This document shows, one piece after another, positions 1 through 64,000 of a DNA stretch of 64,000 nt. A program made the position numbers and the translations under genes. Position 1 is the stretch's first letter. The number at the start of each line of letters is the position of its first letter. This DNA is from an uncultured Bacteroidota bacterium (GTDB taxonomy: Bacteria > Bacteroidota > Bacteroidia > Flavobacteriales > Flavobacteriaceae), in NCBI GenBank assembly GCA_902605445.1, contig CACLCL010000005.1:1-64000 (forward strand), in the 5' to 3' direction. The notes under the pieces are model-generated. The model worked only from the letters and a program-made list of their open reading frames with translations, did no database searches and was not told the origin of the DNA.

Positions 1-729
1 AAGAAAGCATTTGAAGTGCTAAGTAAAAAAAATATTGATGGATTAATTGTTATTGGTGGTGACGGTTCATTTACAGGTAGTCTCATATTCAGTAATGAAT
101 ATAATTTTCCCATAATGGGTATTCCAGCTACAATTGATAACGATATATTCGGAACATCTCACACAATTGGATTTGATTCAGCAACCAATACTGTTGTAGA
201 TGCAATTGATAAAATCAGAGATACTGCAAGCTCACATAATAGACTATTTTTTATTGAGGTTATGGGTAGAGATGCTGGTCACATTGCGTTAAATTCGGGG
301 GTTGCTGCTGGAGCTGAAGAAATACTAATTCCAGAAGAAAATCTTGGTCTTGAAAGATTAATTCAATCTTTAAAAAGAAGCCAAAAAACTGGAAAATCAT
401 CAAGCATCGTTGTTGTTGCTGAAGGGGATAAAACGGGTGAAAATGTCTTTCAACTCAAAGAATATGTTGAGAAACATTTACCGAATTATGATGCAAGAGT
501 TGCTGTCCTTGGACATATGCAAAGGGGTGGATCTCCTACATGTTTTGATAGAGTTCTTGCTAGTAGATTTGGTGTAAATGCAGTTGAGTCTTTGATTAAT
601 GGAGATAATTGCTGTATGGTTGGTCTTCAAAATAATAAAATTAAATTAACACCATTCAAAAAGGCAATAAAGGGAACAACAAAAATAAACACAGAATTAT
701 TGAAAATAAGTGATATAATGTCTATATAA
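1..729 (+). CDS. pfkA: 6-phosphofructokinase, 5' truncated by window edge
   Basis: This is the C-terminal three quarters of an ATP-dependent 6-phosphofructokinase, which phosphorylates fructose 6-phosphate in glycolysis. The reading frame is open to base 1, so the GTG that begins the ORF-track entry at base 16 is an internal valine codon and not the start. Visible family motifs are GGDGS (the glycine after the aspartate is the ATP-type signature, whereas PPi-dependent enzymes usually have GGDDS), PATIDND with the catalytic aspartate, MGRDAGH and GHMQRGGSP. About 80 N-terminal residues are missing compared with the usual length of about 320. It lies 12 nt upstream of gap, which suggests a glycolytic operon. 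The family call is secure; the ATP preference rests on one motif. Confidence 0.95.
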   Translation, partial: KKAFEVLSKKNIDGLIVIGGDGSFTGSLIFSNEYNFPIMGIPATIDNDIFGTSHTIGFDSATNTVVDAIDKIRDTASSHNRLFFIEVMGRDAGHIALNSGVAAGAEEILIPEENLGLERLIQSLKRSQKTGKSSSIVVVAEGDKTGENVFQLKEYVEKHLPNYDARVAVLGHMQRGGSPTCFDRVLASRFGVNAVESLINGDNCCMVGLQNNKIKLTPFKKAIKGTTKINTELLKISDIMSI

Positions 730-1740
<1,011 letters not shown>

Positions 1741-1752
1741 AATTTTATAATT

Positions 1753-2610
1753 ATGATACTAATTGTTGATAGTGGTTCAACTAAAACAGATTGGATTGCC
1801 ATTGAAAATACTGGTAAAGTTTTATTTGAAACCCAAACACTAGGATTAAATCCACAAGTTTTATCAAACAATATACTTAAAGAAAGGATAGTTAATAATT
1901 TTGAACTGTATAAGTTTAGAAAAGAAATTGATAAAATATATTTTTATGGAGCAGGTTGTGGAACAAAACCACCTAGGATTTTAATAAAGAGTGTCTTTCA
2001 AGAAATTTTTATTAATTGCAATTTTTTTTCGATTAAAGAAGACACATATGCTGCCATATATTCTACAGCAGAAATGAATGTTAAATCAATAGTATGTATT
2101 TTAGGGACTGGATCTAACTGTACATATTTTGATGGTGAAAATATTCATCAAAAAGTAATCTCACTAGGTTACATACTCATGGATGATGCCAGTGGAAATT
2201 ATTTTGGCAGACAATTGCTTAGAGATTTTTATTTTAATAAAATTCCTAAGGAAACAGCAGATAAATTTAATAATGAGTTTGATTTAGAAGCTGAAACAAT
2301 AAAAGACAACCTTTATAAACAGCCAAATCCAAATACATATTTAGCAAAATTTGCAAAATTTTTAATAAATAATAAAGATGCTGATTACTGTAAAAAATTA
2401 ATAAAAAAAGGATTTAATCTTTTTATTGACAGACAAATACTCCAATTCGAAGATGCCAAAGAAATACCAATACATTTTGTAGGTTCAATTTCATTTTACC
2501 TAAAAGATGAATTAATCAATTGCCTTATCGAAAATAAGCTTAAAGCTGGAAACATTATAAGAAAACCTATCGAGGGATTACTAAAATATCATCAAAACCT
2601 GTTAAGGTAA
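1753..2610 (+). CDS. BadF/BadG/BcrA-type ATPase, N-acetylglucosamine kinase-like
   Basis: This 285-residue protein belongs to the ASKHA fold group related to N-acetylglucosamine kinase. The phosphate-1 loop VDSGSTKTDW is at the N-terminus and the phosphate-2 loop is GTGSNC near residue 120; MDDASGNYFGRQLL is a family motif that follows. In Bacteroidota such genes often follow pfkA and gap, as here, which suggests phosphorylation of an amino sugar or a cell-wall-derived sugar, but the substrate cannot be read from the sequence. Its last 9 nt overlap the end of the convergent ridA gene, leaving no room for an intrinsic terminator between them. Confidence 0.85.
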   Translation: MILIVDSGSTKTDWIAIENTGKVLFETQTLGLNPQVLSNNILKERIVNNFELYKFRKEIDKIYFYGAGCGTKPPRILIKSVFQEIFINCNFFSIKEDTYAAIYSTAEMNVKSIVCILGTGSNCTYFDGENIHQKVISLGYILMDDASGNYFGRQLLRDFYFNKIPKETADKFNNEFDLEAETIKDNLYKQPNPNTYLAKFAKFLINNKDADYCKKLIKKGFNLFIDRQILQFEDAKEIPIHFVGSISFYLKDELINCLIENKLKAGNIIRKPIEGLLKYHQNLLR

Positions 2611-2982
2611 AGCAATCATTGAAATTTCAACGTTGACTCCGAGTGGTAATTTACTCACTTGAACAGTCTCCCTTGCAGGGGCTGTATCTTCGTCAAAATA
2701 TTTTCCATATACTTTGTTAACTAATGAAAAATCATTCATATCAGATAGAAATATTGTGGATTTAACAACATTTTCAAAACTAATTGAAGCTTCATTTAAA
2801 ATTGAAGATAAATTTTTCATTACTTGCTCAGTTTCATCTGAAATACTATCCTTAATAATTTTACCTGTTTTCGGGTTCATTCCAACTTGACCAGAAATAT
2901 ACATAAATCCATTTGCTATAACCGCCTGATTGTATGGACCAATTGGGCTTGGTGCATTTTTACTTGTAATAATTTTTTTCAT
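2602..2982 (-). CDS. ridA: RidA family reactive intermediate/imine deaminase
   Basis: RidA proteins hydrolyse reactive enamine and imine intermediates released by PLP enzymes such as threonine dehydratase. At 126 residues the length is standard. The family signature is clear: ISGQVGMNP early, VKSTIFLSDMNDF in the middle, and PARETVQVSKLP near the C-terminus with the arginine that binds the substrate carboxylate. It is the last gene after lptD on the minus strand, separated by 5 nt, so it is probably co-transcribed with that envelope gene although no functional link is obvious. Its stop region overlaps the stop of the convergent kinase gene. Confidence 0.93.
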   Translation of the reverse strand: MKKIITSKNAPSPIGPYNQAVIANGFMYISGQVGMNPKTGKIIKDSISDETEQVMKNLSSILNEASISFENVVKSTIFLSDMNDFSLVNKVYGKYFDEDTAPARETVQVSKLPLGVNVEISMIALP

Positions 2983-2987
2983 AATTT

Positions 2988-5588
2988 CTATAATATTTTG
3001 TCCCTTTGACGTCTTTTATCATATTTTATATCGCTCAACATACCACTTTTTATTCCAATAAAAAAATTCCAGGATTTATTTACACTAAATGGTATCCAAC
3101 TAAAATTCATTCTCCAACTTAATAAATCTCTCTCAAATCTTAATTGAGTATAGGTTATTCCATTGTTTTTAAAATCATAGCCAGATGATATACCTGCATT
3201 CCATTGTGGTGATAATTCTACATCTCCCGAAAACATTAGTGAGTGTGAGGAAATTTCATTTTGATTTATTGTGTTATTATAATTGATTGCATAAGCAAGT
3301 CTTATTGACCAAGGTATTTCATAGTTATATAGCTGATTTTTTTTCTTCACATCATCTTTAGGCTTTTCTACATCATTATAATTATTCATTGGCCTACCAA
3401 ATAAGTCATCATTTCTACCACCATTTCTGACTGATTCATTGATGGATGAGGAATTTCTATCATTTTTATTAGAATCATTACTGCTAAACGAATAATTAAA
3501 AGTCAAATTTGCACTTGTTAGCCTAAATAATCCACCACCATTATTTATGTGAAACACATCAATTCTATTATTGTTTTCATCTAAAGTGTATGGATCTAGT
3601 GTAGCTCCGAAATTTAAACTCATCTTATTTTTAAATAACTGAGTACCTCCATTTACTCTTACAGGTGCTAATCTTAGTGAGTCTGCAGCTAAATTATATG
3701 AAGTTGAAAAATTTAAATTATTAAATATGGTTATTTTTTTAAACTCATTATCCTCATCCTCATTGTCTACGACCTTAGCCTCAATATTATTATTTAATGA
3801 TAATGATATTGAACTTGAAAACGATTTGTTTGGTAAACCAAAAATTGAACCTTCAAACCTTGAATATTCAACTTCTGAAGAGGTTAATCCATCAGCGCTT
3901 ACAACCTCATATGTAGTATAATAATTATCAAAAGATGGTGAAACTCCATAACTTATTGATGGTCTCATAACATGCCTTAACGCACTGATTTTTTTATTGT
4001 TTTTAAAATTATACATTCCATAGATTGTTGTTCCAACACTTGCTGAGAAATTATAAGTTCTAAAGGAGTCAAAACCATTATTCTCGATTACTTCAACTTC
4101 CTGTGATGTATTATTGTAATTTTTTTCAATTGTTTTAAATACCCATGATTCTTTATAATTAGCGCTTGTGGAAAAACTAAAATATTTAAAAAGCTTGAAA
4201 TTAGTACTAATTGGAATTGAATGCTGAAACCCTGTTTTAGCAGAGTCAAACATTTCCCTTTTAAAGAAAAGAGAGTCAGTTGTTAGTATTCTATTTTCAC
4301 CTCTAACACTATATTGTAAATTTATATTTTCAATAAAGCCCTTTTTTGAGCCTGATTTTGGTGCAAACGGATATACTCTAGATACACTTCCTTGAAAAGT
4401 TGGGAGTGTCATATTAATGGTTTGCGTATTAGTGTTTTGAGAATGTGTAGCTGTAACACTTAAATTTACCTGTGGTTCACCAGAAAAAGTTTTAGAATAT
4501 GAAACAGACGAGGAAAGAGTATTATTTAGAAAATTAGCTGAATTCATCTGATTAATTGATTGTTGATAGTATTTACTGCTTCCTAAATTAACTGATGCAG
4601 AAAATCTAGAGCTCGGATTAGATTTTGAATCTTGACTATGTGACCATCTTAAGTTATAAATTGAACTCTTTGAATAATCAGGAAATCCTCTTTCACTTTG
4701 AATTAAATTTTCAAATCTAAAACTTAAATTTCCCCTAAATCTATATCTATAAATATATGTATTCTCTAATCTAAAGCCGTAGCTTCCATTTGTGTAATAA
4801 TCACCAAGTAATGTTAAATCTAAATTGTCATTAATTGGTAAATAATATCCACCGTTTTGAATGAAATATCCACGAGAATTTTGTTCGCCAAAAGAAGGAA
4901 ATATTATTCCAGAACTTCTTTTATTAGAAATTGGAAAATATGCAAAGGGCAATCCAATTGGGGTTGGGACATCGGCAATATACATATTTGTTGGTCCAGT
5001 AATAATTTTTTTTCCAGGTATAACTTTTGCCTTTCTTAATAAAAAATAATATTCTGGATTTTCAATATTTTCTGAAGTTGTAAATTTTGCACGATTCATA
5101 TAATAAACTGAATCATTTTCCTTTTTTGTTATATCGGAAATAATTTTTAACCCAGCCTCTTCAGTTCTGGAGTTGAATATAATAGCTTTTTTAGTATCAA
5201 AATTAAATTTTAGTGAATCTGGATTAACCTCATCATTTCCTTGTACAAAAACAGGCAGTTGAGTATAAATTCCGGATGAGTCTTTGATTCTTCCTGCATA
5301 AATCTCATTTTTATTATAATCGACTATGATAATTCCGGCAGTGATTTGCATATCCTGATAATTTATTTTAGCGTTATTATATAGTCTAATGGTTTTATTT
5401 TTAGGATTTATAGATACTGTATCAGAGGCCTCATATGAAATTTTATCGAGAAGTAAATCGTTAGATTTAGTTATTGTATCTATTTTAATTATAGAATCAA
5501 ATGTAGAATTAAAAGGGAATACAGCTCTTATGTTTATAAAAAATAATGAAATGAATATAAAAATGGATTTTAAAAATAATCTTTTCAA
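2988..5588 (-). CDS. lptD: LptD-like outer membrane LPS assembly protein
   Basis: This 866-residue protein looks like the Bacteroidota form of LptD (OstA/Imp), the outer membrane beta-barrel that inserts LPS. A signal peptide is visible in the first 26 residues (hydrophobic FLKSIFIFISLFFI). It is followed by an OstA-like segment with alternating short strands (INYQDMQITAGIIIVDYNKNEIYA) and then a long barrel region rich in aromatic and serine/asparagine residues, with PIGLPFAYFPIS as a family-like motif near the junction. The start codon is TTG; an in-frame stop lies a few codons upstream and no ATG occurs between. It is divergent from the amidase gene with a 59-nt spacer that must hold both promoters. 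Confidence 0.85.
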   Translation of the reverse strand: MKRLFLKSIFIFISLFFINIRAVFPFNSTFDSIIKIDTITKSNDLLLDKISYEASDTVSINPKNKTIRLYNNAKINYQDMQITAGIIIVDYNKNEIYAGRIKDSSGIYTQLPVFVQGNDEVNPDSLKFNFDTKKAIIFNSRTEEAGLKIISDITKKENDSVYYMNRAKFTTSENIENPEYYFLLRKAKVIPGKKIITGPTNMYIADVPTPIGLPFAYFPISNKRSSGIIFPSFGEQNSRGYFIQNGGYYLPINDNLDLTLLGDYYTNGSYGFRLENTYIYRYRFRGNLSFRFENLIQSERGFPDYSKSSIYNLRWSHSQDSKSNPSSRFSASVNLGSSKYYQQSINQMNSANFLNNTLSSSVSYSKTFSGEPQVNLSVTATHSQNTNTQTINMTLPTFQGSVSRVYPFAPKSGSKKGFIENINLQYSVRGENRILTTDSLFFKREMFDSAKTGFQHSIPISTNFKLFKYFSFSTSANYKESWVFKTIEKNYNNTSQEVEVIENNGFDSFRTYNFSASVGTTIYGMYNFKNNKKISALRHVMRPSISYGVSPSFDNYYTTYEVVSADGLTSSEVEYSRFEGSIFGLPNKSFSSSISLSLNNNIEAKVVDNEDEDNEFKKITIFNNLNFSTSYNLAADSLRLAPVRVNGGTQLFKNKMSLNFGATLDPYTLDENNNRIDVFHINNGGGLFRLTSANLTFNYSFSSNDSNKNDRNSSSINESVRNGGRNDDLFGRPMNNYNDVEKPKDDVKKKNQLYNYEIPWSIRLAYAINYNNTINQNEISSHSLMFSGDVELSPQWNAGISSGYDFKNNGITYTQLRFERDLLSWRMNFSWIPFSVNKSWNFFIGIKSGMLSDIKYDKRRQRDKIL

Positions 5589-5647
5589 GCTATCTAATGT
5601 ATATTGTGTGTAAATTTAAACATAATTTGAAGCTATTTTAAGAAATA

Positions 5648-6712
5648 ATGAATAAACAACAATTATATAAGATTCTATTTAACCATAGTTTAACAAGATT
5701 TTTCTTGTTTCTTACCTTAATAATAATTCATACATCCAACCATAAACTAATTTCTCAAGAAAACTTTACAATTGTAATTGATCCAGGTCATGGAGGTAAA
5801 GATCCTGGAAGAGCTAATGAATCAGGTGTTGAAGAAAAAGACATTGTTTTAAATATTTCAATTATGTTAGCAGAGATGCTAAAAAACGATGGAAATGAAG
5901 TTATTTTAACTAGAGATAAGGATATATTTTTAAGTTTAAGAAAAAGGGCAAGTATTGCTAATGAAGCTGATGCTGATTTATTTATTTCCATTCATTGTAA
6001 TGCATGGCATAAAGAAAGTGTTTATGGCTCAGAAACATTTATTTATGGTTTGCACGTAAATGATGCGAATTTTCAAGTAGCTTTAAAAGAAAATGAAGTC
6101 ATATTTCTTGAGGATAATTATGAAGAAAACTATAAAGGGTTTGATCCAAATTCTCCTGAGTCATTGATCGGTTTAACATTAATGCAAGAAGAATATTTAG
6201 ATCAAAGTATTCTTTTAGCTAGTTATATACAAAATAATTTTACCAATGTATTAAAAAGAAAAAACAGAGGAGTCAAACAAGCAGGATTTTGGGTTTTACA
6301 TAATACTTACATGCCAAGTGTTTTAATTGAGGCTGGTTTTATAACAAATAAAAAGGAGGAAAAATATTTGACTTCAAAAAAAGGTCAAAAAGAAATTGCA
6401 AAAAATATTTTTTCTGCAATATTAAAGTACAAACAATCCATTTTCAATAAAGATTTTGAAGAAATAGTAGATAAGGAAATATACTATAGCATTCAAATTG
6501 CAGCTGGTAAAAAACCTGTAAAAACTGAACCTAATAACTTTAATGGATTAGATAATGTATTCAGGATTAAAGAAAAAAAACTTTACAAATACTATTACAA
6601 AAAATCATCAAATATTAATGAGCTGCTTGAGGAATTAAAATTTGTTAAGTCCAAGGGTTTTAAAAGTGCTTTCATTGTTAAGTTTGTTGATAATAAAGCT
6701 GTTAAAAATTAA
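5648..6712 (+). CDS. N-acetylmuramoyl-L-alanine amidase with SPOR-like C-terminus
   Basis: This is a zinc amidase of the Amidase_3 (AmiC-like) family, which cleaves the bond between N-acetylmuramic acid and the stem peptide. Residues 1-36 form a signal anchor. The metal site is complete: H48 in IDPGHGG, E63 in the EKD motif, H116 in SIHCNAW, and the catalytic glutamate E228 in VLIEAGF. The last 70 or so residues (starting YYSIQIAAGKK and ending AFIVKFVDNKAV) resemble a SPOR domain, which binds glycan strands lacking stem peptides; this part is an inference from pattern only. It heads a run of envelope and redox genes on the plus strand. Confidence 0.93.
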   Translation: MNKQQLYKILFNHSLTRFFLFLTLIIIHTSNHKLISQENFTIVIDPGHGGKDPGRANESGVEEKDIVLNISIMLAEMLKNDGNEVILTRDKDIFLSLRKRASIANEADADLFISIHCNAWHKESVYGSETFIYGLHVNDANFQVALKENEVIFLEDNYEENYKGFDPNSPESLIGLTLMQEEYLDQSILLASYIQNNFTNVLKRKNRGVKQAGFWVLHNTYMPSVLIEAGFITNKKEEKYLTSKKGQKEIAKNIFSAILKYKQSIFNKDFEEIVDKEIYYSIQIAAGKKPVKTEPNNFNGLDNVFRIKEKKLYKYYYKKSSNINELLEELKFVKSKGFKSAFIVKFVDNKAVKN

Positions 6713-6769
6713 AAAAAATAAATTACCAAACTCTTAAATTTTAATTTAAATTAGAAGTAAAATTTTACT

Positions 6770-7693
6770 TTGAAATTTTCAAAAGAAATTGGGATTGGGT
6801 TTTTGGCTATCATTGGAATACTTATGAGTTTCTTTTCATATAATTACTTGAAGGGAATCAATTTGTTTGATAGTAATAGAAATTTTAAAATTAAGTATTC
6901 AAAAGTTGATGGTCTTTCTACTTCAGATCCCGTAACCCTAAATGGATTCAAAATTGGAAGAGTTCATAAAATAAATTTTAACCCAAACAATACAAAAGAA
7001 CTTATTGTTGATATTATAATTGAAAATGATGTTAATTTTTCTAATACAAGTATTGCTGAATTATATGAAACCGGATTAATAGGTGGAAAGGCAATTGCTA
7101 TTATTCCAGACTATGAAAATGATTCAATCATTGCAAAAGATGGAGATTTTATAAATGGTATTATAAAACCGGGTCTTACCGAATTGGTTAACCAAATACT
7201 ACCACAGGTTCAGCTTCAAGTGGAGGCAGTAATGAAGAATGCAGAAATTGCGTTTGAAAATATTAATAATTTGTTTGATGATAAAACAAGAAATGTTTTA
7301 CAAAAAAGTATTACTGATATTTCAAATTTAACTCTAAATCTTTCCAATACTTCATCCCAAATATCGAAACTTATAGAAAGTAATACCTACAATATTGATA
7401 GGAGTCTTTCTGACATCAGAAAAACATCAAGTAATTTAAGAACAATTACTGATTCAATTGCAATTAATAATTTAGGGGAAATGACCAAAAATATTAATAA
7501 TATAATAACAAATCTTGAATCTGTTGTGTCTAATCTAAATTCGGATGGGACTATTGGAAAATTAATAAAGGAAGAAACGATATACGAAAACTTAGAAAAA
7601 ACTATTAATGACCTAAATGCCTTAATTAATGATATCAAAAATAAACCAGGTAGGTATATTAATTTTTCAGTTTTTGGAAGAAAAAATGACTAA
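6770..7693 (+). CDS. MCE/MlaD family protein
   Basis: MlaD-type proteins are periplasmic, inner-membrane-anchored components of lipid transport between the membranes. Residues 9-27 form a single transmembrane anchor. The MCE domain follows at about residues 38-118, with the typical VDGLSTSDPVTLNGFKIGRV and ETGLIGGKAIAI segments. Residues 150-300 are a helical region rich in asparagine and serine, likely a coiled coil. The start is TTG (KFSKEIGIGF follows); no ATG lies nearby upstream in frame. No Mla ATPase or permease is beside it, so in this organism the partners would be elsewhere. It follows the amidase by 57 nt and is followed 9 nt later by the Fe-S membrane protein. Confidence 0.9.
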   Translation: MKFSKEIGIGFLAIIGILMSFFSYNYLKGINLFDSNRNFKIKYSKVDGLSTSDPVTLNGFKIGRVHKINFNPNNTKELIVDIIIENDVNFSNTSIAELYETGLIGGKAIAIIPDYENDSIIAKDGDFINGIIKPGLTELVNQILPQVQLQVEAVMKNAEIAFENINNLFDDKTRNVLQKSITDISNLTLNLSNTSSQISKLIESNTYNIDRSLSDIRKTSSNLRTITDSIAINNLGEMTKNINNIITNLESVVSNLNSDGTIGKLIKEETIYENLEKTINDLNALINDIKNKPGRYINFSVFGRKND

Positions 7694-7702
7694 AATTTAA
7701 AT

Positions 7703-8986
7703 TTGAAATATATACCTAATATAATATTTTGTGTTCTAATAACTTATTCTATTTACATCTTTTACAACAATATTTTAAAATTGAAAAGAAATATTAGTCT
7801 TGGTAAAGGGGAAGTTGAAATAAGTGGGTCAAAAAAAGAAAGATGGAAAAAGATGGTTCTTTTGGCCTTTGGGCAATCTAAAATGATTAACAGACCAATT
7901 TCAGGCCTATTACATTTAGTTGTATACATAGCATTCATAATAATAAACATAGAACTTATTGAAATTATTATTGATGGAGTTTTTGGAACCCATAGAATTT
8001 TTTCAACTATTGGGAGTTTATATGGATTTTTAATTGGATCATTTGAGATACTAGCAATTTCAGTTATTGTATGTGTTTCAATTTTCTGGATAAGAAGAAA
8101 TGTGTTGAGATTAAAAAGATTTTATGAAAATAAAATGATTGGTTGGCCGAAAATGGATGCAAATTTAATCTTGTATTTTGAAATTTTAATAATGAGTTGT
8201 TTTTTATTGATGAATACTTTTGATGTCGAATTTCAAATCATGGATAATGGTAATATAATTAGTGGATATTTAAGCTCATACTTTAATCATCTTAGTGCTG
8301 ATACAATGTATATTTTAGAAAGGATTTTTTGGTGGACACATATAATTTTAATAATGATATTTTTAAATTACCTTTATTATTCCAAGCACCTTCATATTTT
8401 GCTTGCTTTTCCAAATACATACTTCTCACCAATCAAAAATCTAGGATGGCTAAACAACCTTTCATCTGTTAAAAAAGAGATTGACATCATTAATGGAACA
8501 GTTAATGAATCATCAAATAATAACGAACTTATTAAATTTGGTGCTTCTGATGCTAATGACTTATCATGGTTACAAATATTAAACTCATACACATGTACTG
8601 AGTGTGGTAGATGTACTAGTGTTTGTCCAGCAAATATTACTGGGAAAAAACTATCGCCAAGAAAAATAATGATGGATACCAGAGACAGAATTGAAGAGAT
8701 AGGTAGAAATATTGATAGAAATGGAGAGTTTATTGATGACAATAAAAAATTGCTGGATGATTATATTACAAAAGAAGAGCTTTGGGCATGTACAAGTTGT
8801 AATGCATGTGTTGAGGAGTGTCCAATTAGCATAAACCCAATGTCGATAATTATGGATATGAGAAGGTATGTTGTAATGGAGGAGTCCTCTGCATCAAGTG
8901 AAATTAATAATATGATGAGTAATATTGAAAATAATGGGGCGCCCTGGCCTTATAACCAACAAGATAGATTAAATTGGAATGAATAA
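7703..8986 (+). CDS. Membrane 4Fe-4S protein, HdrC/NarI-like fusion
   Basis: This 427-residue protein joins a membrane domain of about five helices (approximately residues 4-25, 66-92, 101-130, 152-172 and 203-226) to a soluble domain with two 4Fe-4S motifs, CTECGRCTSVCP (C298-C308) and CTSCNACVEECP (C363-C373). This is the layout of NarI-like heme/quinone subunits fused to an HdrC-like subunit. The HdrB-like partner is encoded two genes downstream. I infer a membrane electron carrier between a quinone pool and a disulfide, thiol or hydroxy acid substrate; the actual substrate is not known from the sequence. The start is TTG. The stop overlaps the next gene by 8 nt. Confidence 0.85.
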   Translation: MKYIPNIIFCVLITYSIYIFYNNILKLKRNISLGKGEVEISGSKKERWKKMVLLAFGQSKMINRPISGLLHLVVYIAFIIINIELIEIIIDGVFGTHRIFSTIGSLYGFLIGSFEILAISVIVCVSIFWIRRNVLRLKRFYENKMIGWPKMDANLILYFEILIMSCFLLMNTFDVEFQIMDNGNIISGYLSSYFNHLSADTMYILERIFWWTHIILIMIFLNYLYYSKHLHILLAFPNTYFSPIKNLGWLNNLSSVKKEIDIINGTVNESSNNNELIKFGASDANDLSWLQILNSYTCTECGRCTSVCPANITGKKLSPRKIMMDTRDRIEEIGRNIDRNGEFIDDNKKLLDDYITKEELWACTSCNACVEECPISINPMSIIMDMRRYVVMEESSASSEINNMMSNIENNGAPWPYNQQDRLNWNE

Positions 8987-9428
8987 AATGATTAAAAACA
9001 ACAAAATAAATAAGATTCTTAAAGAAAAAATTGAGTCTGGAGAAAAAATAAGCCCTGTATTACCAGATGGGATTAAAAATTATCTGATAGATATTGATGG
9101 AACAATCACTGATGATATTCCAAATGAAGAACCTGAAAGAATGAAAACATGTTTGCCTTATAAAGATGCTCTTTTAACCTGTAATAAATGGTTTGATGAA
9201 GGACATATGATTTGTTTTTTTACTTCAAGGGTTGAAGATCACAGGAAAATTACAGAGGACTGGTTAGATAAACATGGATTTAAATATCATTCACTACTGA
9301 TGGGTAAACCAAGAGGTGGTAACTACCATTGGATTGACAATCATCTTGTTAAAGCAACACGCTACCGAGGATCTTTTACTGAAATGGTTAAGAAGGAGGT
9401 GACAATCGAAGTTTTTAAAGATGAGTAA
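8979..9428 (+). CDS. Small HAD-superfamily phosphatase-like protein
   Basis: The protein has 149 residues and a HAD nucleophile motif DIDGT with D38 and D40. FFTSRVEDHRK supplies the motif II serine or threonine region and KPRGGNYHWIDNH the later lysine and acidic region. No large cap domain is present. Homologues in Bacteroidota have been labelled phosphoheptose isomerase, which the sequence does not support; a phosphatase or phosphotransferase activity is more likely. It overlaps both neighbours by 8 nt and so sits between the two halves of the Fe-S module in a translationally coupled arrangement. That placement is odd because it carries no redox motif. Substrate unknown. Confidence 0.8.
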   Translation: MNKMIKNNKINKILKEKIESGEKISPVLPDGIKNYLIDIDGTITDDIPNEEPERMKTCLPYKDALLTCNKWFDEGHMICFFTSRVEDHRKITEDWLDKHGFKYHSLLMGKPRGGNYHWIDNHLVKATRYRGSFTEMVKKEVTIEVFKDE

Positions 9429-10209
9429 AATTAACGTAAAAACTTGTGAACAATTCTCAAACGAAGGAAAAACTCCTGAAATTCTTTTTTGGATTGGTTG
9501 CTCCGGAAGCTTTGATGATAGAGCAAAAAAAATAACGAAGGCTTTTATTAAAATCCTGAATCATGCAAAAATAGATTTTGCAGTACTGGGAAAAGATGAA
9601 TCTTGTACAGGTGATCCTGCAAAAAGGGCTGGAAATGAATTTTTATTTCAAATGCAAGCATTGTCTAATATAAAAGTCTTAAATACTTACAACATAAAAA
9701 AAATTGTTACTACTTGTCCTCATTGTTTTAATATAATTAAAAATGAATATCCGGAGCTGGGAGGTGAATACGAAATATATCATCATACTGAATTTATCAA
9801 CAATTTAATTAATGAAGGTAGATTTAAAATTCAAGGCGGTTCATTTCAAGGCAAGAAAATAACATACCACGACCCGTGTTATCTTGGAAGAGCAAACAAT
9901 ATTTACAATGCACCAAGGAATTTAATAAAGAAATTAGATGCTGACTTGAGTGAATTAAAAAGATGTAAATCTAATTCCCTGTGCTGTGGTGCTGGAGGTG
10001 CTCAGATGTTTAAAGAAGCAGAAAAAGGAAATAAAGAAGTAAGTGTTGAAAGGGCAGAGGAAATTATTAAAAACAAATCAAAAATAGTTGCCACCTCATG
10101 TCCTTTTTGTAATACAATGTTAAACGATGGGATAATGAAATCTAAACCTGAATCTGAAATCGAGGTTTTAGATATTTCGGAACTATTAGTAAAGAAAAAT
10201 AATTTGTAG
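9421..10209 (+). CDS. HdrB-like CCG-domain Fe-S oxidoreductase
   Basis: This 262-residue cytoplasmic protein has the two cysteine-rich (CCG) repeats of the HdrB/GlpC/LldE group. The first repeat shows WIGCSGSFDD, DESCTGDPAKRAG and TTCPHCF; the second shows HDPCYLGR, NSLCCGAGGAQM and TSCPFCNTM. Such domains bind a noncubane or unusual Fe-S cluster that reduces disulfides or takes electrons from hydroxy acids. It is the natural partner of the membrane HdrC-like protein two genes upstream, forming an HdrDE-like pair. The gene overlaps the HAD gene by 8 nt and is followed 4 nt later by a conserved small protein. No flavin subunit is encoded nearby. Confidence 0.88.
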   Translation: MSKINVKTCEQFSNEGKTPEILFWIGCSGSFDDRAKKITKAFIKILNHAKIDFAVLGKDESCTGDPAKRAGNEFLFQMQALSNIKVLNTYNIKKIVTTCPHCFNIIKNEYPELGGEYEIYHHTEFINNLINEGRFKIQGGSFQGKKITYHDPCYLGRANNIYNAPRNLIKKLDADLSELKRCKSNSLCCGAGGAQMFKEAEKGNKEVSVERAEEIIKNKSKIVATSCPFCNTMLNDGIMKSKPESEIEVLDISELLVKKNNL

Positions 10210-10213
10210 TCTT

Positions 10214-10693
10214 ATGTTTGTTGATTTTAGTTCTCTAAACTTGAGCTCAAGGGTTTGGATTTTCCAGTCTGAAACCGAGATTAATAAAAATTTAGAAGAT
10301 TTGATAAAAAAAGAATTAACTGAATTTTTAGAAAATTGGGTGTCTCACGGTAGAGATATTATTTCATCATTTGAAATTAAATATAAAACCTTTATTGTGA
10401 TAGCGGTTTCCGATAGCATTAATATTTCTGGCTGCTCCATCGATACTCTAATTAATTTTGTCAAAAGCTTAGAGAATAAGTATAATTTATCCCTTATGAA
10501 TAAAAACATAATTAAATTTAAAAATGGATCAACTGTTAGCTCTATGAATATAAGTGACTTTAAAAGTAAGTGTGAAAAGATTAATAATAATGAAGAACTT
10601 ATTGTTTTTAATAATTTAGTAAATAGTATCGCAGATTACAGAAATAAATGGGAGATTGATATAAAATTAAGTTGGCATAAAAGATATTTATGA
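10214..10693 (+). CDS. Conserved Bacteroidota protein, not an ABC ATPase
   Basis: This 159-residue protein is conserved next to the Fe-S pair in flavobacteria, where it is often labelled ABC transporter ATPase. No Walker A, Walker B or signature motif is present, so that label is not supported. Recognisable family segments are SRVWIFQSE near the N-terminus, WVSHGRDIISSFEIKYKTFIVIAV, and the C-terminal WHKRYL. There is no signal peptide or membrane segment. One cysteine in SGCSIDTL is followed by a histidine-poor region, so no metal site is evident. Its consistent place between the HdrB-like gene and the GH3 gene suggests a role with the Fe-S module, but function is unknown. It overlaps the next gene by 4 nt. 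Confidence 0.8.
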   Translation: MFVDFSSLNLSSRVWIFQSETEINKNLEDLIKKELTEFLENWVSHGRDIISSFEIKYKTFIVIAVSDSINISGCSIDTLINFVKSLENKYNLSLMNKNIIKFKNGSTVSSMNISDFKSKCEKINNNEELIVFNNLVNSIADYRNKWEIDIKLSWHKRYL

Positions 10694-13608
10694 ATTTTAG
10701 ATATTTTCAAATACTATTTTTTTTGTTTTGCATTAACTTGTTTTCCCAAGAATATGACCCCCTAGCAAGCCAAAATTATAAAGTCCAGAAAAAGTGGGTA
10801 GATAGCGTGTATAAATCTCTTAATATAAAGGAGAAAATTGGCCAACTTTTTTTTGTACAATCAAATAGTCGAAAAGAAAATAACTCAGCAAAAATCATAA
10901 AACTAATTAATGATTACAAAATTGGTGGAGTAATATTTTCAACAGGGAACATAAAAAATCAAATTAAACTAACTAATCTTTATCAAGAAATATCAATAAC
11001 CCCTTTGATAATATCAATGGATGCTGAATGGGGTATTGGGATGAGACTTGATTCAATTGCTGATTTCCCATGGAATATGAGTCTTGGTGCAATAGAAAAT
11101 GACAGTATAATTTTTGCTGTTGGAAAAGAAATTGGCTTTCAATGTAAAAGACTTGGTGTGCATTTAAATTTTGCACCGGTTGTTGATATAAATACCAATC
11201 GAAATAATCCCATTATTGGAAATAGATCATTTGGTGAAAATGAATATTTAATTTCTAAACAAGCTAACAGTTTTATAAATGGAATGCAATCTGTTGGGGT
11301 TCTGGGCTCGGCAAAACATTTCCCAGGTCACGGTGACACCACAAAAGATTCTCATAAAACTCTTCCAGTAATAGAATTTTCAAAAGAAAGAATTTTTAAC
11401 ACTGAACTATTTCCATTTCAGGAAGCTATCAAAAATAATATTGCATCAATAATGGTTGCACACCTTGAAATACCATCAATTGAGAAGACAAATAATTTAC
11501 CTTCAACTTTATCAGATATTATTATTGATTCAATATTAAAGAAGAGACTTAAATTTAAAGGTCTAATCATAACAGATGCACTTGACATGAAAGGAGTGGC
11601 AGGTTATTCAAAAATGAATGTGGATTTAAAAGCTTTTTTAGCAGGAAATGACATATTACTTATGTCCTTGAATGTTAAAGACGGTATTGAATCTATCAAA
11701 AATGCCTATGAAAAAGGAATTGTCAGTGAGGAAAGATTAGAACACTCTGTAAAGAAGATTTTGATGGCAAAGTTTAAGGTAGGACTACATAACAAAGTAA
11801 TTATAAATGAAAAAAATGTATTTAATGATTTGAATAATCCTAACCAAAAAAAACTGATGCAATTATTACCTGAAAATATCAACACGTTAATAAAAAACAA
11901 AAACAATACGATTCCAGTAGATTTAGATTATGGTAATATTATAAATATTAGATTTGGAAATGCTAAAAATAATACACTAATTGAGTTTCTAAATAAATAT
12001 AAAAAAGTAAAGAATGTAAATGCGTCAGATTTTAATAGTACCCAAGAAATGATTAATGAACTTAAAAAGTTTGATTTAGTGATTGCTAGTGTTCATTTCA
12101 AGTCAAATACTCCTTGGGATAATATGAAAAAAAAATTAGTGAAAAAAGAGTCAATTTTATTTGACAATTTAAATAAAATTGATAACAAAATTTTAATATC
12201 GTTTACAAATCCATATTTTCTAGAAAAATATGATATCAATCACTTTGATGCAATATTAGTTGCATACCAAAATAATAAATTTTTTCAACAAGTTGCAGCC
12301 GAACAAATATTTGGGGCAAAAAAAATTGTTGGTAAGTTACCTGTTTCGATAGGTGAAAAGTTTCAAGTTGGAGAGGGTTTATTATTGAAAAAAACTAACA
12401 TATTAGGCTTTTCAACACCTGAAAGTGTTGGGTTAAACTCATATAATTTAAAAAAAATTGATTCAATTGCTGAATATGCAATAAAAAATAAAATGGCTCC
12501 AGGAATACAAGTTTTAGTTGCTAAAGATTCAAAAGTTATTTATGAAAAATCTTTTGGGACTTTTAAATATGACAGCGTTAAAAATGTTAACAATAGTTCT
12601 TTTTTTGATTTAGCATCATTAACAAAAATGTTGGTAACGACACCTATTATAATGGGTCTTATAGATGAAAATATTATAACGCTTGATTCTAAAATAGGTG
12701 ATTTAATATCAAGATATAAAAATTCAAATAAATCAAATATTACTGTAAAGGATTTGTTATCTGCAAATGCTTCAATTAAGCCATGGATACCATTTTATTC
12801 TCAGACATTAGATTCAATAGGAAAACCAAAAAAAAGTCTATACTCGCCTATATATGATTCAATACATTCTGTAAAAGTAAGTCCGAATCTTTTTCTTAAC
12901 ATGCACTACAAAGATACAATTAGGAATATTGTAAAAAATAGTGACTTAATGAAAAATAAAATTTCTTACAGTGATTTATCTTACATTATTTTACAGGAAT
13001 ATATTGAAAACTATTTTAAGAATGACTTAGATTATATTATCAAAAATCAAATATTTAATAGAATTGGTGTAGATTTAACATATAATCCATATCGAAGTAT
13101 GTCAATTGAAAATATTCTGCCAACTGAAATTGATAATTACTTTAGAGGGGTTGAAATTCAGGGATATGTCCACGATATGTTGGCAGCAATGTTTGGCGGA
13201 ATTGCTGGTCATGCAGGTTTATTTGGTAATGCGATTAATGTTGCAAAGATGATGCAAATGTTTTTACAAAATGGTAACTATGCCGGAAATCAAATTTTAA
13301 GCGAGAATTCATTAAACTTATTTAATAAATGCTATTATTGCTCACAAGGAAATAGAAGGGGAGTGGGATTTGATAAACCTCAATTAAAACTTAAAGGCCC
13401 TACATGTAACTGTATATCAATGAGTAGTTTTGGTCATACTGGATGGACTGGTACCATTGCTTGGGCAGATCCTAATACTGAAATAGTTTATGTATTTCTT
13501 TCAAATCGAAGCTATCCAGACGGTGAAATGGCAATAAATTCAAGATTAGTAAAAGAAAATATAAGAAGTGAAATTCAGAAAGTAATTTATGAATCGATAA
13601 TAGATTAG
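10690..13608 (+). CDS. GH3 beta-N-acetylhexosaminidase fused to serine hydrolase
   Basis: This 972-residue exported protein has a signal peptide (residues 1-20), a GH3 domain (about 30-370) and a beta-lactamase-like serine hydrolase domain (about 580-970). The GH3 part looks like NagZ: KHFPGHGDTTKDSH holds the catalytic histidine H222 and ITDALDM the nucleophile D296. The hydrolase part keeps S643-x-x-K646 (SLTK), Y760-S-D762 and H916-T-G918, so both active sites look intact. I infer that it trims muropeptide sugars and acts on peptide, amide or ester bonds in peptidoglycan or its fragments. Such fusions occur across Bacteroidota. It overlaps the previous gene by 4 nt, and bshA starts 1 nt after it. 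Confidence 0.92.
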   Translation: MNFRYFQILFFLFCINLFSQEYDPLASQNYKVQKKWVDSVYKSLNIKEKIGQLFFVQSNSRKENNSAKIIKLINDYKIGGVIFSTGNIKNQIKLTNLYQEISITPLIISMDAEWGIGMRLDSIADFPWNMSLGAIENDSIIFAVGKEIGFQCKRLGVHLNFAPVVDINTNRNNPIIGNRSFGENEYLISKQANSFINGMQSVGVLGSAKHFPGHGDTTKDSHKTLPVIEFSKERIFNTELFPFQEAIKNNIASIMVAHLEIPSIEKTNNLPSTLSDIIIDSILKKRLKFKGLIITDALDMKGVAGYSKMNVDLKAFLAGNDILLMSLNVKDGIESIKNAYEKGIVSEERLEHSVKKILMAKFKVGLHNKVIINEKNVFNDLNNPNQKKLMQLLPENINTLIKNKNNTIPVDLDYGNIINIRFGNAKNNTLIEFLNKYKKVKNVNASDFNSTQEMINELKKFDLVIASVHFKSNTPWDNMKKKLVKKESILFDNLNKIDNKILISFTNPYFLEKYDINHFDAILVAYQNNKFFQQVAAEQIFGAKKIVGKLPVSIGEKFQVGEGLLLKKTNILGFSTPESVGLNSYNLKKIDSIAEYAIKNKMAPGIQVLVAKDSKVIYEKSFGTFKYDSVKNVNNSSFFDLASLTKMLVTTPIIMGLIDENIITLDSKIGDLISRYKNSNKSNITVKDLLSANASIKPWIPFYSQTLDSIGKPKKSLYSPIYDSIHSVKVSPNLFLNMHYKDTIRNIVKNSDLMKNKISYSDLSYIILQEYIENYFKNDLDYIIKNQIFNRIGVDLTYNPYRSMSIENILPTEIDNYFRGVEIQGYVHDMLAAMFGGIAGHAGLFGNAINVAKMMQMFLQNGNYAGNQILSENSLNLFNKCYYCSQGNRRGVGFDKPQLKLKGPTCNCISMSSFGHTGWTGTIAWADPNTEIVYVFLSNRSYPDGEMAINSRLVKENIRSEIQKVIYESIID

Positions 13609-13609
13609 T

Positions 13610-14719
13610 ATGATTATAGGAATTGTTTGTTATCCTACTTTTGGAGGTAGTGGTGTTTTAGCAACTGAATTAGGTGTTGAACTCTCTAAAAAAGGCTATG
13701 AAATACATTTTATCACCTATAATCAACCAGTACGACTAGAGCTTTTTAGTAATAAAGTACATTTTCACGAGGTTGCAGTACCTAATTATCCTTTGTTTAA
13801 TTACCCTCCATATGAACTTGCTCTTTCTTCTAGATTGGTAGAGGTTGTTGAAAAGTACAACATTGAGTTACTGCATGTTCATTACGCAATTCCGCACGCA
13901 TACTCAGCACTGATGGCAAAACAAATGCTAAAGGCAAAAAAAATAAATATTCCTGTTGTAACAACTTTACATGGAACTGATATAACCTTGGTTGGAAGTA
14001 ATCCCTCGTATAAAATTGCTGTTGAACACAGTATAAATAATTCTGATTCAGTAACAGCAGTTTCGGAAAGCCTAAAAAAAGATACTCTATCGTTATTTAA
14101 TATAAATAAATCTATAAAGGTTATACCAAATTTTGTGAACCTCGAAAAATACCTTATAAAATCAAGCAGTAAAGAAATATTCAGTAAGAAAACCAAAATC
14201 ATAACCCATGTCAGTAATTTTAGAAAAGTAAAAAGGGTTATTGATGTTATTAAAATATTTGACGGGATACAAAAAATAATTCCTTCCAAATTAATGATGA
14301 TAGGGGATGGACCAGAAAAAGTTAATGCGGAGAAATTAGCCAGGAAACTAGGTATTAAAAATAAGATAGTTTTTTTCGGAAATAGTAATGAAACTAATAA
14401 AATACTTTCATTTAGTGATTTATTTTTACTGCCTTCTGAAATAGAGAGCTTTGGTTTATCTGCTTTGGAAGCAATGGCAGCACGTGTACCGGTGGTATCA
14501 TCAAATACAGGTGGTATTCCAGAAGTGAATATTGATAATTTTTCAGGCTTATTAAGTGATATTGGAGATATTAAGAAAATGATTGAGGATTCTCTTCATA
14601 TTTTATCAAATGATAATATACACAACAAATTTAAAACTAATGCTAGAAACAGAGCTAAGGATTTTGATATTCATAATATTGTACCAATATACGAATCAAT
14701 CTACAATAGCTTAACATAG
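13610..14719 (+). CDS. bshA: N-acetyl-alpha-D-glucosaminyl L-malate synthase
   Basis: BshA is a GT4 glycosyltransferase that joins UDP-GlcNAc and L-malate in the first step of bacillithiol synthesis. The 369-residue length and the N-terminal GIVCYPTFGGSGVLATELG are diagnostic. LHVHYAIPHAYSA, TTLHGTDITLVG and the C-terminal nucleotide-sugar motif PSEIESFGLSALEAMA are also present. It follows the GH3 fusion gene by 1 nt, so it is in the same transcription unit as the Fe-S redox module. The remaining genes of the pathway are not in the window. The presence of BshA implies that bacillithiol is the main low-molecular-weight thiol here. Confidence 0.96.
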   Translation: MIIGIVCYPTFGGSGVLATELGVELSKKGYEIHFITYNQPVRLELFSNKVHFHEVAVPNYPLFNYPPYELALSSRLVEVVEKYNIELLHVHYAIPHAYSALMAKQMLKAKKINIPVVTTLHGTDITLVGSNPSYKIAVEHSINNSDSVTAVSESLKKDTLSLFNINKSIKVIPNFVNLEKYLIKSSSKEIFSKKTKIITHVSNFRKVKRVIDVIKIFDGIQKIIPSKLMMIGDGPEKVNAEKLARKLGIKNKIVFFGNSNETNKILSFSDLFLLPSEIESFGLSALEAMAARVPVVSSNTGGIPEVNIDNFSGLLSDIGDIKKMIEDSLHILSNDNIHNKFKTNARNRAKDFDIHNIVPIYESIYNSLT

Positions 14720-14726
14720 AAATATT

Positions 14727-16142
14727 ATGAAAAGAAAAGATTTTTTAAAATTAAGTTCAGCATCTGCTATGTTATTTGGATTAAAATCACACGGAATAAA
14801 CTTTTCTTATTTAGAAAGACCTTATGATTATTCTAAAAATAATTCACAATACATGGGTGACTTTGCGGCGCCTAAAATTAATATGGTCAAGGTTGCTTTT
14901 ATAGGGGTTGGGGCGAGAGGAAATGGACATGCTAAACAAATCGCAGCGATTGAGGGTACAGAAGTAGTTGCAATTAGTGATTTATATAATGATTTAGCGA
15001 TGAAATCATATGAAGCGTGTAAAAAAATTGGAAATGGTAATAGACATAAGAATATAGCTATTTATTCAGGAGGTGAAAACAAATGGAAAGTTATGTTAAA
15101 TGAAGTCAAACCTGATGCAGTATTTATATCAACAAATTGGGATAATCATGCTCCAATGGCAATTGAAACCATGAAAAGTGGGGCTCATGCATTTGTAGAG
15201 GTTCCAATGGCAACAACAATTGAAGATCTTTGGGAAATAGTTAATACCTCCGAAAAAACTAGAAAGCATTGTATGATGATGGAAAATGTCAACTATGGAA
15301 GAGACGAGCTAATGTATTTAAATATGTGCAGAAAAGGAATAATTGGTGATTTTTTACACGCTGAGGCAGCATATATTCATGAGCTTAGATTTCAAATGAA
15401 TGAAGAGAAAAGAGGTACTGGTTCCTGGAGAACCCACCATTATGCAAAAAGTAGAGGAAATTTATATCCAACACATGGACTAGGGCCTGTAGCTCAGTAT
15501 ATGAATTTATGCAGAGGTGATGACAATTTTAATTCATTAGTCTCTTTTTCTTCTCCAGCATTAGGCAGAAAACTTTACGCAGAAAAAAATTATGATTCTG
15601 ACCATAAGTGGAATAAGTTAAATTATTCAAATGGTGACATGAATACTTCTATCATAAAAACTAATTTAGGAAGAACTATAATGATACAATGGGATGAAAC
15701 AAGTCCAAGACCATACACTAGACACAACCTAATTCAGGGGACAAAAGGAATTTTAGCAGGTTTTCCAACCAGAGTTGCCCTCGAAAATGGAGTTGAAGGA
15801 ATTACTAAAGATCACCACAGCTGGGTTCAAGGAAAAAATCTTAAAATATTGTATGAAAAATACGATCATCCGTTAAATAAGCGTCTTAAGTTACTTATTG
15901 AAAAAATGGGTGGTAGAAATCACGTAGGCCATGGAGGTATGGATTTTGTAATGAGATATAGGATAATTGAATGTTTAAGAAGGGGAGAACCTCTTGATCA
16001 AAATGTGTATGAGGGATGTTTTTGGAGTGCTGTTACACCATTAAGTGCCAAGTCTATAGCAAACAATGGAGAACCTCAAAATTTTCCTGATTTTACCAGA
16101 GGTAATTGGAAAGAAACCAATCCTTTAGAAATAATAGCTTAA
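14727..16142 (+). CDS. Gfo/Idh/MocA oxidoreductase, GH109-like
   Basis: The 471-residue protein has a Rossmann motif FIGVGARGNGH at about residue 58 and the long C-terminal domain of the Gfo/Idh/MocA family. The segment EVPMATTIEDLWEIV and the following ENVNYGRDELMYLNMCRKG resemble GH109 enzymes, which use bound NAD to hydrolyse alpha-N-acetylgalactosaminides. The N-terminus MKRKDFLKLSS followed by a hydrophobic stretch resembles a Tat signal in which one arginine of the pair is lysine, so export of a cofactor-loaded protein is possible. It follows bshA by 7 nt. The glycosidase role is an inference; a sugar dehydrogenase is the alternative. It converges on dld with only 2 nt between the stops. 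Confidence 0.85.
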   Translation: MKRKDFLKLSSASAMLFGLKSHGINFSYLERPYDYSKNNSQYMGDFAAPKINMVKVAFIGVGARGNGHAKQIAAIEGTEVVAISDLYNDLAMKSYEACKKIGNGNRHKNIAIYSGGENKWKVMLNEVKPDAVFISTNWDNHAPMAIETMKSGAHAFVEVPMATTIEDLWEIVNTSEKTRKHCMMMENVNYGRDELMYLNMCRKGIIGDFLHAEAAYIHELRFQMNEEKRGTGSWRTHHYAKSRGNLYPTHGLGPVAQYMNLCRGDDNFNSLVSFSSPALGRKLYAEKNYDSDHKWNKLNYSNGDMNTSIIKTNLGRTIMIQWDETSPRPYTRHNLIQGTKGILAGFPTRVALENGVEGITKDHHSWVQGKNLKILYEKYDHPLNKRLKLLIEKMGGRNHVGHGGMDFVMRYRIIECLRRGEPLDQNVYEGCFWSAVTPLSAKSIANNGEPQNFPDFTRGNWKETNPLEIIA

Positions 16143-16144
16143 AA

Positions 16145-17836
16145 TTATTTCCAGTTTTTAAGTTTACTAGACATTCCTATGCCAGGATTAAATGTATTTG
16201 TAGGATCAAGGGTACGATAAAAATTCAGCAACGAAGGTTTTGCTTCATATTCATGTCCAAAATTATGTTCTGCGGGGTACTCTGCACCTTTTTTATTATA
16301 CATTTCAAGTAATTGTTTTTTTAATTCTTTTGCATTAACCCCTTTTTTCAGAATATAGTTTTGATGTTTAACGTGGCAAAAAAGATGGCCATAGTGAAAT
16401 TTTGCATGAATTTTTTCATTGATTTCTTTTGGTAATTTTTCAAACCATTTTTTTTCATTCCTTGGGATTGCAACATCTAAAGAAATCATTTCACCAACCT
16501 CTTTATTTTTGAGATTATAATATCTGCCTACAGCACTTGCCGCGACAAATCTATGTAAGGATGCCTTTCGACCTTCCTTTTTGTTACATTTAAAGAAATC
16601 TCCATCATTTTCTTTGAAAAATTTATCAAAATATTCTCTAGCCTCATCTATACCTTCATCAGACATTTCAACTATCCAATGATATTCAAACTTATCTCTA
16701 AATTGCTCCATTCTCTTTGGAAGATGATTTGGAAACAACATGCTTAAAAATTGCATGAGTCTATCAGAAAATTTGTCGGGCAAGAATTTTACTTTACTTG
16801 CGACTATATCAATACTTCTTTTCAATTCAAACAATGTTGGTAAAAAATTGGTACCTAATTTTTCAATTATAATAAAATTATCCTTACTGTATTTCTTAGC
16901 TGCGTCATAACAGTCCCTATGCAAATAATCCCCAAGTGTGGGTAAATTATCGAATTTTGATAGCATATCCCTTCTTATTTTCCAAAATACGTCAGGGTTA
17001 TTAGTTCCTAAATAAAAGACTTTATTTTTTTTCGCTTTTGGATAAGTATCTAATCTTAGTGCAAATACTACAACCTTTCCTGAACTTCCAGAGGCACCAT
17101 AAAGCAATCTTTTATCTGAATTATATCGAGCTGGAGTATTTTTATCAATTCCTCTTACTATTTTGGAATATTTATCATCTGAGGCAAGCTTATTATTATA
17201 AATTATGTCTTCCTCTGTATAATTTCCGTTTTGTAAGTTGTTCAATATAGTTTCAGGGTTTTTTCCAAGATTAATCCCAAGTTCATTGACTAACTCTAGT
17301 TTTCCTTGTTTGTTTAACCTGGCATATAAGGCTAGTTCAGTATAGGCTGGGCCTCTTTTAACAAGTGAACCACCAGAGTTATTACAAACACCACCTACTA
17401 TAGATGCACCAATTGAAGTTGAACCGATCACAGAATGTGGTTCTCTATTGAAAGGTTTTAATTTATTTTCTAAATCATACAAGGTGCTTCCAGCATGAGC
17501 TATAATCTGTTTCGCGTTATTAATAAGCTGGATATCATTTATACGTAATGTGTTAATAATCACAATTGGCCTATCATAATCATTACCATATGGTGTAGAG
17601 CCACCAGTTAAGCCTGTATTTGCTGCCTGCATTATAACTATAAAATCCTGTGAGATACTGATTTTTAGAAGTCTCCATAGTTCTATAAAATTGGCAGGTT
17701 TTAAAATAGCTAAAGCATTCCCACTTCCATACCTCCATCCATTTACAAAGGGTTGTTTTTGCCATTTACCGGTAATTACATACTTACTACCGATAAGCTT
17801 TATAAAATCATTAATGACCGATGAATAACTACTCAT
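16145..17836 (-). CDS. dld: Quinone-dependent D-lactate dehydrogenase
   Basis: Dld is a peripheral membrane flavoprotein that oxidises D-lactate to pyruvate and passes electrons to quinone. At 563 residues it is close to the E. coli enzyme. The FAD-binding PCMH-type segment is visible in MQAANTGLTGGSTPYGNDYDRP and in HSVIGSTSIGASIVGGVCNNSGGSLVKRGPAYTELAL. The second half has the features of the membrane-binding D-lactate dehydrogenase domain (FRDKFEYHWIVEM, GRYYNLKNKEVGEMISLDVAIPRN, FHYGHLFCHVKHQNYI). It is divergent from aroC with a 106-nt AT-rich spacer. It supplies one route for electrons from fermentation products or methylglyoxal detoxification. Confidence 0.94.
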   Translation of the reverse strand: MSSYSSVINDFIKLIGSKYVITGKWQKQPFVNGWRYGSGNALAILKPANFIELWRLLKISISQDFIVIMQAANTGLTGGSTPYGNDYDRPIVIINTLRINDIQLINNAKQIIAHAGSTLYDLENKLKPFNREPHSVIGSTSIGASIVGGVCNNSGGSLVKRGPAYTELALYARLNKQGKLELVNELGINLGKNPETILNNLQNGNYTEEDIIYNNKLASDDKYSKIVRGIDKNTPARYNSDKRLLYGASGSSGKVVVFALRLDTYPKAKKNKVFYLGTNNPDVFWKIRRDMLSKFDNLPTLGDYLHRDCYDAAKKYSKDNFIIIEKLGTNFLPTLFELKRSIDIVASKVKFLPDKFSDRLMQFLSMLFPNHLPKRMEQFRDKFEYHWIVEMSDEGIDEAREYFDKFFKENDGDFFKCNKKEGRKASLHRFVAASAVGRYYNLKNKEVGEMISLDVAIPRNEKKWFEKLPKEINEKIHAKFHYGHLFCHVKHQNYILKKGVNAKELKKQLLEMYNKKGAEYPAEHNFGHEYEAKPSLLNFYRTLDPTNTFNPGIGMSSKLKNWK

Positions 17837-17942
17837 TTAACACAATAGAATCTCATAAATTTAAAACCAATATTTTTAAATATTATTAATAATTTTTAGA
17901 AGTTATTAATAAACTATATTTTTAACATCTTATTTAGTCTTT

Positions 17943-19004
17943 ATGAATAATTCTTTTGGAAATATCTTTAGATTAACAACTTTTGGCGAGTCTCACGGAA
18001 AAGCCATTGGTGGTATAATTGATGGTTGTCCTGCAGGACATCTGATTGATTTAGAACTTATTTCGTATGAAATGCAAAGAAGAAAACCTGGTCAATCTAA
18101 AATTGTTACTCAAAGAAAAGAGGATGACGAAGTTGAATTTCTTTCTGGAATTTTTGAAGGCAAAACAACAGGAACACCGATTGGTTTTTTAATAAAAAAT
18201 AAAGATCAAAAAAGTAAAGACTATAATCACCTAATGGATTCATTTAGACCAAGTCATGCAGATTTTGTTTATGAAAAAAAGTATGGATTTAGAGATTACA
18301 GGGGGGGTGGTAGAAGTTCTGCAAGAGAAACAGCTTGCAGAGTTGTTGCTGGTGCCATTGCAAAACAAATACTAAAAAATGTTGATATTTTTGCGTACAC
18401 ATCATCAATTGGAAGTATTTCTCTAGACGATAATTACATTTTAAATAATCAAAAGAATATTGAAGATAGCATTGTTCGATGTCCAGATAAATCTGTTTCA
18501 GAAAATATGATAAATGAAATAAAGAATGCAAGAAAAAACGGTGATACATTAGGCGGCATTGTAAAATGTATAATTAAAAATACACCTGTTGGTTTAGGTG
18601 AACCTATATTTAATAAACTTCATTCAGAATTAGGCAAAGCCATGCTATCTATTAATGCGGTCAAAGGTTTTGAATACGGTAGCGGGTTTAGCGGAACTAA
18701 GATGAAAGGCTCAGAACATAATGATATCATAAAGACAGATGAAACTACAAAAAGCAATTACTCCGGTGGTATTCAGGGAGGAATAAGTAATGGTATGGAT
18801 ATTTATTTTAATGTAGCATTTAAACCAGTTGCCACAGTGATGAAAGATCAGCAAACCATTGACTCTAAAGGAAATGAATCAATAATCAAAGGCAAAGGTC
18901 GACATGATCCATGTGTTGTGCCAAGAGCAATTCCTATTGTTGAGGCTATGGCTGCAATGGTAATATTGGATTATTATTTAATTAATAAAACGAAAACTAT
19001 ATGA
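17943..19004 (+). CDS. aroC: Chorismate synthase
   Basis: AroC converts 5-enolpyruvylshikimate 3-phosphate into chorismate using reduced FMN. The 353-residue length is normal. The signatures [19 protein letters not shown] at the N-terminus, [20 protein letters not shown] in the middle and [22 protein letters not shown] at the C-terminus are all intact. The ATG lies after a 106-nt AT-rich spacer shared with dld. The gene overlaps the downstream symporter by 4 nt (ATGA), so aroC, the symporter and ung form a tightly coupled unit. Confidence 0.97.
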
Positions 19005-20269
19005 ACTTAAAAAGACTACCTCTACACTGGAAAATCATCATAGGGATGGTTTTTGGCGTTTTATTAGGTTTTTTGATGTCTAACTTTGGTCAATTTGGTA
19101 AAGATCTTATTTCGGACTGGATTAAGCCTTTTGGTACAATCTTTATCAATGCTTTAAAATTGATAGCAATTCCGCTGATTTTAGCATCCTTAATCAAAGG
19201 AATTTCTGATTTAAAGGATATTTCAAAATTGTCAAGAATGGGTGGAATAACTGTAACTACCTATTTAATTACTACAGTAATTGCGGTTAGTGTAGGTCTT
19301 GCAATCGTGAATATTATAAAGCCTGGAAATTCGATTTCGGAGGACACAAGAATTGAATTATTAAATGCCTATGAGGATGATGCTGATAAAAAAAGAGAGG
19401 CTGCTGCTGAAACAAAAAACTCAGGACCTCTTCAACCAATCATTGATATAGTACCTTCTAATATAATAAACGCAGCTACAGATAATAAAAATATGCTTCA
19501 AATTATCTTCTTCTCAATTTTATTTGGAATTTCTATGATTCTTATTCCAGAGAAAAAATCTAAGCCTTTAAAGGATTTTTTTAATTCACTTAATGAAGTT
19601 ATATTAAAAATAATCGATCTTATAATGAGTTTTGCCCCTTATGGAGTTTTTGCATTGTTAGCCACACTAATTGTTGAAGCACCAAAATGGGATCTTTTAA
19701 AAAGCTTATTACTCTACTCGATAACTCTTATTCTAGGTTTATTCTTACTAATTATAATATATACTATTGTGGTAAGGGTACTATTAAATAAAAGTCCCAA
19801 TTTCTTTTTTAATGGTATTTTACCCGCCCAATTAGTTGCCTTCTCTACAAGCTCGAGTGCTGCTACACTTCCTGTCACCATGGATAGGGTTCACAATAAT
19901 TTAAATGTAAGAAAGGAAGTTTCAAGCTTTGTACTACCAATTGGAGCTACCATAAATATGGATGGTACAGCAGTTTATCAGGCTATTGCAGCTGTTTTTA
20001 TAGCACAAACCTTTGGATTAGATTTATCGGTTACAGCCCAATTAGGAATTATTGTTACAGCAACATTAGCATCAATAGGTGCTGCTGCTGTTCCAAGCGC
20101 AGGTATAATTGTACTGGTAATTGTATTGGCACAAGCAGGAATTCCAGAAGCTGGCTTAGCTTTAATATTTGCTGTAGATAGACCCTTAGATATGTGTAGA
20201 ACTGTTGTTAATATTACTGGTGATGCAACTGTTTCAATGATAGTTGATAAATTTGTTTCGAAAAAATGA
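19001..20269 (+). CDS. Dicarboxylate/amino acid:cation symporter
   Basis: This 422-residue membrane protein is a DAACS (GltP/DctA/SLC1-type) symporter, which imports glutamate, aspartate or C4-dicarboxylates with sodium or protons. The first hairpin motif shows as [12 protein letters not shown], followed by the NMDGTA motif in helix 7 and the [19 protein letters not shown] segment in helix 8 that contacts substrate. About eight hydrophobic segments can be seen. An insertion of charged residues ([16 protein letters not shown]) lies in an extracellular or periplasmic loop near residue 130. The substrate cannot be fixed from the sequence. It overlaps aroC and ung by 4 nt each. Confidence 0.92.
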
Positions 20270-20934
20270 ATATCAAGTTAGATGATTCTTGGAAAAAGCA
20301 TCTAGAGCATCACATAAATTCTGAAGGGTTTAAAAAATTGGTTGATTTTATTAAAACTGAATATAAACATAACATCTGCTATCCCAAAGGAAGTTTAATT
20401 TTTTCAGCTCTAAATAATTGTAAATTTGATGACGTTAAGTTGGTGATTTTAGGCCAAGATCCATATCATAATCCTGATCAAGCTAATGGGCTGGCTTTTT
20501 CAGTACCAGAAAACGTAAATCATCCACCTTCATTAATAAATATTTTCAAGGAAATTAAACAAGATTTAAATGTTAAATATCCATTAAGCGGAGACCTAAT
20601 GTTATGGGTTAACCAAGGTGTTTTGTTGTTAAATTCAACCCTAACTGTAAGAAAAAATAGTCCAGGTAGTCATCAAAACATGGGATGGGAAGACTTTACC
20701 GATGAGATTATAAATTTAATTTCAACTAAGAAAAATAATATTGTGTTTTTTTTGTGGGGAAATTATGCTAAGAAAAAAGGTAAATTAATTGACAAGAGTA
20801 AACACCTCATACTGAGCTCAGGTCATCCATCTCCACTAAGTGCAAATAGGGGTTTTTGGTTTGGAAACAAACATTTCAGTAAATCAAATCAATTCCTCAG
20901 AAAACATAATCTTAAAGAAATAAGATGGGGGTAA
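20266..20934 (+). CDS. ung: Uracil-DNA glycosylase, family 1
   Basis: Ung removes uracil from DNA at the start of base-excision repair. The 222-residue protein has the water-activating motif GQDPYHNPDQANGLAFSV near residue 65, VLLLNSTLTVRKNSPGSH, and the DNA-intercalation loop HPSPLSANRGFWFGNKHFSKSN. All the catalytic residues appear intact. It starts in a 4-nt overlap with the symporter gene. Its stop is directly adjacent to the stop of the convergent nucleoside phosphorylase gene. Confidence 0.97.
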   Translation: MNIKLDDSWKKHLEHHINSEGFKKLVDFIKTEYKHNICYPKGSLIFSALNNCKFDDVKLVILGQDPYHNPDQANGLAFSVPENVNHPPSLINIFKEIKQDLNVKYPLSGDLMLWVNQGVLLLNSTLTVRKNSPGSHQNMGWEDFTDEIINLISTKKNNIVFFLWGNYAKKKGKLIDKSKHLILSSGHPSPLSANRGFWFGNKHFSKSNQFLRKHNLKEIRWG

Positions 20935-21771
20935 TTAAATATTTTTCAAAGTATATCTAACCAAATTTTCAATAACATTGTTTGGATCATTTGAATATAT
21001 TTTTCTGTTTCTGTTTGCTAAAATTGCATTTAATGAAATTGCATTGTGGCCCAAGAAGTCTGCTAATCCATAAATTATTGCTGTTTCCATTTCTAGATTA
21101 GTAATTTTGTAATTCTTAAATACAATCTGATTTAATTTTCCAAAATCGATTGTATTATTTAATGGAATTCTTGTTTTTCTACCCTGAAAAGCATAAAATC
21201 CATTACAGGTAGCGGTTAAACCTTTTTTTAATTTATTTGAGTTAAACTTATTGAATAATTTATTAGATGATTTAAAACAATTTAAAATATTACCGTTAAA
21301 TAGAATCTTTTCAAAATTACCACTGTTATAATTTCCTAAATCATAAAATGACAACTGAGAGTTCAAATCAATTGCATATTCGCTTATTAAAAGGGAATCA
21401 ATATTAATATTGTCAGAAATTGATCCTGAAGTGCCAATGCGAATAAAATTTATGGATTGGTGTTGTTTTTTGTAAGAATTGTTTTTAAAATCATAGTTAA
21501 ACAGAGCATCTAACTCATTGATAACAATATCAATGTTACTTCCTCCAATACCTGTAGAAATTACTGTAATTCTTTTTTTATTATAAAAACCTGTAACAGT
21601 TTTAAATTCTCTATTTTGAATAGTAAATTCAATACTATTTAAATACTTACAAATTATATCAACTCTATTAGGATCTCCAACTAAAATAATATTTTTTGAA
21701 ACCTGAAAAGGTTTTAAACATAAGTGGTAAATACTACCATCATTATTGATAATTATTTCAGAAGAACTCAT
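20935..21771 (-). CDS. Nucleoside phosphorylase (uridine phosphorylase-like)
   Basis: A 278-residue member of the PNP/UDP phosphorylase family, which splits nucleosides with phosphate. The phosphate-binding LVGDPNRVDIICKYL is near residue 30, the TGIGGSNIDIVINELDAL segment near 75, IRIGTSGSI near 110 and the NLEMETAIIYGLADFLG substrate-binding helix near 215. The family is clear, but whether uridine, purines or another base is used cannot be told. Bacteroidota homologues are usually annotated simply as nucleoside phosphorylase. It is preceded by the SUI1 gene with a 2-nt gap in a three-gene minus-strand unit. Confidence 0.9.
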   Translation of the reverse strand: MSSSEIIINNDGSIYHLCLKPFQVSKNIILVGDPNRVDIICKYLNSIEFTIQNREFKTVTGFYNKKRITVISTGIGGSNIDIVINELDALFNYDFKNNSYKKQHQSINFIRIGTSGSISDNINIDSLLISEYAIDLNSQLSFYDLGNYNSGNFEKILFNGNILNCFKSSNKLFNKFNSNKLKKGLTATCNGFYAFQGRKTRIPLNNTIDFGKLNQIVFKNYKITNLEMETAIIYGLADFLGHNAISLNAILANRNRKIYSNDPNNVIENLVRYTLKNI

Positions 21772-21773
21772 TA

Positions 21774-22109
21774 CTAACCGCCAACACGTTTAACATTATA
21801 ACCTTCATTCTTAAGAAAATTCATAATTTCCTTTCGATTGTTACCTTGTATTATTATTGAATATTGTTTAACAGAACCCCCAACAGATAAAACTTGCTTA
21901 ATTTTCCTCGCTAAAGATTTAATTTGATGATTATTTATATTTTCAAATCCTTCGATAATTGTGTTAGGTCTTCCATTTCTTTTTTCGTATTTACAAATAA
22001 GAGGGGAGGACTGTTTATTTTTAATTGGGGATTTTTTATTATCAGAATTAGATATTTCTGAAAATTTGTGATTGGGGAAAATATTTCTTAATTGATCTTT
22101 TAAATCCAT
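21774..22109 (-). CDS. SUI1/YciH family translation initiation factor homologue
   Basis: This 111-residue protein resembles bacterial YciH, a homologue of eukaryotic eIF1. The conserved C-terminal domain runs from KRNGRPNTIIEGFE through LARKIKQVLSVGGSVK and ends with KNEGYNVKRVGG, similar to the usual G-x-x-V-K-R-x-G-G terminus. The first 35 residues are polar and variable. YciH influences start-codon choice in initiation, so its presence is notable in a genome using several TTG starts and possibly leaderless messages, though no link is shown here. Its start overlaps the last base of the upstream oxygenase gene. Confidence 0.9.
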   Translation of the reverse strand: MDLKDQLRNIFPNHKFSEISNSDNKKSPIKNKQSSPLICKYEKRNGRPNTIIEGFENINNHQIKSLARKIKQVLSVGGSVKQYSIIIQGNNRKEIMNFLKNEGYNVKRVGG

Positions 22110-23059
22110 TATTTTTTAAGGAGTCCAAGTTCAATTAATCTTTCATTTAGAAACTCCCCAGCAGTTATATCATTGTAAGCTTTTGGGAACTCATTTGAAA
22201 TACAAGAGTCAAGAACATTTAATTTCATTTCACTTACAGGATGCATAAAAAAAGGAATAGAATATCTTGATTTTTTTAATAATTCTTTATCAGGGTTAAC
22301 AACTCTGTGCACAGTTGATTTAAGTAAATTATTGGAATGTCTTGAAAGCATATCACCAATATTTATCATAAGCTCATCCTTGCTAGCAATAGCATCAATC
22401 CAATCACCATTAGTATTTTGAACCTGAAGACCTTTTCCGTGTGCGCCCATTAGTAATGTTATGAGGTTAATATCACCGTGTGCAGCTGCCCTTACCGCTT
22501 CCTTAGGATCTTCAGTAATTGGGGGATAATGAATTGGTCGAAGGATAGAATTCCCATTTTTAATATAATCATCAAAGTAATTCTCATCAATTTTTAGAAA
22601 TAGAGCTAATGCTCTCAACACATATTTAGCGGTTTTTTCTAAAGTTTGATATACCTGTTTTCCAACAACGTTGAATTCTGGAAGTTCCTCAACAGTTATA
22701 TTTGGGAAATAATTATATTTAGTTATTTCATCATCAGGAACATATTGTCCAAAATGCCAAAATTCTTTTAGATCCCCGTGTTTACTGCCTTTGGCACTTT
22801 CTTTTCCGTATGAAACATAGCCACGCTGACCAGAATATTCCGGATACTCATATTTTCTTTTAATCTCAGTTGGTAAATCAAAAAATAGTTTTATTTGTTT
22901 GTATAGTTTATCAACTAATTCGTCATCCAAAAAATGCCCTTTAACAGCGCAAAAACCTATTTCTTGGAAAGCTTCACCAATTGACTGGACAAAATTTGAT
23001 TTTTTTTCTAAATCTTCACTCAGAAAGTCTTTTAAATCTACAGAAGGAATTTGATTCAT
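22109..23059 (-). CDS. 2-oxoglutarate/Fe(II) oxygenase, isopenicillin N synthase-like
   Basis: This 316-residue protein belongs to the isopenicillin N synthase-like 2OG-Fe(II) oxygenase family. The iron ligands are H194 and D196 in AAHGDINL and H251 in STVHRVVNP; R265-x-S267 (SRYSIPFF) is the co-substrate carboxylate site. The N-terminal DIOX_N-like region (EAFQEIGFCAVKGH) is also present. Bacterial homologues are widespread but substrates are mostly unknown; candidates are small acids or amino acid derivatives. It heads the minus-strand unit with SUI1 and the nucleoside phosphorylase. A TATATTTG -7 box lies 18 nt before its ATG. Confidence 0.9.
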   Translation of the reverse strand: MNQIPSVDLKDFLSEDLEKKSNFVQSIGEAFQEIGFCAVKGHFLDDELVDKLYKQIKLFFDLPTEIKRKYEYPEYSGQRGYVSYGKESAKGSKHGDLKEFWHFGQYVPDDEITKYNYFPNITVEELPEFNVVGKQVYQTLEKTAKYVLRALALFLKIDENYFDDYIKNGNSILRPIHYPPITEDPKEAVRAAAHGDINLITLLMGAHGKGLQVQNTNGDWIDAIASKDELMINIGDMLSRHSNNLLKSTVHRVVNPDKELLKKSRYSIPFFMHPVSEMKLNVLDSCISNEFPKAYNDITAGEFLNERLIELGLLKK

Positions 23060-23077
23060 AGTAAATGATTATTTAAT

Positions 23078-23085
23078 CAAATATA
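23078..23085 (-). promoter_or_regulatory. Bacteroidota -7 box before the 2OG oxygenase gene
   Basis: On the minus strand the bases read TATATTTG, an exact TAnnTTTG match. It ends 18 nt before the ATG of the oxygenase gene, an ordinary short leader. Confidence 0.45.
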
Positions 23086-23170
23086 ATAAATGTTAATAAC
23101 TTAAATTTTAACTTCAAATAATCCATTTAGGATTTTACCAAAAATTAATAATTTGGTATAGTATAATAAT

Positions 23171-25144
23171 ATGAATTATTCAAATTCAAAAATAAGTACT
23201 AACACGCATATTAAGCTTTACAGTAACATGCTTCTTTCCAGAATGATTGAAGAGAAGATGCTTATCCTTTTAAGACAAGGGAAGGTGTCAAAATGGTTTT
23301 CAGGAATTGGTCAAGAGGCAATTTCAGTTGGTATTACCATGGCGATGGAAAATAATGAATATATATTACCAATGCATCGAAATTTAGGTGTTTTTACAAC
23401 CAGAGAAATACCTCTTTACAGACTTTTTTCGCAATGGCAAGGAAAGGCTAACGGCTTCACAAAAGGAAGGGACAGATCATTTCATTTTGGAACAAATAAA
23501 TATAATATTGTAGGTATGATATCGCATCTCGGACCTCAATTAGGTGTTGCCGACGGCATTGCATTACACAACCTGCTGGATAATAATAAAAAAGTTACTG
23601 CCGTATTTACAGGTGAAGGTGGCACTAGCGAAGGAGATTTTCATGAAGCATTAAATGTTGCATCCGTTTGGAAATTACCTATAATCTTTGTTATTGAAAA
23701 TAACGGTTATGGACTATCAACTCCAGTAAGTGAACAGTACAACTGCAAAAATTTATCTGACCGAGGCATAGGATATGGAATTGAATCAATGAAACTTGAT
23801 GGCAATAATATTATTGAAGTTTATTCAAAAATTAAAGAAATTAGAAAAAAAATAAAAAAAAGACCACAACCAATACTGGTAGAGTTTGAAACATTTAGAA
23901 TGCGTGGGCATGAAGAAGCTAGTGGAATTAAGTATGTTCCCAAAAAACTTTTAGATAAATGGGTAAAAAAAGATCCAATTTTAAATTATGAGAAATTTTT
24001 AATTGATTCTAAAATTTTAACTGATAAAAATATTAACTCAATAAAAAAAGATATTTCAAAGGAAATAGAGTTAAATATCAATAAAGCATTTGATGAAAAA
24101 AATATTATTTCAACAATTGATAAAGAATTAAATGATGTCTATCGTGATTTTAATTTTGAACCAGTGCAAAGGTCTAGTGTGGTCGAAGAAATGAGATTCG
24201 TTGATGCGATTTCTGATTCATTAAAAGAGTCAATGAATAAATATAACAATCTAGTTTTAATGGGTCAGGATATTGCAGAATATGGTGGCGTTTTTAAGGT
24301 TAGTGAAGGTTTTTTAGATTTATTTGGAAAAGAAAGGGTAAGAAATACCCCAATATGTGAATCATCAATAATTGAAGTTGCAATGGGGTTATCAATATGT
24401 AACAGAAAAAGTATTGTAGAATTGCAGTTTTCTGACTTTATATCATCAGGATTTAACCCAGTAGTAAATTATTTAGCAAAAATTCATTATCGATGGGGGC
24501 AAAATGCTGATATTGTTTTAAGAATGCCATGCGGAGGAGGAGTAGGGGCTGGACCTTTTCATTCTCAAACAAATGAGGCTTGGTTTACTAAAACAGCTGG
24601 CTTAATTGTTGTATACCCTGCATTCCCTGATGATGCAAAAGGACTATTGATTTCATCTATTGAAAATCCCAATCCTGTGATGTTTTTTGAGCATAAGGCT
24701 CTTTATAGAAGTATAAGAGGTAATGTGCCTAAAGGATATTATAATATTGAAATTGGTAAAGCTAAATTGATAAAAAATGGCAATAAAATTTCAATCATAA
24801 CCTATGGCCTTGGTGTTCACGAGGCAATAAAAGTTGTCGAAATGCACTCGATCGATTCCGATTTAATTGATTTGAGAACACTAAATCCCTTAGATGAAAA
24901 ATGTATTATCGATTCCGTAAAAAAAACCGGAAAAGCTATAATTTTACAAGAAGACAGTCTTTTCGGTGGTATTGCGTCAGAGATTTCATCAATAATTATG
25001 GAAAATTGTTTTGAATACTTGGATGCGCCTGTTAAACGAGTGGGAAGCCTTAACACCCCAATTCCTTTTGAAACAAATTTAGAAAAACAGTACCTGCCAT
25101 TTGATAGATTTGAAAAAGAACTTATAGAGTTACTCAATTATTAG
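23171..25144 (+). CDS. Fused 2-oxoacid dehydrogenase E1 alpha/beta subunit
   Basis: This 657-residue protein is an E1 enzyme in which the alpha (about 1-330) and beta (about 340-657) chains are joined. It uses thiamine diphosphate to decarboxylate a 2-oxoacid for transfer to lipoyl-E2. The TPP motif is GEGGTSEGDFHEALN...ENNGYG in the alpha part; the beta part begins RFVDAISDSLKESM and has GVFKVSEGFLDLFG and a HSQTNEAWF loop region. The fused form is common in Bacteroidota and is usually assigned to branched-chain or pyruvate substrates, which the sequence does not settle. No E2 or E3 gene lies in the window, so the partners are encoded elsewhere. Confidence 0.93.
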   Translation: MNYSNSKISTNTHIKLYSNMLLSRMIEEKMLILLRQGKVSKWFSGIGQEAISVGITMAMENNEYILPMHRNLGVFTTREIPLYRLFSQWQGKANGFTKGRDRSFHFGTNKYNIVGMISHLGPQLGVADGIALHNLLDNNKKVTAVFTGEGGTSEGDFHEALNVASVWKLPIIFVIENNGYGLSTPVSEQYNCKNLSDRGIGYGIESMKLDGNNIIEVYSKIKEIRKKIKKRPQPILVEFETFRMRGHEEASGIKYVPKKLLDKWVKKDPILNYEKFLIDSKILTDKNINSIKKDISKEIELNINKAFDEKNIISTIDKELNDVYRDFNFEPVQRSSVVEEMRFVDAISDSLKESMNKYNNLVLMGQDIAEYGGVFKVSEGFLDLFGKERVRNTPICESSIIEVAMGLSICNRKSIVELQFSDFISSGFNPVVNYLAKIHYRWGQNADIVLRMPCGGGVGAGPFHSQTNEAWFTKTAGLIVVYPAFPDDAKGLLISSIENPNPVMFFEHKALYRSIRGNVPKGYYNIEIGKAKLIKNGNKISIITYGLGVHEAIKVVEMHSIDSDLIDLRTLNPLDEKCIIDSVKKTGKAIILQEDSLFGGIASEISSIIMENCFEYLDAPVKRVGSLNTPIPFETNLEKQYLPFDRFEKELIELLNY

Positions 25145-25190
25145 GGTAAACATATAATTCATTTTTTTTTTCTAAACTCATAAATCTTAC

Positions 25191-25198
25191 TATTTTTG
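25191..25198 (+). promoter_or_regulatory. Bacteroidota -7 box before the helicase gene
   Basis: TATTTTTG matches TAnnTTTG and ends 18 nt before the ATG at 25217. A T-rich stretch at about 25163-25171 lies at the -33 distance but lacks a clear TTG. Confidence 0.5.
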
Positions 25199-25216
25199 CA
25201 AATCTGATTATATCAA

Positions 25217-26725
25217 ATGGAATTAAAATCTGATATTGATTTATACAATTACCAGAGCGGTGCTATAGATAAAATTTTTCAAAGATTTGAAAGTTGTCCA
25301 AGTGACTATCGTTTACTTTATCAACTTCCTACTGGTGGTGGTAAGACAATTATTTTTTCTGAAATAGTTAGGAAATATATAAAACTAAAGAAAAAAAAGG
25401 TTGTTGTTTTAACCCACAGGATTGAATTGTGTAACCAGACATCAAAAGTACTAAACGATTTTAACGTTAAAAATAAAGTAATCAACAGCAAAGCATCATT
25501 AGATGATCAACATAATTATAGCTGTTTTGTTGCGATGGTTGAAACATTAAATAACAGGTTACATGATGGTAAATTAGATATTTCCGATGTAGGTTTATTA
25601 ATCATTGACGAGGCTCACTATAATTCATTCACTAAGTTATTCAAATTTTTTAGCAAGTCATTTCTTCTTGGAGTAACTGCAACACCATTAAGCTCAAATA
25701 TAAATTTACCAATGTCAGATAATTATGAAGAGTTGATTGTTGGCGAGTCAATCAGTGAATTAATAAAAAATAAATTTTTAGCAAAAGCTAATCTCTACAG
25801 CTACAATGTTGGACTTACAGGTCTTGTTGTTGGTGCCAACGGAGATTATACCGTTAAATCGTCTGAAGAGCTGTATACAAATAATGATATGCTTTCAAAA
25901 CTTTTATTAGCTTATGAAGAAAGATGTCACAACAAAAAAACACTAATTTTCAATAATGGTATTAGTACATCTCTAATAGTATACGATACATTTAAAAGGG
26001 CAGGTTATGAAATCAAGCATCTTGATAATACTGCCACAAAAAAACAACGTCATGAAATCTTAAAATGGTTTAAAAACACAGAAAATGCAATATTAACTTC
26101 TGTAAGTATTTTGACAACTGGTTTTGACGAACCCAGTGTTAAGTGTATAATAATAAACCGAGCTACTAAGTCATTAACCCTCTATTATCAAATGATAGGA
26201 AGAGGTTCTAGGATAATTAAGAACAAAAATTCCTTTGAGCTAATAGATCTTGGCAATAATTTTTACAGATTTGGGGAATGGGGGTCTGAAATTAACTGGC
26301 AAAAAATATTTAAGAACCCCATGAATTATTTGGACAGTATAATTTCAGATGAAGAGATTGAAGGAAGGTTTAGATATGAGATGCCGGACGAATTAAAAAA
26401 AATGTTTTCAAATTCAAAATGTCTAGATTTTAATGTTGAGGAAACTTATGTAAACTGTATTAAAAGGGGTGATTCTTCAAAAAAGGTTTTAGAAAAGGCT
26501 ATTGACCATCATTCGCTGATATGTATTGAAAATAGTGATGATGAGTTTGATGCTTTGATATTGGTTAAAGAATTAGGGGATCATATAAATTATATTATTA
26601 AGAGATACTCAAAATGTATAAGTAAAAGCACAAATAATTTTTTAGATTGGTTAACAGAAGATTATAAAAAGAGATTAAGGACAAATATTAGATATAATTT
26701 TGAAAAGATTAAAAACAAAAAATAA
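25217..26725 (+). CDS. DEAD/DEAH-type superfamily 2 helicase
   Basis: This 502-residue protein is an SF2 helicase of the UvrB/RecG-like, ResIII-containing group. Motif I is LPTGGGKTI (residues 37-45), motif II is DEAH in LLIIDEAHYN, motif III is VTATPL, and the C-terminal helicase half shows SILTTGFDEPSVKCIIINRAT followed by YYQMIGRGSR (motif VI). The last 130 residues are specific to the Bacteroidota homologues and of unknown role. No restriction or defence partner is adjacent. The stand-alone form suggests DNA or RNA repair or remodelling. A consensus -7 box TATTTTTG lies 18 nt before the ATG. Confidence 0.9.
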   Translation: MELKSDIDLYNYQSGAIDKIFQRFESCPSDYRLLYQLPTGGGKTIIFSEIVRKYIKLKKKKVVVLTHRIELCNQTSKVLNDFNVKNKVINSKASLDDQHNYSCFVAMVETLNNRLHDGKLDISDVGLLIIDEAHYNSFTKLFKFFSKSFLLGVTATPLSSNINLPMSDNYEELIVGESISELIKNKFLAKANLYSYNVGLTGLVVGANGDYTVKSSEELYTNNDMLSKLLLAYEERCHNKKTLIFNNGISTSLIVYDTFKRAGYEIKHLDNTATKKQRHEILKWFKNTENAILTSVSILTTGFDEPSVKCIIINRATKSLTLYYQMIGRGSRIIKNKNSFELIDLGNNFYRFGEWGSEINWQKIFKNPMNYLDSIISDEEIEGRFRYEMPDELKKMFSNSKCLDFNVEETYVNCIKRGDSSKKVLEKAIDHHSLICIENSDDEFDALILVKELGDHINYIIKRYSKCISKSTNNFLDWLTEDYKKRLRTNIRYNFEKIKNKK

Positions 26726-26742
26726 TTTATTAAATTTAAACT

Positions 26743-27246
26743 ATGAGTATTATTAAATGGCATAAAAAACAAATTGAAAGAAATTTAAATTATTTTGGTT
26801 TTTCTGAATATCAAGGTTTCTGGATTTCTTTTATTAAAGGTCTTCTTTTTGGAATTTTAATAATGTGGTTCATTGGTTGCGAAAATAAAGCAGTAGTAAA
26901 ATCTCCACCAATTGAAAATATAAATAATCAAATTTCAAAAATCACCGATTATAAAGCTGGTGTTAAGGGAAATTGCGGAATGTGTAAAACTACAATAGAA
27001 AAGGCTGTCTTAAAAGTTGATGGAGTAGAGGAAGCAGATTGGGGTATTAGCTCTAAGATACTTAATATAAAATTTAAAGAAAATTTAAATAATATAGATG
27101 ATATAGTAAAAAAAATTGAATCTGCTATTAATATGTCAGGATATGAAACCATGAACACCACTGCTATTCAGGAGTCTTACGATGCTTTACCAATGTGTTG
27201 TAAGTACGATAGAAATATGATAGTTCCCGATTCAAAATATCAATAA
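26743..27246 (+). CDS. Membrane-anchored protein with HMA metal-binding domain
   Basis: This 167-residue protein has one hydrophobic segment (about residues 27-45) ending in a cysteine (MWFIGCEN), which could be a membrane anchor or an internal lipobox. A heavy-metal-associated (HMA) domain follows at about 72-145 with the motif NCGMCK (C78 and C81) in place of the usual MxCxxC; the rest of the fold (TIEKAVLKVDGVEEADWGISSKILNIKF) fits well. The C-terminal tail holds a further CC pair (PMCCKYDR). It probably binds copper or another soft metal at the periplasmic face. No copper ATPase is adjacent. It lies 17 nt after the helicase gene. Confidence 0.8.
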   Translation: MSIIKWHKKQIERNLNYFGFSEYQGFWISFIKGLLFGILIMWFIGCENKAVVKSPPIENINNQISKITDYKAGVKGNCGMCKTTIEKAVLKVDGVEEADWGISSKILNIKFKENLNNIDDIVKKIESAINMSGYETMNTTAIQESYDALPMCCKYDRNMIVPDSKYQ

Positions 27247-27248
27247 AT

Positions 27249-28289
27249 TTGAATGCAAAAAGTAAAATAAATATTTTTAGAAAAAAACTAAGAAATTTAC
27301 TTTTCAAAATATCTCCTTTTAAAAAAACCAAAGAGAACAATTTTAATTTAGATATATCACAAGTAAAAAGAATTTTAATTTCAAGACCCAATCACAGACT
27401 TGGAAATATTTTATTATTAACGCCAATTGTACAGGAACTGAGAAATATTTTCCCAAATGCTTCAATAGATATTGTTCTTAAGGGGAATCTTGGCTATGTC
27501 GTATTTGAAAATTATATACAAGTAAGCAATATTATTAAACTAGAAAAAAAACCTTTTGATAATCTTTTTAAATATTTTATTGGCTGGACTGAGATATTTA
27601 ATAAGACATATGATATTGCAATAAGCGCGGGAAAGAAATCTTCATCCGGTAATATTGCAATAATGCTTTCAAAAGCAAAATATAAATTTTATAACATTGA
27701 AAATCAAACATTACATTTAAAGGAAAGATATTTCCATAATGCCTTAAATCCTATTTATAATTTTAGAAGTGTTTTATTGAATAATAACGATGGTCTTGTA
27801 TTTGATTCATACCCTAGATTAAAAATTAATTTAAGAGAGTATGAGATTGAAAATGGTAGTAATATTTTAAATAAGATATTTAATAATAATAAAAAAACCA
27901 TAGGAATTTTCACTTATGCAACCGGAGATAAGTGTTTTAGTAAATTATGGTGGAATATTTTTTACAGAGAAATTATAAAACTTGAACCTGAATACAATTT
28001 ATTAGAAATATTACCAAAGGAAAATGTATCACAAATTAACTTTTCGTTAAAAACTTATTACAGTAATGATATAAGAGAAATTTCTAGTGTTATGCATAAT
28101 CTACATCTATTTATTGGGGCTGATAGTGGATTAATGCATCTAGCAAGTGCAAGTAACACACAAACAATTGGTTTATTTAATATTACTGAACCTGAATTTT
28201 ATGGTGTTTATGGTGAAAATAACCTAAGCTTCAATTCAAAAGAAAATTCAATGCTGGAATTATTTAGCGAAATAGATAAGATAATATAA
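27249..28289 (+). CDS. Glycosyltransferase family 9 (heptosyltransferase-like)
   Basis: GT9 enzymes add heptose or related sugars to the LPS core at the cytoplasmic face of the inner membrane. The 346-residue protein has the N-terminal RPNHRLGNILLLTPIVQELRNIFP motif and the C-terminal donor site FIGADSGLMHLASASNTQTIGLF. The central region GIFTYATGDKCFSKLWW fits the family but is divergent. The start used is TTG directly after the HMA gene stop (2-nt gap); the first 30 residues are basic, so a later start is possible. Its true acceptor is unknown. It converges on the DUF1501 gene with a 50-nt AT-rich gap. Confidence 0.88.
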   Translation: MNAKSKINIFRKKLRNLLFKISPFKKTKENNFNLDISQVKRILISRPNHRLGNILLLTPIVQELRNIFPNASIDIVLKGNLGYVVFENYIQVSNIIKLEKKPFDNLFKYFIGWTEIFNKTYDIAISAGKKSSSGNIAIMLSKAKYKFYNIENQTLHLKERYFHNALNPIYNFRSVLLNNNDGLVFDSYPRLKINLREYEIENGSNILNKIFNNNKKTIGIFTYATGDKCFSKLWWNIFYREIIKLEPEYNLLEILPKENVSQINFSLKTYYSNDIREISSVMHNLHLFIGADSGLMHLASASNTQTIGLFNITEPEFYGVYGENNLSFNSKENSMLELFSEIDKII

Positions 28290-28339
28290 ATAATTGTCCT
28301 ATAATTTATATTATGTTAAATAGGAAATGTAATTATAAT

Positions 28340-29962
28340 TTAAGATGATTTAATAATTCTGTGAACTTCTTCTCTATTCTGGAATTTAATTTTAATCAGA
28401 TAAATACCATTCATAATATTTTCAATTTGAATCGGTTTATGTGTGTACGATAAACCTGATTTAATCTTTCTTCCGTTAAGATCATAAATTTCAAATAAAA
28501 ACTCATTTTCAAATTCATGACTTGTGACCTTAATTTCATTTTGAAAAGGATTTGGAGAAATTCTAAAAATCTTTTTATCAAGTCTATGATCAGTTAATGT
28601 ATTACTGTAACAATTCTCTTCAACCGAATACTCATCCCTTACAAGCTCTGATATTTTATTTTGACTAAAACTTTCATTATTTGTATGATTATAAAAGGTT
28701 GAGTCTAGAGCAAAATCATCAGCACCAAGATAATCTTGTAATAAAGTCCCAAGGGTTTCCCTATAATCAAATTGAAATGTCTCTAATTGCCAGTTATTAT
28801 TTTCAGAAGCTTCAGTTAAATCAGGATTAGTTCCTGAAACACCCCCGTTAATTGCAGTACCGAATACAAACATTGGAGCAATTTCCCCGTGATCAGTTCC
28901 TAAATTACCATTTTCTTTTGCTTTTCTGCCAAACTCTGAAAATGTTAGGCCAACTACATCATCTTGAAAACCTTGAGCAATTATATCATCCATAAAACTA
29001 GAAATTGCATTATTTAGCTCGGTTAAAAGATTATTATGATCACCCTGTAAATCACCAGCAGATTGTACCTGACTAAAGTGTGTGTCAAAACCATTTAGTT
29101 TTACTAAATACACTTTAGATTCCAGACCACCACTTATCAATCTTGCAACGGTTTTTAATTGATTTGACAAGTCTGAGTCTTCATATGTGACTGAATTTGA
29201 TCCATTATTAAAAGAGTTTGATATTGCTTCTGAATATAATGTTGATATTTGATCATTATCAATAATGTATTGTAATTCCTCACCATAATGCGAATTTGGA
29301 ATATATGTAGGCGGCTCCCCTCCTAATCCACTTAAAACTGAATAAAATCCTGAGGTATCTTGTCCTTCAATATTTATAGACAAACCGTGTTCCTCAGCTC
29401 CGTGAAAACCCAATGAGCCAGTTTTTGAACCAATCTCAACTCCAATTGGAAATGACTGTTGAACTAAGTCATAATAATAAGATTCTATAAATCTTCCTAT
29501 CCAGCCTGAATCTCCACCATTATCCCAACTATTACCGTCATTTCCTGTATTATACACATCTGTAGATGCAAAATGGCTTTTATTCTGTGATGGATAACCA
29601 ACAGCCTGTAATATTCTTAAAAAACCTGAATCATATAAATTCTTAAAACCAGTTAGTGATGGATGTAATCCTATCTGTTGTGTATCATCCAGTGTTGTGT
29701 CGAGATTTATGAAAGAATTAGCTCCAGTGTCAGAAACTTTGATTGTAGGTCTTAAATTGCTATATAAATCGTATTGATTTAATGGAACTAAAGTGTTTAA
29801 TCCATCATTTCCCCCTCCTAAATATATTAAGACTAATTTTCTGTTACTTATATCACAATTAATAAATTTTTTACCAATATTTAATGCATTAGTTATTTGA
29901 GCAGGAAAAAGACTTACAGCTGATGCAGTTGTTGTTAATTTTATAAAATTTCTTCTTTTCAT
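28340..29962 (-). CDS. DUF1501 protein with Tat-like leader and T9SS sorting domain
   Basis: This 540-residue protein belongs to the DUF1501 family (sulfatase-like, function unproven). The N-terminus KRRNFIKLT followed by a hydrophobic stretch fits a Tat signal. The core includes the metal-binding-type motifs VLIYLGGGNDGLNTLVPL and LTFSEFGRKAKENGNLGTDHGEIAPMFVFG. The last 75 residues (RISPNPFQNEIKV...YDLNGRKIKSG...NGIYLIKIK) are a type A sorting domain of the type IX secretion system, so the mature protein is expected on the cell surface or secreted. It forms a unit with DUF1800 and mscS upstream. DUF1800/DUF1501 pairs are frequent in Bacteroidota and Planctomycetota. Confidence 0.9.
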   Translation of the reverse strand: MKRRNFIKLTTTASAVSLFPAQITNALNIGKKFINCDISNRKLVLIYLGGGNDGLNTLVPLNQYDLYSNLRPTIKVSDTGANSFINLDTTLDDTQQIGLHPSLTGFKNLYDSGFLRILQAVGYPSQNKSHFASTDVYNTGNDGNSWDNGGDSGWIGRFIESYYYDLVQQSFPIGVEIGSKTGSLGFHGAEEHGLSINIEGQDTSGFYSVLSGLGGEPPTYIPNSHYGEELQYIIDNDQISTLYSEAISNSFNNGSNSVTYEDSDLSNQLKTVARLISGGLESKVYLVKLNGFDTHFSQVQSAGDLQGDHNNLLTELNNAISSFMDDIIAQGFQDDVVGLTFSEFGRKAKENGNLGTDHGEIAPMFVFGTAINGGVSGTNPDLTEASENNNWQLETFQFDYRETLGTLLQDYLGADDFALDSTFYNHTNNESFSQNKISELVRDEYSVEENCYSNTLTDHRLDKKIFRISPNPFQNEIKVTSHEFENEFLFEIYDLNGRKIKSGLSYTHKPIQIENIMNGIYLIKIKFQNREEVHRIIKSS

Positions 29963-29972
29963 CTAAATAAAT

Positions 29973-31604
29973 TTACATTAATTGGTTTTCAGGGGCATTA
30001 ACCATTGCTCCAATAAGAACGTCAAGCCTATTTTTTACAATTGTACTGTCTCCATCAGCTACATAATTATTCCAAGTATCAGTCCAATAATAGTCAGGGT
30101 AACCATCCAATACAAGCTCGGCAAAATAATTAATTCGGTCTTGGTCAATACTAAAAGGATATAAGAATTCTGCTAGATCATTAATCAAATTATTTAAATT
30201 CTGTGGGGATGTAATATTATTTTCAACAAAAGACACAGAGTTTAAAGCTGAACCAAACTGACCGTTTTGCCCTAATGCATTTCTTCCAGTAATCAGGCAT
30301 TCGATCATCCTATATCTTGCCAATATTGTACTTGACGAAAACCATTGTCTATCAAAATCGGGTGCTTGATATATTGCTGGGTAGCCCGCAACAGTATCTG
30401 GAGCAAAAAGAATCATTCCTGCCATTGGCCAATATGCATTCTGTAAAAAATACATTGAAAATCTATAATAATTATCCAAATCATCAATGGGACTAGGAAT
30501 TATAAACCCAAAATTGTTAATCGCAGTTGCTATCAGTTGCAAAGGTGATTTAATAATCGAACCAGTAATTTCATCAGATGGGTTGGAGTCATCAGAATCA
30601 TAAAAATGCTGTGAGGACAACAAAGTTGTGACAATTGGTAGCATTTCGTAATTATTACTCATTAATTGTTGTGCTAGAGGATAAATTATATCATTTTGAA
30701 TATTTTCATCCCATTCGCTTTTTACAAAAAATCTGTAGATTTTTTCAACATATGCAATTGCTGTAGCTTCCTTGTCAAAAACCATGTCAACAAACTCGTG
30801 AAGTTCATCCATTATTGAATTATAATCTGTTCCACCTTGTAATTCGTAATTATCAAATGCATGACTAAATTGTTTATCGTTTTGGTCATGTTGATTTACA
30901 TTTATTCTTCCCATTGGAATGCTTGTATCACTATCAATAATAGTTCTATCCAACTGAGTTTTAAAACCTGAAAATACTTTTGCTGCCTCTACTACATCAT
31001 TTTCTGTATAGTTTGTATAATCCCCCTCTCCTATTTGTTCACCTTTTGTAATTGTAAATAACTCTAAAAATTCTCTAGCATAATTTTCGTTTGGATTATT
31101 AGCATTATTTTGAGTATTGTCAAGGTAGTTTAGCATTGCATTATCCATTGTGATTTTCTTTGCAAGAACCTTTAAATTACCAACAGAATAATATTCCAAG
31201 AGTTTTAAATGATCATAAAAATAATGTGAAGCACCTACATCTCCACTAGCTATTGTGAATGTTGTATGAAGAAAAAATTGAAGTTTATCCTTCAAACTAA
31301 CTCTATTAATCATATTGTAAAACCACCACTGAGATAGTAGTTTTCTTTTTCTCGCTTGATTAGGTATGTCTGGAGGATATATTCCAGACGATAACCAAAA
31401 TCCATGAGGATTATCAGTTGGTAGCGGGTCATAAGGTTCAGTATAACTAACTGTGTCATCTTGAAGAAGTAAATCAATTGCTTCATTGGCAGTCATATTT
31501 GAAACTGTATAAAGCAAATCTTTATTATAATGAAAACATGCACGCTTTAGCAAGTGTTTTGCTCTTGTGACACCTAAATTTGAAGTTAGAGGAGATAATG
31601 ACAT
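29973..31604 (-). CDS. DUF1800 family protein
   Basis: This 543-residue protein is a member of the DUF1800 family, which is consistently paired with DUF1501. The N-terminal region has the family motif TRAKHLLKRACFH, and later DNPHGFWLSSGIYPPDIP, QFFLHTTFTIASG and NYAREFLELFTITKGE can be recognised. No clear signal peptide is seen at the annotated start, although partners are exported; it might travel together with DUF1501. The function is unknown. It lies 10 nt upstream of DUF1501 and 2 nt downstream of mscS. Confidence 0.88.
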   Translation of the reverse strand: MSLSPLTSNLGVTRAKHLLKRACFHYNKDLLYTVSNMTANEAIDLLLQDDTVSYTEPYDPLPTDNPHGFWLSSGIYPPDIPNQARKRKLLSQWWFYNMINRVSLKDKLQFFLHTTFTIASGDVGASHYFYDHLKLLEYYSVGNLKVLAKKITMDNAMLNYLDNTQNNANNPNENYAREFLELFTITKGEQIGEGDYTNYTENDVVEAAKVFSGFKTQLDRTIIDSDTSIPMGRINVNQHDQNDKQFSHAFDNYELQGGTDYNSIMDELHEFVDMVFDKEATAIAYVEKIYRFFVKSEWDENIQNDIIYPLAQQLMSNNYEMLPIVTTLLSSQHFYDSDDSNPSDEITGSIIKSPLQLIATAINNFGFIIPSPIDDLDNYYRFSMYFLQNAYWPMAGMILFAPDTVAGYPAIYQAPDFDRQWFSSSTILARYRMIECLITGRNALGQNGQFGSALNSVSFVENNITSPQNLNNLINDLAEFLYPFSIDQDRINYFAELVLDGYPDYYWTDTWNNYVADGDSTIVKNRLDVLIGAMVNAPENQLM

Positions 31605-31606
31605 AA

Positions 31607-32701
31607 TTAATTTTTTTCGATGTAAATGGATCTAGATGGGAATGCAAATTCACATTTATGTTTGTTTACAATTTCAATTATACTAAAATTAATTTTCTCC
31701 TGAGTATCAATTAGTACTTCCCAATCCGGGCTATCTACATAATACAAAACCATAATATCTAATGAACTTGGACCAAAATTTAAGAATTTTACTTTACCAT
31801 CTTGGTTTGTCATCTCATGCCTATCAACTAGTATCTGTATATCATTTACTATTGCTTTAATTTTTTCAATTGATGTGTCATAAGTTAGTCCGATGTTGAA
31901 CTTAACTCTCCTTACTGGTCTAGCGCCTAAATTATCCAATTCACTACTTATAATATTTTTGTTTGGAACCGTCACTATACTTTTATCAAAAGTTCTTATT
32001 CTGGTACTTCTGAAACCTACTTTTTCAACAATTCCAGTAACACCACCAAGAGTGACGATATCTCCAACAGTGAAGGGTTTATCAAAAAAGATAGTAAATG
32101 AACCTAATAGGTTTTCAAGACTTTCCTTTGATGCTAGCGCGAACGCAACACCACCAATACCCAAACCCGTTACTAGTGCGGTAATATTTACATCAAAAAC
32201 ATTTCCTAGTATCATCACAATACCTAAAACTATTGTAAGTACTTTGGCAATGTCTATAGCAAAAGGTATTAATTGATCATCGACTTTACTTTCGGTTTCC
32301 AAAGCTCTGTTCTTAAGCTTATATCCAAAAAAATCAATAGCTCTATTTATTGTCCAGAAAATAGTTATCAAGATAAAGAGGTTAAAAGCTTTTGATATAT
32401 AAATTGATATATCAACACTATCTTCAGAGGATAAATAGTCTGGTAGATTAATAAACTTGGAGGAAAAATAAACAACAACTAAAAATAAAAAATATCGTAT
32501 AGGTTTTTTAAGTAATAAATCAAATTTAATATTATCATTTCCAGATTCATCTTTAGCAAAAAAATTAAATAATAATTTGGTTATAAATAATCTTAATGGA
32601 TTAGTGATAAGTAAACCTAAAATCAGAGAAACTAAAAAATATAGATAATTAATTATTTTATTACCAAAGAAATCAATATTTAAAATCTCAAAAAAATCCA
32701 T
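31607..32701 (-). CDS. MscS-type mechanosensitive ion channel
   Basis: MscS channels open on membrane tension to release solutes on osmotic downshock. The 364-residue protein has about four membrane segments in the first 190 residues and the pore-lining TM3 plus beta-domain signature ITALVTGLGIGGVAFALASKESLENLLGSFTIFFDKPF, followed by VGDIVTLGGVTGIVEKVGFRSTRIRTFD. The C-terminal alpha/beta domain ends with FAFPSRSIYIEKN. It heads a minus-strand unit with DUF1800 and DUF1501. A TATTTTTG -7 box lies 10 nt before its ATG. Confidence 0.94.
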   Translation of the reverse strand: MDFFEILNIDFFGNKIINYLYFLVSLILGLLITNPLRLFITKLLFNFFAKDESGNDNIKFDLLLKKPIRYFLFLVVVYFSSKFINLPDYLSSEDSVDISIYISKAFNLFILITIFWTINRAIDFFGYKLKNRALETESKVDDQLIPFAIDIAKVLTIVLGIVMILGNVFDVNITALVTGLGIGGVAFALASKESLENLLGSFTIFFDKPFTVGDIVTLGGVTGIVEKVGFRSTRIRTFDKSIVTVPNKNIISSELDNLGARPVRRVKFNIGLTYDTSIEKIKAIVNDIQILVDRHEMTNQDGKVKFLNFGPSSLDIMVLYYVDSPDWEVLIDTQEKINFSIIEIVNKHKCEFAFPSRSIYIEKN

Positions 32702-32711
32702 AATTATAGAC

Positions 32712-32719
32712 CAAAAATA
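32712..32719 (-). promoter_or_regulatory. Bacteroidota -7 box before mscS
   Basis: On the minus strand the bases read TATTTTTG, a TAnnTTTG match, 10 nt before the ATG of mscS. A leader of about 5 nt is predicted. No -33 element was identified. Confidence 0.5.
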
Positions 32720-32823
32720 TTAAATATTTAGTTAGAAAATTATTTTAATAAAAAATTATATCAACCAAAATGCTAATTTTTATTAAATTACTCTCAAATT
32801 AATCTTATCGAAAATTAAAAATT

Positions 32824-33378
32824 ATGAAATTATTAAAAAAAATATTTTACTTAAGCTTTATTACATTAATTGTAATGAGTTGTAATACACCTGAAAGAAG
32901 TGTTGGAATGAATTCCTGGGAAGGTTTGGATGAATTAAAATGGCATATTGGAACTGAGCCTCCAATAAATACTGTTCTCGAATTTGAAGATGCTTGGCGA
33001 GCTAATGATTATGAAAAAATGAAAATGATGACAACAGATAGTACAACATTTACTGGTGGAAATGGTGAAACATTAGGTGTTTCAGAGTGGTTTGAAAATA
33101 TTCAAGCTAATGCTAAAAGAAGAGATTCAATAGGTGCTACTTTGAACTGGAAAACTAATTCTGTATTTTCTGTTGATATAGCTCCAGGAGAAGGTGGTGA
33201 ATTGGTTCATTATAACATAGATGTTGAATATTCTGAAGGTGATGAAACAAGTGAATATAACAGCATGCAAATATGGTATATAGTCGATGGAAAGGTAATT
33301 AGGCGAAACTCATATTGGAAAGCTATTGTCAATGATGATAAAGATGAAGAAACTGATGAGGTTTCTGAAGAAGAATAA
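32824..33378 (+). CDS. NTF2/SnoaL-like lipoprotein
   Basis: This 184-residue protein begins with a lipoprotein signal, FYLSFITLIVMSCN, with the lipidated cysteine at residue 20. The body (VLEFEDAWRANDYEKMKMMTTDSTTFTGGNG, ending with a strand-rich VDGKVIRRNSYW) fits the NTF2/SnoaL-like fold seen in many small exported proteins. The C-terminus is very acidic (DDKDEETDEVSEEE). It is a single-gene unit with a bidirectional terminator downstream. No enzymatic function can be assigned from the sequence. Confidence 0.82.
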   Translation: MKLLKKIFYLSFITLIVMSCNTPERSVGMNSWEGLDELKWHIGTEPPINTVLEFEDAWRANDYEKMKMMTTDSTTFTGGNGETLGVSEWFENIQANAKRRDSIGATLNWKTNSVFSVDIAPGEGGELVHYNIDVEYSEGDETSEYNSMQIWYIVDGKVIRRNSYWKAIVNDDKDEETDEVSEEE

Positions 33379-33419
33379 AAATTGACTTTTTTTGTTGTTC
33401 TATAATAACAATTAAACAT

Positions 33420-33449
33420 AAAAAAAGCACTATTTGTGGTGCTTTTTTT
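33420..33449. terminator. Bidirectional intrinsic terminator
   Basis: The sequence AAAAAAAGCAC, an 8-nt loop (TATTTGTG) and GTGCTTTTTTT form a perfect inverted repeat with a GC-containing base and flanking A and T runs on both sides. It lies between the lipoprotein gene and the end of the prohibitin gene and can stop transcription from both directions. It is the only clear stem-loop terminator that I found in the window. Confidence 0.9.
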
Positions 33450-33473
33450 ATGTTTTAAACTAATAGTAAATTC

Positions 33474-34289
33474 CTAATTATTACCTAATATTAATGGTAA
33501 GCCATCTTTACCACTACCAACAACTACAACCTTGGAATTTCCTGACTCAGCAAGCTTTAGAGTTGCTTCAATTCCTTTATCTCTTAAAATGTTAGGAGTT
33601 AATGATGCGGCTAAAATTCTATTAGCATCAGCTTTTCCTTGGGCTTCTATTCTCTGTTTTTCGGCTTCTTTCGCAGCTGTTACCAATCTAAATTCATACT
33701 CAAGTGATTCTTGCTCTTGCTTCAGCTTTCTTTCAATTGCTTCCTTAATAGAAGGTGGTAATGTTACATCTCTAACTAATATCTCATTTAGTTGAATGTA
33801 CTGATCATCAACGATTTTTTTTGTTTCGTCAAAAATTTCAGTTTGTATGTCATCTCTTTTGGATGAATATAATTGCTCTGGGGTATACCTACCTACAACA
33901 CTACGAGCAGCAGACCTTATAGCAGGTAATAATATACGTTGCTTATATGCTTCACTTTTTTCTTTATGTAGTTTTCCCAAATCTTCATATTTTGGTTGAA
34001 ACCAAGCGGATGCCTCCAACTGAATGTCAAGACCGTTAGATGATAAAACATTCATTTTTTCAAAAACTTCCTGCTGTCTAACTTCATATTTAAATACTGA
34101 ATTCCATGGTAAAACAATATGAAAACCTTCATCTAATGGAGGTTCATCGGTAACAACACCACCTCCAAAAAGCTTATATAGAACACCTGCTTCTCCACTA
34201 CCAATCGTTACAAACGATTTTGCAAATACTAATAAAAGGAATGAAATTCCAACAAGTAATGGAACTCCAATTTTTGGTAAATTATTCAT
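33474..34289 (-). CDS. Prohibitin/SPFH-domain membrane protein
   Basis: This 271-residue protein has one N-terminal membrane segment (about residues 8-26) followed by an SPFH (band 7) domain with the prohibitin-like segments KLFGGGVVTDEPPLDEGFHIVLPWN and YTPEQLYSSKRDDIQTEIF, then a helical coiled-coil region (SIKEAIERKLKQEQESLEYEFRLVTAAKEAEKQRIEAQGKADANRI). Such proteins scaffold membrane complexes and regulate membrane proteases such as FtsH. It is the last gene of the lpxD-lpxC-lpxA-efp-sucD-fabG run, 20 nt after fabG, with the terminator just downstream. Confidence 0.93.
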   Translation of the reverse strand: MNNLPKIGVPLLVGISFLLLVFAKSFVTIGSGEAGVLYKLFGGGVVTDEPPLDEGFHIVLPWNSVFKYEVRQQEVFEKMNVLSSNGLDIQLEASAWFQPKYEDLGKLHKEKSEAYKQRILLPAIRSAARSVVGRYTPEQLYSSKRDDIQTEIFDETKKIVDDQYIQLNEILVRDVTLPPSIKEAIERKLKQEQESLEYEFRLVTAAKEAEKQRIEAQGKADANRILAASLTPNILRDKGIEATLKLAESGNSKVVVVGSGKDGLPLILGNN

Positions 34290-34309
34290 AATTTTTAATT
34301 TTTAATTTA

Positions 34310-35056
34310 TTAAGTTAATAAACCACCATTTACATGGATGGTTTGTCCAGTTACATATGATGACATATCACTTCCAAGCCATAGACAAACATTAGCTATG
34401 TCCTTTGGTGTGCCACCTCTTTTTAATGGAATAGAATCTCTCCATTCCTGTACTACTTTATCATCTAGAACTTCGGTCATCTCTGTTTCAATAAAACCAG
34501 GGGCAATTACGTTACATCTTATGTTTCTTGAACCCAATTCTAAAGCTATTGATTTGGAAAATCCAATGATACCTGCTTTTGAGGCTGCATAATTTGATTG
34601 ACCTGCATTTCCCTTAACACCAACAACTGAGCTCATATTAATTATTGAGCCAAATCGTTGTTTAAGCATCGTCCTTTGTATTGCCTTTGTCATATTAAAT
34701 ACAGACTTTAAATTAATAGAAATTACTTTATCAAAGTCCTCCTCTTTCATTCTCATTAACAGATTATCAATTGTTATGCCAGCATTGTTAATTAATATAT
34801 CTATTACAGGAAAATCATTTACAATTTTATTAATCAAATTTTCACAATCATTAAAATTTGAAGCGTCGGACTTGTAACCTTTTACAATTACACCTTCTCT
34901 AGACAATTCGTTTTCAATTTCCTTAGCTAAATCAGAAGAGCTTGAGTATGTAAAAATAACATTTGCTCCATTCTTAGCAAAAGTTTCAGCAATTCCTCTA
35001 CCTATGCCTCTTGTAGCTCCAGTAATAATTGCAGTTTTATCTTTTAATATTTTCAT
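34310..35056 (-). CDS. fabG: 3-oxoacyl-[ACP] reductase
   Basis: FabG reduces beta-ketoacyl-ACP with NADPH in fatty acid synthesis. The 248-residue protein has GATRGIGRGIA near the N-terminus for the cofactor, NNAGIT, the catalytic serine in MSSVVGVKGN and the Y-x-x-x-K site in NYAASKAG, and the C-terminal VTGQTIHVNGGLLT. The location 1 nt after sucD and within a lipid A gene run supports the fatty acid role rather than another short-chain dehydrogenase. Confidence 0.95.
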   Translation of the reverse strand: MKILKDKTAIITGATRGIGRGIAETFAKNGANVIFTYSSSSDLAKEIENELSREGVIVKGYKSDASNFNDCENLINKIVNDFPVIDILINNAGITIDNLLMRMKEEDFDKVISINLKSVFNMTKAIQRTMLKQRFGSIINMSSVVGVKGNAGQSNYAASKAGIIGFSKSIALELGSRNIRCNVIAPGFIETEMTEVLDDKVVQEWRDSIPLKRGGTPKDIANVCLWLGSDMSSYVTGQTIHVNGGLLT

Positions 35057-35057
35057 A

Positions 35058-35933
35058 CTATTTATTATAAATTTCTAACACTTTTTTTCCAATCTCTGCT
35101 GGTGAATCAACAACATGAATACCTGAGAGATTTAGAATTCTCTTTTTAGCTTGTGCTGTGTCATCAGAACCTCCAACAATGGCCCCAGCATGTCCCATAG
35201 TTCTGCCTGCAGGGGCTGTTTCTCCTGCGATAAAACCAATAACAGGTTTTGTAGACTTAGACTCCTTATACCATTTTGCAGCATCAGCCTCTAATTGACC
35301 CCCAATCTCTCCTATTAAAACAATAATTTCAGTTTCAGAGTCATTAATAAAAAGTTTTAATGCATCTTTTACCGTTGTACCTATAATTGGATCACCACCA
35401 ATGCCAATCGCTGTTGAAATCCCTAACCCTTGTTTTACAACTTGATCAGCAGCTTCATAGGTTAAGGTTCCAGATTTAGAAATTACTCCAACAGAACCTT
35501 TTTTGAATATAAAACCTGGCATTATACCAACTTTTGCTTCTTCAGGCGATATAACACCTGGGCAATTAGGCCCTATTAAAATAACATCCTTTCCCTCAAT
35601 ATGGTTTTTAACTTTAATCATATCACTAATTGGGATACCTTCAGTAATCGCAATTATAACTTTAATGCCAGCTTCAGTAGCCTCAATAATTGCACTAGCT
35701 GCAAAAGCAGGTGGAACAAAAATAATGCTTGTATTTGCATCAGTATTTAAAATAGCTTCATTTACAGTATTAAAAACAGGTAATCCTAAATGCATTTGAC
35801 CACCTTTTTTAGGAGTTACACCACCAACTAAGTTTGTACCATACTCAATCATTTTTTCCGAGTGAAAAGAGCCTTCACGACCAGTAAAACCTTGAACAAT
35901 TATTTTTGAATTTTTATCAACTAATACACTCAT
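35058..35933 (-). CDS. sucD: Succinate-CoA ligase, alpha subunit
   Basis: SucD carries the phosphohistidine of succinyl-CoA synthetase in the citric acid cycle. The 291-residue protein has the CoA-binding [41 protein letters not shown], and the active-site histidine in [15 protein letters not shown]. The beta subunit SucC is not in the window, so the two subunits are encoded apart. Its ATG shares one base with the stop of efp (TAATG), so translation is likely coupled. Confidence 0.95.
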
Positions 35934-36499
35934 TATTCTTTAAATCTTTCTTTATAATTTCCTTTTTCAGTATCAACTTTAATTTTATCTCCCTCGTTAA
36001 TAAATAATGGTACATTTACAATTGCACCAGTTTCTAATGTCGCTGGTTTTGTTGCGTTTGTTGCAGTATTTCCCTTAACCCCAGGCTCTGTAGAAACAAC
36101 CTCTAAAATAACATTGGGTGGCATTTCTACAGAAAGAGGTATTCCTGTTTCAGAATTTGTAACGACTGTGACAATTTCACCCTCTTTCATTAATTGAGGG
36201 TTATCAAGAAATTTTTCCTCAATTGAAATTTGGTTATAATCATCAGTATTCATGAAATGATAAGTTGTAGAATCGTTGTATAAGTATTGATATTTGTTAG
36301 TTTCAACTCTTACTTTATCAATCTTATGACCCGCAGAAAAGGTATTATCAACAACTTTTCCATTAGTCAAACTTTTTAATTTTGTCCTAACAAAAGCAGG
36401 ACCTTTTCCAGGTTTAACGTGTAAAAACTCAATAATTTTATAAATATCATTATTAAATTTAATACATAATCCATTTTTTATTTCAGCAGTAGTGCTCAT
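35933..36499 (-). CDS. efp: Elongation factor P
   Basis: EF-P rescues ribosomes stalled at polyproline stretches. The 188-residue protein has three expected beta-barrel domains and the loop [16 protein letters not shown] whose tip residue is lysine in this case (PGKG), as in the EpmA-type or other lysine-modified EF-Ps rather than the arginine type. No modification enzyme is encoded nearby. It lies 1 nt after lpxA and overlaps sucD by one base. Confidence 0.96.
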
Positions 36500-36500
36500 A

Positions 36501-37286
36501 TTAATTTGATTTTGTATAGCCTTTCATTATACCTCTCTGGGAATTTTTAATAAACATCAAAATTTCATCTCTTTCATCGGAAACTTCCATCTCAGCTTCA
36601 ATTATTTCACAAGCTTGAGAATTATTGTAATTCCTTTGATATAATAATCTATATATATTTTGAATTTCTTTAATTTTTTCAGACGAATATCCCCTTCTTC
36701 TCAAACCTACTGAGTTTATACCCACATATGAAAGTGGCTCTCTTGCAGCTTTTACGTAAGGTGGGACATCCTTTCGAACAAGTGAACCTCCTGTCACAAA
36801 GGCGTGATCACCAATTTTACAAAACTGATGTATAGCGGTTAGTCCGGAAATAATTACATAATTACCAACTGACACATGTCCTGCCAATGTAGTATTATTT
36901 GAAAAAATACAATTATCTCCAACAATACAATCATGGGCAATGTGAGAATATGCCATTATTAAGCAATTATCTCCAATCACAGTTTTTTCTCTGTCATTAG
37001 TGCCTTTATTAATTGTTACGCATTCTCTTATTGTTACATTATTACCAATTTCAACAAAAGTTCTTTCATTATTATATTTTAAATCTTGAGGATTTGCAGA
37101 AATTACAGCTCCAGGGAAAATATTGCAATTCTTACCAATTCTTGCACCGTCCATTATAGAAACATTTGAACCGATCCAGGTACCCTCCCCAATGGTTACA
37201 TCACCATCAATTGATGTAAAAGGATCTATGACAACATTTTTTGCAATTTTTGCATTTTGGTGTATATATGCTAAAGGTTGTTTCAT
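36501..37286 (-). CDS. lpxA: UDP-N-acetylglucosamine acyltransferase
   Basis: LpxA transfers a hydroxyacyl chain to UDP-GlcNAc in the first step of lipid A synthesis. The 261-residue protein has the left-handed beta-helix hexapeptide repeats (IGEGTWIGSNVSI, IGNNVTIRECVTINKGT), the catalytic-histidine segment IMAYSHIAHDCIVGDN and the C-terminal helical domain (VGLRRRGYSSEKIKEIQNIYR). It follows lpxC-fabZ by 1 nt in a classical lipid A cluster. Confidence 0.96.
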   Translation of the reverse strand: MKQPLAYIHQNAKIAKNVVIDPFTSIDGDVTIGEGTWIGSNVSIMDGARIGKNCNIFPGAVISANPQDLKYNNERTFVEIGNNVTIRECVTINKGTNDREKTVIGDNCLIMAYSHIAHDCIVGDNCIFSNNTTLAGHVSVGNYVIISGLTAIHQFCKIGDHAFVTGGSLVRKDVPPYVKAAREPLSYVGINSVGLRRRGYSSEKIKEIQNIYRLLYQRNYNNSQACEIIEAEMEVSDERDEILMFIKNSQRGIMKGYTKSN

Positions 37287-37287
37287 A

Positions 37288-38691
37288 TTACTTTACTTTT
37301 ATTATTTGTGCAGTTAATTCAGCTTCAGCACACAGTTTTCCATTTGCATATGCTAATCCCTGCATATGACAAATTCCTCTTCTGAAAGGTCCAATCAAAA
37401 AGCATCTAAATATTATTGTATCTCCAGGTAAAATTTTATTTCTAAATCTTACTTTATCCATTTTAGCAAAAAATGTAAGATAGTTTTGCGGATCATCTAG
37501 CTTAGACATTACCAATATTCCACCCATTTGAGCCATTGCTTCAATAATTAAAACACCTGGCATTACAGGAAAGTCAGGGAAATGACCTTTAAAAAAGTCT
37601 TCATCAATTGTTACATTTTTGACACCAACAACATGGTTTTCACTTAACTCATATATTTTATCAACAAATAAAAATGGAGGCCTGTGGGGTAAAATTTCCA
37701 TAATTTTTGTGCTATCCATCAAAGGCTTACTTGAAAAATTAATATCAGGAATATCATTCATTTTAGAGTTTTTAATAACGTCTTTCATCTTTTTTGAAAA
37801 TTGTGTGTTTACATAATGTCCAGGCTTATTAGCAATAACCTTTCCTCTTATTTTAGTTCCAATCAAAGCTAAATCTCCTATCACATCCAATAGTTTATGT
37901 CTAGCAGCTTCATTAGGATAATGAAGATTTAAATTGTCAAGAATACCATTTGATTTAACCTTGATTTTATCTTTATTAAAAGCTTTTCTTAATTTTTCCA
38001 TTGTTGGTTTTGATAATGGTTTATCAACATAAACAATTGCGTTGTTTAAATCACCACCTTTTATAAGTCCTTTGTTGAGTAGCATTTCAATTTCATGAAG
38101 AAAACTAAAAGTTCTGCATTTTGAAATATCGTTTTTGAAGTCACTTATAGATTCAATTGAAGCATTTTGTGTCCCAAGAATCTTTGTTCCAAAGTCCACC
38201 ATAGTGGTTAACTTATAATTTTCTGAAGGAATAACTGTAATATCGCTTCCACTCTTTTCATCTTTGAAAGAAATGACTTTGTTTACAACATATTCCTTTC
38301 TCTTCTTATTTAATTTTTTTATACCTGCTTTTTCCAATGCCTCAACAAAATACTTAGAAGAACCATCCATGATTGGAGGTTCAGAAGCATTTAACTTAAT
38401 TAAAACATTATCAATTTCTAAACCTACCAGTGATGCTAAAACATGTTCACAAGTTTGGATAATGACATTATCATTTTTAAGGCAAGTTCCTCTGTCGGTA
38501 CTTGAAACATAACCTATATCAGCCTTAATTGTTGGTTGACCATCTAAATCTGTTCTTTTAAAAATGTAACCAGTATTTGCTTCAGAAGGACTAAATGTTA
38601 AATCTACTTCTTTACCAGTGTGTAAACCAACTCCCTTTAAAGAAACCTCTTTAGAAATTGTTGTCTGATTATGCTTAGTTTCAATTATCAT
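37288..38691 (-). CDS. lpxC-fabZ: Bifunctional LpxC deacetylase / FabZ dehydratase
   Basis: This 467-residue fusion combines LpxC (about 1-310), the zinc deacetylase of lipid A synthesis, with FabZ (about 325-467), the 3-hydroxyacyl-ACP dehydratase. The LpxC part shows SLKGVGLHTGKEVDL, IQTCEHVLASLVGLEIDN, the zinc region AARHKLLDVIGDLALIG and IRGKVIANKPGH. The FabZ part shows LPHRPPFLFVDKI and the catalytic HFPDFPVMPGVLIIEAMAQ. Fusion of the two is a hallmark of Bacteroidota and joins enzymes that compete for the same acyl pool. It overlaps lpxD by 4 nt. Confidence 0.97.
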   Translation of the reverse strand: MIIETKHNQTTISKEVSLKGVGLHTGKEVDLTFSPSEANTGYIFKRTDLDGQPTIKADIGYVSSTDRGTCLKNDNVIIQTCEHVLASLVGLEIDNVLIKLNASEPPIMDGSSKYFVEALEKAGIKKLNKKRKEYVVNKVISFKDEKSGSDITVIPSENYKLTTMVDFGTKILGTQNASIESISDFKNDISKCRTFSFLHEIEMLLNKGLIKGGDLNNAIVYVDKPLSKPTMEKLRKAFNKDKIKVKSNGILDNLNLHYPNEAARHKLLDVIGDLALIGTKIRGKVIANKPGHYVNTQFSKKMKDVIKNSKMNDIPDINFSSKPLMDSTKIMEILPHRPPFLFVDKIYELSENHVVGVKNVTIDEDFFKGHFPDFPVMPGVLIIEAMAQMGGILVMSKLDDPQNYLTFFAKMDKVRFRNKILPGDTIIFRCFLIGPFRRGICHMQGLAYANGKLCAEAELTAQIIKVK

Positions 38692-39701
38692 TTACCTTTT
38701 TTAAAATTAAGATCTTTAATCACCTTTTCAAAGTTTTTAAATAAAACATATGATCGATTAAAATTTCTTTCGTCAATTGCTGGTGTACCTTTTATTATTG
38801 AATCGTCCGGGATATTACTAAAAACACCTGCTTGACCATTAATTCTAACATTATCACCAACCTTTAAGTGACCAACGAAACCAACCTGACCTCCAATTTG
38901 ACAATTTTTACCTATAACAGTAGATCCTGCGATTCCGGCCTGACCAGCTATTACGGTGTTTTTTCCAATTTTTACATTATGTGCAACCTGAACTAAGTTG
39001 TCAATTTTAACACCTTCATCAATAAATGTGGAACCTAAAGTTGCTCTATCGATAGAACAGTTTGAACCAATTTCTACATTGCTTTTGATATGAACATTAC
39101 CAATTTGTGGAGTTTTTATGTAAATACCATTACCGTCAGGAGCATATCCGAATCCATCAGATCCTATTACAGAATTAGAATGTATTATACATTCGTTTTC
39201 TATTATAGAGTCTTCATAAATTCTAACTCCTGAATGAATAACACAGTTATCTCCTATTGTTACATTAGATTTAATCGAAACATTATCCATTATAAATACA
39301 TTATTACCTATTTTACATCTTGAATCAATTGTTGTAAACTTTCCAATAGAAACATCCTTTCCAACTACAGTTGATTTGTCAACTGATGATAATTTATGAA
39401 TTCCTGTAAATTCTAATTTTTTTTTAGAAATGAGATTTAATAATTTGTTAAAAGATGAGTATGCATTTTCAACTACTAAAAGATTGGGGGTGTCTTTTGC
39501 TTTGTAATCTATACCCCTATCTACAATTACAACTGAAGCTTTAGTCTTGTAAAGCCAATGGATATATTTAGGATTAGATAAAAAAGTGATATCCCCCTCA
39601 ATCGCATCTTCAATTTTTGACAAATTGTATAGAGTAACTTTTTCATTACCTATAATTTCACCATCTAATATTTTAGCTAGTTTATTAATGGATATTTTCA
39701 T
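38688..39701 (-). CDS. lpxD: UDP-3-O-acylglucosamine N-acyltransferase
   Basis: LpxD adds the second acyl chain to UDP-3-O-acyl-glucosamine. It is about 337 residues with an N-terminal uridine-binding domain (DGEIIGNEKVTLYNLSKIEDAIEGDITFLSNPKY), hexapeptide repeats and the catalytic region VQVAHNVKIGKNTVIAGQAGIAGS. The ORF track begins at a TTG three codons upstream; I prefer the ATG at 39701 (MKISINKL). A TAATTTTG -7 box ends 6 nt before that ATG, so the message may be leaderless. It heads the seven-gene minus-strand run ending at the terminator. Confidence 0.95.
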   Translation of the reverse strand: MKISINKLAKILDGEIIGNEKVTLYNLSKIEDAIEGDITFLSNPKYIHWLYKTKASVVIVDRGIDYKAKDTPNLLVVENAYSSFNKLLNLISKKKLEFTGIHKLSSVDKSTVVGKDVSIGKFTTIDSRCKIGNNVFIMDNVSIKSNVTIGDNCVIHSGVRIYEDSIIENECIIHSNSVIGSDGFGYAPDGNGIYIKTPQIGNVHIKSNVEIGSNCSIDRATLGSTFIDEGVKIDNLVQVAHNVKIGKNTVIAGQAGIAGSTVIGKNCQIGGQVGFVGHLKVGDNVRINGQAGVFSNIPDDSIIKGTPAIDERNFNRSYVLFKNFEKVIKDLNFKKGK

Positions 39702-39707
39702 AGACGG

Positions 39708-39715
39708 CAAAATTA
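39708..39715 (-). promoter_or_regulatory. Bacteroidota -7 box before lpxD
   Basis: TAATTTTG matches the Bacteroidota -7 consensus TAnnTTTG. It ends 6 nt before the preferred ATG of lpxD and overlaps the TTG start in the ORF track, which argues for the ATG. A clear -33 TTG element is not seen at the usual spacing. Confidence 0.5.
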
Positions 39716-39806
39716 GGAAATTTATACAAATAGAGTGTTTAAAGGTTTGTTAATTTATATGTGAACATAATTTTTATATTTTTACTCTTTAAATTTTTTG
39801 AAAATT

Positions 39807-41354
39807 GTGAATCACACTAGTATTTTATGGGTTGATGATGAAATAGATTTATTAAAGTCTCATATTATTTTTTTAAATGAAAAAGGGTATTCTGTTGACA
39901 CCTGTACAAATGGAGTTGATGCACTTGAAAAAGTATCGAAAAAAAGATATGAAGTTATTTTATTGGATGAAAATATGCCTGGACTAAATGGTATTGGAAC
40001 TTTAAAGCAAATAAAAAAAACTGACAGAAACCTTAAGGTTATCATGATTACAAAGAATGAGGAAGAGAATATAATGGAGGAAGCTATCGGAAAAGAAATT
40101 TCTGATTATCTAATAAAGCCTGTTAATCCAAATCAAATATTATTAAGCTTAAAGAAAACATTGAAAGATAAAGAGCTAATTAAAGATTCTAATATCTCTG
40201 AATATCAAAAAGAATTTAGAAATCTTTCAATGAAAATGATGAGTCTAGACAAGTTTGACGAATGGGTTGATTTTTATAAGGAATTAATAAGTTGGGAGTT
40301 AAAGCTTTCTGATATTGATGAAAATACAATGTCCGAAATATTAAACAATCAAAAATCTGAAGCAAATAAATTATTTTCAAAATTTATTGAAAAAAATTAT
40401 CAGCAATGGCTAAAGAGCAATTCTGGACCAACTTTATCACACAATCTTATTAAAAATCACCTGATTTCAGAAATTAATGGATCACCAGTATTATTTTTAG
40501 TTATTGATAATTTGAGATATGATCAGTGGAAAGTCATTGAATCCTCTGTCCTAGATTATTACAATCCTGTTAAAGAGTTGTCATATTTTAGTATTATTCC
40601 TACAACTACACAGTATTCAAGGAATTCCCTTTTTGCAGGAATGATGCCAAAAGAAATTAAAGACAGATTTCCTAAATTTTGGATGGATGATAATGAAAAA
40701 GGGGGTAAAAACCTTCACGAAGAAGATTTTCTTAAACAAAATTTAAAATCACTAAATCTTGGTAACATCAAAACTGAATATTTGAAAATTACTAATTTAA
40801 AAAGTGGTCAGAAAATTTCAGAGAATTTAAAACAAATGCTTAATAATGATCTTGTCACCATTGTATATAACTTTGTAGACATGTTGTCTCATTCAAAAAC
40901 TGAAATGGAAATCATTAAAGAATTAGCTTCTAATGACAAAGCATACAGATCTTTAACAAAGAGTTGGTTCATTAACTCACCTCTATTTGAACTGGTTAAA
41001 AATGCAAGTTTACTAGGATTCAAACTGATTGTTACCACTGATCACGGAACAATTAATGTTAAGAACCCATCAAAAATAATTGGTGATAGAAATTCAAGTC
41101 AAAATCTTAGATATAAAACAGGTCGAAGCTTAACATCAGATAAAAAAAATAATATCATATATTCAGACCCACACGATATAATGCTTCCAAAAGTTTCGAT
41201 AAACTCCTCTTTTGTATTTGCTAAAGAAGATTACTATTTAGTTTATCCAAATAACTATAACCATTACAGTAACTATTTCAAAAATACATATCAGCATGGT
41301 GGAATTTCAATGGAAGAAATGATAATTCCTTTTGTAGTTCTAAACCCTAAATAA
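39807..41354 (+). CDS. porX: T9SS response regulator PorX with PglZ domain
   Basis: PorX regulates the type IX secretion system and hydrolyses oligonucleotides through a PglZ-type phosphatase domain. The receiver domain has acidic residues in WVDDEIDLLK, the phospho-acceptor aspartate in LLDENMPG (residue 54 from this start) and the lysine in LIKPVNP. The effector domain has FLVIDNLRYDQW, the nucleophile threonine region IPTTTQYSRNSLFAGM, TTDHGT and YQHGGISMEEMIIPF. The GTG start (MNHTSILWVDDE) gives a family-typical beginning; the ORF track instead uses a TTG three codons earlier. Together with the T9SS sorting domain on DUF1501 this shows a functional T9SS in the organism. Confidence 0.95.
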   Translation: MNHTSILWVDDEIDLLKSHIIFLNEKGYSVDTCTNGVDALEKVSKKRYEVILLDENMPGLNGIGTLKQIKKTDRNLKVIMITKNEEENIMEEAIGKEISDYLIKPVNPNQILLSLKKTLKDKELIKDSNISEYQKEFRNLSMKMMSLDKFDEWVDFYKELISWELKLSDIDENTMSEILNNQKSEANKLFSKFIEKNYQQWLKSNSGPTLSHNLIKNHLISEINGSPVLFLVIDNLRYDQWKVIESSVLDYYNPVKELSYFSIIPTTTQYSRNSLFAGMMPKEIKDRFPKFWMDDNEKGGKNLHEEDFLKQNLKSLNLGNIKTEYLKITNLKSGQKISENLKQMLNNDLVTIVYNFVDMLSHSKTEMEIIKELASNDKAYRSLTKSWFINSPLFELVKNASLLGFKLIVTTDHGTINVKNPSKIIGDRNSSQNLRYKTGRSLTSDKKNNIIYSDPHDIMLPKVSINSSFVFAKEDYYLVYPNNYNHYSNYFKNTYQHGGISMEEMIIPFVVLNPK

Positions 41355-41355
41355 A

Positions 41356-41781
41356 ATGAAAAATATTTTTACATACAAACTAAACGAAATTGACAAAGTT
41401 TCGGATATTATTATAAGTAATTTAGACAAAACTAATATTATACTATTTAATGGCGAAATTGGTTCAGGTAAAACTACAATTATAAAATCTATTTTAGAAA
41501 AAATGGGGGTTAATGAAAATATTACAAGTCCCACTTTTTCAATTGTAAATGAGTATATATTAAAACATGATAATATTTATCATTTTGACCTTTACAGAGT
41601 TAAATCTGTTGATGAATTAAATCAAATAGGTTTTGAGGACTATATTTGTTCAAATAATTTATGTTTTATTGAATGGCCAAAATTAGCTTTAAAATATTTT
41701 TTTTCATGTTATCTGTTAATCAATTTGAAATTAATAGATAAAAAAACTCGTGAGGTTGAATTAATAATAAAAAATCAATGA
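41356..41781 (+). CDS. tsaE: tRNA threonylcarbamoyladenosine synthesis ATPase
   Basis: TsaE is the ATPase of the complex that makes the t6A modification at position 37 of ANN-decoding tRNAs. The 141-residue protein has the Walker A motif NGEIGSGKTT (about 32-41), ITSPTFSIVNEY and HFDLYRVKSVDEL, which contains the usual switch residues, and FIEWPKL. It starts 1 nt after the porX stop and overlaps the next gene by 4 nt, so the three are likely one unit. Confidence 0.95.
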   Translation: MKNIFTYKLNEIDKVSDIIISNLDKTNIILFNGEIGSGKTTIIKSILEKMGVNENITSPTFSIVNEYILKHDNIYHFDLYRVKSVDELNQIGFEDYICSNNLCFIEWPKLALKYFFSCYLLINLKLIDKKTREVELIIKNQ

Positions 41782-42140
41782 ATTTCATTAAAAGACTGAC
41801 ATTTTTTTCTGCTGGTTTTATGATCGGAATGTTATTTTTAATGTTCTTTTTGAGTGGAAAAAAAACAAGCTGTAATTACATGCCAAATTCAAGGGTTAAA
41901 AACGATATTTTAAAGAAAAATATTTCATTTTCAAATTTAAAAAATAAGAGCGACTCATTAGTAATTCTAAATTCTATCAGTAATGGAGATATTATTTTTT
42001 CAAAAAGTAATACTACAAAGCAAAAGTGTAAGGAATACTATTTTGAAAATAACAGCAAAATCAATGAAATCTGGTTAAGAATTAACAATTGCAAAGATAA
42101 AGCAATTATATCCGATTACTCAATCAAAAAAATTAATTAA
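41778..42140 (+). CDS. Conserved small membrane-anchored protein, unknown function
   Basis: The protein has 120 residues with one hydrophobic segment (FFSAGFMIGMLFLMFFLSG, about residues 8-27), followed by a polar domain starting KKTSCNYMPNSRVKND with a conserved cysteine. Similar proteins are found beside proline dehydrogenase and tsaE or porX in flavobacteria, and some may carry the DUF4258 label; I am not certain. No catalytic motif was recognised. It overlaps tsaE by 4 nt and its stop overlaps the convergent proline dehydrogenase gene by 8 nt. Confidence 0.7.
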   Translation: MNFIKRLTFFSAGFMIGMLFLMFFLSGKKTSCNYMPNSRVKNDILKKNISFSNLKNKSDSLVILNSISNGDIIFSKSNTTKQKCKEYYFENNSKINEIWLRINNCKDKAIISDYSIKKIN

Positions 42141-43293
42141 TATTTCTTCTTATCATTTCACTTTTGATTAGCTGAAGCTCACGGTTTGTTTGGGAAGAAA
42201 TTGACGAATTTTCATTCAGTCTTCTAATTAAATATGGCATAACTTCGTTAATTGGACCGTAAGGAAGATACTTCGCTACATTATATCCATGTTTTGAAAG
42301 ATTAAAGCTAATATTATCGCTCATGCCATACAATTGACTAAACCAGACTCTTTTGTCATCTTTTTTAAGTTTCAATTCATCCATAAGTTTACAGGCTAGA
42401 ATATTACTTTTTTCATTATGTGAACCCATAAACAAATTATAATCATTAATATTTTTTAATATGTGTTTTAAACAATCATTAAAGCTCCTATCTGTCAGAT
42501 TTTTTGATTTACAAATTGGTGATTTATAACCATATTTATTAGCTCTATTATTCTCCTTTTCCATGTATGCACCTCTTACCAATTTAATGCCTATTTTTAT
42601 CTTTCCCTTATACTTTTTGTGTAGATTAATTAAATAATCATACCTATCATGTCTGTATGCCTGTACAGTGTTAAAAACCAAAGCCTCTTTTTTATTAAAA
42701 ATTAACATTTGATTTATCACAAGTTTATCTATAGCAGATTGAATCCAGCTTTCTTCAGCATCAATTAAAACTTTCATTTGCTTTTCTTTTGCTTGAGTAC
42801 ATATTTTATTAAATCTGGATTCTACTGCATCTAATTGACGTTCTTCTAATTCAGAAAGTTTAACATTTGAACCGATTTTTCTATACAATTCTAAACTTCC
42901 AACAGAACTCGGTTTAAAAACTATAAATTTAGATGATTTACTTCTGTCAATATCATCTAAAATATTAAGACATTTTTGCATTGATTTTTCGAAATCGTTT
43001 TCATTTTTACATGCCTCTACAGAATAGTCAAGAGTAGAGTAAACTCCATTTTTAATTAGAGATTTGATAACTGGAGTACATTCAGCTATATCTCTTCCTC
43101 CACAAAATTGAGGATATACACTTTTAAGTATTATAAAATCAACTGGGAATTTTAGAGTTAATAAAAGATTTAAAAACTTTCTACCTAATATTGACAAATA
43201 CCCCATAGAAAGTAATTTAAAAAGCCAATATGCCCTTTTTAATTCAAAATTTGATTTATGTTTAAATGCTACCTCTGTGTTGTTAAATTCCAT
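42133..43293 (-). CDS. Proline dehydrogenase
   Basis: This monofunctional proline dehydrogenase oxidises proline to pyrroline-5-carboxylate with FAD and passes electrons to quinone. The 386-residue protein has the TIM-barrel motifs VFKPSSVGS, IDAEESWIQSAID, NTVQAYRHDRYDYL, GIKLVRGAYMEKE, GSHNEKSN, and the C-terminal helix LPYGPINEVMPYLIRRLNEN with the arginine pair that binds the substrate carboxylate. P5C dehydrogenase is not nearby. The gene is divergent from aroB with a 77-nt spacer. Confidence 0.94.
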   Translation of the reverse strand: MEFNNTEVAFKHKSNFELKRAYWLFKLLSMGYLSILGRKFLNLLLTLKFPVDFIILKSVYPQFCGGRDIAECTPVIKSLIKNGVYSTLDYSVEACKNENDFEKSMQKCLNILDDIDRSKSSKFIVFKPSSVGSLELYRKIGSNVKLSELEERQLDAVESRFNKICTQAKEKQMKVLIDAEESWIQSAIDKLVINQMLIFNKKEALVFNTVQAYRHDRYDYLINLHKKYKGKIKIGIKLVRGAYMEKENNRANKYGYKSPICKSKNLTDRSFNDCLKHILKNINDYNLFMGSHNEKSNILACKLMDELKLKKDDKRVWFSQLYGMSDNISFNLSKHGYNVAKYLPYGPINEVMPYLIRRLNENSSISSQTNRELQLIKSEMIRRNIN

Positions 43294-43326
43294 TAAACTA
43301 GCTTAAAAATCAAAATATAAAAATAA

Positions 43327-43334
43327 TATATTTG
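43327..43334 (+). promoter_or_regulatory. Bacteroidota -7 box before aroB
   Basis: TATATTTG matches TAnnTTTG exactly and lies 36 nt before the aroB ATG, which gives a leader of about 30 nt. No good -33 match was seen. Confidence 0.45.
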
Positions 43335-43370
43335 TTAAATCTTGTTTATTAATTTATTATTAACACTTTT

Positions 43371-44444
43371 ATGTTGAAAGCAATAGAAAATAATAATTAT
43401 TCGATTTATTTTAAATCTGAGGGTTATAAGAAGTTGGCACATTATATTCAGGGAAAAAAGATTAATAAAATACTGATTTTAACAGATGATAACACTAAAA
43501 ATTTCTGTTTAGAACAATTTAGAAATGATTTATTATCATACTGCAAAGAGAATATATTTATACATGATTTTTCGATAAAATCAGGTGAAGCTTCAAAAAA
43601 TTTTTCTGAGTCAACTAAAATTATAAAATATATGTTGCAATGTGGATTTAAGAGAAATGGATTAGTTATTAATTTAGGAGGTGGAATGATTTCTGATATT
43701 GGGGGATTTGTAGCTTCTATTTACATGAGAGGTTTGAAATTTATTAATATCCCTACTACCCTTCTTGCGATGGTAGATGCTAGTATTGGTGGTAAAAATG
43801 GCATAGATTTTAACAGTATAAAAAATTTGATAGGTACATTTAATTTTGCTGATTTTACAATCGTAGACTCAAGGTTTTTAAAGACTCTTTCAAAAAAACA
43901 ACTTATTTCTGGTTTTGCCGAAATTATTAAGCACAGTCTTATCAGTTCAAATAATGAATGGAAAATAATTCAAGAAATCGATGATATAAATGCTATTTCA
44001 GATGAAATCATTTACAATTCAGTAATTATTAAAAATCATATTATTAATAAAGACCCTTATGAAAAAAATATAAGAAAATATTTAAATTATGGGCATACAT
44101 TAGGTCACGCAATTGAATCATACTTTTTAAATAAAAAAGAAGAAATTTTACATGGTGAAGCCATTTCTGTTGGTTTGATATTAGAAACCTACATTTCACA
44201 TGTTGTTTTAAAATTAGATATAAATTATGCTTTAGAAGTGAAAAAATTGATATTTAAATTCTTCAAAAAAATTGAGTTTACAGACAATAATATTAACAAA
44301 ATTGTTAATCTTCTTAAACATGATAAAAAAAATAAATCTGAAACTCCTCTTTTTGTACTTATTGAGGATATAGGAAAGCCTGTAATTAATCAGAAAGTAA
44401 GTAATAAGAATATCTTAGATGCTTTCAAATTTTACGCTGTCTAA
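43371..44444 (+). CDS. aroB: 3-dehydroquinate synthase
   Basis: AroB converts DAHP to 3-dehydroquinate in the shikimate pathway. The 357-residue protein has the NAD-binding NLGGGMISDIGGFVASIYMRGLKFINIPTTLLAMVDASIGGKNGID segment and the metal-binding FAEIIKHSLI, NYGHTLGHAIES and LHGEAISVGL motifs. Its stop codon overlaps the stop of the convergent Lrp-type gene within CTAA (4 nt). Chorismate synthase is encoded 25 kb away, so the shikimate genes are dispersed. Confidence 0.96.
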   Translation: MLKAIENNNYSIYFKSEGYKKLAHYIQGKKINKILILTDDNTKNFCLEQFRNDLLSYCKENIFIHDFSIKSGEASKNFSESTKIIKYMLQCGFKRNGLVINLGGGMISDIGGFVASIYMRGLKFINIPTTLLAMVDASIGGKNGIDFNSIKNLIGTFNFADFTIVDSRFLKTLSKKQLISGFAEIIKHSLISSNNEWKIIQEIDDINAISDEIIYNSVIIKNHIINKDPYEKNIRKYLNYGHTLGHAIESYFLNKKEEILHGEAISVGLILETYISHVVLKLDINYALEVKKLIFKFFKKIEFTDNNINKIVNLLKHDKKNKSETPLFVLIEDIGKPVINQKVSNKNILDAFKFYAV

Positions 44445-44923
44445 TTCATATCTTTAAATATAGAATGCATTAATCTTTTTTTATCATTAATGCTCTCCTC
44501 CAACGAAATCATTGATTCGGTTCTATATACACCATCTATCTCATCAAGCTTGAAAATTATGTTTTTAGCGCTTGTGGTGCCTTTTGCTCTTATCTTACAA
44601 AAAATATTAAATTTTCCAGAGGTGATATGCGCAACAGTTACATTAGGAATTTCATTAATTCTTTCTACGATAAATTTGATTTTTGATGTATCATTAATAT
44701 ACAACCCTACATATGCTATGAAAGTATAACCAAGCTTATCATAGTCTAAAATTAGGGAGGAACCTTTAATTAAACCGTACTCCTCCATTTTTTTAACACG
44801 AACGTGCACAGTACCAGCAGAGATAAGTAGTTTTTTTGCAATATCAGTAAATGGAGTTCTGGTATTTTCAATAAGCAAATCAAGAATCTGGTGATCTAAG
44901 TCGTCTAATTTCATTTTTGACAT
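44441..44923 (-). CDS. Lrp/AsnC family transcriptional regulator
   Basis: This 160-residue protein has an N-terminal winged HTH (LDDLDHQILDLLIENTRTPFTDIAKKLLISAGTVHVRVKKMEEYGLIKG) and a C-terminal RAM domain (YVGLYINDTSKIKFIVERINEIPNVTVAHITSGKFNIFCKIRAKG). Lrp-type regulators sense amino acids; the effector and targets here are not known. Proline dehydrogenase lies two genes away and could be a target, but no binding site was identified. A TATATTTG box lies 39 nt before its ATG. Confidence 0.94.
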   Translation of the reverse strand: MSKMKLDDLDHQILDLLIENTRTPFTDIAKKLLISAGTVHVRVKKMEEYGLIKGSSLILDYDKLGYTFIAYVGLYINDTSKIKFIVERINEIPNVTVAHITSGKFNIFCKIRAKGTTSAKNIIFKLDEIDGVYRTESMISLEESINDKKRLMHSIFKDMN

Positions 44924-44962
44924 AACAAAAGAGGTTTATTTAATTATTCTATAAATTTTTTA

Positions 44963-44970
44963 CAAATATA
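44963..44970 (-). promoter_or_regulatory. Bacteroidota -7 box before the Lrp-type gene
   Basis: On the minus strand the bases read TATATTTG, an exact TAnnTTTG match, 39 nt from the ATG. The spacer upstream is almost pure A and T, so a -33 element cannot be called. Confidence 0.45.
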
Positions 44971-45198
44971 ATACCATCTTTAAATAATTATTAAAAAAAC
45001 ATATAAAATTATACATTATACACATAAAAACAAACGAAAAATTATCATTTATAGATTATTCGGTTAAATTTTTAACTTTTTTTATTTTTTTTATAATTAT
45101 ATTAGTATAATGTACTGAAAATGAGCATTTTATATATATAATATTAAAGTAAAAATTTATATATATATATTATTTTTTTAGTAATATTTTAGAAGGAT
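44971..45198. other. Very AT-rich intergenic spacer with TA repeats
   Basis: This is the longest non-coding space of the window (293 nt counted between the Lrp-type and HTH starts). It contains poly-T tracts near 45070-45090 and two alternating TA runs, TATATATATAATATT near 45131 and TTATATATATATATTATT near 45156. No open reading frame, stem-loop terminator or known RNA was recognised. It is likely a bent, easily melted promoter region for the two divergent regulator genes. Confidence 0.6.
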
Positions 45199-45200
45199 TT

Positions 45201-45216
45201 GTTTACATTTGTAAAC
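45201..45216. promoter_or_regulatory. Palindromic operator-like site overlapping a -7 box
   Basis: GTTTACA-TT-TGTAAAC is a perfect inverted repeat (7-bp arms, 2-nt spacer) ending one base before the ATG of the HTH gene. The consensus -7 box TACATTTG (45204-45211) lies inside it and would place the transcription start at or near the ATG. The arrangement fits autorepression by a dimeric HTH protein, which is an inference. Confidence 0.55.
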
Positions 45217-45510
45217 ATGAGTGTAATAAAGAGAATTGAATCTTTTATAAAAAGTAAGAAACTAAGCAAATCTAAGTTTGCAAATGAAATTGGAGTACAA
45301 AGATCTTCTCTAGCCCACTTTTTTAGCGGAAGGAATAAACCTAGCGTGGATTTCTATTTAAAAATCAAAGACAAATACCCTGATGTTGATTTAAATTGGT
45401 TAATTTCAGGAAAAGAAATGAAAAAAAGTCAAAACAAAGAGTTTGATAATTCAAATGAAATTGAATCTGTATTAATACTTTACAAAAATGGCACATATAA
45501 AAAGGCTTAG
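45217..45510 (+). CDS. XRE-like helix-turn-helix regulator
   Basis: From the ATG at 45217 the protein has 97 residues. It starts MSVIKRIESFIKSKKLSKSKFANEIGVQRSSLAHFFSGRNKPSVDFYLKI in an XRE/Cro-type helix-turn-helix, followed by DLNWLISGKE and a C-terminal strand-like tail IESVLILYKNGTYKK. The TTG six codons upstream in the ORF track is less likely because the palindromic site and -7 box lie there. This regulator family is common in flavobacteria; targets are unknown. Its end overlaps the start of the lipoprotein gene by 23 nt. Confidence 0.85.
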   Translation: MSVIKRIESFIKSKKLSKSKFANEIGVQRSSLAHFFSGRNKPSVDFYLKIKDKYPDVDLNWLISGKEMKKSQNKEFDNSNEIESVLILYKNGTYKKA

Positions 45511-45880
45511 CTTTATTTTTCTAATAATTATAATAATTAGTTCTTGCAATCAAACTACTGAAAGAAATTGTACTAAATTTTACACCGGAAAATATTTTTC
45601 AGAAACAAATATTGATGGTGTGCAATATAAATCTACCTTCAAAAGAGATTCCTCTGGATTACAGATTGAAGAATTTAATGGAAAAACTGACTCTAGTAAG
45701 GTGAGATGGATAAATAATTGTGAAATGGTTTTATCTACTATAAATCCTAAAAATAACATTGATAAGAAAAATATACTAATTAAGATATTAGAGACAACTG
45801 ATACATCATATACTTATGAATATTCTTATTTAGGAGAAGCTAAAAAAGTAAAAGCATCTGCTTTTAAAATTGGAAATTAG
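45488..45880 (+). CDS. Small lipoprotein beside parC
   Basis: The 130-residue protein has a lipoprotein signal (FIFLIIIIISSCNQ; lipid cysteine at residue 20) and a compact domain with RNCTKFYTGKYF, DSSKVRWINNCEMVLSTINPKN and SYTYEYSYLGEAKKVKASAFK. Homologues lie beside parC in flavobacteria and are sometimes mislabelled DNA topoisomerase IV, which is not supported because the protein is exported and has no topoisomerase motif. It converges on parC with a 15-nt gap and overlaps the HTH gene by 23 nt, so translation may be coupled. Confidence 0.82.
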   Translation: MAHIKRLSFIFLIIIIISSCNQTTERNCTKFYTGKYFSETNIDGVQYKSTFKRDSSGLQIEEFNGKTDSSKVRWINNCEMVLSTINPKNNIDKKNILIKILETTDTSYTYEYSYLGEAKKVKASAFKIGN

Positions 45881-45895
45881 AATAACAAATCAATA

Positions 45896-48490
45896 TTAAA
45901 ATAATGAAGTTTGGGATGAAGATTCATCATTATCAATGATTTTTTCATTAATTATCTCTGTCTCATCTTTCTTTGTTGGTAAATCATGAATATATTCTAA
46001 TGACTCCAACAAATCAATTTGTTTTACTTTGTGTGGTGTTAATTGATTTCCCTGAGCCTTTATACCTTTTACAGAAATAAAATCCTCAAAATTTGTTTTT
46101 TGATTTGGTCTTTGATCTTTATTTCTAATTTTGCTGAATACGATTTCAAAAACAGGCCTCCAGTCAGTAGTAACCAACTCTAAAAAGGACCCCTTATTGC
46201 TGGAAATAAAGCAATCAATTTTGTTTTCATTCTCAACTAAAAATCTTTTTGCAAAGTATTTTTCTTTTTTTCCGTCGTAATAAATTGCTGAAATAGGCTT
46301 TTTTGGTATCCATTTTTCAATTAAAATCATGTCATCATTAAAGTGAGTCGTTAATTCTGGCAATATTGTCTTTAATTCACCATTTTGATTAATAATCAAA
46401 ATCCTATCTTCTCCCTTAAATTCTCCTAGTAAATCACCCCTGCTATCAACATTTAGTCTTTGAACAGTTTCATCAAACCATATTTTTCTGGGCTTAAGTG
46501 TTGAAACTCCTTTTTCTTTTAATTCGATACTCTTAATCGTATTTTTTGTTAAAATGTTGCCTCGACTACCCCTACCTTTAATGATTATTTCTGAAAAATC
46601 TACATCCCATTTAAACTTTTTAAGCTTTGAGTTTTGTCGCAAATTTATCGTTACTCTTTCAGCCTCACCATTAGGGTTTGCAGAAAAATATTTTACTGTA
46701 CTTGATTTTTTTGATGATGATAGGCTATATATTTTATCACGCGTAACACCTGACACGGCAAATCTTTTGATATAATTATATCCCTTGTCACCGTCTTTAT
46801 AAACCATATTATAAATAGTTCTTAGGTCCTTTTTCTTGAAAACCGCAACATGAATTATATTTTTACCTACAAAGGTTTTTCTGTCAACTTTTGTCACAAT
46901 CATATTACAATTTTCAGTAAAAACAATTACATCATCAATATCACTACAATCACAAACATACTCATCTCTTCTGAGAGATGTACCCACAAACCCTTCTTCT
47001 CTGTTTACATAGAGTCTAGTATTTCTAATTACTACCTTTTTAACATCAACATCATCAAATATTTTTATCTCAGTTTTTCTTTCCTTTTTGTTAGAATATT
47101 CTTTCTTTAATTTTGTAAAATAAGAAATGGCAAACTCAACTAAGTTATTTAGATTATCTTTTACTTCATCAATTTGATTTTCTAGACTTTCAATTCTTTC
47201 TTTAGCTTTATCAATATCAAATTTTGATATTCTTTTTATCTTAATTTCTGTAAGTCTGGTAATGTCCTCTTCATTTAAATTTCTCTTTAAAGTTTTGATA
47301 TATGGCTTTATACCATTCTTGATTGCTTCTAATACACCATCCCAAGTTTCTTCATTTTCTATTTTCCTATATATTTTATTTTCAATGAATATTCTTTCCA
47401 AAGAAAAATTATGCCATTGATCCTCTAATTCTTTTAGGCGAATTTCAAGCTCTTTTTTTAATAAACTTAAGGTATTATCAGTCGATTTAATTAAAATTTC
47501 AGAAACACCTAAAAAAGACGGTTTATTATTTTCAATTATACATGACAGGGGGGAAATTGATGTTTCACAGCTTGTAAAAGCATATAATGCATCTATCGTT
47601 TTATCAGGGGATATTCCGTTCGGTAAATAAATTACTATTTCAACTTTTGAAGAGGTGTTATCATCAATTTTTTTTATTTTGATTTTTCCTTTATCATTTG
47701 CTTTCAGTATAGAATCAATTAAAGAAGAGGTTGTTGTACCATAAGGAATTTCAGAAATTAAAAGCTTAGTTTTATCAAGTATATTTATCTTTGCCCTAAC
47801 TCTGATTTTACCACCCCTTTTACCATCATTATATCTAGTAAAATCTGCTATTCCACCAGTAATAAAATCGGGTAGTAAAGTAAATTTCTTATTTTTAAGG
47901 TACTTGATTGAAGCATCAATGAGTTCAATAAAATTGTGTGATAAAATCTTAGTTGAAAGACCTACAGCAATACCTTCAGCCCCCTGAGCTAATAATAAAG
48001 GGAATTTTACAGGCAAATTAATTGGTTCTTTTTTTCTACCATCATATGAAGATTGCCAGTTTGTTACCTTAGGATTGAAAATAACATCAAGTGCAAATTT
48101 TGAAAGTCTTGCTTCAATATATCTTGAAGCTGCTGCCCTATCTCCAGTTAAAATATTTCCCCAGTTACCTTGTGTGTCAATTAACAAGTCCTTTTGACCA
48201 ATTTGCACCATAGCATCTGCAATACTTGCGTCTCCATGCGGATGATACTGCATGGTATGACCTACAATATTTGCAACTTTATTATATCTACCATCATCCA
48301 AATCCTTCATCGATTGCATAATCCTTCTTTGGACAGGCTTAAAACCATCTTCAATTGCAGGAACCGCTCTTTCCAAAATAACATATGATGCATAATCAAG
48401 GAACCAATCCTTATACATTCCTGTTACTCTTGTTATAGATTCAGACTGCTCGTTATTTTCACTTATATCAATAAATTCTTCCAAAATCAA
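45896..48490 (-). CDS. parC: DNA topoisomerase IV subunit A
   Basis: ParC is the DNA-cleaving subunit of topoisomerase IV, which decatenates daughter chromosomes. The 864-residue protein starts its winged-helix core with [26 protein letters not shown] and has the catalytic tyrosine in [15 protein letters not shown]. The C-terminal beta-pinwheel-like region is short and divergent, and the GyrA box (QRRGGKG) is absent; GRGSRGN is the nearest segment. A glutamate- and serine-rich tail follows. It overlaps parE by 4 nt. The split from a gyrA gene is clear from the companion ParE. Confidence 0.93.
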
Positions 48491-50337
48491 TCTATTATAT
48501 CCAGTTCTACTTTTAAATTGTCGATTATAAAGCTCTGCCTATCCGGTGTATTTTTTCCCATGTAGAAGTTTAAAAGCTCTTCTATACTCTTATTTTCGTC
48601 AAGCATTATAGGATCTAATTTAATGTCATCTCCAATAAAATTCCCAAATTCATCCGGTGATATTTCTCCCAAGCCTTTGAACCTTGTAATTTCTGGCTTT
48701 GGCTGAAGCTTTTCTACTGCATTTATTCTTTCAGATTCAGAATAGCAATAAATGGTTTCTTTCTTGTTACGAACCCTAAATAGAGGAGTTTGCAAAATAT
48801 ACAAATGACCAGCTCTGATAAGCTCTGGAAAGAACTGTAAAAAGAATGTGATCAACAACAAACGTATATGCATTCCATCTACATCGGCATCTGTTGCAAT
48901 TACAATATTATTGTATCTTAAATCTTCAATAGATTCTTCAATATTTAAAGCTGCTTGTAATAAATTAAATTCTTCATTTTCATAAACTATTTTTTTCGTC
49001 ATTCCGAATGAATTTAATGGTTTACCTCGCAAACTAAAAACTGCTTGAGTGTTCACATCTCTTGATTTTGTAATACTTCCAGAAGCAGAATCACCCTCTG
49101 TAATAAATAATGTAGTTTCTAATCTTCTTTCATTTTTCAAATCACCAAAATGAACTCGACAATCTCTTAATTTTTTATTATGAAGATTTGCTTTTTTTGC
49201 TCTTTCGCGAGCTAATTTTCTAATTCCTGACAGCTCTTTTCTTTCTTTTTCTGCTTGAAGAATTTTCCTGTATAACGACTCAGCTATTTCATTATTCTTG
49301 TGTAGAAAATTATCAAGTTTAGTTTTTAGGAAGTCGTTAATATAAACTCTTACCGAAGGTAAATTTCCACCCATTTCTGTTGACCCAAGTTTTGTTTTAG
49401 TTTGACTTTCAAATACGGGCTCCATAACCTTTATAGAAATAGCAGCAATAATAGATTTTCTTATGTCTGATGCGTCAAAATTCTTTTTATAAAAATCTCG
49501 AATCGTTTTTACATATGCCTCTCTAAATGAACTTAAATGAGTACCCCCTTGTGTTGTATTTTGCCCATTAACAAATGAATGGTATTCTTCGCTGTACTGG
49601 GTTTTACTATGGGTGATTGCAACTTCAATATCATCCCCTTTCAAATGAATAATAGGATAAGATATTTGTGTGTCAAGTATTCTATCATTCAATAAGTCCT
49701 TTAAACCATCTTTACTTTGAAATTTTTCATTGTTGAATATAATAGTTAATCCTGGGTTTAAATAAACATAGTTTTTAAGCATTCTGATGATATACTCATT
49801 TCTAAACTTATAATTTTTAAAAATGGTTTCGTCAGGGATAAATACCACTTTAGTACCTCTTCTTCTACTACTATTTTCTGGAGTTAATTCAAAATCTAAT
49901 TCTCCCTTATTGAATTCAGCATAAGCTGTTTTACCATCACGATTAGATTCAACCTTAAAATAATTTGAAAGTGCATTTACCGCTTTGGTTCCAACACCAT
50001 TTAAACCAACAGCCTTTTTAAATGCTCTTGTATCGTATTTTCCACCAGTATTCATTTTTGATACTACATCAATTATTTTTCCTAGTGGAATTCCCCTACC
50101 GTAGTCTCTAACAGTAACCTTGGATGATTGAACAGAGACCTCAATCGTCTTTCCAGCACCCATAACAAATTCGTCGATTGAATTGTCTAAAACTTCTTTA
50201 AGAAGTATATATATTCCATCATCATGAGAAGATCCATCACCAAGCTTTCCAATGTACATTCCAGGTCGCATACGTATATGCTCCTTCCAGTCTAGCGACC
50301 TGATATTATCTTCAGTATATTGATTGATTTTAGACAT
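48487..50337 (-). CDS. parE: DNA topoisomerase IV subunit B
   Basis: ParE is the ATPase subunit of topoisomerase IV. The 616-residue protein has the GHKL ATP-binding motifs [10 protein letters not shown] and [23 protein letters not shown] and [13 protein letters not shown], followed by the TOPRIM region ([21 protein letters not shown]...[13 protein letters not shown]...[15 protein letters not shown]). The C-terminal [22 protein letters not shown] is typical. It is the upstream gene of the parE-parC pair and is separated by 90 nt from ychF. Confidence 0.96.
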
Positions 50338-50427
50338 TTTATTAAGAGCACTAATATAATGTTTCGGACAAAAAAACTGGATGTAGTTTTGACAAAGTAA
50401 TTAACAAAATATCAAGAGAAAATGCTG

Positions 50428-51522
50428 CTAAACATTGAATAAGAAGTGAATAATATCTCCATCTTTTACAATGTAACTTTTTCCCTCCGCTTTAACTTTT
50501 CCCGCCTCTTTTACCTTAAATTCAGATTTAAATTCTATGTAATCTTTGTAAGAAATAACTTCGGCTTTGATAAAACCTTTTTCAAAATCGGAGTGAATAA
50601 CACCTGCAGCCTGTGGAGCTGTAGCCATTTTTGGAATAGTCCAAGCACGTAATTCTTTTGGTCCAGCAGTAAAGAAAGTATGTAAATCAAGCAAATCGTA
50701 TGTGGCATTAATGAGTTTTGTAGAACCTGGCTCGCTAAGACCAATATCATCTAAAAAGACTCTTCTTTCCTCAAAATCATCTAACTCATTAATTTCAGAT
50801 TCAATCCCGGCAGCTAATGTAATAAAATTAGCACCTTCATTTTGTATTATTTTAACAACTGATTCAACGTAGTTGTTGGATGAGATAACACTCTTTTCAT
50901 CAACATTACACACATATAGTACAGGTTTAGCAGTAATTAATTGGAGTGGTTTTAAATACTTTTCAAAACTTTTTTTATCTAAATTAGCTGACCTTATATT
51001 TTTTGATGTATTTATAGTTTCAATTGCAAGCTCTAAAGCAAGTTTTTCTTTTTCAGCATCTTTATTTCCAGATTTGGCAGTTCTGCTAATCTTTTCAAGT
51101 CTTTTATTTAAGGTTTCTAAGTCTTTTAATTGGAGTTCTATATCTATTATTTCCTTGTCTCTGACAGGATTTACAGAACCATCAACATGAGTAACATTAT
51201 CATTGTCAAAGCATCTAAGAACATGTATAATTGCGTCTGTTTCTCTAATATTGGCAAGAAATTTATTTCCTAATCCCTCACCTCTACTTGCACCTTTAAC
51301 TAAACCAGCAATATCTACTATTTCGACAGTGGCAGGTATAACTTTTTCAGGCTTAACTATATCCTCTAAATCAACCAGTCTAGAATCGGGTACATTAATG
51401 ATACTGTGATTTGGTTCAATTGTACAAAAAGGAAAATTTGCACTCTGAGCCCTTGTATTTGAAAGGCAATTAAACAGAGTTGACTTACCTACATTTGGTA
51501 ATCCTACAATTCCAGCTTTCAT
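50428..51522 (-). CDS. ychF: Redox-regulated ribosome-binding ATPase YchF
   Basis: YchF is an Obg-related P-loop ATPase that binds ribosomes and takes part in stress responses and selection of leaderless or otherwise unusual initiation. The 364-residue protein begins MKAGIVGLPNVGKSTLFNCL (Walker A) and has DIAGLVKGASRGEGLGNKFL, the NxxE-type motif in place of NKxD (LYVCNVDEKS), a coiled coil near residues 150-200, and the C-terminal TGS domain (HTFFTAGPKELRAWTIPKMATAPQAAGVIHSDFEKGFIKAEV). It lies 2 nt after the ferredoxin gene. Confidence 0.96.
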   Translation of the reverse strand: MKAGIVGLPNVGKSTLFNCLSNTRAQSANFPFCTIEPNHSIINVPDSRLVDLEDIVKPEKVIPATVEIVDIAGLVKGASRGEGLGNKFLANIRETDAIIHVLRCFDNDNVTHVDGSVNPVRDKEIIDIELQLKDLETLNKRLEKISRTAKSGNKDAEKEKLALELAIETINTSKNIRSANLDKKSFEKYLKPLQLITAKPVLYVCNVDEKSVISSNNYVESVVKIIQNEGANFITLAAGIESEINELDDFEERRVFLDDIGLSEPGSTKLINATYDLLDLHTFFTAGPKELRAWTIPKMATAPQAAGVIHSDFEKGFIKAEVISYKDYIEFKSEFKVKEAGKVKAEGKSYIVKDGDIIHFLFNV

Positions 51523-51524
51523 AT

Positions 51525-51872
51525 CTAACCATGCATTAGTTTTTGTTTTTCTAGCAATACTTCAGTTGATTCAATATTATTTAGATCGGGAACACAGCAA
51601 TCAACTGGACACACTGCTGCGCATTGTGGTTCTTCATGAAAACCTTTGCACTCAGTACATTTATCAGGGGATATGTAATAAACCTCATCATTTATCGCCC
51701 TTTGTGGAGAATCTGCATTTACAATTTTACCATTGACCAAATTTACCTCACCGGTGAGCTTGGTACCATCAGAGTATTTCCAATTTACAGCTGCTTCATA
51801 AATAGCAGTATTTGGACATTCTGGCTCACAAGCACCACAATTAATACAATCGTCAGTAATTATTATTGCCAT
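51525..51872 (-). CDS. 4Fe-4S dicluster ferredoxin
   Basis: This 115-residue protein has two 4Fe-4S sites, [12 protein letters not shown] near the N-terminus and [20 protein letters not shown] near residue 80; the second has a longer insertion, as in the YfhL/Alvin-type ferredoxins. The region between is 60 residues and carries a [11 protein letters not shown] segment typical of the Bacteroidota form. It may serve the divergently encoded acyl-CoA reductase or an Fe-S reductase elsewhere; no partner is proven. The gene shares an upstream region with the acyl-CoA reductase. Confidence 0.92.
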
Positions 51873-51984
51873 ATTCTACATTTAATAATTAAATTGCAAC
51901 AAAATTAAAGCCAATCTCATTAAAAACAAAAGTAAAAATATAGAATTACAGAATCGAATAATATACTTATCTGAAATTGGGGGG

Positions 51985-52971
51985 TTGTTTAATTCAATTA
52001 ACAGTTTAAATAATAACAAATGGAGCCAAATATTAAAAAATAAAATTAATGAGGCAGAGTTTGAAAATAGGTGGTTTACAAAGAACTTTATTTTAAATAA
52101 TCTCAAATATTGGGGTAAAAAACTAAATAAAAAAAGATTATTTGACTGGTCAAAAAATTATAACATTAAAGATGAATCAAAAAAAGTTGCCATTATAATG
52201 GCTGGTAATTTCCCCTTAGCAGGGATGCATGATTTAGTCTGTGTGCTGCTTTCATGCAATGAAGCTGTAATAAAGCCATCATCTAAGGATAGGGTTTTAA
52301 TAACATTTTTAGTTAATTTTTTACACGAAAAATTTCCTTTATCAAAAAACTTTGTAAGTATCAACAACGATAAACTTACAAATTTTGAAATGGTTATAGC
52401 AACTGGATCAAACAATACTCATAAATATTTTGAATACTATTTTAAAAATAAAAAATCACTTCTCAGAAAAAATAGAAATTCGATTGCAGTATTAGACGGA
52501 AATGAAACAAAAAAAGAGATTTCAAAGTTAGCCGAGGATGTATTTTTATATTTTGGTTTAGGATGCAGAAATGTTTCTAAAATATACATCCCTAAAAATT
52601 ATGATTTTGATAAATTATTTGAAGGCTTTAAATTTTACAAGCATCTTATTAAACACAACAAGTACTTTAACAATTATAACTATCAAAAGACTATTAAAAT
52701 AATGAATAATGAAAGTTTTATTGATTATGAATATTTTTTGTTAGCTAAATCTAAATTACTATCCCCCCCAATTTCAATCTTATATTATGACTTTTATGAT
52801 AAATTGTCAACAGTTGAAAAAGAAATTGAAAAAAATAAGAGCCTAATTCAATGTGTAGTTTCAAATCTCAACATAAAAAACTCAATTAAATTTGGAGAGT
52901 CTCAAAAACCTAATTTAGATCAATATGCAGATAATGTTGACACACTTAATTTTCTGTTAACAAGTAGTTAA
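51985..52971 (+). CDS. Acyl-CoA reductase, LuxC-like; start uncertain
   Basis: LuxC-type reductases convert acyl-CoA to aldehyde with NADPH. The 328-residue ORF has AIIMAGNFPLAGMHDLVCVLLSC (family start), SSKDRVLITFLVNFL, VIATGSNNTHKYFEYYF, and the putative catalytic cysteine in LGCRNVSKIY. The TTG start at 51985 seems too late: the frame stays open upstream to 51889 and reads IELQNRIIYLSEIGGLFNSI, which fits the usual N-terminus, yet no ATG, GTG or TTG occurs there (only ATA at 51940 and ATT at 51919). It precedes serC, serA and a DUF6787-like gene in a conserved flavobacterial order. Confidence 0.82.
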   Translation: MFNSINSLNNNKWSQILKNKINEAEFENRWFTKNFILNNLKYWGKKLNKKRLFDWSKNYNIKDESKKVAIIMAGNFPLAGMHDLVCVLLSCNEAVIKPSSKDRVLITFLVNFLHEKFPLSKNFVSINNDKLTNFEMVIATGSNNTHKYFEYYFKNKKSLLRKNRNSIAVLDGNETKKEISKLAEDVFLYFGLGCRNVSKIYIPKNYDFDKLFEGFKFYKHLIKHNKYFNNYNYQKTIKIMNNESFIDYEYFLLAKSKLLSPPISILYYDFYDKLSTVEKEIEKNKSLIQCVVSNLNIKNSIKFGESQKPNLDQYADNVDTLNFLLTSS

Positions 52972-53035
52972 AAAGATTTTCTTGTTTAATAATGTGATTA
53001 GTAATCTAAATATCGAAATTTGCATTTTATATTTT

Positions 53036-54097
53036 ATGAAAATACACAACTTTTGCGCTGGCCCATCCATTTTACCCAAAGAGGTTTTTGAAGATGCATC
53101 TATTGCTGTCAAGGATTATAATAATTCTGGCTTGTCACTACTTGAAATATCTCACAGAAGTCATGCATTTGTAGAAATTATGGATGAAGCACGAGATTTA
53201 TCGTTAGAGTTACTTAGTCTTGATGGGCAAAATTACACATCCCTATTCTTACAAGGGGGAGCAAGTACTCAATTTTTAATGACTGCTTATAATTTTATGA
53301 AAAATGAGGCAGCATTTCTAAACACTGGAACGTGGAGTGAAAAAGCCATTAAGGAAGCTAGACTTTTTGGTAATGTTGACATACTTGGCAGCTCTAAAGA
53401 CGATAATTTTAATCATATACCCGATTATAAAATGTCAAAAGAATATGATTATTTCCACTGCACCTCAAATAATACTATTTTTGGTACCCAAATTAATAAT
53501 TTTATAAAATCAAATACACCTGTTTTTTGTGACATGAGCAGTGATATCTTTTCGAGAAAATTGGATTTTTCAAAATTTGATTTGATTTATGCAGGTGCTC
53601 AAAAAAATTTAGGACCTGCAGGTGCAACTTTGGTTATTATTAAAAATAGTCTTTTAAAAAATATAAACGAAAATACACCCTCAATGATGAACTATAAAGT
53701 TCACGCAGACAAAAGTAGTATGTTTAACACACCTCCAGTTTTTTCTGTTTATGTCTCACTGCTTAATATGAGATGGTTAAAAAAAATGGGGGGAATAACA
53801 AAAATTGAGGAAAATAATAGGAAAAAAGCCGATTTACTTTATTCAGAAATTGATATTAATCCACTTTTCAAAGGACATGCGATTGAGAAAGACAGGTCCA
53901 TTATGAACGCCACATTTACTTTGAATAATGATGATTTTAAAGAAAGTTTTGAATCGATGCTTAAAGAGGCAAATATTGTTGCTCTTTCAGGTCATAGAAG
54001 TGTTGGTGGTTACAGGGCTTCAATGTACAATGCCATGGAAATTGACAGTGTTAAATTACTTGTAGAAGTAATGAGTGAATTAGAATCCAAAATATAA
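53036..54097 (+). CDS. serC: Phosphoserine aminotransferase
   Basis: SerC converts 3-phosphohydroxypyruvate to phosphoserine with glutamate, using PLP. The ORF track begins 18 codons upstream, but the natural start is the ATG at 53036 (MKIHNFCAGPSILP), giving 353 residues. Motifs include GPS in the N-terminus, LLEISHRSHAF, FLQGGASTQFL, the PLP lysine in YAGAQKNLGPAG, and GGYRASMYNA. It lies 64 nt after the reductase and 3 nt before serA, so serine synthesis is clustered here; the phosphatase SerB is not in the window. Confidence 0.96.
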   Translation: MKIHNFCAGPSILPKEVFEDASIAVKDYNNSGLSLLEISHRSHAFVEIMDEARDLSLELLSLDGQNYTSLFLQGGASTQFLMTAYNFMKNEAAFLNTGTWSEKAIKEARLFGNVDILGSSKDDNFNHIPDYKMSKEYDYFHCTSNNTIFGTQINNFIKSNTPVFCDMSSDIFSRKLDFSKFDLIYAGAQKNLGPAGATLVIIKNSLLKNINENTPSMMNYKVHADKSSMFNTPPVFSVYVSLLNMRWLKKMGGITKIEENNRKKADLLYSEIDINPLFKGHAIEKDRSIMNATFTLNNDDFKESFESMLKEANIVALSGHRSVGGYRASMYNAMEIDSVKLLVEVMSELESKI

Positions 54098-54100
54098 TAC

Positions 54101-55054
54101 ATGAATATATTAATCAATGATGGAATCAGTGAGGAAGGTGAAAAAAAACTTATACAATCTGGTTTTAAGACATACACTAAATCAATCAAGCAAGAAGAAA
54201 TAATCGATTTTATAAATACAAATAACATTGAGGTTGTTTTAGTTAGAAGTGCTACTAAGATCAGAAAAGATATAATTGATTCTTGCCCAAAATTAAAGAT
54301 TATTGGACGAGGTGGTGTTGGCATGGATAACATTGATGTTGATTATGCAAAAAGTAAGGGAATAAATGTGATTAATACTCCAGCAGCATCATCGATTTCA
54401 GTAGCTGAGCTAGTATTTGCACACCTTTTTAGCTCTGTTCGATATCTGCATCAATCAAATAGAGAAATGCCGTTAAATGGTGATAAAGATTTCAAAAAAT
54501 TAAAAAAAAATTACTCTGGCGGTACCGAACTAAAAGGAAAGACTCTTGGTATTGTTGGTTTTGGCAGAATTGGCAAGGAAGTTGCAAAGATTGGTATTGC
54601 GATTGGAATGGATGTAATATACTTCGATTTACACAGCAAAGAATCTGAAATTAAATTAAATTTTTTTGATGGAAGTGAAAAAGTATTTAAAATGAAAAGT
54701 ATAGATCTTTCCAAATTATTAAAAAATTCTGACTTCATTACACTACATGTACCAGCTCAAAAAAATTATATAATTTCAGCAAAGGAGTTTAATATGATGA
54801 AAAACGGTGTTGGAATCATTAATGCAGCACGCGGTGGTACCATTGACGAAAATGAGTTACTTAAAAATATCCACAATGGAAAAGTTTCTTTTGCAGCATT
54901 GGATACATTTGAAAATGAACCATTACCCAGTTTAAAAATCTTAATGAATAATAACATTTCACTTTCACCTCATATTGGTGCTGCTACAAATGAAGCTCAA
55001 AAAAGGATAGGTATAGAACTTGCTGATCAAATAATATCAATTTACAAAAGATAG
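54101..55054 (+). CDS. serA: D-3-phosphoglycerate dehydrogenase, short form
   Basis: SerA oxidises 3-phosphoglycerate in the first step of serine synthesis. The 317-residue protein lacks the C-terminal ACT domain of the long forms, so feedback by serine through ACT is not expected. The Rossmann motif is TLGIVGFGRIGKEVAKIG; catalytic residues are the arginine in INAARGGTIDE, the glutamate in DTFENEPLP and the histidine in SPHIGAATNEA. A relaxed 2-hydroxyacid dehydrogenase is possible, but the location right after serC supports SerA. Confidence 0.93.
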   Translation: MNILINDGISEEGEKKLIQSGFKTYTKSIKQEEIIDFINTNNIEVVLVRSATKIRKDIIDSCPKLKIIGRGGVGMDNIDVDYAKSKGINVINTPAASSISVAELVFAHLFSSVRYLHQSNREMPLNGDKDFKKLKKNYSGGTELKGKTLGIVGFGRIGKEVAKIGIAIGMDVIYFDLHSKESEIKLNFFDGSEKVFKMKSIDLSKLLKNSDFITLHVPAQKNYIISAKEFNMMKNGVGIINAARGGTIDENELLKNIHNGKVSFAALDTFENEPLPSLKILMNNNISLSPHIGAATNEAQKRIGIELADQIISIYKR

Positions 55055-55055
55055 T

Positions 55056-55352
55056 TTGTTTAAAAATTTTAAAAATAAGTGGGGAATAGATTCTGACTTT
55101 CAGTTATTAAAAATATTTATTGTTTTTGGAATAACTGGATCAACAGCTGCGTGGATTTCCGATCCCTTGTGTAATTACCTGGGTATAAGTGTTACAAATT
55201 TTAATATTTCTTTATATTGGTTAATAAGATTATTATTAATTACCCTAGTGTATCAAATTTTACTAATAATAATTGCATTTATTTTCGGAGAATTAAAATT
55301 TTTTAGACGTTTTGTAAATAAATTTTTACGATTAATCGGATTTAAAATTTAA
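55056..55352 (+). CDS. DUF6787-like small membrane protein
   Basis: This 98-residue protein has two hydrophobic segments (about 17-42 and 52-80) with the conserved pattern FIVFGITGSTAAWISDPLCNYLG and LIIIAFIFGELKFFRRFVNKFLRLIGFK. It matches my recollection of the DUF6787 family, sometimes mislabelled as prolipoprotein diacylglyceryl transferase. Function is unknown. The start is TTG, 1 nt after the serA stop; its stop overlaps the convergent msrA gene by 4 nt in TTAA. Confidence 0.78.
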   Translation: MFKNFKNKWGIDSDFQLLKIFIVFGITGSTAAWISDPLCNYLGISVTNFNISLYWLIRLLLITLVYQILLIIIAFIFGELKFFRRFVNKFLRLIGFKI

Positions 55353-55891
55353 TTGTTTTTTAAGTTTTTTTTATACATCCCCTCAAATTTTCTAACTTTT
55401 GGTAATATTACAACCTTACAATAAGGTTGATTTTCATTGTTCTCAAAATAATCACTGTGATAATCCTCTGCCTTGTAAAAAGTATTGAATTTTAATAATT
55501 CTGTTACAATTTTACTTTGGTAACAACCTGATTTATTTAGTTCATAAATAAATTTTTCCGCTATTTTTTTTTCGTTATTATCGGAATAAAAAACAATTGA
55601 CCGATAGTGTGGTCCAACATCATTACCTTGTCTGTTAATGGTTGTAGGGTCATGAGTTTTAAAAAATATTTCAAGAAGAAAATGAAAATCAATTTTTTCT
55701 GAATTATAAATTATTTCAATTGTTTCAGCATGACCAGAATCACCTCTACAGACCTCTTCATATGTTGGATCTTTTGTTAATCCACCACTATAACCAGGGT
55801 TAACATTTAAAACATATTTTAGTCTATTAAAAATTGCCTCAGTACACCAAAAACATCCTCCGGCAAAATAAGCTTTCTTGATTGTTGACAT
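55349..55891 (-). CDS. msrA: Peptide-methionine (S)-S-oxide reductase
   Basis: MsrA reduces the S-epimer of methionine sulfoxide in proteins. The 180-residue protein begins MSTIKKAYFAGGCFWCTEAIF with the catalytic cysteine C13 (GCFWC); PGYSGGLTKDPTYEEVCRGDSGHAETIEI and FFKTHDPTTINRQGNDVGPHYRS are family motifs. There is no fused MsrB domain and no signal peptide. It is divergent from the LolD-like gene with a 29-nt spacer. Confidence 0.96.
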   Translation of the reverse strand: MSTIKKAYFAGGCFWCTEAIFNRLKYVLNVNPGYSGGLTKDPTYEEVCRGDSGHAETIEIIYNSEKIDFHFLLEIFFKTHDPTTINRQGNDVGPHYRSIVFYSDNNEKKIAEKFIYELNKSGCYQSKIVTELLKFNTFYKAEDYHSDYFENNENQPYCKVVILPKVRKFEGMYKKNLKNN

Positions 55892-55908
55892 AAATAAATT
55901 TATTGTCT

Positions 55909-55916
55909 TATTTTTG
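55909..55916 (+). promoter_or_regulatory. Bacteroidota -7 box before the LolD-like gene
   Basis: TATTTTTG matches TAnnTTTG and is followed by only 4 nt (ATTT) before the ATG. A TTG at 55885-55887 sits 21 nt upstream and could serve as the -33 element. Transcription would begin at or next to the start codon. Confidence 0.55.
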
Positions 55917-55920
55917 ATTT

Positions 55921-56580
55921 ATGATTACAGCCAAAAATATACATAAATTCTATGGAAATCAACACATTCTCAAAGGAATAAATTTAGATGTAAAAAAGGG
56001 TGAAATCGTGAGCTTAGTTGGCTCATCTGGCGCTGGGAAAACTACTCTATTACAAATCTTAGGGACTATAGACAAATTTGACAAAAATGATAAGTCCTCT
56101 TTGAAATTATGTGGTAGAGATATCTTTAAGCTTAACGATAATTCATTAGCAGATTTTAGAAATAATGAAATTGGTTTTATATTTCAATTTCATCAGTTAC
56201 TTCCAGAATTTACTCTTATTGAAAATATTTGCCTTCCTGCTTACATAAAAAAAATAAAAAAAAGTATTGCTGAAGAAAAAGCAATGGAGTTGATAAATTA
56301 TTTGAATTTAGAAAAAATAATACATAATAAACCGAATGAATTATCAGGTGGTGAAAAACAAAGAGCAGCTGTTGCAAGAGCATTGATTAATAAACCCAGC
56401 ATAATATTAGCTGATGAACCCTCAGGAAATTTAGATAGTAAATCTGCAGAAAATCTTTACAAATTATTTTTTAAACTTAGAGAAGATTTTAACTACACTT
56501 TCTTGATTGCTACTCATAACACTAATTATGCAAAAAAATCTGACAGAGTCTTTGAAATAATTGATGGTAAAATAAATTGA
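55921..56580 (+). CDS. LolD-like ABC transporter ATP-binding protein
   Basis: The 219-residue protein is an ABC ATPase of the LolD/MacB group, which powers lipoprotein release (LolCDE) or related mechanotransmission export. Walker A is GSSGAGKTT (about 35-43), the signature is LSGGEKQRAAVARAL, and Walker B is IILADEPSGNLD; the D-loop and H-loop follow (IATHN). No permease gene is next to it, so its partner is encoded elsewhere. It overlaps the downstream TIGR02757-type gene by 4 nt (TTGA). Confidence 0.9.
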   Translation: MITAKNIHKFYGNQHILKGINLDVKKGEIVSLVGSSGAGKTTLLQILGTIDKFDKNDKSSLKLCGRDIFKLNDNSLADFRNNEIGFIFQFHQLLPEFTLIENICLPAYIKKIKKSIAEEKAMELINYLNLEKIIHNKPNELSGGEKQRAAVARALINKPSIILADEPSGNLDSKSAENLYKLFFKLREDFNYTFLIATHNTNYAKKSDRVFEIIDGKIN

Positions 56581-57341
56581 ATAAGTCGGATATAAAAGAG
56601 TTTTTAGATGAGAAGGTTAAGCAATACAATAATAAAAAATTTATTGAACTAGATCCTATACAAATACCACATCTGTTTAAGAAAAAAGAAGATATCGAAA
56701 TCTCTGGGTTTTTAACCTCCACTATTTCATGGGGGAATAGAAAATCAATTATCAATAATTCAAGAAAGATGATGGATTTATTAGATAATGACCCTTATAA
56801 TTTTGTTTTGAATCATAAACAAAAAGATCTTAAATTATTAAGTAAGTACGTTCATAGAACATTTAATGGTTCTGATTTAATACAATTTATAATAAGTTTG
56901 AAAAATATTTATAAAAAGTATAACGGCATGGAATCTATTTTTGCAAAAAATATTAAGGACGATTCAATACACAATTCAATTCACTTTTTTAAAAAAAAAT
57001 TTTTTGAGGTTCTATATTCAGAGAGAGCTAAAAAACATGTTTCAGATCCGTACAAAGGATCTGCATCAAAAAGAATTAATATGTTTTTAAGATGGATGGT
57101 AAGGGATGATAATAATGGAGTAGATTTTGGTTTATGGAAATCTATTGATAAATGTTTTCTTTCGTGTCCACTTGATGTACATTCAGGAAATATTGCCAGA
57201 AAACTTGGTATGCTAAAAAGAATGCAAAATGACCACAAAGCGGTTGTTGAATTGGATACATTTCTTCGGGATTTAGATAAAAATGACCCTGTAAAATATG
57301 ATTTTGCTCTTTTTGGCATTGGTGTATTTGAAAAATTTTAA
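56577..57341 (+). CDS. TIGR02757 family protein, unknown function
   Basis: This 254-residue protein matches the Bacteroidota-enriched family TIGR02757. Family-like segments are EDIEISGFLTSTISWGNRKSIINNSRKMMDLLDNDPYNFV, HRTFNGSDLIQFI and the C-terminal LRWMVRDDNNGVDFGLWKSI with PLDVHSGNIARKLGMLKRMQNDHKAVVELD. The last part recalls HhH DNA glycosylase folds and could indicate nucleic acid binding, but that is speculative. The start is TTG within a 4-nt overlap of the ABC gene. Confidence 0.85.
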   Translation: MNKSDIKEFLDEKVKQYNNKKFIELDPIQIPHLFKKKEDIEISGFLTSTISWGNRKSIINNSRKMMDLLDNDPYNFVLNHKQKDLKLLSKYVHRTFNGSDLIQFIISLKNIYKKYNGMESIFAKNIKDDSIHNSIHFFKKKFFEVLYSERAKKHVSDPYKGSASKRINMFLRWMVRDDNNGVDFGLWKSIDKCFLSCPLDVHSGNIARKLGMLKRMQNDHKAVVELDTFLRDLDKNDPVKYDFALFGIGVFEKF

Positions 57342-57361
57342 TTTTATATCAAAATAATTCT

Positions 57362-58861
57362 ATGAAAATGAAAAAAATATTTATCATTTTGTTTTTACCT
57401 TTTATATCCTTTTCACAATTGATAGAAATACCTGTTGATACAATGATTCATTCCTATCATGAAACAACAATCAAAGGTGAAAAAGTAAAATACATTGCTG
57501 AAGTTGGAACACAGCCTGTTTGGGATGAAAATGGAGAACCAATAGCTAGTTTATTTTACACCTATTATCAAAGAAATAGTCCAAAAAATGAAAAATTAAA
57601 AGCTTCTCATCGTCCCATCATAATTTCATTCAATGGTGGTCCAGGTTCTGGTTCTCTTTGGATGCATATTGGATACACTGGACCAAAAATTCTAAATATT
57701 GACGACGAAGGTTATCCTATCCAACCATATGGAGTTAAGGACAATCCTTTCTCAATTATAGACATTGCAGATATAGTATATGTATGTCCAGTGAATACCG
57801 GATATTCAAGAATGATAAAAAATCAAGATAATGAATACCCAAAAAGAGATAAGTTTTTTGGAATTAATGCTGATATTGAATATTTGGCAAATTGGATAAA
57901 TACATTTATTTCAAGAAAAAATAGATGGGAGTCGCCGAAGTATATTATTGGCGAAAGTTATGGAGGAACCAGAGTAATGGGACTTTCACATGAATTGCAA
58001 AATAAACATTGGATGTACCTAAATGGGGTTATTATGGTTTCACCGGCGGATTACAAACTGTTTGAGAAAGGGAATGCTGTAAATTCTGCGCTATACCTTC
58101 CCTATTATGCAGCAACATCATGGTATCACAAAATTTTATCTGAAGAACTTCAATCAAAAGATTTAATTGAGATTTTACCTGAGATTGAGACTTTTACAAT
58201 AGATAAATTAGTACCTGCTATTGCAAAGGGAGGGTTTATTTCTGAAGAAGAAAAAAACAATATTGCTGAGAAGTATGCATATTATTCTGGCTTATCAGAG
58301 GATTTTATATTGAATAATAATTTAGACGTACCTAATAATTTTTTCTGGAAGGAGGTTTTAAGAAAGAAAAAAGGTCTAAATGTTGGAAGGCTGGATTCAA
58401 GATACCTAGGCTTAGATAAAAAAATAGCAGGATCTAGTCCAGATTCAAGCATAGAATTAGATTCATGGAATCACTCCTTTACTCCAGCAATTAATTATTA
58501 TTTAAGAAATGAGTTAGGTTTTAAAACTGACTTAAGGTATAATGTTTTTGGGGATGTTCATCCATGGGACAGGTCTAATGATAACACAAGAGAAAATCTA
58601 AGAATGGCTATGGCACAAAACCCATTTCTAAAAGTATTTATACAATCAGGATATTATGATGGTGCAACAAACTATTTTCAAGCTAAATATACTATGTGGC
58701 AAATAGATCCAAGTGGTAGAATGAAGGACAGATTTTATTATGAAGCTTACAGAAGTGGGCACATGATGTATTTAAGGAAAGAAGATTTAGAAAAATCAAA
58801 TGATGATTTAAGAGAATTTATTGAAAGTTCTTTGACGAACGGGGTACCTGCAAAATATTAA
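57362..58861 (+). CDS. S10 family serine carboxypeptidase-like protein
   Basis: This 499-residue protein has a signal peptide (residues 1-19, FIILFLPFISFSQ) and the alpha/beta hydrolase core of the S10 family: SFNGGPGSGSLWMHIGYTGP for the oxyanion region and the nucleophile S199 in IGESYGG. The acid and histidine are expected in QSGYYDGATN and RSGHMMYLRKED. It would cleave C-terminal residues from peptides in the periplasm or outside the cell. No T9SS sorting domain is present. It follows the TIGR02757-type gene by 20 nt. Confidence 0.92.
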   Translation: MKMKKIFIILFLPFISFSQLIEIPVDTMIHSYHETTIKGEKVKYIAEVGTQPVWDENGEPIASLFYTYYQRNSPKNEKLKASHRPIIISFNGGPGSGSLWMHIGYTGPKILNIDDEGYPIQPYGVKDNPFSIIDIADIVYVCPVNTGYSRMIKNQDNEYPKRDKFFGINADIEYLANWINTFISRKNRWESPKYIIGESYGGTRVMGLSHELQNKHWMYLNGVIMVSPADYKLFEKGNAVNSALYLPYYAATSWYHKILSEELQSKDLIEILPEIETFTIDKLVPAIAKGGFISEEEKNNIAEKYAYYSGLSEDFILNNNLDVPNNFFWKEVLRKKKGLNVGRLDSRYLGLDKKIAGSSPDSSIELDSWNHSFTPAINYYLRNELGFKTDLRYNVFGDVHPWDRSNDNTRENLRMAMAQNPFLKVFIQSGYYDGATNYFQAKYTMWQIDPSGRMKDRFYYEAYRSGHMMYLRKEDLEKSNDDLREFIESSLTNGVPAKY

Positions 58862-58868
58862 AATTTAA

Positions 58869-58894
58869 AGACAAAATTTTTAGTATTTTTGTCT
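58869..58894. repeat. Inverted repeat over the promoter of the DHOase-like gene
   Basis: AGACAAAA and TTTTGTCT form perfect 8-bp arms around a 10-nt AT loop. The -7 box TATTTTTG (58884-58891) overlaps the right arm, 14 nt before the ATG at 58906. The element could act as a weak terminator for the S10 peptidase gene, as an operator, or both. Confidence 0.5.
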
Positions 58895-58905
58895 AAATTC
58901 TGGCA

Positions 58906-60162
58906 ATGAATTTATTAATAAAATCTGCAACAATAATTGATAAAAACAGTGAATTTCACAATCAAATAGTTGATATTTTAATAGAAAAAGGTATTATATT
59001 AAACATAGGATCTGACCTAAAAAATTCAAAAAACTTTAAAGAAATTAAATTTAACAACCTTCATGTTTCATGTGGATGGTTTGATTATTTGGTAAGCGCT
59101 GGAGAGCCAGGTTTTGAAGAGAGAGATTCCATAAAAAACACTATAAATGTTGCTCTTAAATCGGGTTTTACTTCAATTGGAATACAACCTAATTGTTTTC
59201 CAATAACAGATAAAAAAAGTGAGATTGAGTTTATAAAAGCAAGATCAAAGGATTCAGCTATTAATGTTTATCCTTTTGGTGCATTATCAAAAAACTCTGA
59301 AGGTAAAGAAATGGCAGAATTAAATGAAATGAGAAGTGCTGGTGCATTGGGTTTTGGTGATTATAAAAGGTCAATTGAAAATCCAAACCTTTTAAAACTT
59401 TCACTCCTATATTCAAAAACTCTAAAATATCCTATACTTTCCTTCCCCGATAATAAAAGTTTATCTAAAGATGGGGTAATGAATGAAAATAAAATTAGCA
59501 CGTATTTAGGTTTAAGGGGTATTCCACCAATCTCTGAAGAAACACAAATTGCTAGGGATATTGCAATTCTTAAATATACAGGTGGAAATTTACATATACC
59601 AACAATTTCTACTGCTGAATCTGTGAAATTGATAAGAAAAGCAAAAAAAGATAAACTTAATATTTCATGTAGTACAACAATACATAATATTTTTTTTGAC
59701 GACCAAAATCTTGAGCAATTTGATACAAATTTTAAAGTACTTCCACCATTAAGAACAAAACATGATATTATTGAACTAATAGATGGCTTAAAAGATGGGA
59801 CAATTGATATGGTTACAAGTGATCATAATCCAATTAATTTAGAACTTAAAAATATAGAATTTGACAATGCTAACTTTGGAACAATTGGGCTTGAAAGTTT
59901 TTTCGGTGCTTTAAATTCAATTTTTTCATTAAAAAAATCAATTTCAATTCTAACAATTGGTAAAAAAATATTTGGGATTAAACAAAATAGATTAAAAATT
60001 GGTGAATATGCTGATTTAACATTATTTAATCCTCAAGGAAAATATATATTTAGTCATGATAATATACATTCAAAATCAAAAAATTCAATTTTTATAAATC
60101 AAAAACTTACGGGAAAAGTTTATGGGACATTTGTTAATGGAAAATTGACATTAAATGACTAA
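58906..60162 (+). CDS. Dihydroorotase-like protein lacking the metal motif
   Basis: The 418-residue protein is homologous over its length to multifunctional-complex-type dihydroorotases. However the HxH zinc motif followed by REPG (normally DLHVHLREPG) reads DYLVSAGEPG here, so both histidines and the substrate arginine are lost. The later metal-ligand segments are also altered (HIPTIST in place of HICHVST), whereas TSDHNPIN keeps the aspartate. The paralogue is common in Bacteroidota and is probably not a working dihydroorotase; it may bind a true enzyme or use another ligand. It overlaps the next gene by 8 nt. Confidence 0.85.
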   Translation: MNLLIKSATIIDKNSEFHNQIVDILIEKGIILNIGSDLKNSKNFKEIKFNNLHVSCGWFDYLVSAGEPGFEERDSIKNTINVALKSGFTSIGIQPNCFPITDKKSEIEFIKARSKDSAINVYPFGALSKNSEGKEMAELNEMRSAGALGFGDYKRSIENPNLLKLSLLYSKTLKYPILSFPDNKSLSKDGVMNENKISTYLGLRGIPPISEETQIARDIAILKYTGGNLHIPTISTAESVKLIRKAKKDKLNISCSTTIHNIFFDDQNLEQFDTNFKVLPPLRTKHDIIELIDGLKDGTIDMVTSDHNPINLELKNIEFDNANFGTIGLESFFGALNSIFSLKKSISILTIGKKIFGIKQNRLKIGEYADLTLFNPQGKYIFSHDNIHSKSKNSIFINQKLTGKVYGTFVNGKLTLND

Positions 60163-60805
60163 TTCCGGATTTGAATATTTATTTAGAAATAGTTTAAGAA
60201 CTGACAATGAAAAGAAGGTTATTATTATGCTTCACGGATACGGCAGCAATGAATATGATTTATTTTCTCTTTCTGAAAATATAAATTCTAATTACTTAAT
60301 TATTTCCATTAGAGCATGCATAGAAATGGGTAGAGAATCATACTGTTGGTGGCCATTAAGTATTGATAATCAAATGAAATTAGTTATGGATGTTAATCAG
60401 GCAAAATCTTCAATTAAAAGTTTAAACAATTTTATTATGAATGAATTAGCTAATAAATTTAAGTTTTCATCAAATGAAATATACTTATTAGGTTTTAGTC
60501 AAGGATGTATGATTTCATATGCTCTTTCAATAAATTACCCCAAAAACTATAAAAAAGTGATCGGTATGAGTGGTAAAATATCATTTGATATTACTGAATT
60601 AAATAAAGATTATGATTATAGTTCTCATAATCTGATTATTTCACATGGAAAACATGATGAAATAATTCCAATTAAGGAAGGGAAAAAAGCTTCAGATTGG
60701 TTTTTAGAAAATAAAATTCGTAATAAATTCATTGAAACAAATTCCGCTCATGGAATTTCAATTGACGATTTCAAAATATTAAGTCATTGGATTGATGAAA
60801 ATTAA
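60155..60805 (+). CDS. Carboxylesterase/phospholipase-like alpha/beta hydrolase
   Basis: The 216-residue protein has the small cytosolic carboxylesterase fold of the YpfH/acyl-protein thioesterase group: oxyanion motif LHGYGSNEYD (residues 26-35), nucleophile S115 in LGFSQGCM, aspartate D168 in SHGKHDE and histidine H199 in NSAHGIS. There is no signal peptide. It overlaps the dihydroorotase-like gene by 8 nt, which implies co-translation, and its stop overlaps the convergent MBL gene within TTAA. The substrate is unknown. Confidence 0.9.
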   Translation: MTNSGFEYLFRNSLRTDNEKKVIIMLHGYGSNEYDLFSLSENINSNYLIISIRACIEMGRESYCWWPLSIDNQMKLVMDVNQAKSSIKSLNNFIMNELANKFKFSSNEIYLLGFSQGCMISYALSINYPKNYKKVIGMSGKISFDITELNKDYDYSSHNLIISHGKHDEIIPIKEGKKASDWFLENKIRNKFIETNSAHGISIDDFKILSHWIDEN

Positions 60806-61566
60806 GTTGACTTAATTTGGAGACCATCATAAGCTAAAAAGACATTATTTGGCAAACTTCCTTGTACATCATCATGAAACCCCAACTTGTGACTCACATG
60901 AGTTAAATATGCTCTTTTAGGTTTAATTTTTCTTATTAATTCTAGAGCATTTTTCAAATTGTAATGTGAATAATGTTCTTCAATTCTTAGAGAATTTATT
61001 ACTAACACATCCAATCCAAAAAGTTTTTTAAATTCAGATTCAGGAACATATTTGACATCTGTATAATATGCAATTTTACCGATTCTAAAACCATTAATGT
61101 TTAGATTACCATGTTTTGCGTTTAAGACAATAATTTCGTTTTCAAAAATATTTAATTTATCATTAATTTCATTGATTAAAAGGTTTGGGGAGCCTGGAAT
61201 TTTTTCTTTTTTATTAAATATATAGTTAAACCTGTACTTTAGGGATTCTATTACCCTTTTGTTTGCATAAATTGGTATATCACCATGTAAAAAATAAAGA
61301 GGACGAACATCATCCAGCCCAGAAACATGATCATTATGTTCATGAGTAAATAAAATTGCATCAATTTTAGTACAGTTATTATTTAACATTTGAATTCTAA
61401 AGTCTGGACCACAGTCAATTAGTATATTTTTACCATTAATACTTATCAAAGCAGAAGTTCTTAATCTCTTATCCTTTGGATTAGTGCTAAGACAAACTGG
61501 ATGTTTACTACCAATTACAGGAATCCCCTGAGAAGTACCTGTACCAAGAAATGTTAATTTTATCAT
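60802..61566 (-). CDS. MBL-fold metallohydrolase, PhnP-like
   Basis: This 254-residue protein of the metallo-beta-lactamase fold has FLGTGTSQGIPVIG at the N-terminus, HEHNDH (residues 75-80) for the metals, and the later histidine-containing HGNLNINGFRIG and HVSHKLG segments. The KHPVCLSTNPKDKRLRTSALISINGKNILIDCGPDFRIQM segment fits PhnP-type cyclic phosphodiesterases and related proteins. Whether it acts on a cyclic phosphate, RNA or a phosphonate cannot be told. It is divergent from the 476-residue conserved gene. Confidence 0.92.
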   Translation of the reverse strand: MIKLTFLGTGTSQGIPVIGSKHPVCLSTNPKDKRLRTSALISINGKNILIDCGPDFRIQMLNNNCTKIDAILFTHEHNDHVSGLDDVRPLYFLHGDIPIYANKRVIESLKYRFNYIFNKKEKIPGSPNLLINEINDKLNIFENEIIVLNAKHGNLNINGFRIGKIAYYTDVKYVPESEFKKLFGLDVLVINSLRIEEHYSHYNLKNALELIRKIKPKRAYLTHVSHKLGFHDDVQGSLPNNVFLAYDGLQIKST

Positions 61567-61617
61567 ATTTATCTCAATAAAATTACACTATTTTTTTAAC
61601 TACTAACACTTATTTAA

Positions 61618-61625
61618 TACATTTG
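61618..61625 (+). promoter_or_regulatory. Bacteroidota -7 box before the 476-residue gene
   Basis: TACATTTG matches the -7 consensus and lies at the centre of a small palindrome AATACA-TT-TGTATT (61616-61629). It ends 19 nt before the ATG. The core TACATTTGTA is the same as that in the operator-like site at 45201-45216. Confidence 0.5.
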
Positions 61626-61644
61626 TATTGCTTAAATTCAGTCA

Positions 61645-63075
61645 ATGAATAGTCCATCTAAATACTACAATTCTCCTCTTGAATCTGTGCCCAGTACAAA
61701 ACAAAAAGCATTGAGAATTAACTTAGAAGAAAATATTTATGGAACTTTTGCTGAAATAGGTGCAGGCCAAGAAACTGTAAGGCAATTTTTTAGAGTTGGT
61801 GGAGCTTCAGGAACAATCGCAAAAGCTATGTCAGCATACGATAAAAGCTTTAGTGATGATATTTATGGAATTGAAGATAACCAGAGGTATGTTACTGAAA
61901 ATAGACTCAGGAAAATGTTAAAACATGAAACAGACCTAATTGAAAAAAGGATAAACAGAAAAAATAACTTAAAAAAAATGTTTTTTTGTTATGCCAACAC
62001 AGTGGCCACTGTTGATTTTGCAAAAAAATACAATGGTCATGGCTGGGTTGGGATAAGATTTCAAATTGATACAAACGAAAATTACAATGAAATTATAATC
62101 CATGCAAGATTTAAAGAAAATACTGCAAGACAACAGCAAGAAACGCTTGGTGTACTTGGCACCAATTTGATTTACAGTGCCTTTTTTCATTACAATACGC
62201 CAAAAAAAATTATCAAATACTTATACGACAACCTAGAAAAAGATCAGATTGAAATTGATACTGTTAATCTTACCGGACCGGTTTTTAAAAATGTTGATAA
62301 TAGGATTTTAAGTCTTGAGTTAGTTAAAAATGGAATGACCGAAGCTATTATGTTTGGTCCAGATGGAAATAATTTATTACCAGCTGCAGTTCTTTATAAA
62401 AAAAATATTCTTGCACTGAGAGGTAGATTCAGGCCCGTTACTAAAGTTAATGAAGATATGTATAAGAACTCTCTAAATATGTTTTTAAACGAGAGACACG
62501 TTGATAAAAAAGAAACCATTGTAATTTTTGAAATTACTTTAGCCGATCTGACATCTGAAGGTGAAATTGATGAAAATGATTTTATTGATAGAGCAAAATT
62601 ATTGAGTTCATTAGGGGAAACAGTTCTAATTTCAAATTATAAAGAATATTACAGACTTTCAGAATACTTCTCATTGTATACAAAGAAAAAAATAGGAATT
62701 TGTATGGGTGTAACAAATCTTGTAAATATTTTTGATCCTAAATATTATATTCACTTGAGTGGAGGGATTTTAGAGGCTTTTGGTAAACTGTTCTTCAAAA
62801 GCCTTAAAATTTATCTATATCCTCAGCTTGATGATAATGATAATTTAGTTAACAGTGACAATTTAAAGGTACATCCAAGAATGAAAGAACTTTATAAATT
62901 TTTTAAGTTTAATGGAAAAATTGTTGATGTTACGAATTTTAATAAAAATTATTTAAAAATCTTTTCACACGAGGTGCTTAAAAAAATTAGAAATAAAGAT
63001 TCTTCATGGGAAAAAATGCTTCCAAAGCAAGTTTCAAAAGAAATAAAAAAACTTAAACTTTTTGGATATAAATAG
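61645..63075 (+). CDS. Conserved protein of unknown function, 476 residues
   Basis: No standard catalytic motif was recognised. The N-terminus NLEENIYGTFAEIGAGQETVRQFFRVGGASGTIAKAMSAYDK is strikingly conserved in a broad family; other recognisable segments are YVTENRLRKML, HGWVGIRFQID, QQQETLGVLGTNLIYSAF and LRGRFRPVTKVN. Homologues are sometimes called TonB-dependent receptors, which does not fit: there is no signal peptide and no barrel. The AEIGAGQE segment could be a nucleotide-binding loop, but this is speculative. It is a monocistronic gene with its own -7 box and is a good candidate for functional study. Confidence 0.8.
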   Translation: MNSPSKYYNSPLESVPSTKQKALRINLEENIYGTFAEIGAGQETVRQFFRVGGASGTIAKAMSAYDKSFSDDIYGIEDNQRYVTENRLRKMLKHETDLIEKRINRKNNLKKMFFCYANTVATVDFAKKYNGHGWVGIRFQIDTNENYNEIIIHARFKENTARQQQETLGVLGTNLIYSAFFHYNTPKKIIKYLYDNLEKDQIEIDTVNLTGPVFKNVDNRILSLELVKNGMTEAIMFGPDGNNLLPAAVLYKKNILALRGRFRPVTKVNEDMYKNSLNMFLNERHVDKKETIVIFEITLADLTSEGEIDENDFIDRAKLLSSLGETVLISNYKEYYRLSEYFSLYTKKKIGICMGVTNLVNIFDPKYYIHLSGGILEAFGKLFFKSLKIYLYPQLDDNDNLVNSDNLKVHPRMKELYKFFKFNGKIVDVTNFNKNYLKIFSHEVLKKIRNKDSSWEKMLPKQVSKEIKKLKLFGYK

Positions 63076-63076
63076 A

Positions 63077-63526
63077 TTAAATTATTTGAGAGGAATGCTC
63101 TTTGGTTTTAACTTTATTTATAATATCAATTATTACACCTTCCTCATCTATTATGAATGTCATTCTCAAAATACCCATATACTCCCTACCTCTAAATTTT
63201 TTTAAACCCCAGACCCCATAGCTCTTAATTATATCTTTGTTTTCGTCACAAAGTAGATTATAAGGTAAACTGTATTTATCACTAAATGTTTTTTGTGATT
63301 TTTGTTTATCAGCAGATACCCCGATTATCTCGAAGCCTTTTCTCTTAAATTGAACATAATTATCACTTAAATTACAAGCTTCCAATGTACATCCAGGAGT
63401 ATTTGCTTTTGGATAGAAAAATAATACAATCTTTTTACCCAAAAAATCAGAGAGAGAAATATTGTTACCGTATTGATTCATACAGCTAAAATTTGGGGCT
63501 TTATCTCCTTGTTTTAAAATGCTCAT
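63077..63526 (-). CDS. bcp: Bcp/PrxQ-type peroxiredoxin
   Basis: This peroxiredoxin reduces hydrogen peroxide and lipid hydroperoxides, regenerated by thioredoxin. I chose the ATG at 63526 (MSILKQGDKAPNF), 11 codons inside the ORF-track start. The peroxidatic and resolving cysteines are C46 and C51 in NTPGCTLEACNL, the spacing of the atypical 2-Cys PrxQ group. Length 149 residues is normal. It is divergent from nth with a 34-nt spacer, and together with MsrA and bacillithiol synthesis it forms part of the oxidative defence. Confidence 0.95.
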   Translation of the reverse strand: MSILKQGDKAPNFSCMNQYGNNISLSDFLGKKIVLFFYPKANTPGCTLEACNLSDNYVQFKRKGFEIIGVSADKQKSQKTFSDKYSLPYNLLCDENKDIIKSYGVWGLKKFRGREYMGILRMTFIIDEEGVIIDIINKVKTKEHSSQII

Positions 63527-63560
63527 ATTAATATATTTACAACTATAAAAATAACACAAA

Positions 63561-64000
63561 TTGGATAAAAAAAATAAAGTTTTATATGTAATTAAAAAAT
63601 TAGATGAACTTTTTCCTGAGGTCCCAGTACCGCTTCACCACAATGATCCCTACACCCTTTTAATTGCTGTTTTATTATCCGCTCAATGTACTGACGAAAG
63701 GGTAAATAAAATTACTCCAATTTTATTTGAAAAGGCTGATAACCCATATGAGATGGTTAAATTAAGTATAAAACAAATTAAGGATATAATAAGACCATGT
63801 GGCTTATCTCCAATGAAGAGCAAAGGTATATATGGTTTGAGTAAAATATTAATTGAAAAACATAATGGGATGGTGCCAGATAATTTTACTGATTTAGAAA
63901 ATCTCCCGTCAGTTGGACACAAAACAGCAGCTGTTGTAATGTCACAAGCTTTTGACCATCCTGCTTTCCCTGTTGACACACATATTCACAGGCTAATGTA
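63561..64000 (+). CDS. nth: Endonuclease III, 3' truncated by window edge
   Basis: This gene is missing from the ORF track because it has no stop before the edge. Translation from the TTG at 63561 gives DKKNKVLYVIKKLDELFP..., then YTLLIAVLLSAQCTDERVNKITPILF, the helix-hairpin-helix LPSVGHKTAAVVMSQAF with the catalytic lysine, and PVDTHIHRLM with the catalytic aspartate. These match Nth, the bifunctional glycosylase/AP lyase that removes oxidised pyrimidines. The last 65 or so residues, with the 4Fe-4S cysteines, are outside the window. The start could also be a different codon; no ATG is close upstream. Confidence 0.95.
   Translation, partial: MDKKNKVLYVIKKLDELFPEVPVPLHHNDPYTLLIAVLLSAQCTDERVNKITPILFEKADNPYEMVKLSIKQIKDIIRPCGLSPMKSKGIYGLSKILIEKHNGMVPDNFTDLENLPSVGHKTAAVVMSQAFDHPAFPVDTHIHRLM

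Follow-up and report, generated by a model that had tools for sequence, protein, structure and literature searches.

When a promoter box ends only a few nucleotides before a start codon, the question arises whether the mRNA has any 5' leader at all, and how its translation would then be initiated. An initial annotation had noted TAnnTTTG boxes of this kind 6, 5, 4 and 10 nt before the ATG of lpxD, an HTH gene, a lolD-like gene and mscS, respectively, and we found all four at these sites. They lie in a stretch of 64,000 nucleotides (the window; G000:C5) with a GC content of 29%, which belongs to the assembly (1.02 Mb, 68% complete) of a streamlined flavobacterium. From the name of a near relative, the uncultured Bacteroidetes MAG AG-337-I03, we infer that the genus is marine.

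Boxes at lpxD and the lolD-like gene

All four boxes fit TAHHTTTG, the -7 box of the Bacteroidota sigma-A (ABfr). The TAnnTTTG motif was found 112 times in the window, compared with 122 occurrences expected from shuffled sequences, and an enrichment based on motif counts alone was therefore rejected. Because the motif is not enriched across the window, a bare match means little, and only its position and its conservation can serve as evidence. Genome-wide, the bipartite pattern TTG-N17-21-TAnnTTTG was present 218 times, versus 110 times for the reversed pattern. No Rfam families were found in the window.

The lpxD gene (38688..39701, minus strand; LpxD, PF04613), which is predicted to be leaderless, is the first gene of an lpxD-lpxC/fabZ-lpxA-efp run. 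Its -7 box TAATTTTG (39708..39715, minus strand) ends 6 nt before the ATG at 39701. With the 4-5 nt that separate box and transcription start in F. johnsoniae (PMC6847099), transcription is predicted to begin in the last bases of the 6-nt spacer (39702..39707, minus strand) or at the A of the ATG. A -33 element (TTG/TTTG, located about 20 nt before the -7 box) was not clear at lpxD at the usual spacing; this element is weak in F. johnsoniae as well (PMC6847099). The region 35058-39701 contains lpxD, an lpxC/fabZ fusion, lpxA, efp and a CoA-ligase-like gene on one strand, with gaps of 1-2 nt or overlaps between them. As a result of this tight arrangement, only the first cistron would be translated from a leaderless start, and efp and the other genes would depend on internal initiation.

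The lolD-like gene (55921..56580, plus strand), also predicted to be leaderless, encodes an ABC ATPase that is called LolD-like because its best NCBIfam model, TIGR02211 (LolD), matched with a score below the cut-off. Its -7 box TATTTTTG (55909..55916, plus strand) ends 4 nt before the ATG at 55921, and a -33 element is present as a TTG at 55885-55887, 21 nt upstream of the box. The divergent neighbor is an msrA-like gene (55349-55891). In the region 55892-55962, the only consensus box for this msrA-like gene (55932-55939, minus strand) is situated within the coding part of the lolD-like gene, at a distance of 40 nt from the msrA-like ATG; it is kept at 40-43 nt in 6 of the 14 same-genus loci that were read.

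Conservation of box and gap

After alignment of the orthologues at the protein level, the distance between box and start codon (the gap) was read from their upstream regions. Among the same-genus sequences, which are related to one another, the lpxD gap was 5-6 nt in 14 of 15 cases, with the window copy and AG-337-I03 counted in, and the 15th sequence has TAATTTTA in place of the box. For the lolD-like gene, a gap of 4-6 nt was found in all 15 same-genus sequences. Two genes outside the window behaved in the same way, that is, trpS with a gap of 4-5 nt (19/19) and glyS with a gap of 4 nt (16/16). Beyond the genus, 16 lpxD sequences from other genera and families (45-50% protein identity) were compared; eleven had a gap of 5-6 nt, three had a gap of 18-30 nt, and two lacked a box. 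The flanks of lpxD in other genera were unrelated in sequence. For glyS, the gap was 5 nt in one other genus, and the single trpS copy read from other genera (G047) had no box.

The start codons are secure, because the N-termini align and most orthologues have no alternative upstream in-frame ATG. All orthologues of the lolD-like gene, trpS and glyS start with ATG, as do those of lpxD except for two distant copies with long gaps. When this genome was compared with the same-genus genome G007, the gap was kept within 1 nt at all five leaderless-type genes, versus only 2 of 10 leadered genes that were boxed in both genomes (Fisher P 0.007). This difference indicates that the distance matters at leaderless-type genes and drifts elsewhere. 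Orthologues of lpxD, the lolD-like gene, trpS and glyS, but not those of mscS, thus share a conserved promoter element that lies right in front of the start codon. For lpxD and the lolD-like gene, the initial prediction of mRNAs with no or nearly no leader is well supported by the conserved box, the conserved gap and the secure start codon.

The same layout is probably present at thiL-like, endonuclease and plsC-like genes elsewhere in the genome. The divergent trpS/plsC region (L208; G000:C1:45335-45384) comprises only 50 bp and contains two opposed boxes, 4 nt from the trpS start and 6 nt from the plsC start. In the genus, plsC orthologues mostly start with GTG at an unchanged gap, and the third position of the plsC box TAGTTTTG is a G, which the refined consensus excludes. 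For these two reasons plsC was regarded as an unclear case and set aside.

The boxes of mscS and the HTH gene

The other two boxes gave different results. The gene for the mscS-type mechanosensitive channel (31607..32701, minus strand; MscS, PF00924) is preceded by TATTTTTG (32712..32719, minus strand), 10 nt before the ATG at 32701. In orthologues the gap drifted (10, 12, 12, 12, 16 or 19 nt, or no nearby box). The proposal that mscS is leaderless was rejected on these grounds; the predicted leader has 5-6 nt here, as would be expected for a short-leader promoter.

The box TACATTTG (45204..45211, plus strand) ends 5 nt before the ATG at 45217 of a gene for a 97-aa HTH_3 protein (45217..45510, plus strand; PF01381). 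It lies in the central part of a perfect palindrome, GTTTACATTTGTAAAC (45201..45216), which directly adjoins the ATG and is the probable operator of the HTH protein. The palindrome was identical in 16 of 16 same-genus HTH orthologues, surrounded by scrambled flanks and upstream sequence. Within the genus, each genome has about one copy when a single mismatch is allowed, and near-copies in other genera were adjoined by an HTH homologue in 5 of 8 loci. The simplest reading is that GTTTACATTTGTAAAC would act as an autoregulatory operator that overlaps the promoter and touches the start codon.

For this gene it is quite possible that the match is a mere piece of the operator palindrome and that the promoter lies elsewhere. 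GTTTACATTTGTAAAC contains TACATTTG by construction, and all 16 bp of the palindrome are invariant, which is more than a -7 box needs. In other genera, the palindromes of HTH homologues lie about -216 to -267 from the ATG (for example at about -216 or -243), often with further copies at -24 to -41 (about -24 or -41), so that the ATG is not touched. In addition, a second box with a gap of 15 nt precedes the HTH gene in three same-genus genomes. Against this, no other consensus box precedes most of the same-genus copies, and 14 of the 16 copies have a gap of 5 nt and the remaining two a gap of 7 nt. One copy has a GTG start. The earlier claim of a leaderless HTH mRNA is thus plausible but ambiguous, the box being part of a probable operator.

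Two or more palindrome copies, often about 200 bp apart, were present at HTH homologues of other genera, which suggests that a two-operator autoregulator was reduced to one site in this genus. At the loci L261 and L264, operator copies separate the HTH homologue from a divergently oriented peptidase-like gene (sequence MHGNESTTTKA), hinting that the peptidase-like gene is a target of the regulator in other genera.

Position of the box before start codons

The position of the box was also surveyed beyond individual genes. Stretches of 400 kb (401 kb for this genome, 208 kb for one relative) were taken from this genome and five relatives, genes were called with a simple home-made script, and only the exact consensus TAHHTTTG was scored. 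The census covered ATG starts with a divergent upstream neighbor, and expectations were obtained by column shuffling. In these small samples, a box was present within 100 nt at 43 of 106 such starts in this genome and at 45 of 85 in G007. Seven starts of this genome had a gap of 4-6 nt, compared with 0.5 expected (Poisson P about 1e-6), and five starts in G007, compared with 0.2 expected, representing an excess over column shuffles of about 14-fold and 25-fold, respectively. A second, larger cluster of boxes was centred on a gap of 15-19 nt.

In F. johnsoniae transcripts start 4-5 nt after the box (PMC6847099), and in F. psychrophilum the box is located at -12 to -5 (PMC9723704). With this distance of 4-5 nt, which is borrowed from species of a different genus, a gap of 4-6 nt corresponds to a leader of 0-2 nt. 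At divergently preceded ATG codons, no boxes with a gap of 0-3 nt were found in the samples of this genome and G007. Such a sharp lower edge at 4 nt is what a fixed start distance of 4-5 nt would require, since with any shorter gap the transcript would begin within the codon.

Promoter use and translation initiation

Taken together, it is very likely that the boxes of lpxD and the lolD-like gene function as -7 elements and give rise to leaderless mRNAs, and that this layout is conserved at trpS and glyS. The housekeeping sigma factor of Bacteroidota (sigma-A, ABfr type) would use the boxes of lpxD and the lolD-like gene as -7 elements. From the gap and the borrowed distance we infer 5' ends that coincide with the start codon or precede it by 1-2 nt, with RNA polymerase starting 4-5 nt past the box. 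Translation would then begin by direct recognition of the AUG at the 5' end, most probably by a 70S ribosome that carries initiator tRNA (PMC9031893).

Leaderless-type genes may have additional upstream promoters. That the boxes are real and yet a second upstream promoter or read-through yields the main, leadered mRNA is unlikely. Several start sites per gene are frequent in bacteria, and read-through could operate at lpxD in other genera, where the sequence upstream of several loci resembles the end of a same-strand gene. In this genome, however, lpxD is divergent from its neighbor, and the intergenic space at the lolD-like gene (29 bp) and at trpS/plsC (50 bp) has no other consensus box in the same direction.

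It is very improbable that the box near the ATG is a translation signal in an mRNA leader instead of a promoter. The bases before the start codon do tune translation in F. johnsoniae (PMC6847099), but operon-internal starts, which would be equally in need of such a signal, showed no box peak at either of the two distances. Even less credible is the view that an 8-mer with six fixed, mostly A/T positions falls next to starts by accident in a genome of 29% GC, because, although the window holds only as many matches as shuffled sequence, both the excess at gaps of 4-6 nt and the conservation of box and gap amid scrambled flanks speak against it; conservation refutes a chance match at lpxD, the lolD-like gene, trpS and glyS, and at mscS chance may account for the box.

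Shine-Dalgarno motifs, SUI1 and YchF

A clear excess of Shine-Dalgarno motifs over shuffles was not observed before the genes of any sampled genome, in agreement with the lack of Shine-Dalgarno use that is general in the phylum (PMC6847099, PMC3155529). A 16S rRNA gene was sought in the assembly for its anti-Shine-Dalgarno tail and none was present. The earlier statement that these mRNAs would have no ribosome-binding site is thus true, but it is uninformative, since the sampled genomes have no clear Shine-Dalgarno excess anyway.

As had been noted, the window encodes both a SUI1/YciH-like protein (21774..22109, minus strand) and YchF (50428..51522, minus strand), which the initial annotation had connected with atypical initiation. 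We found no link of either gene to the leaderless layout. Of 60 relatives, 50 encode SUI1, and G034 and G053, which have long leaders, are among them; SUI1 was therefore rejected as a marker of leaderless genomes. YchF, which is described as universally conserved, acts as an inhibitor of leaderless translation in E. coli (PMC8138138). No weight is given to the presence of the two genes in the window.

Leader length and genome compactness

In the same small samples of home-made gene calls, the median gap was 18 nt in the genus (a leader of about 13-14 nt), compared with 35.5 nt pooled over G034, G047 and G053 (Mann-Whitney P 4e-7). A gap of 6 nt or less was found at 12 of 88 box-bearing starts in the genus versus 1 of 74 in these three genomes (P 0.004), and leaders of up to 10 nt are predicted for about 27% of the box-bearing starts in the genus. 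The coding density, also from home-made gene calls, was 0.93-0.94 in the genus and 0.84-0.87 in G034, G047 and G053. G024, a compact relative of 1.9 Mb, was intermediate with a median gap of 21.5 nt (12 starts). Because G047 also has 1.9 Mb, leader shortening tracks compact intergenic space and not genome size alone.

For comparison, F. psychrophilum has a median leader of 24 nt and 5.5% leaderless mRNAs among those mapped (PMC9723704), F. johnsoniae has a mean leader of 33 nt with about 13% of leaders of 10 nt or less (PMC6847099), and in B. thetaiotaomicron 3.7% of the leaders are under 10 nt (PMC7366714). The leaderless layout would thus be unusually frequent here for its phylum, and it probably represents the extreme of a shortening of 5' leaders that runs through the genus alongside compact intergenic space. 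Tentatively, the promoter-to-start distance would be compressed throughout this streamlined genus, with a leaderless share of 10-15% of the boxed primary starts, and an essential core of lpxD, the lolD-like gene, trpS and glyS would be kept leaderless because this serves regulation, for instance through differential translation when the supply of free 70S ribosomes or of initiator tRNA changes in starvation.

Discussion

Flavobacteria were already known to have leaderless mRNAs; what appears to be new is the compression of leaders and the conservation at named essential genes. The sigma factor box TAnnTTTG and the lack of Shine-Dalgarno motifs are shared with the leaderless mRNAs of F. psychrophilum and F. 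johnsoniae (PMC9723704, PMC6847099). In contrast to Flavobacterium, the present case is a prediction from sequence alone, the predicted leaderless share is higher (the 12/88 given above), and conservation was found at named genes. In Deinococcus-Thermus, a -10 box that adjoins the ORF likewise leads to leaderless mRNAs, is conserved among orthologues and keeps a minimum distance (PMC12340547). That system differs in its phylum, its box (TANNNT), the number of genes concerned (about one third, compared with a minority here) and the fact that it was tested with reporters (PMC12340547). The route proposed here, 70S initiation at a 5'-terminal AUG, is known mainly from E. coli model mRNAs and from bacteria such as mycobacteria and Deinococcus (PMC9031893), and in the literature on leaderless initiation we found no test of it in Bacteroidota.

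Large in-silico surveys of leaderless genes searched for a Pribnow-like box and, by their own statement, may undercount Bacteroidetes (PMC3160421). With the phylum's own box, predicted leaderless genes emerge as a clear class that has a sharply defined distance limit and is conserved at essential genes of uncultured marine bacteria. The simple rule of a box 4-6 nt before the ATG can be used to check gene starts, and genes are named at which leaderless translation can be tested in a phylum that lacks Shine-Dalgarno motifs.
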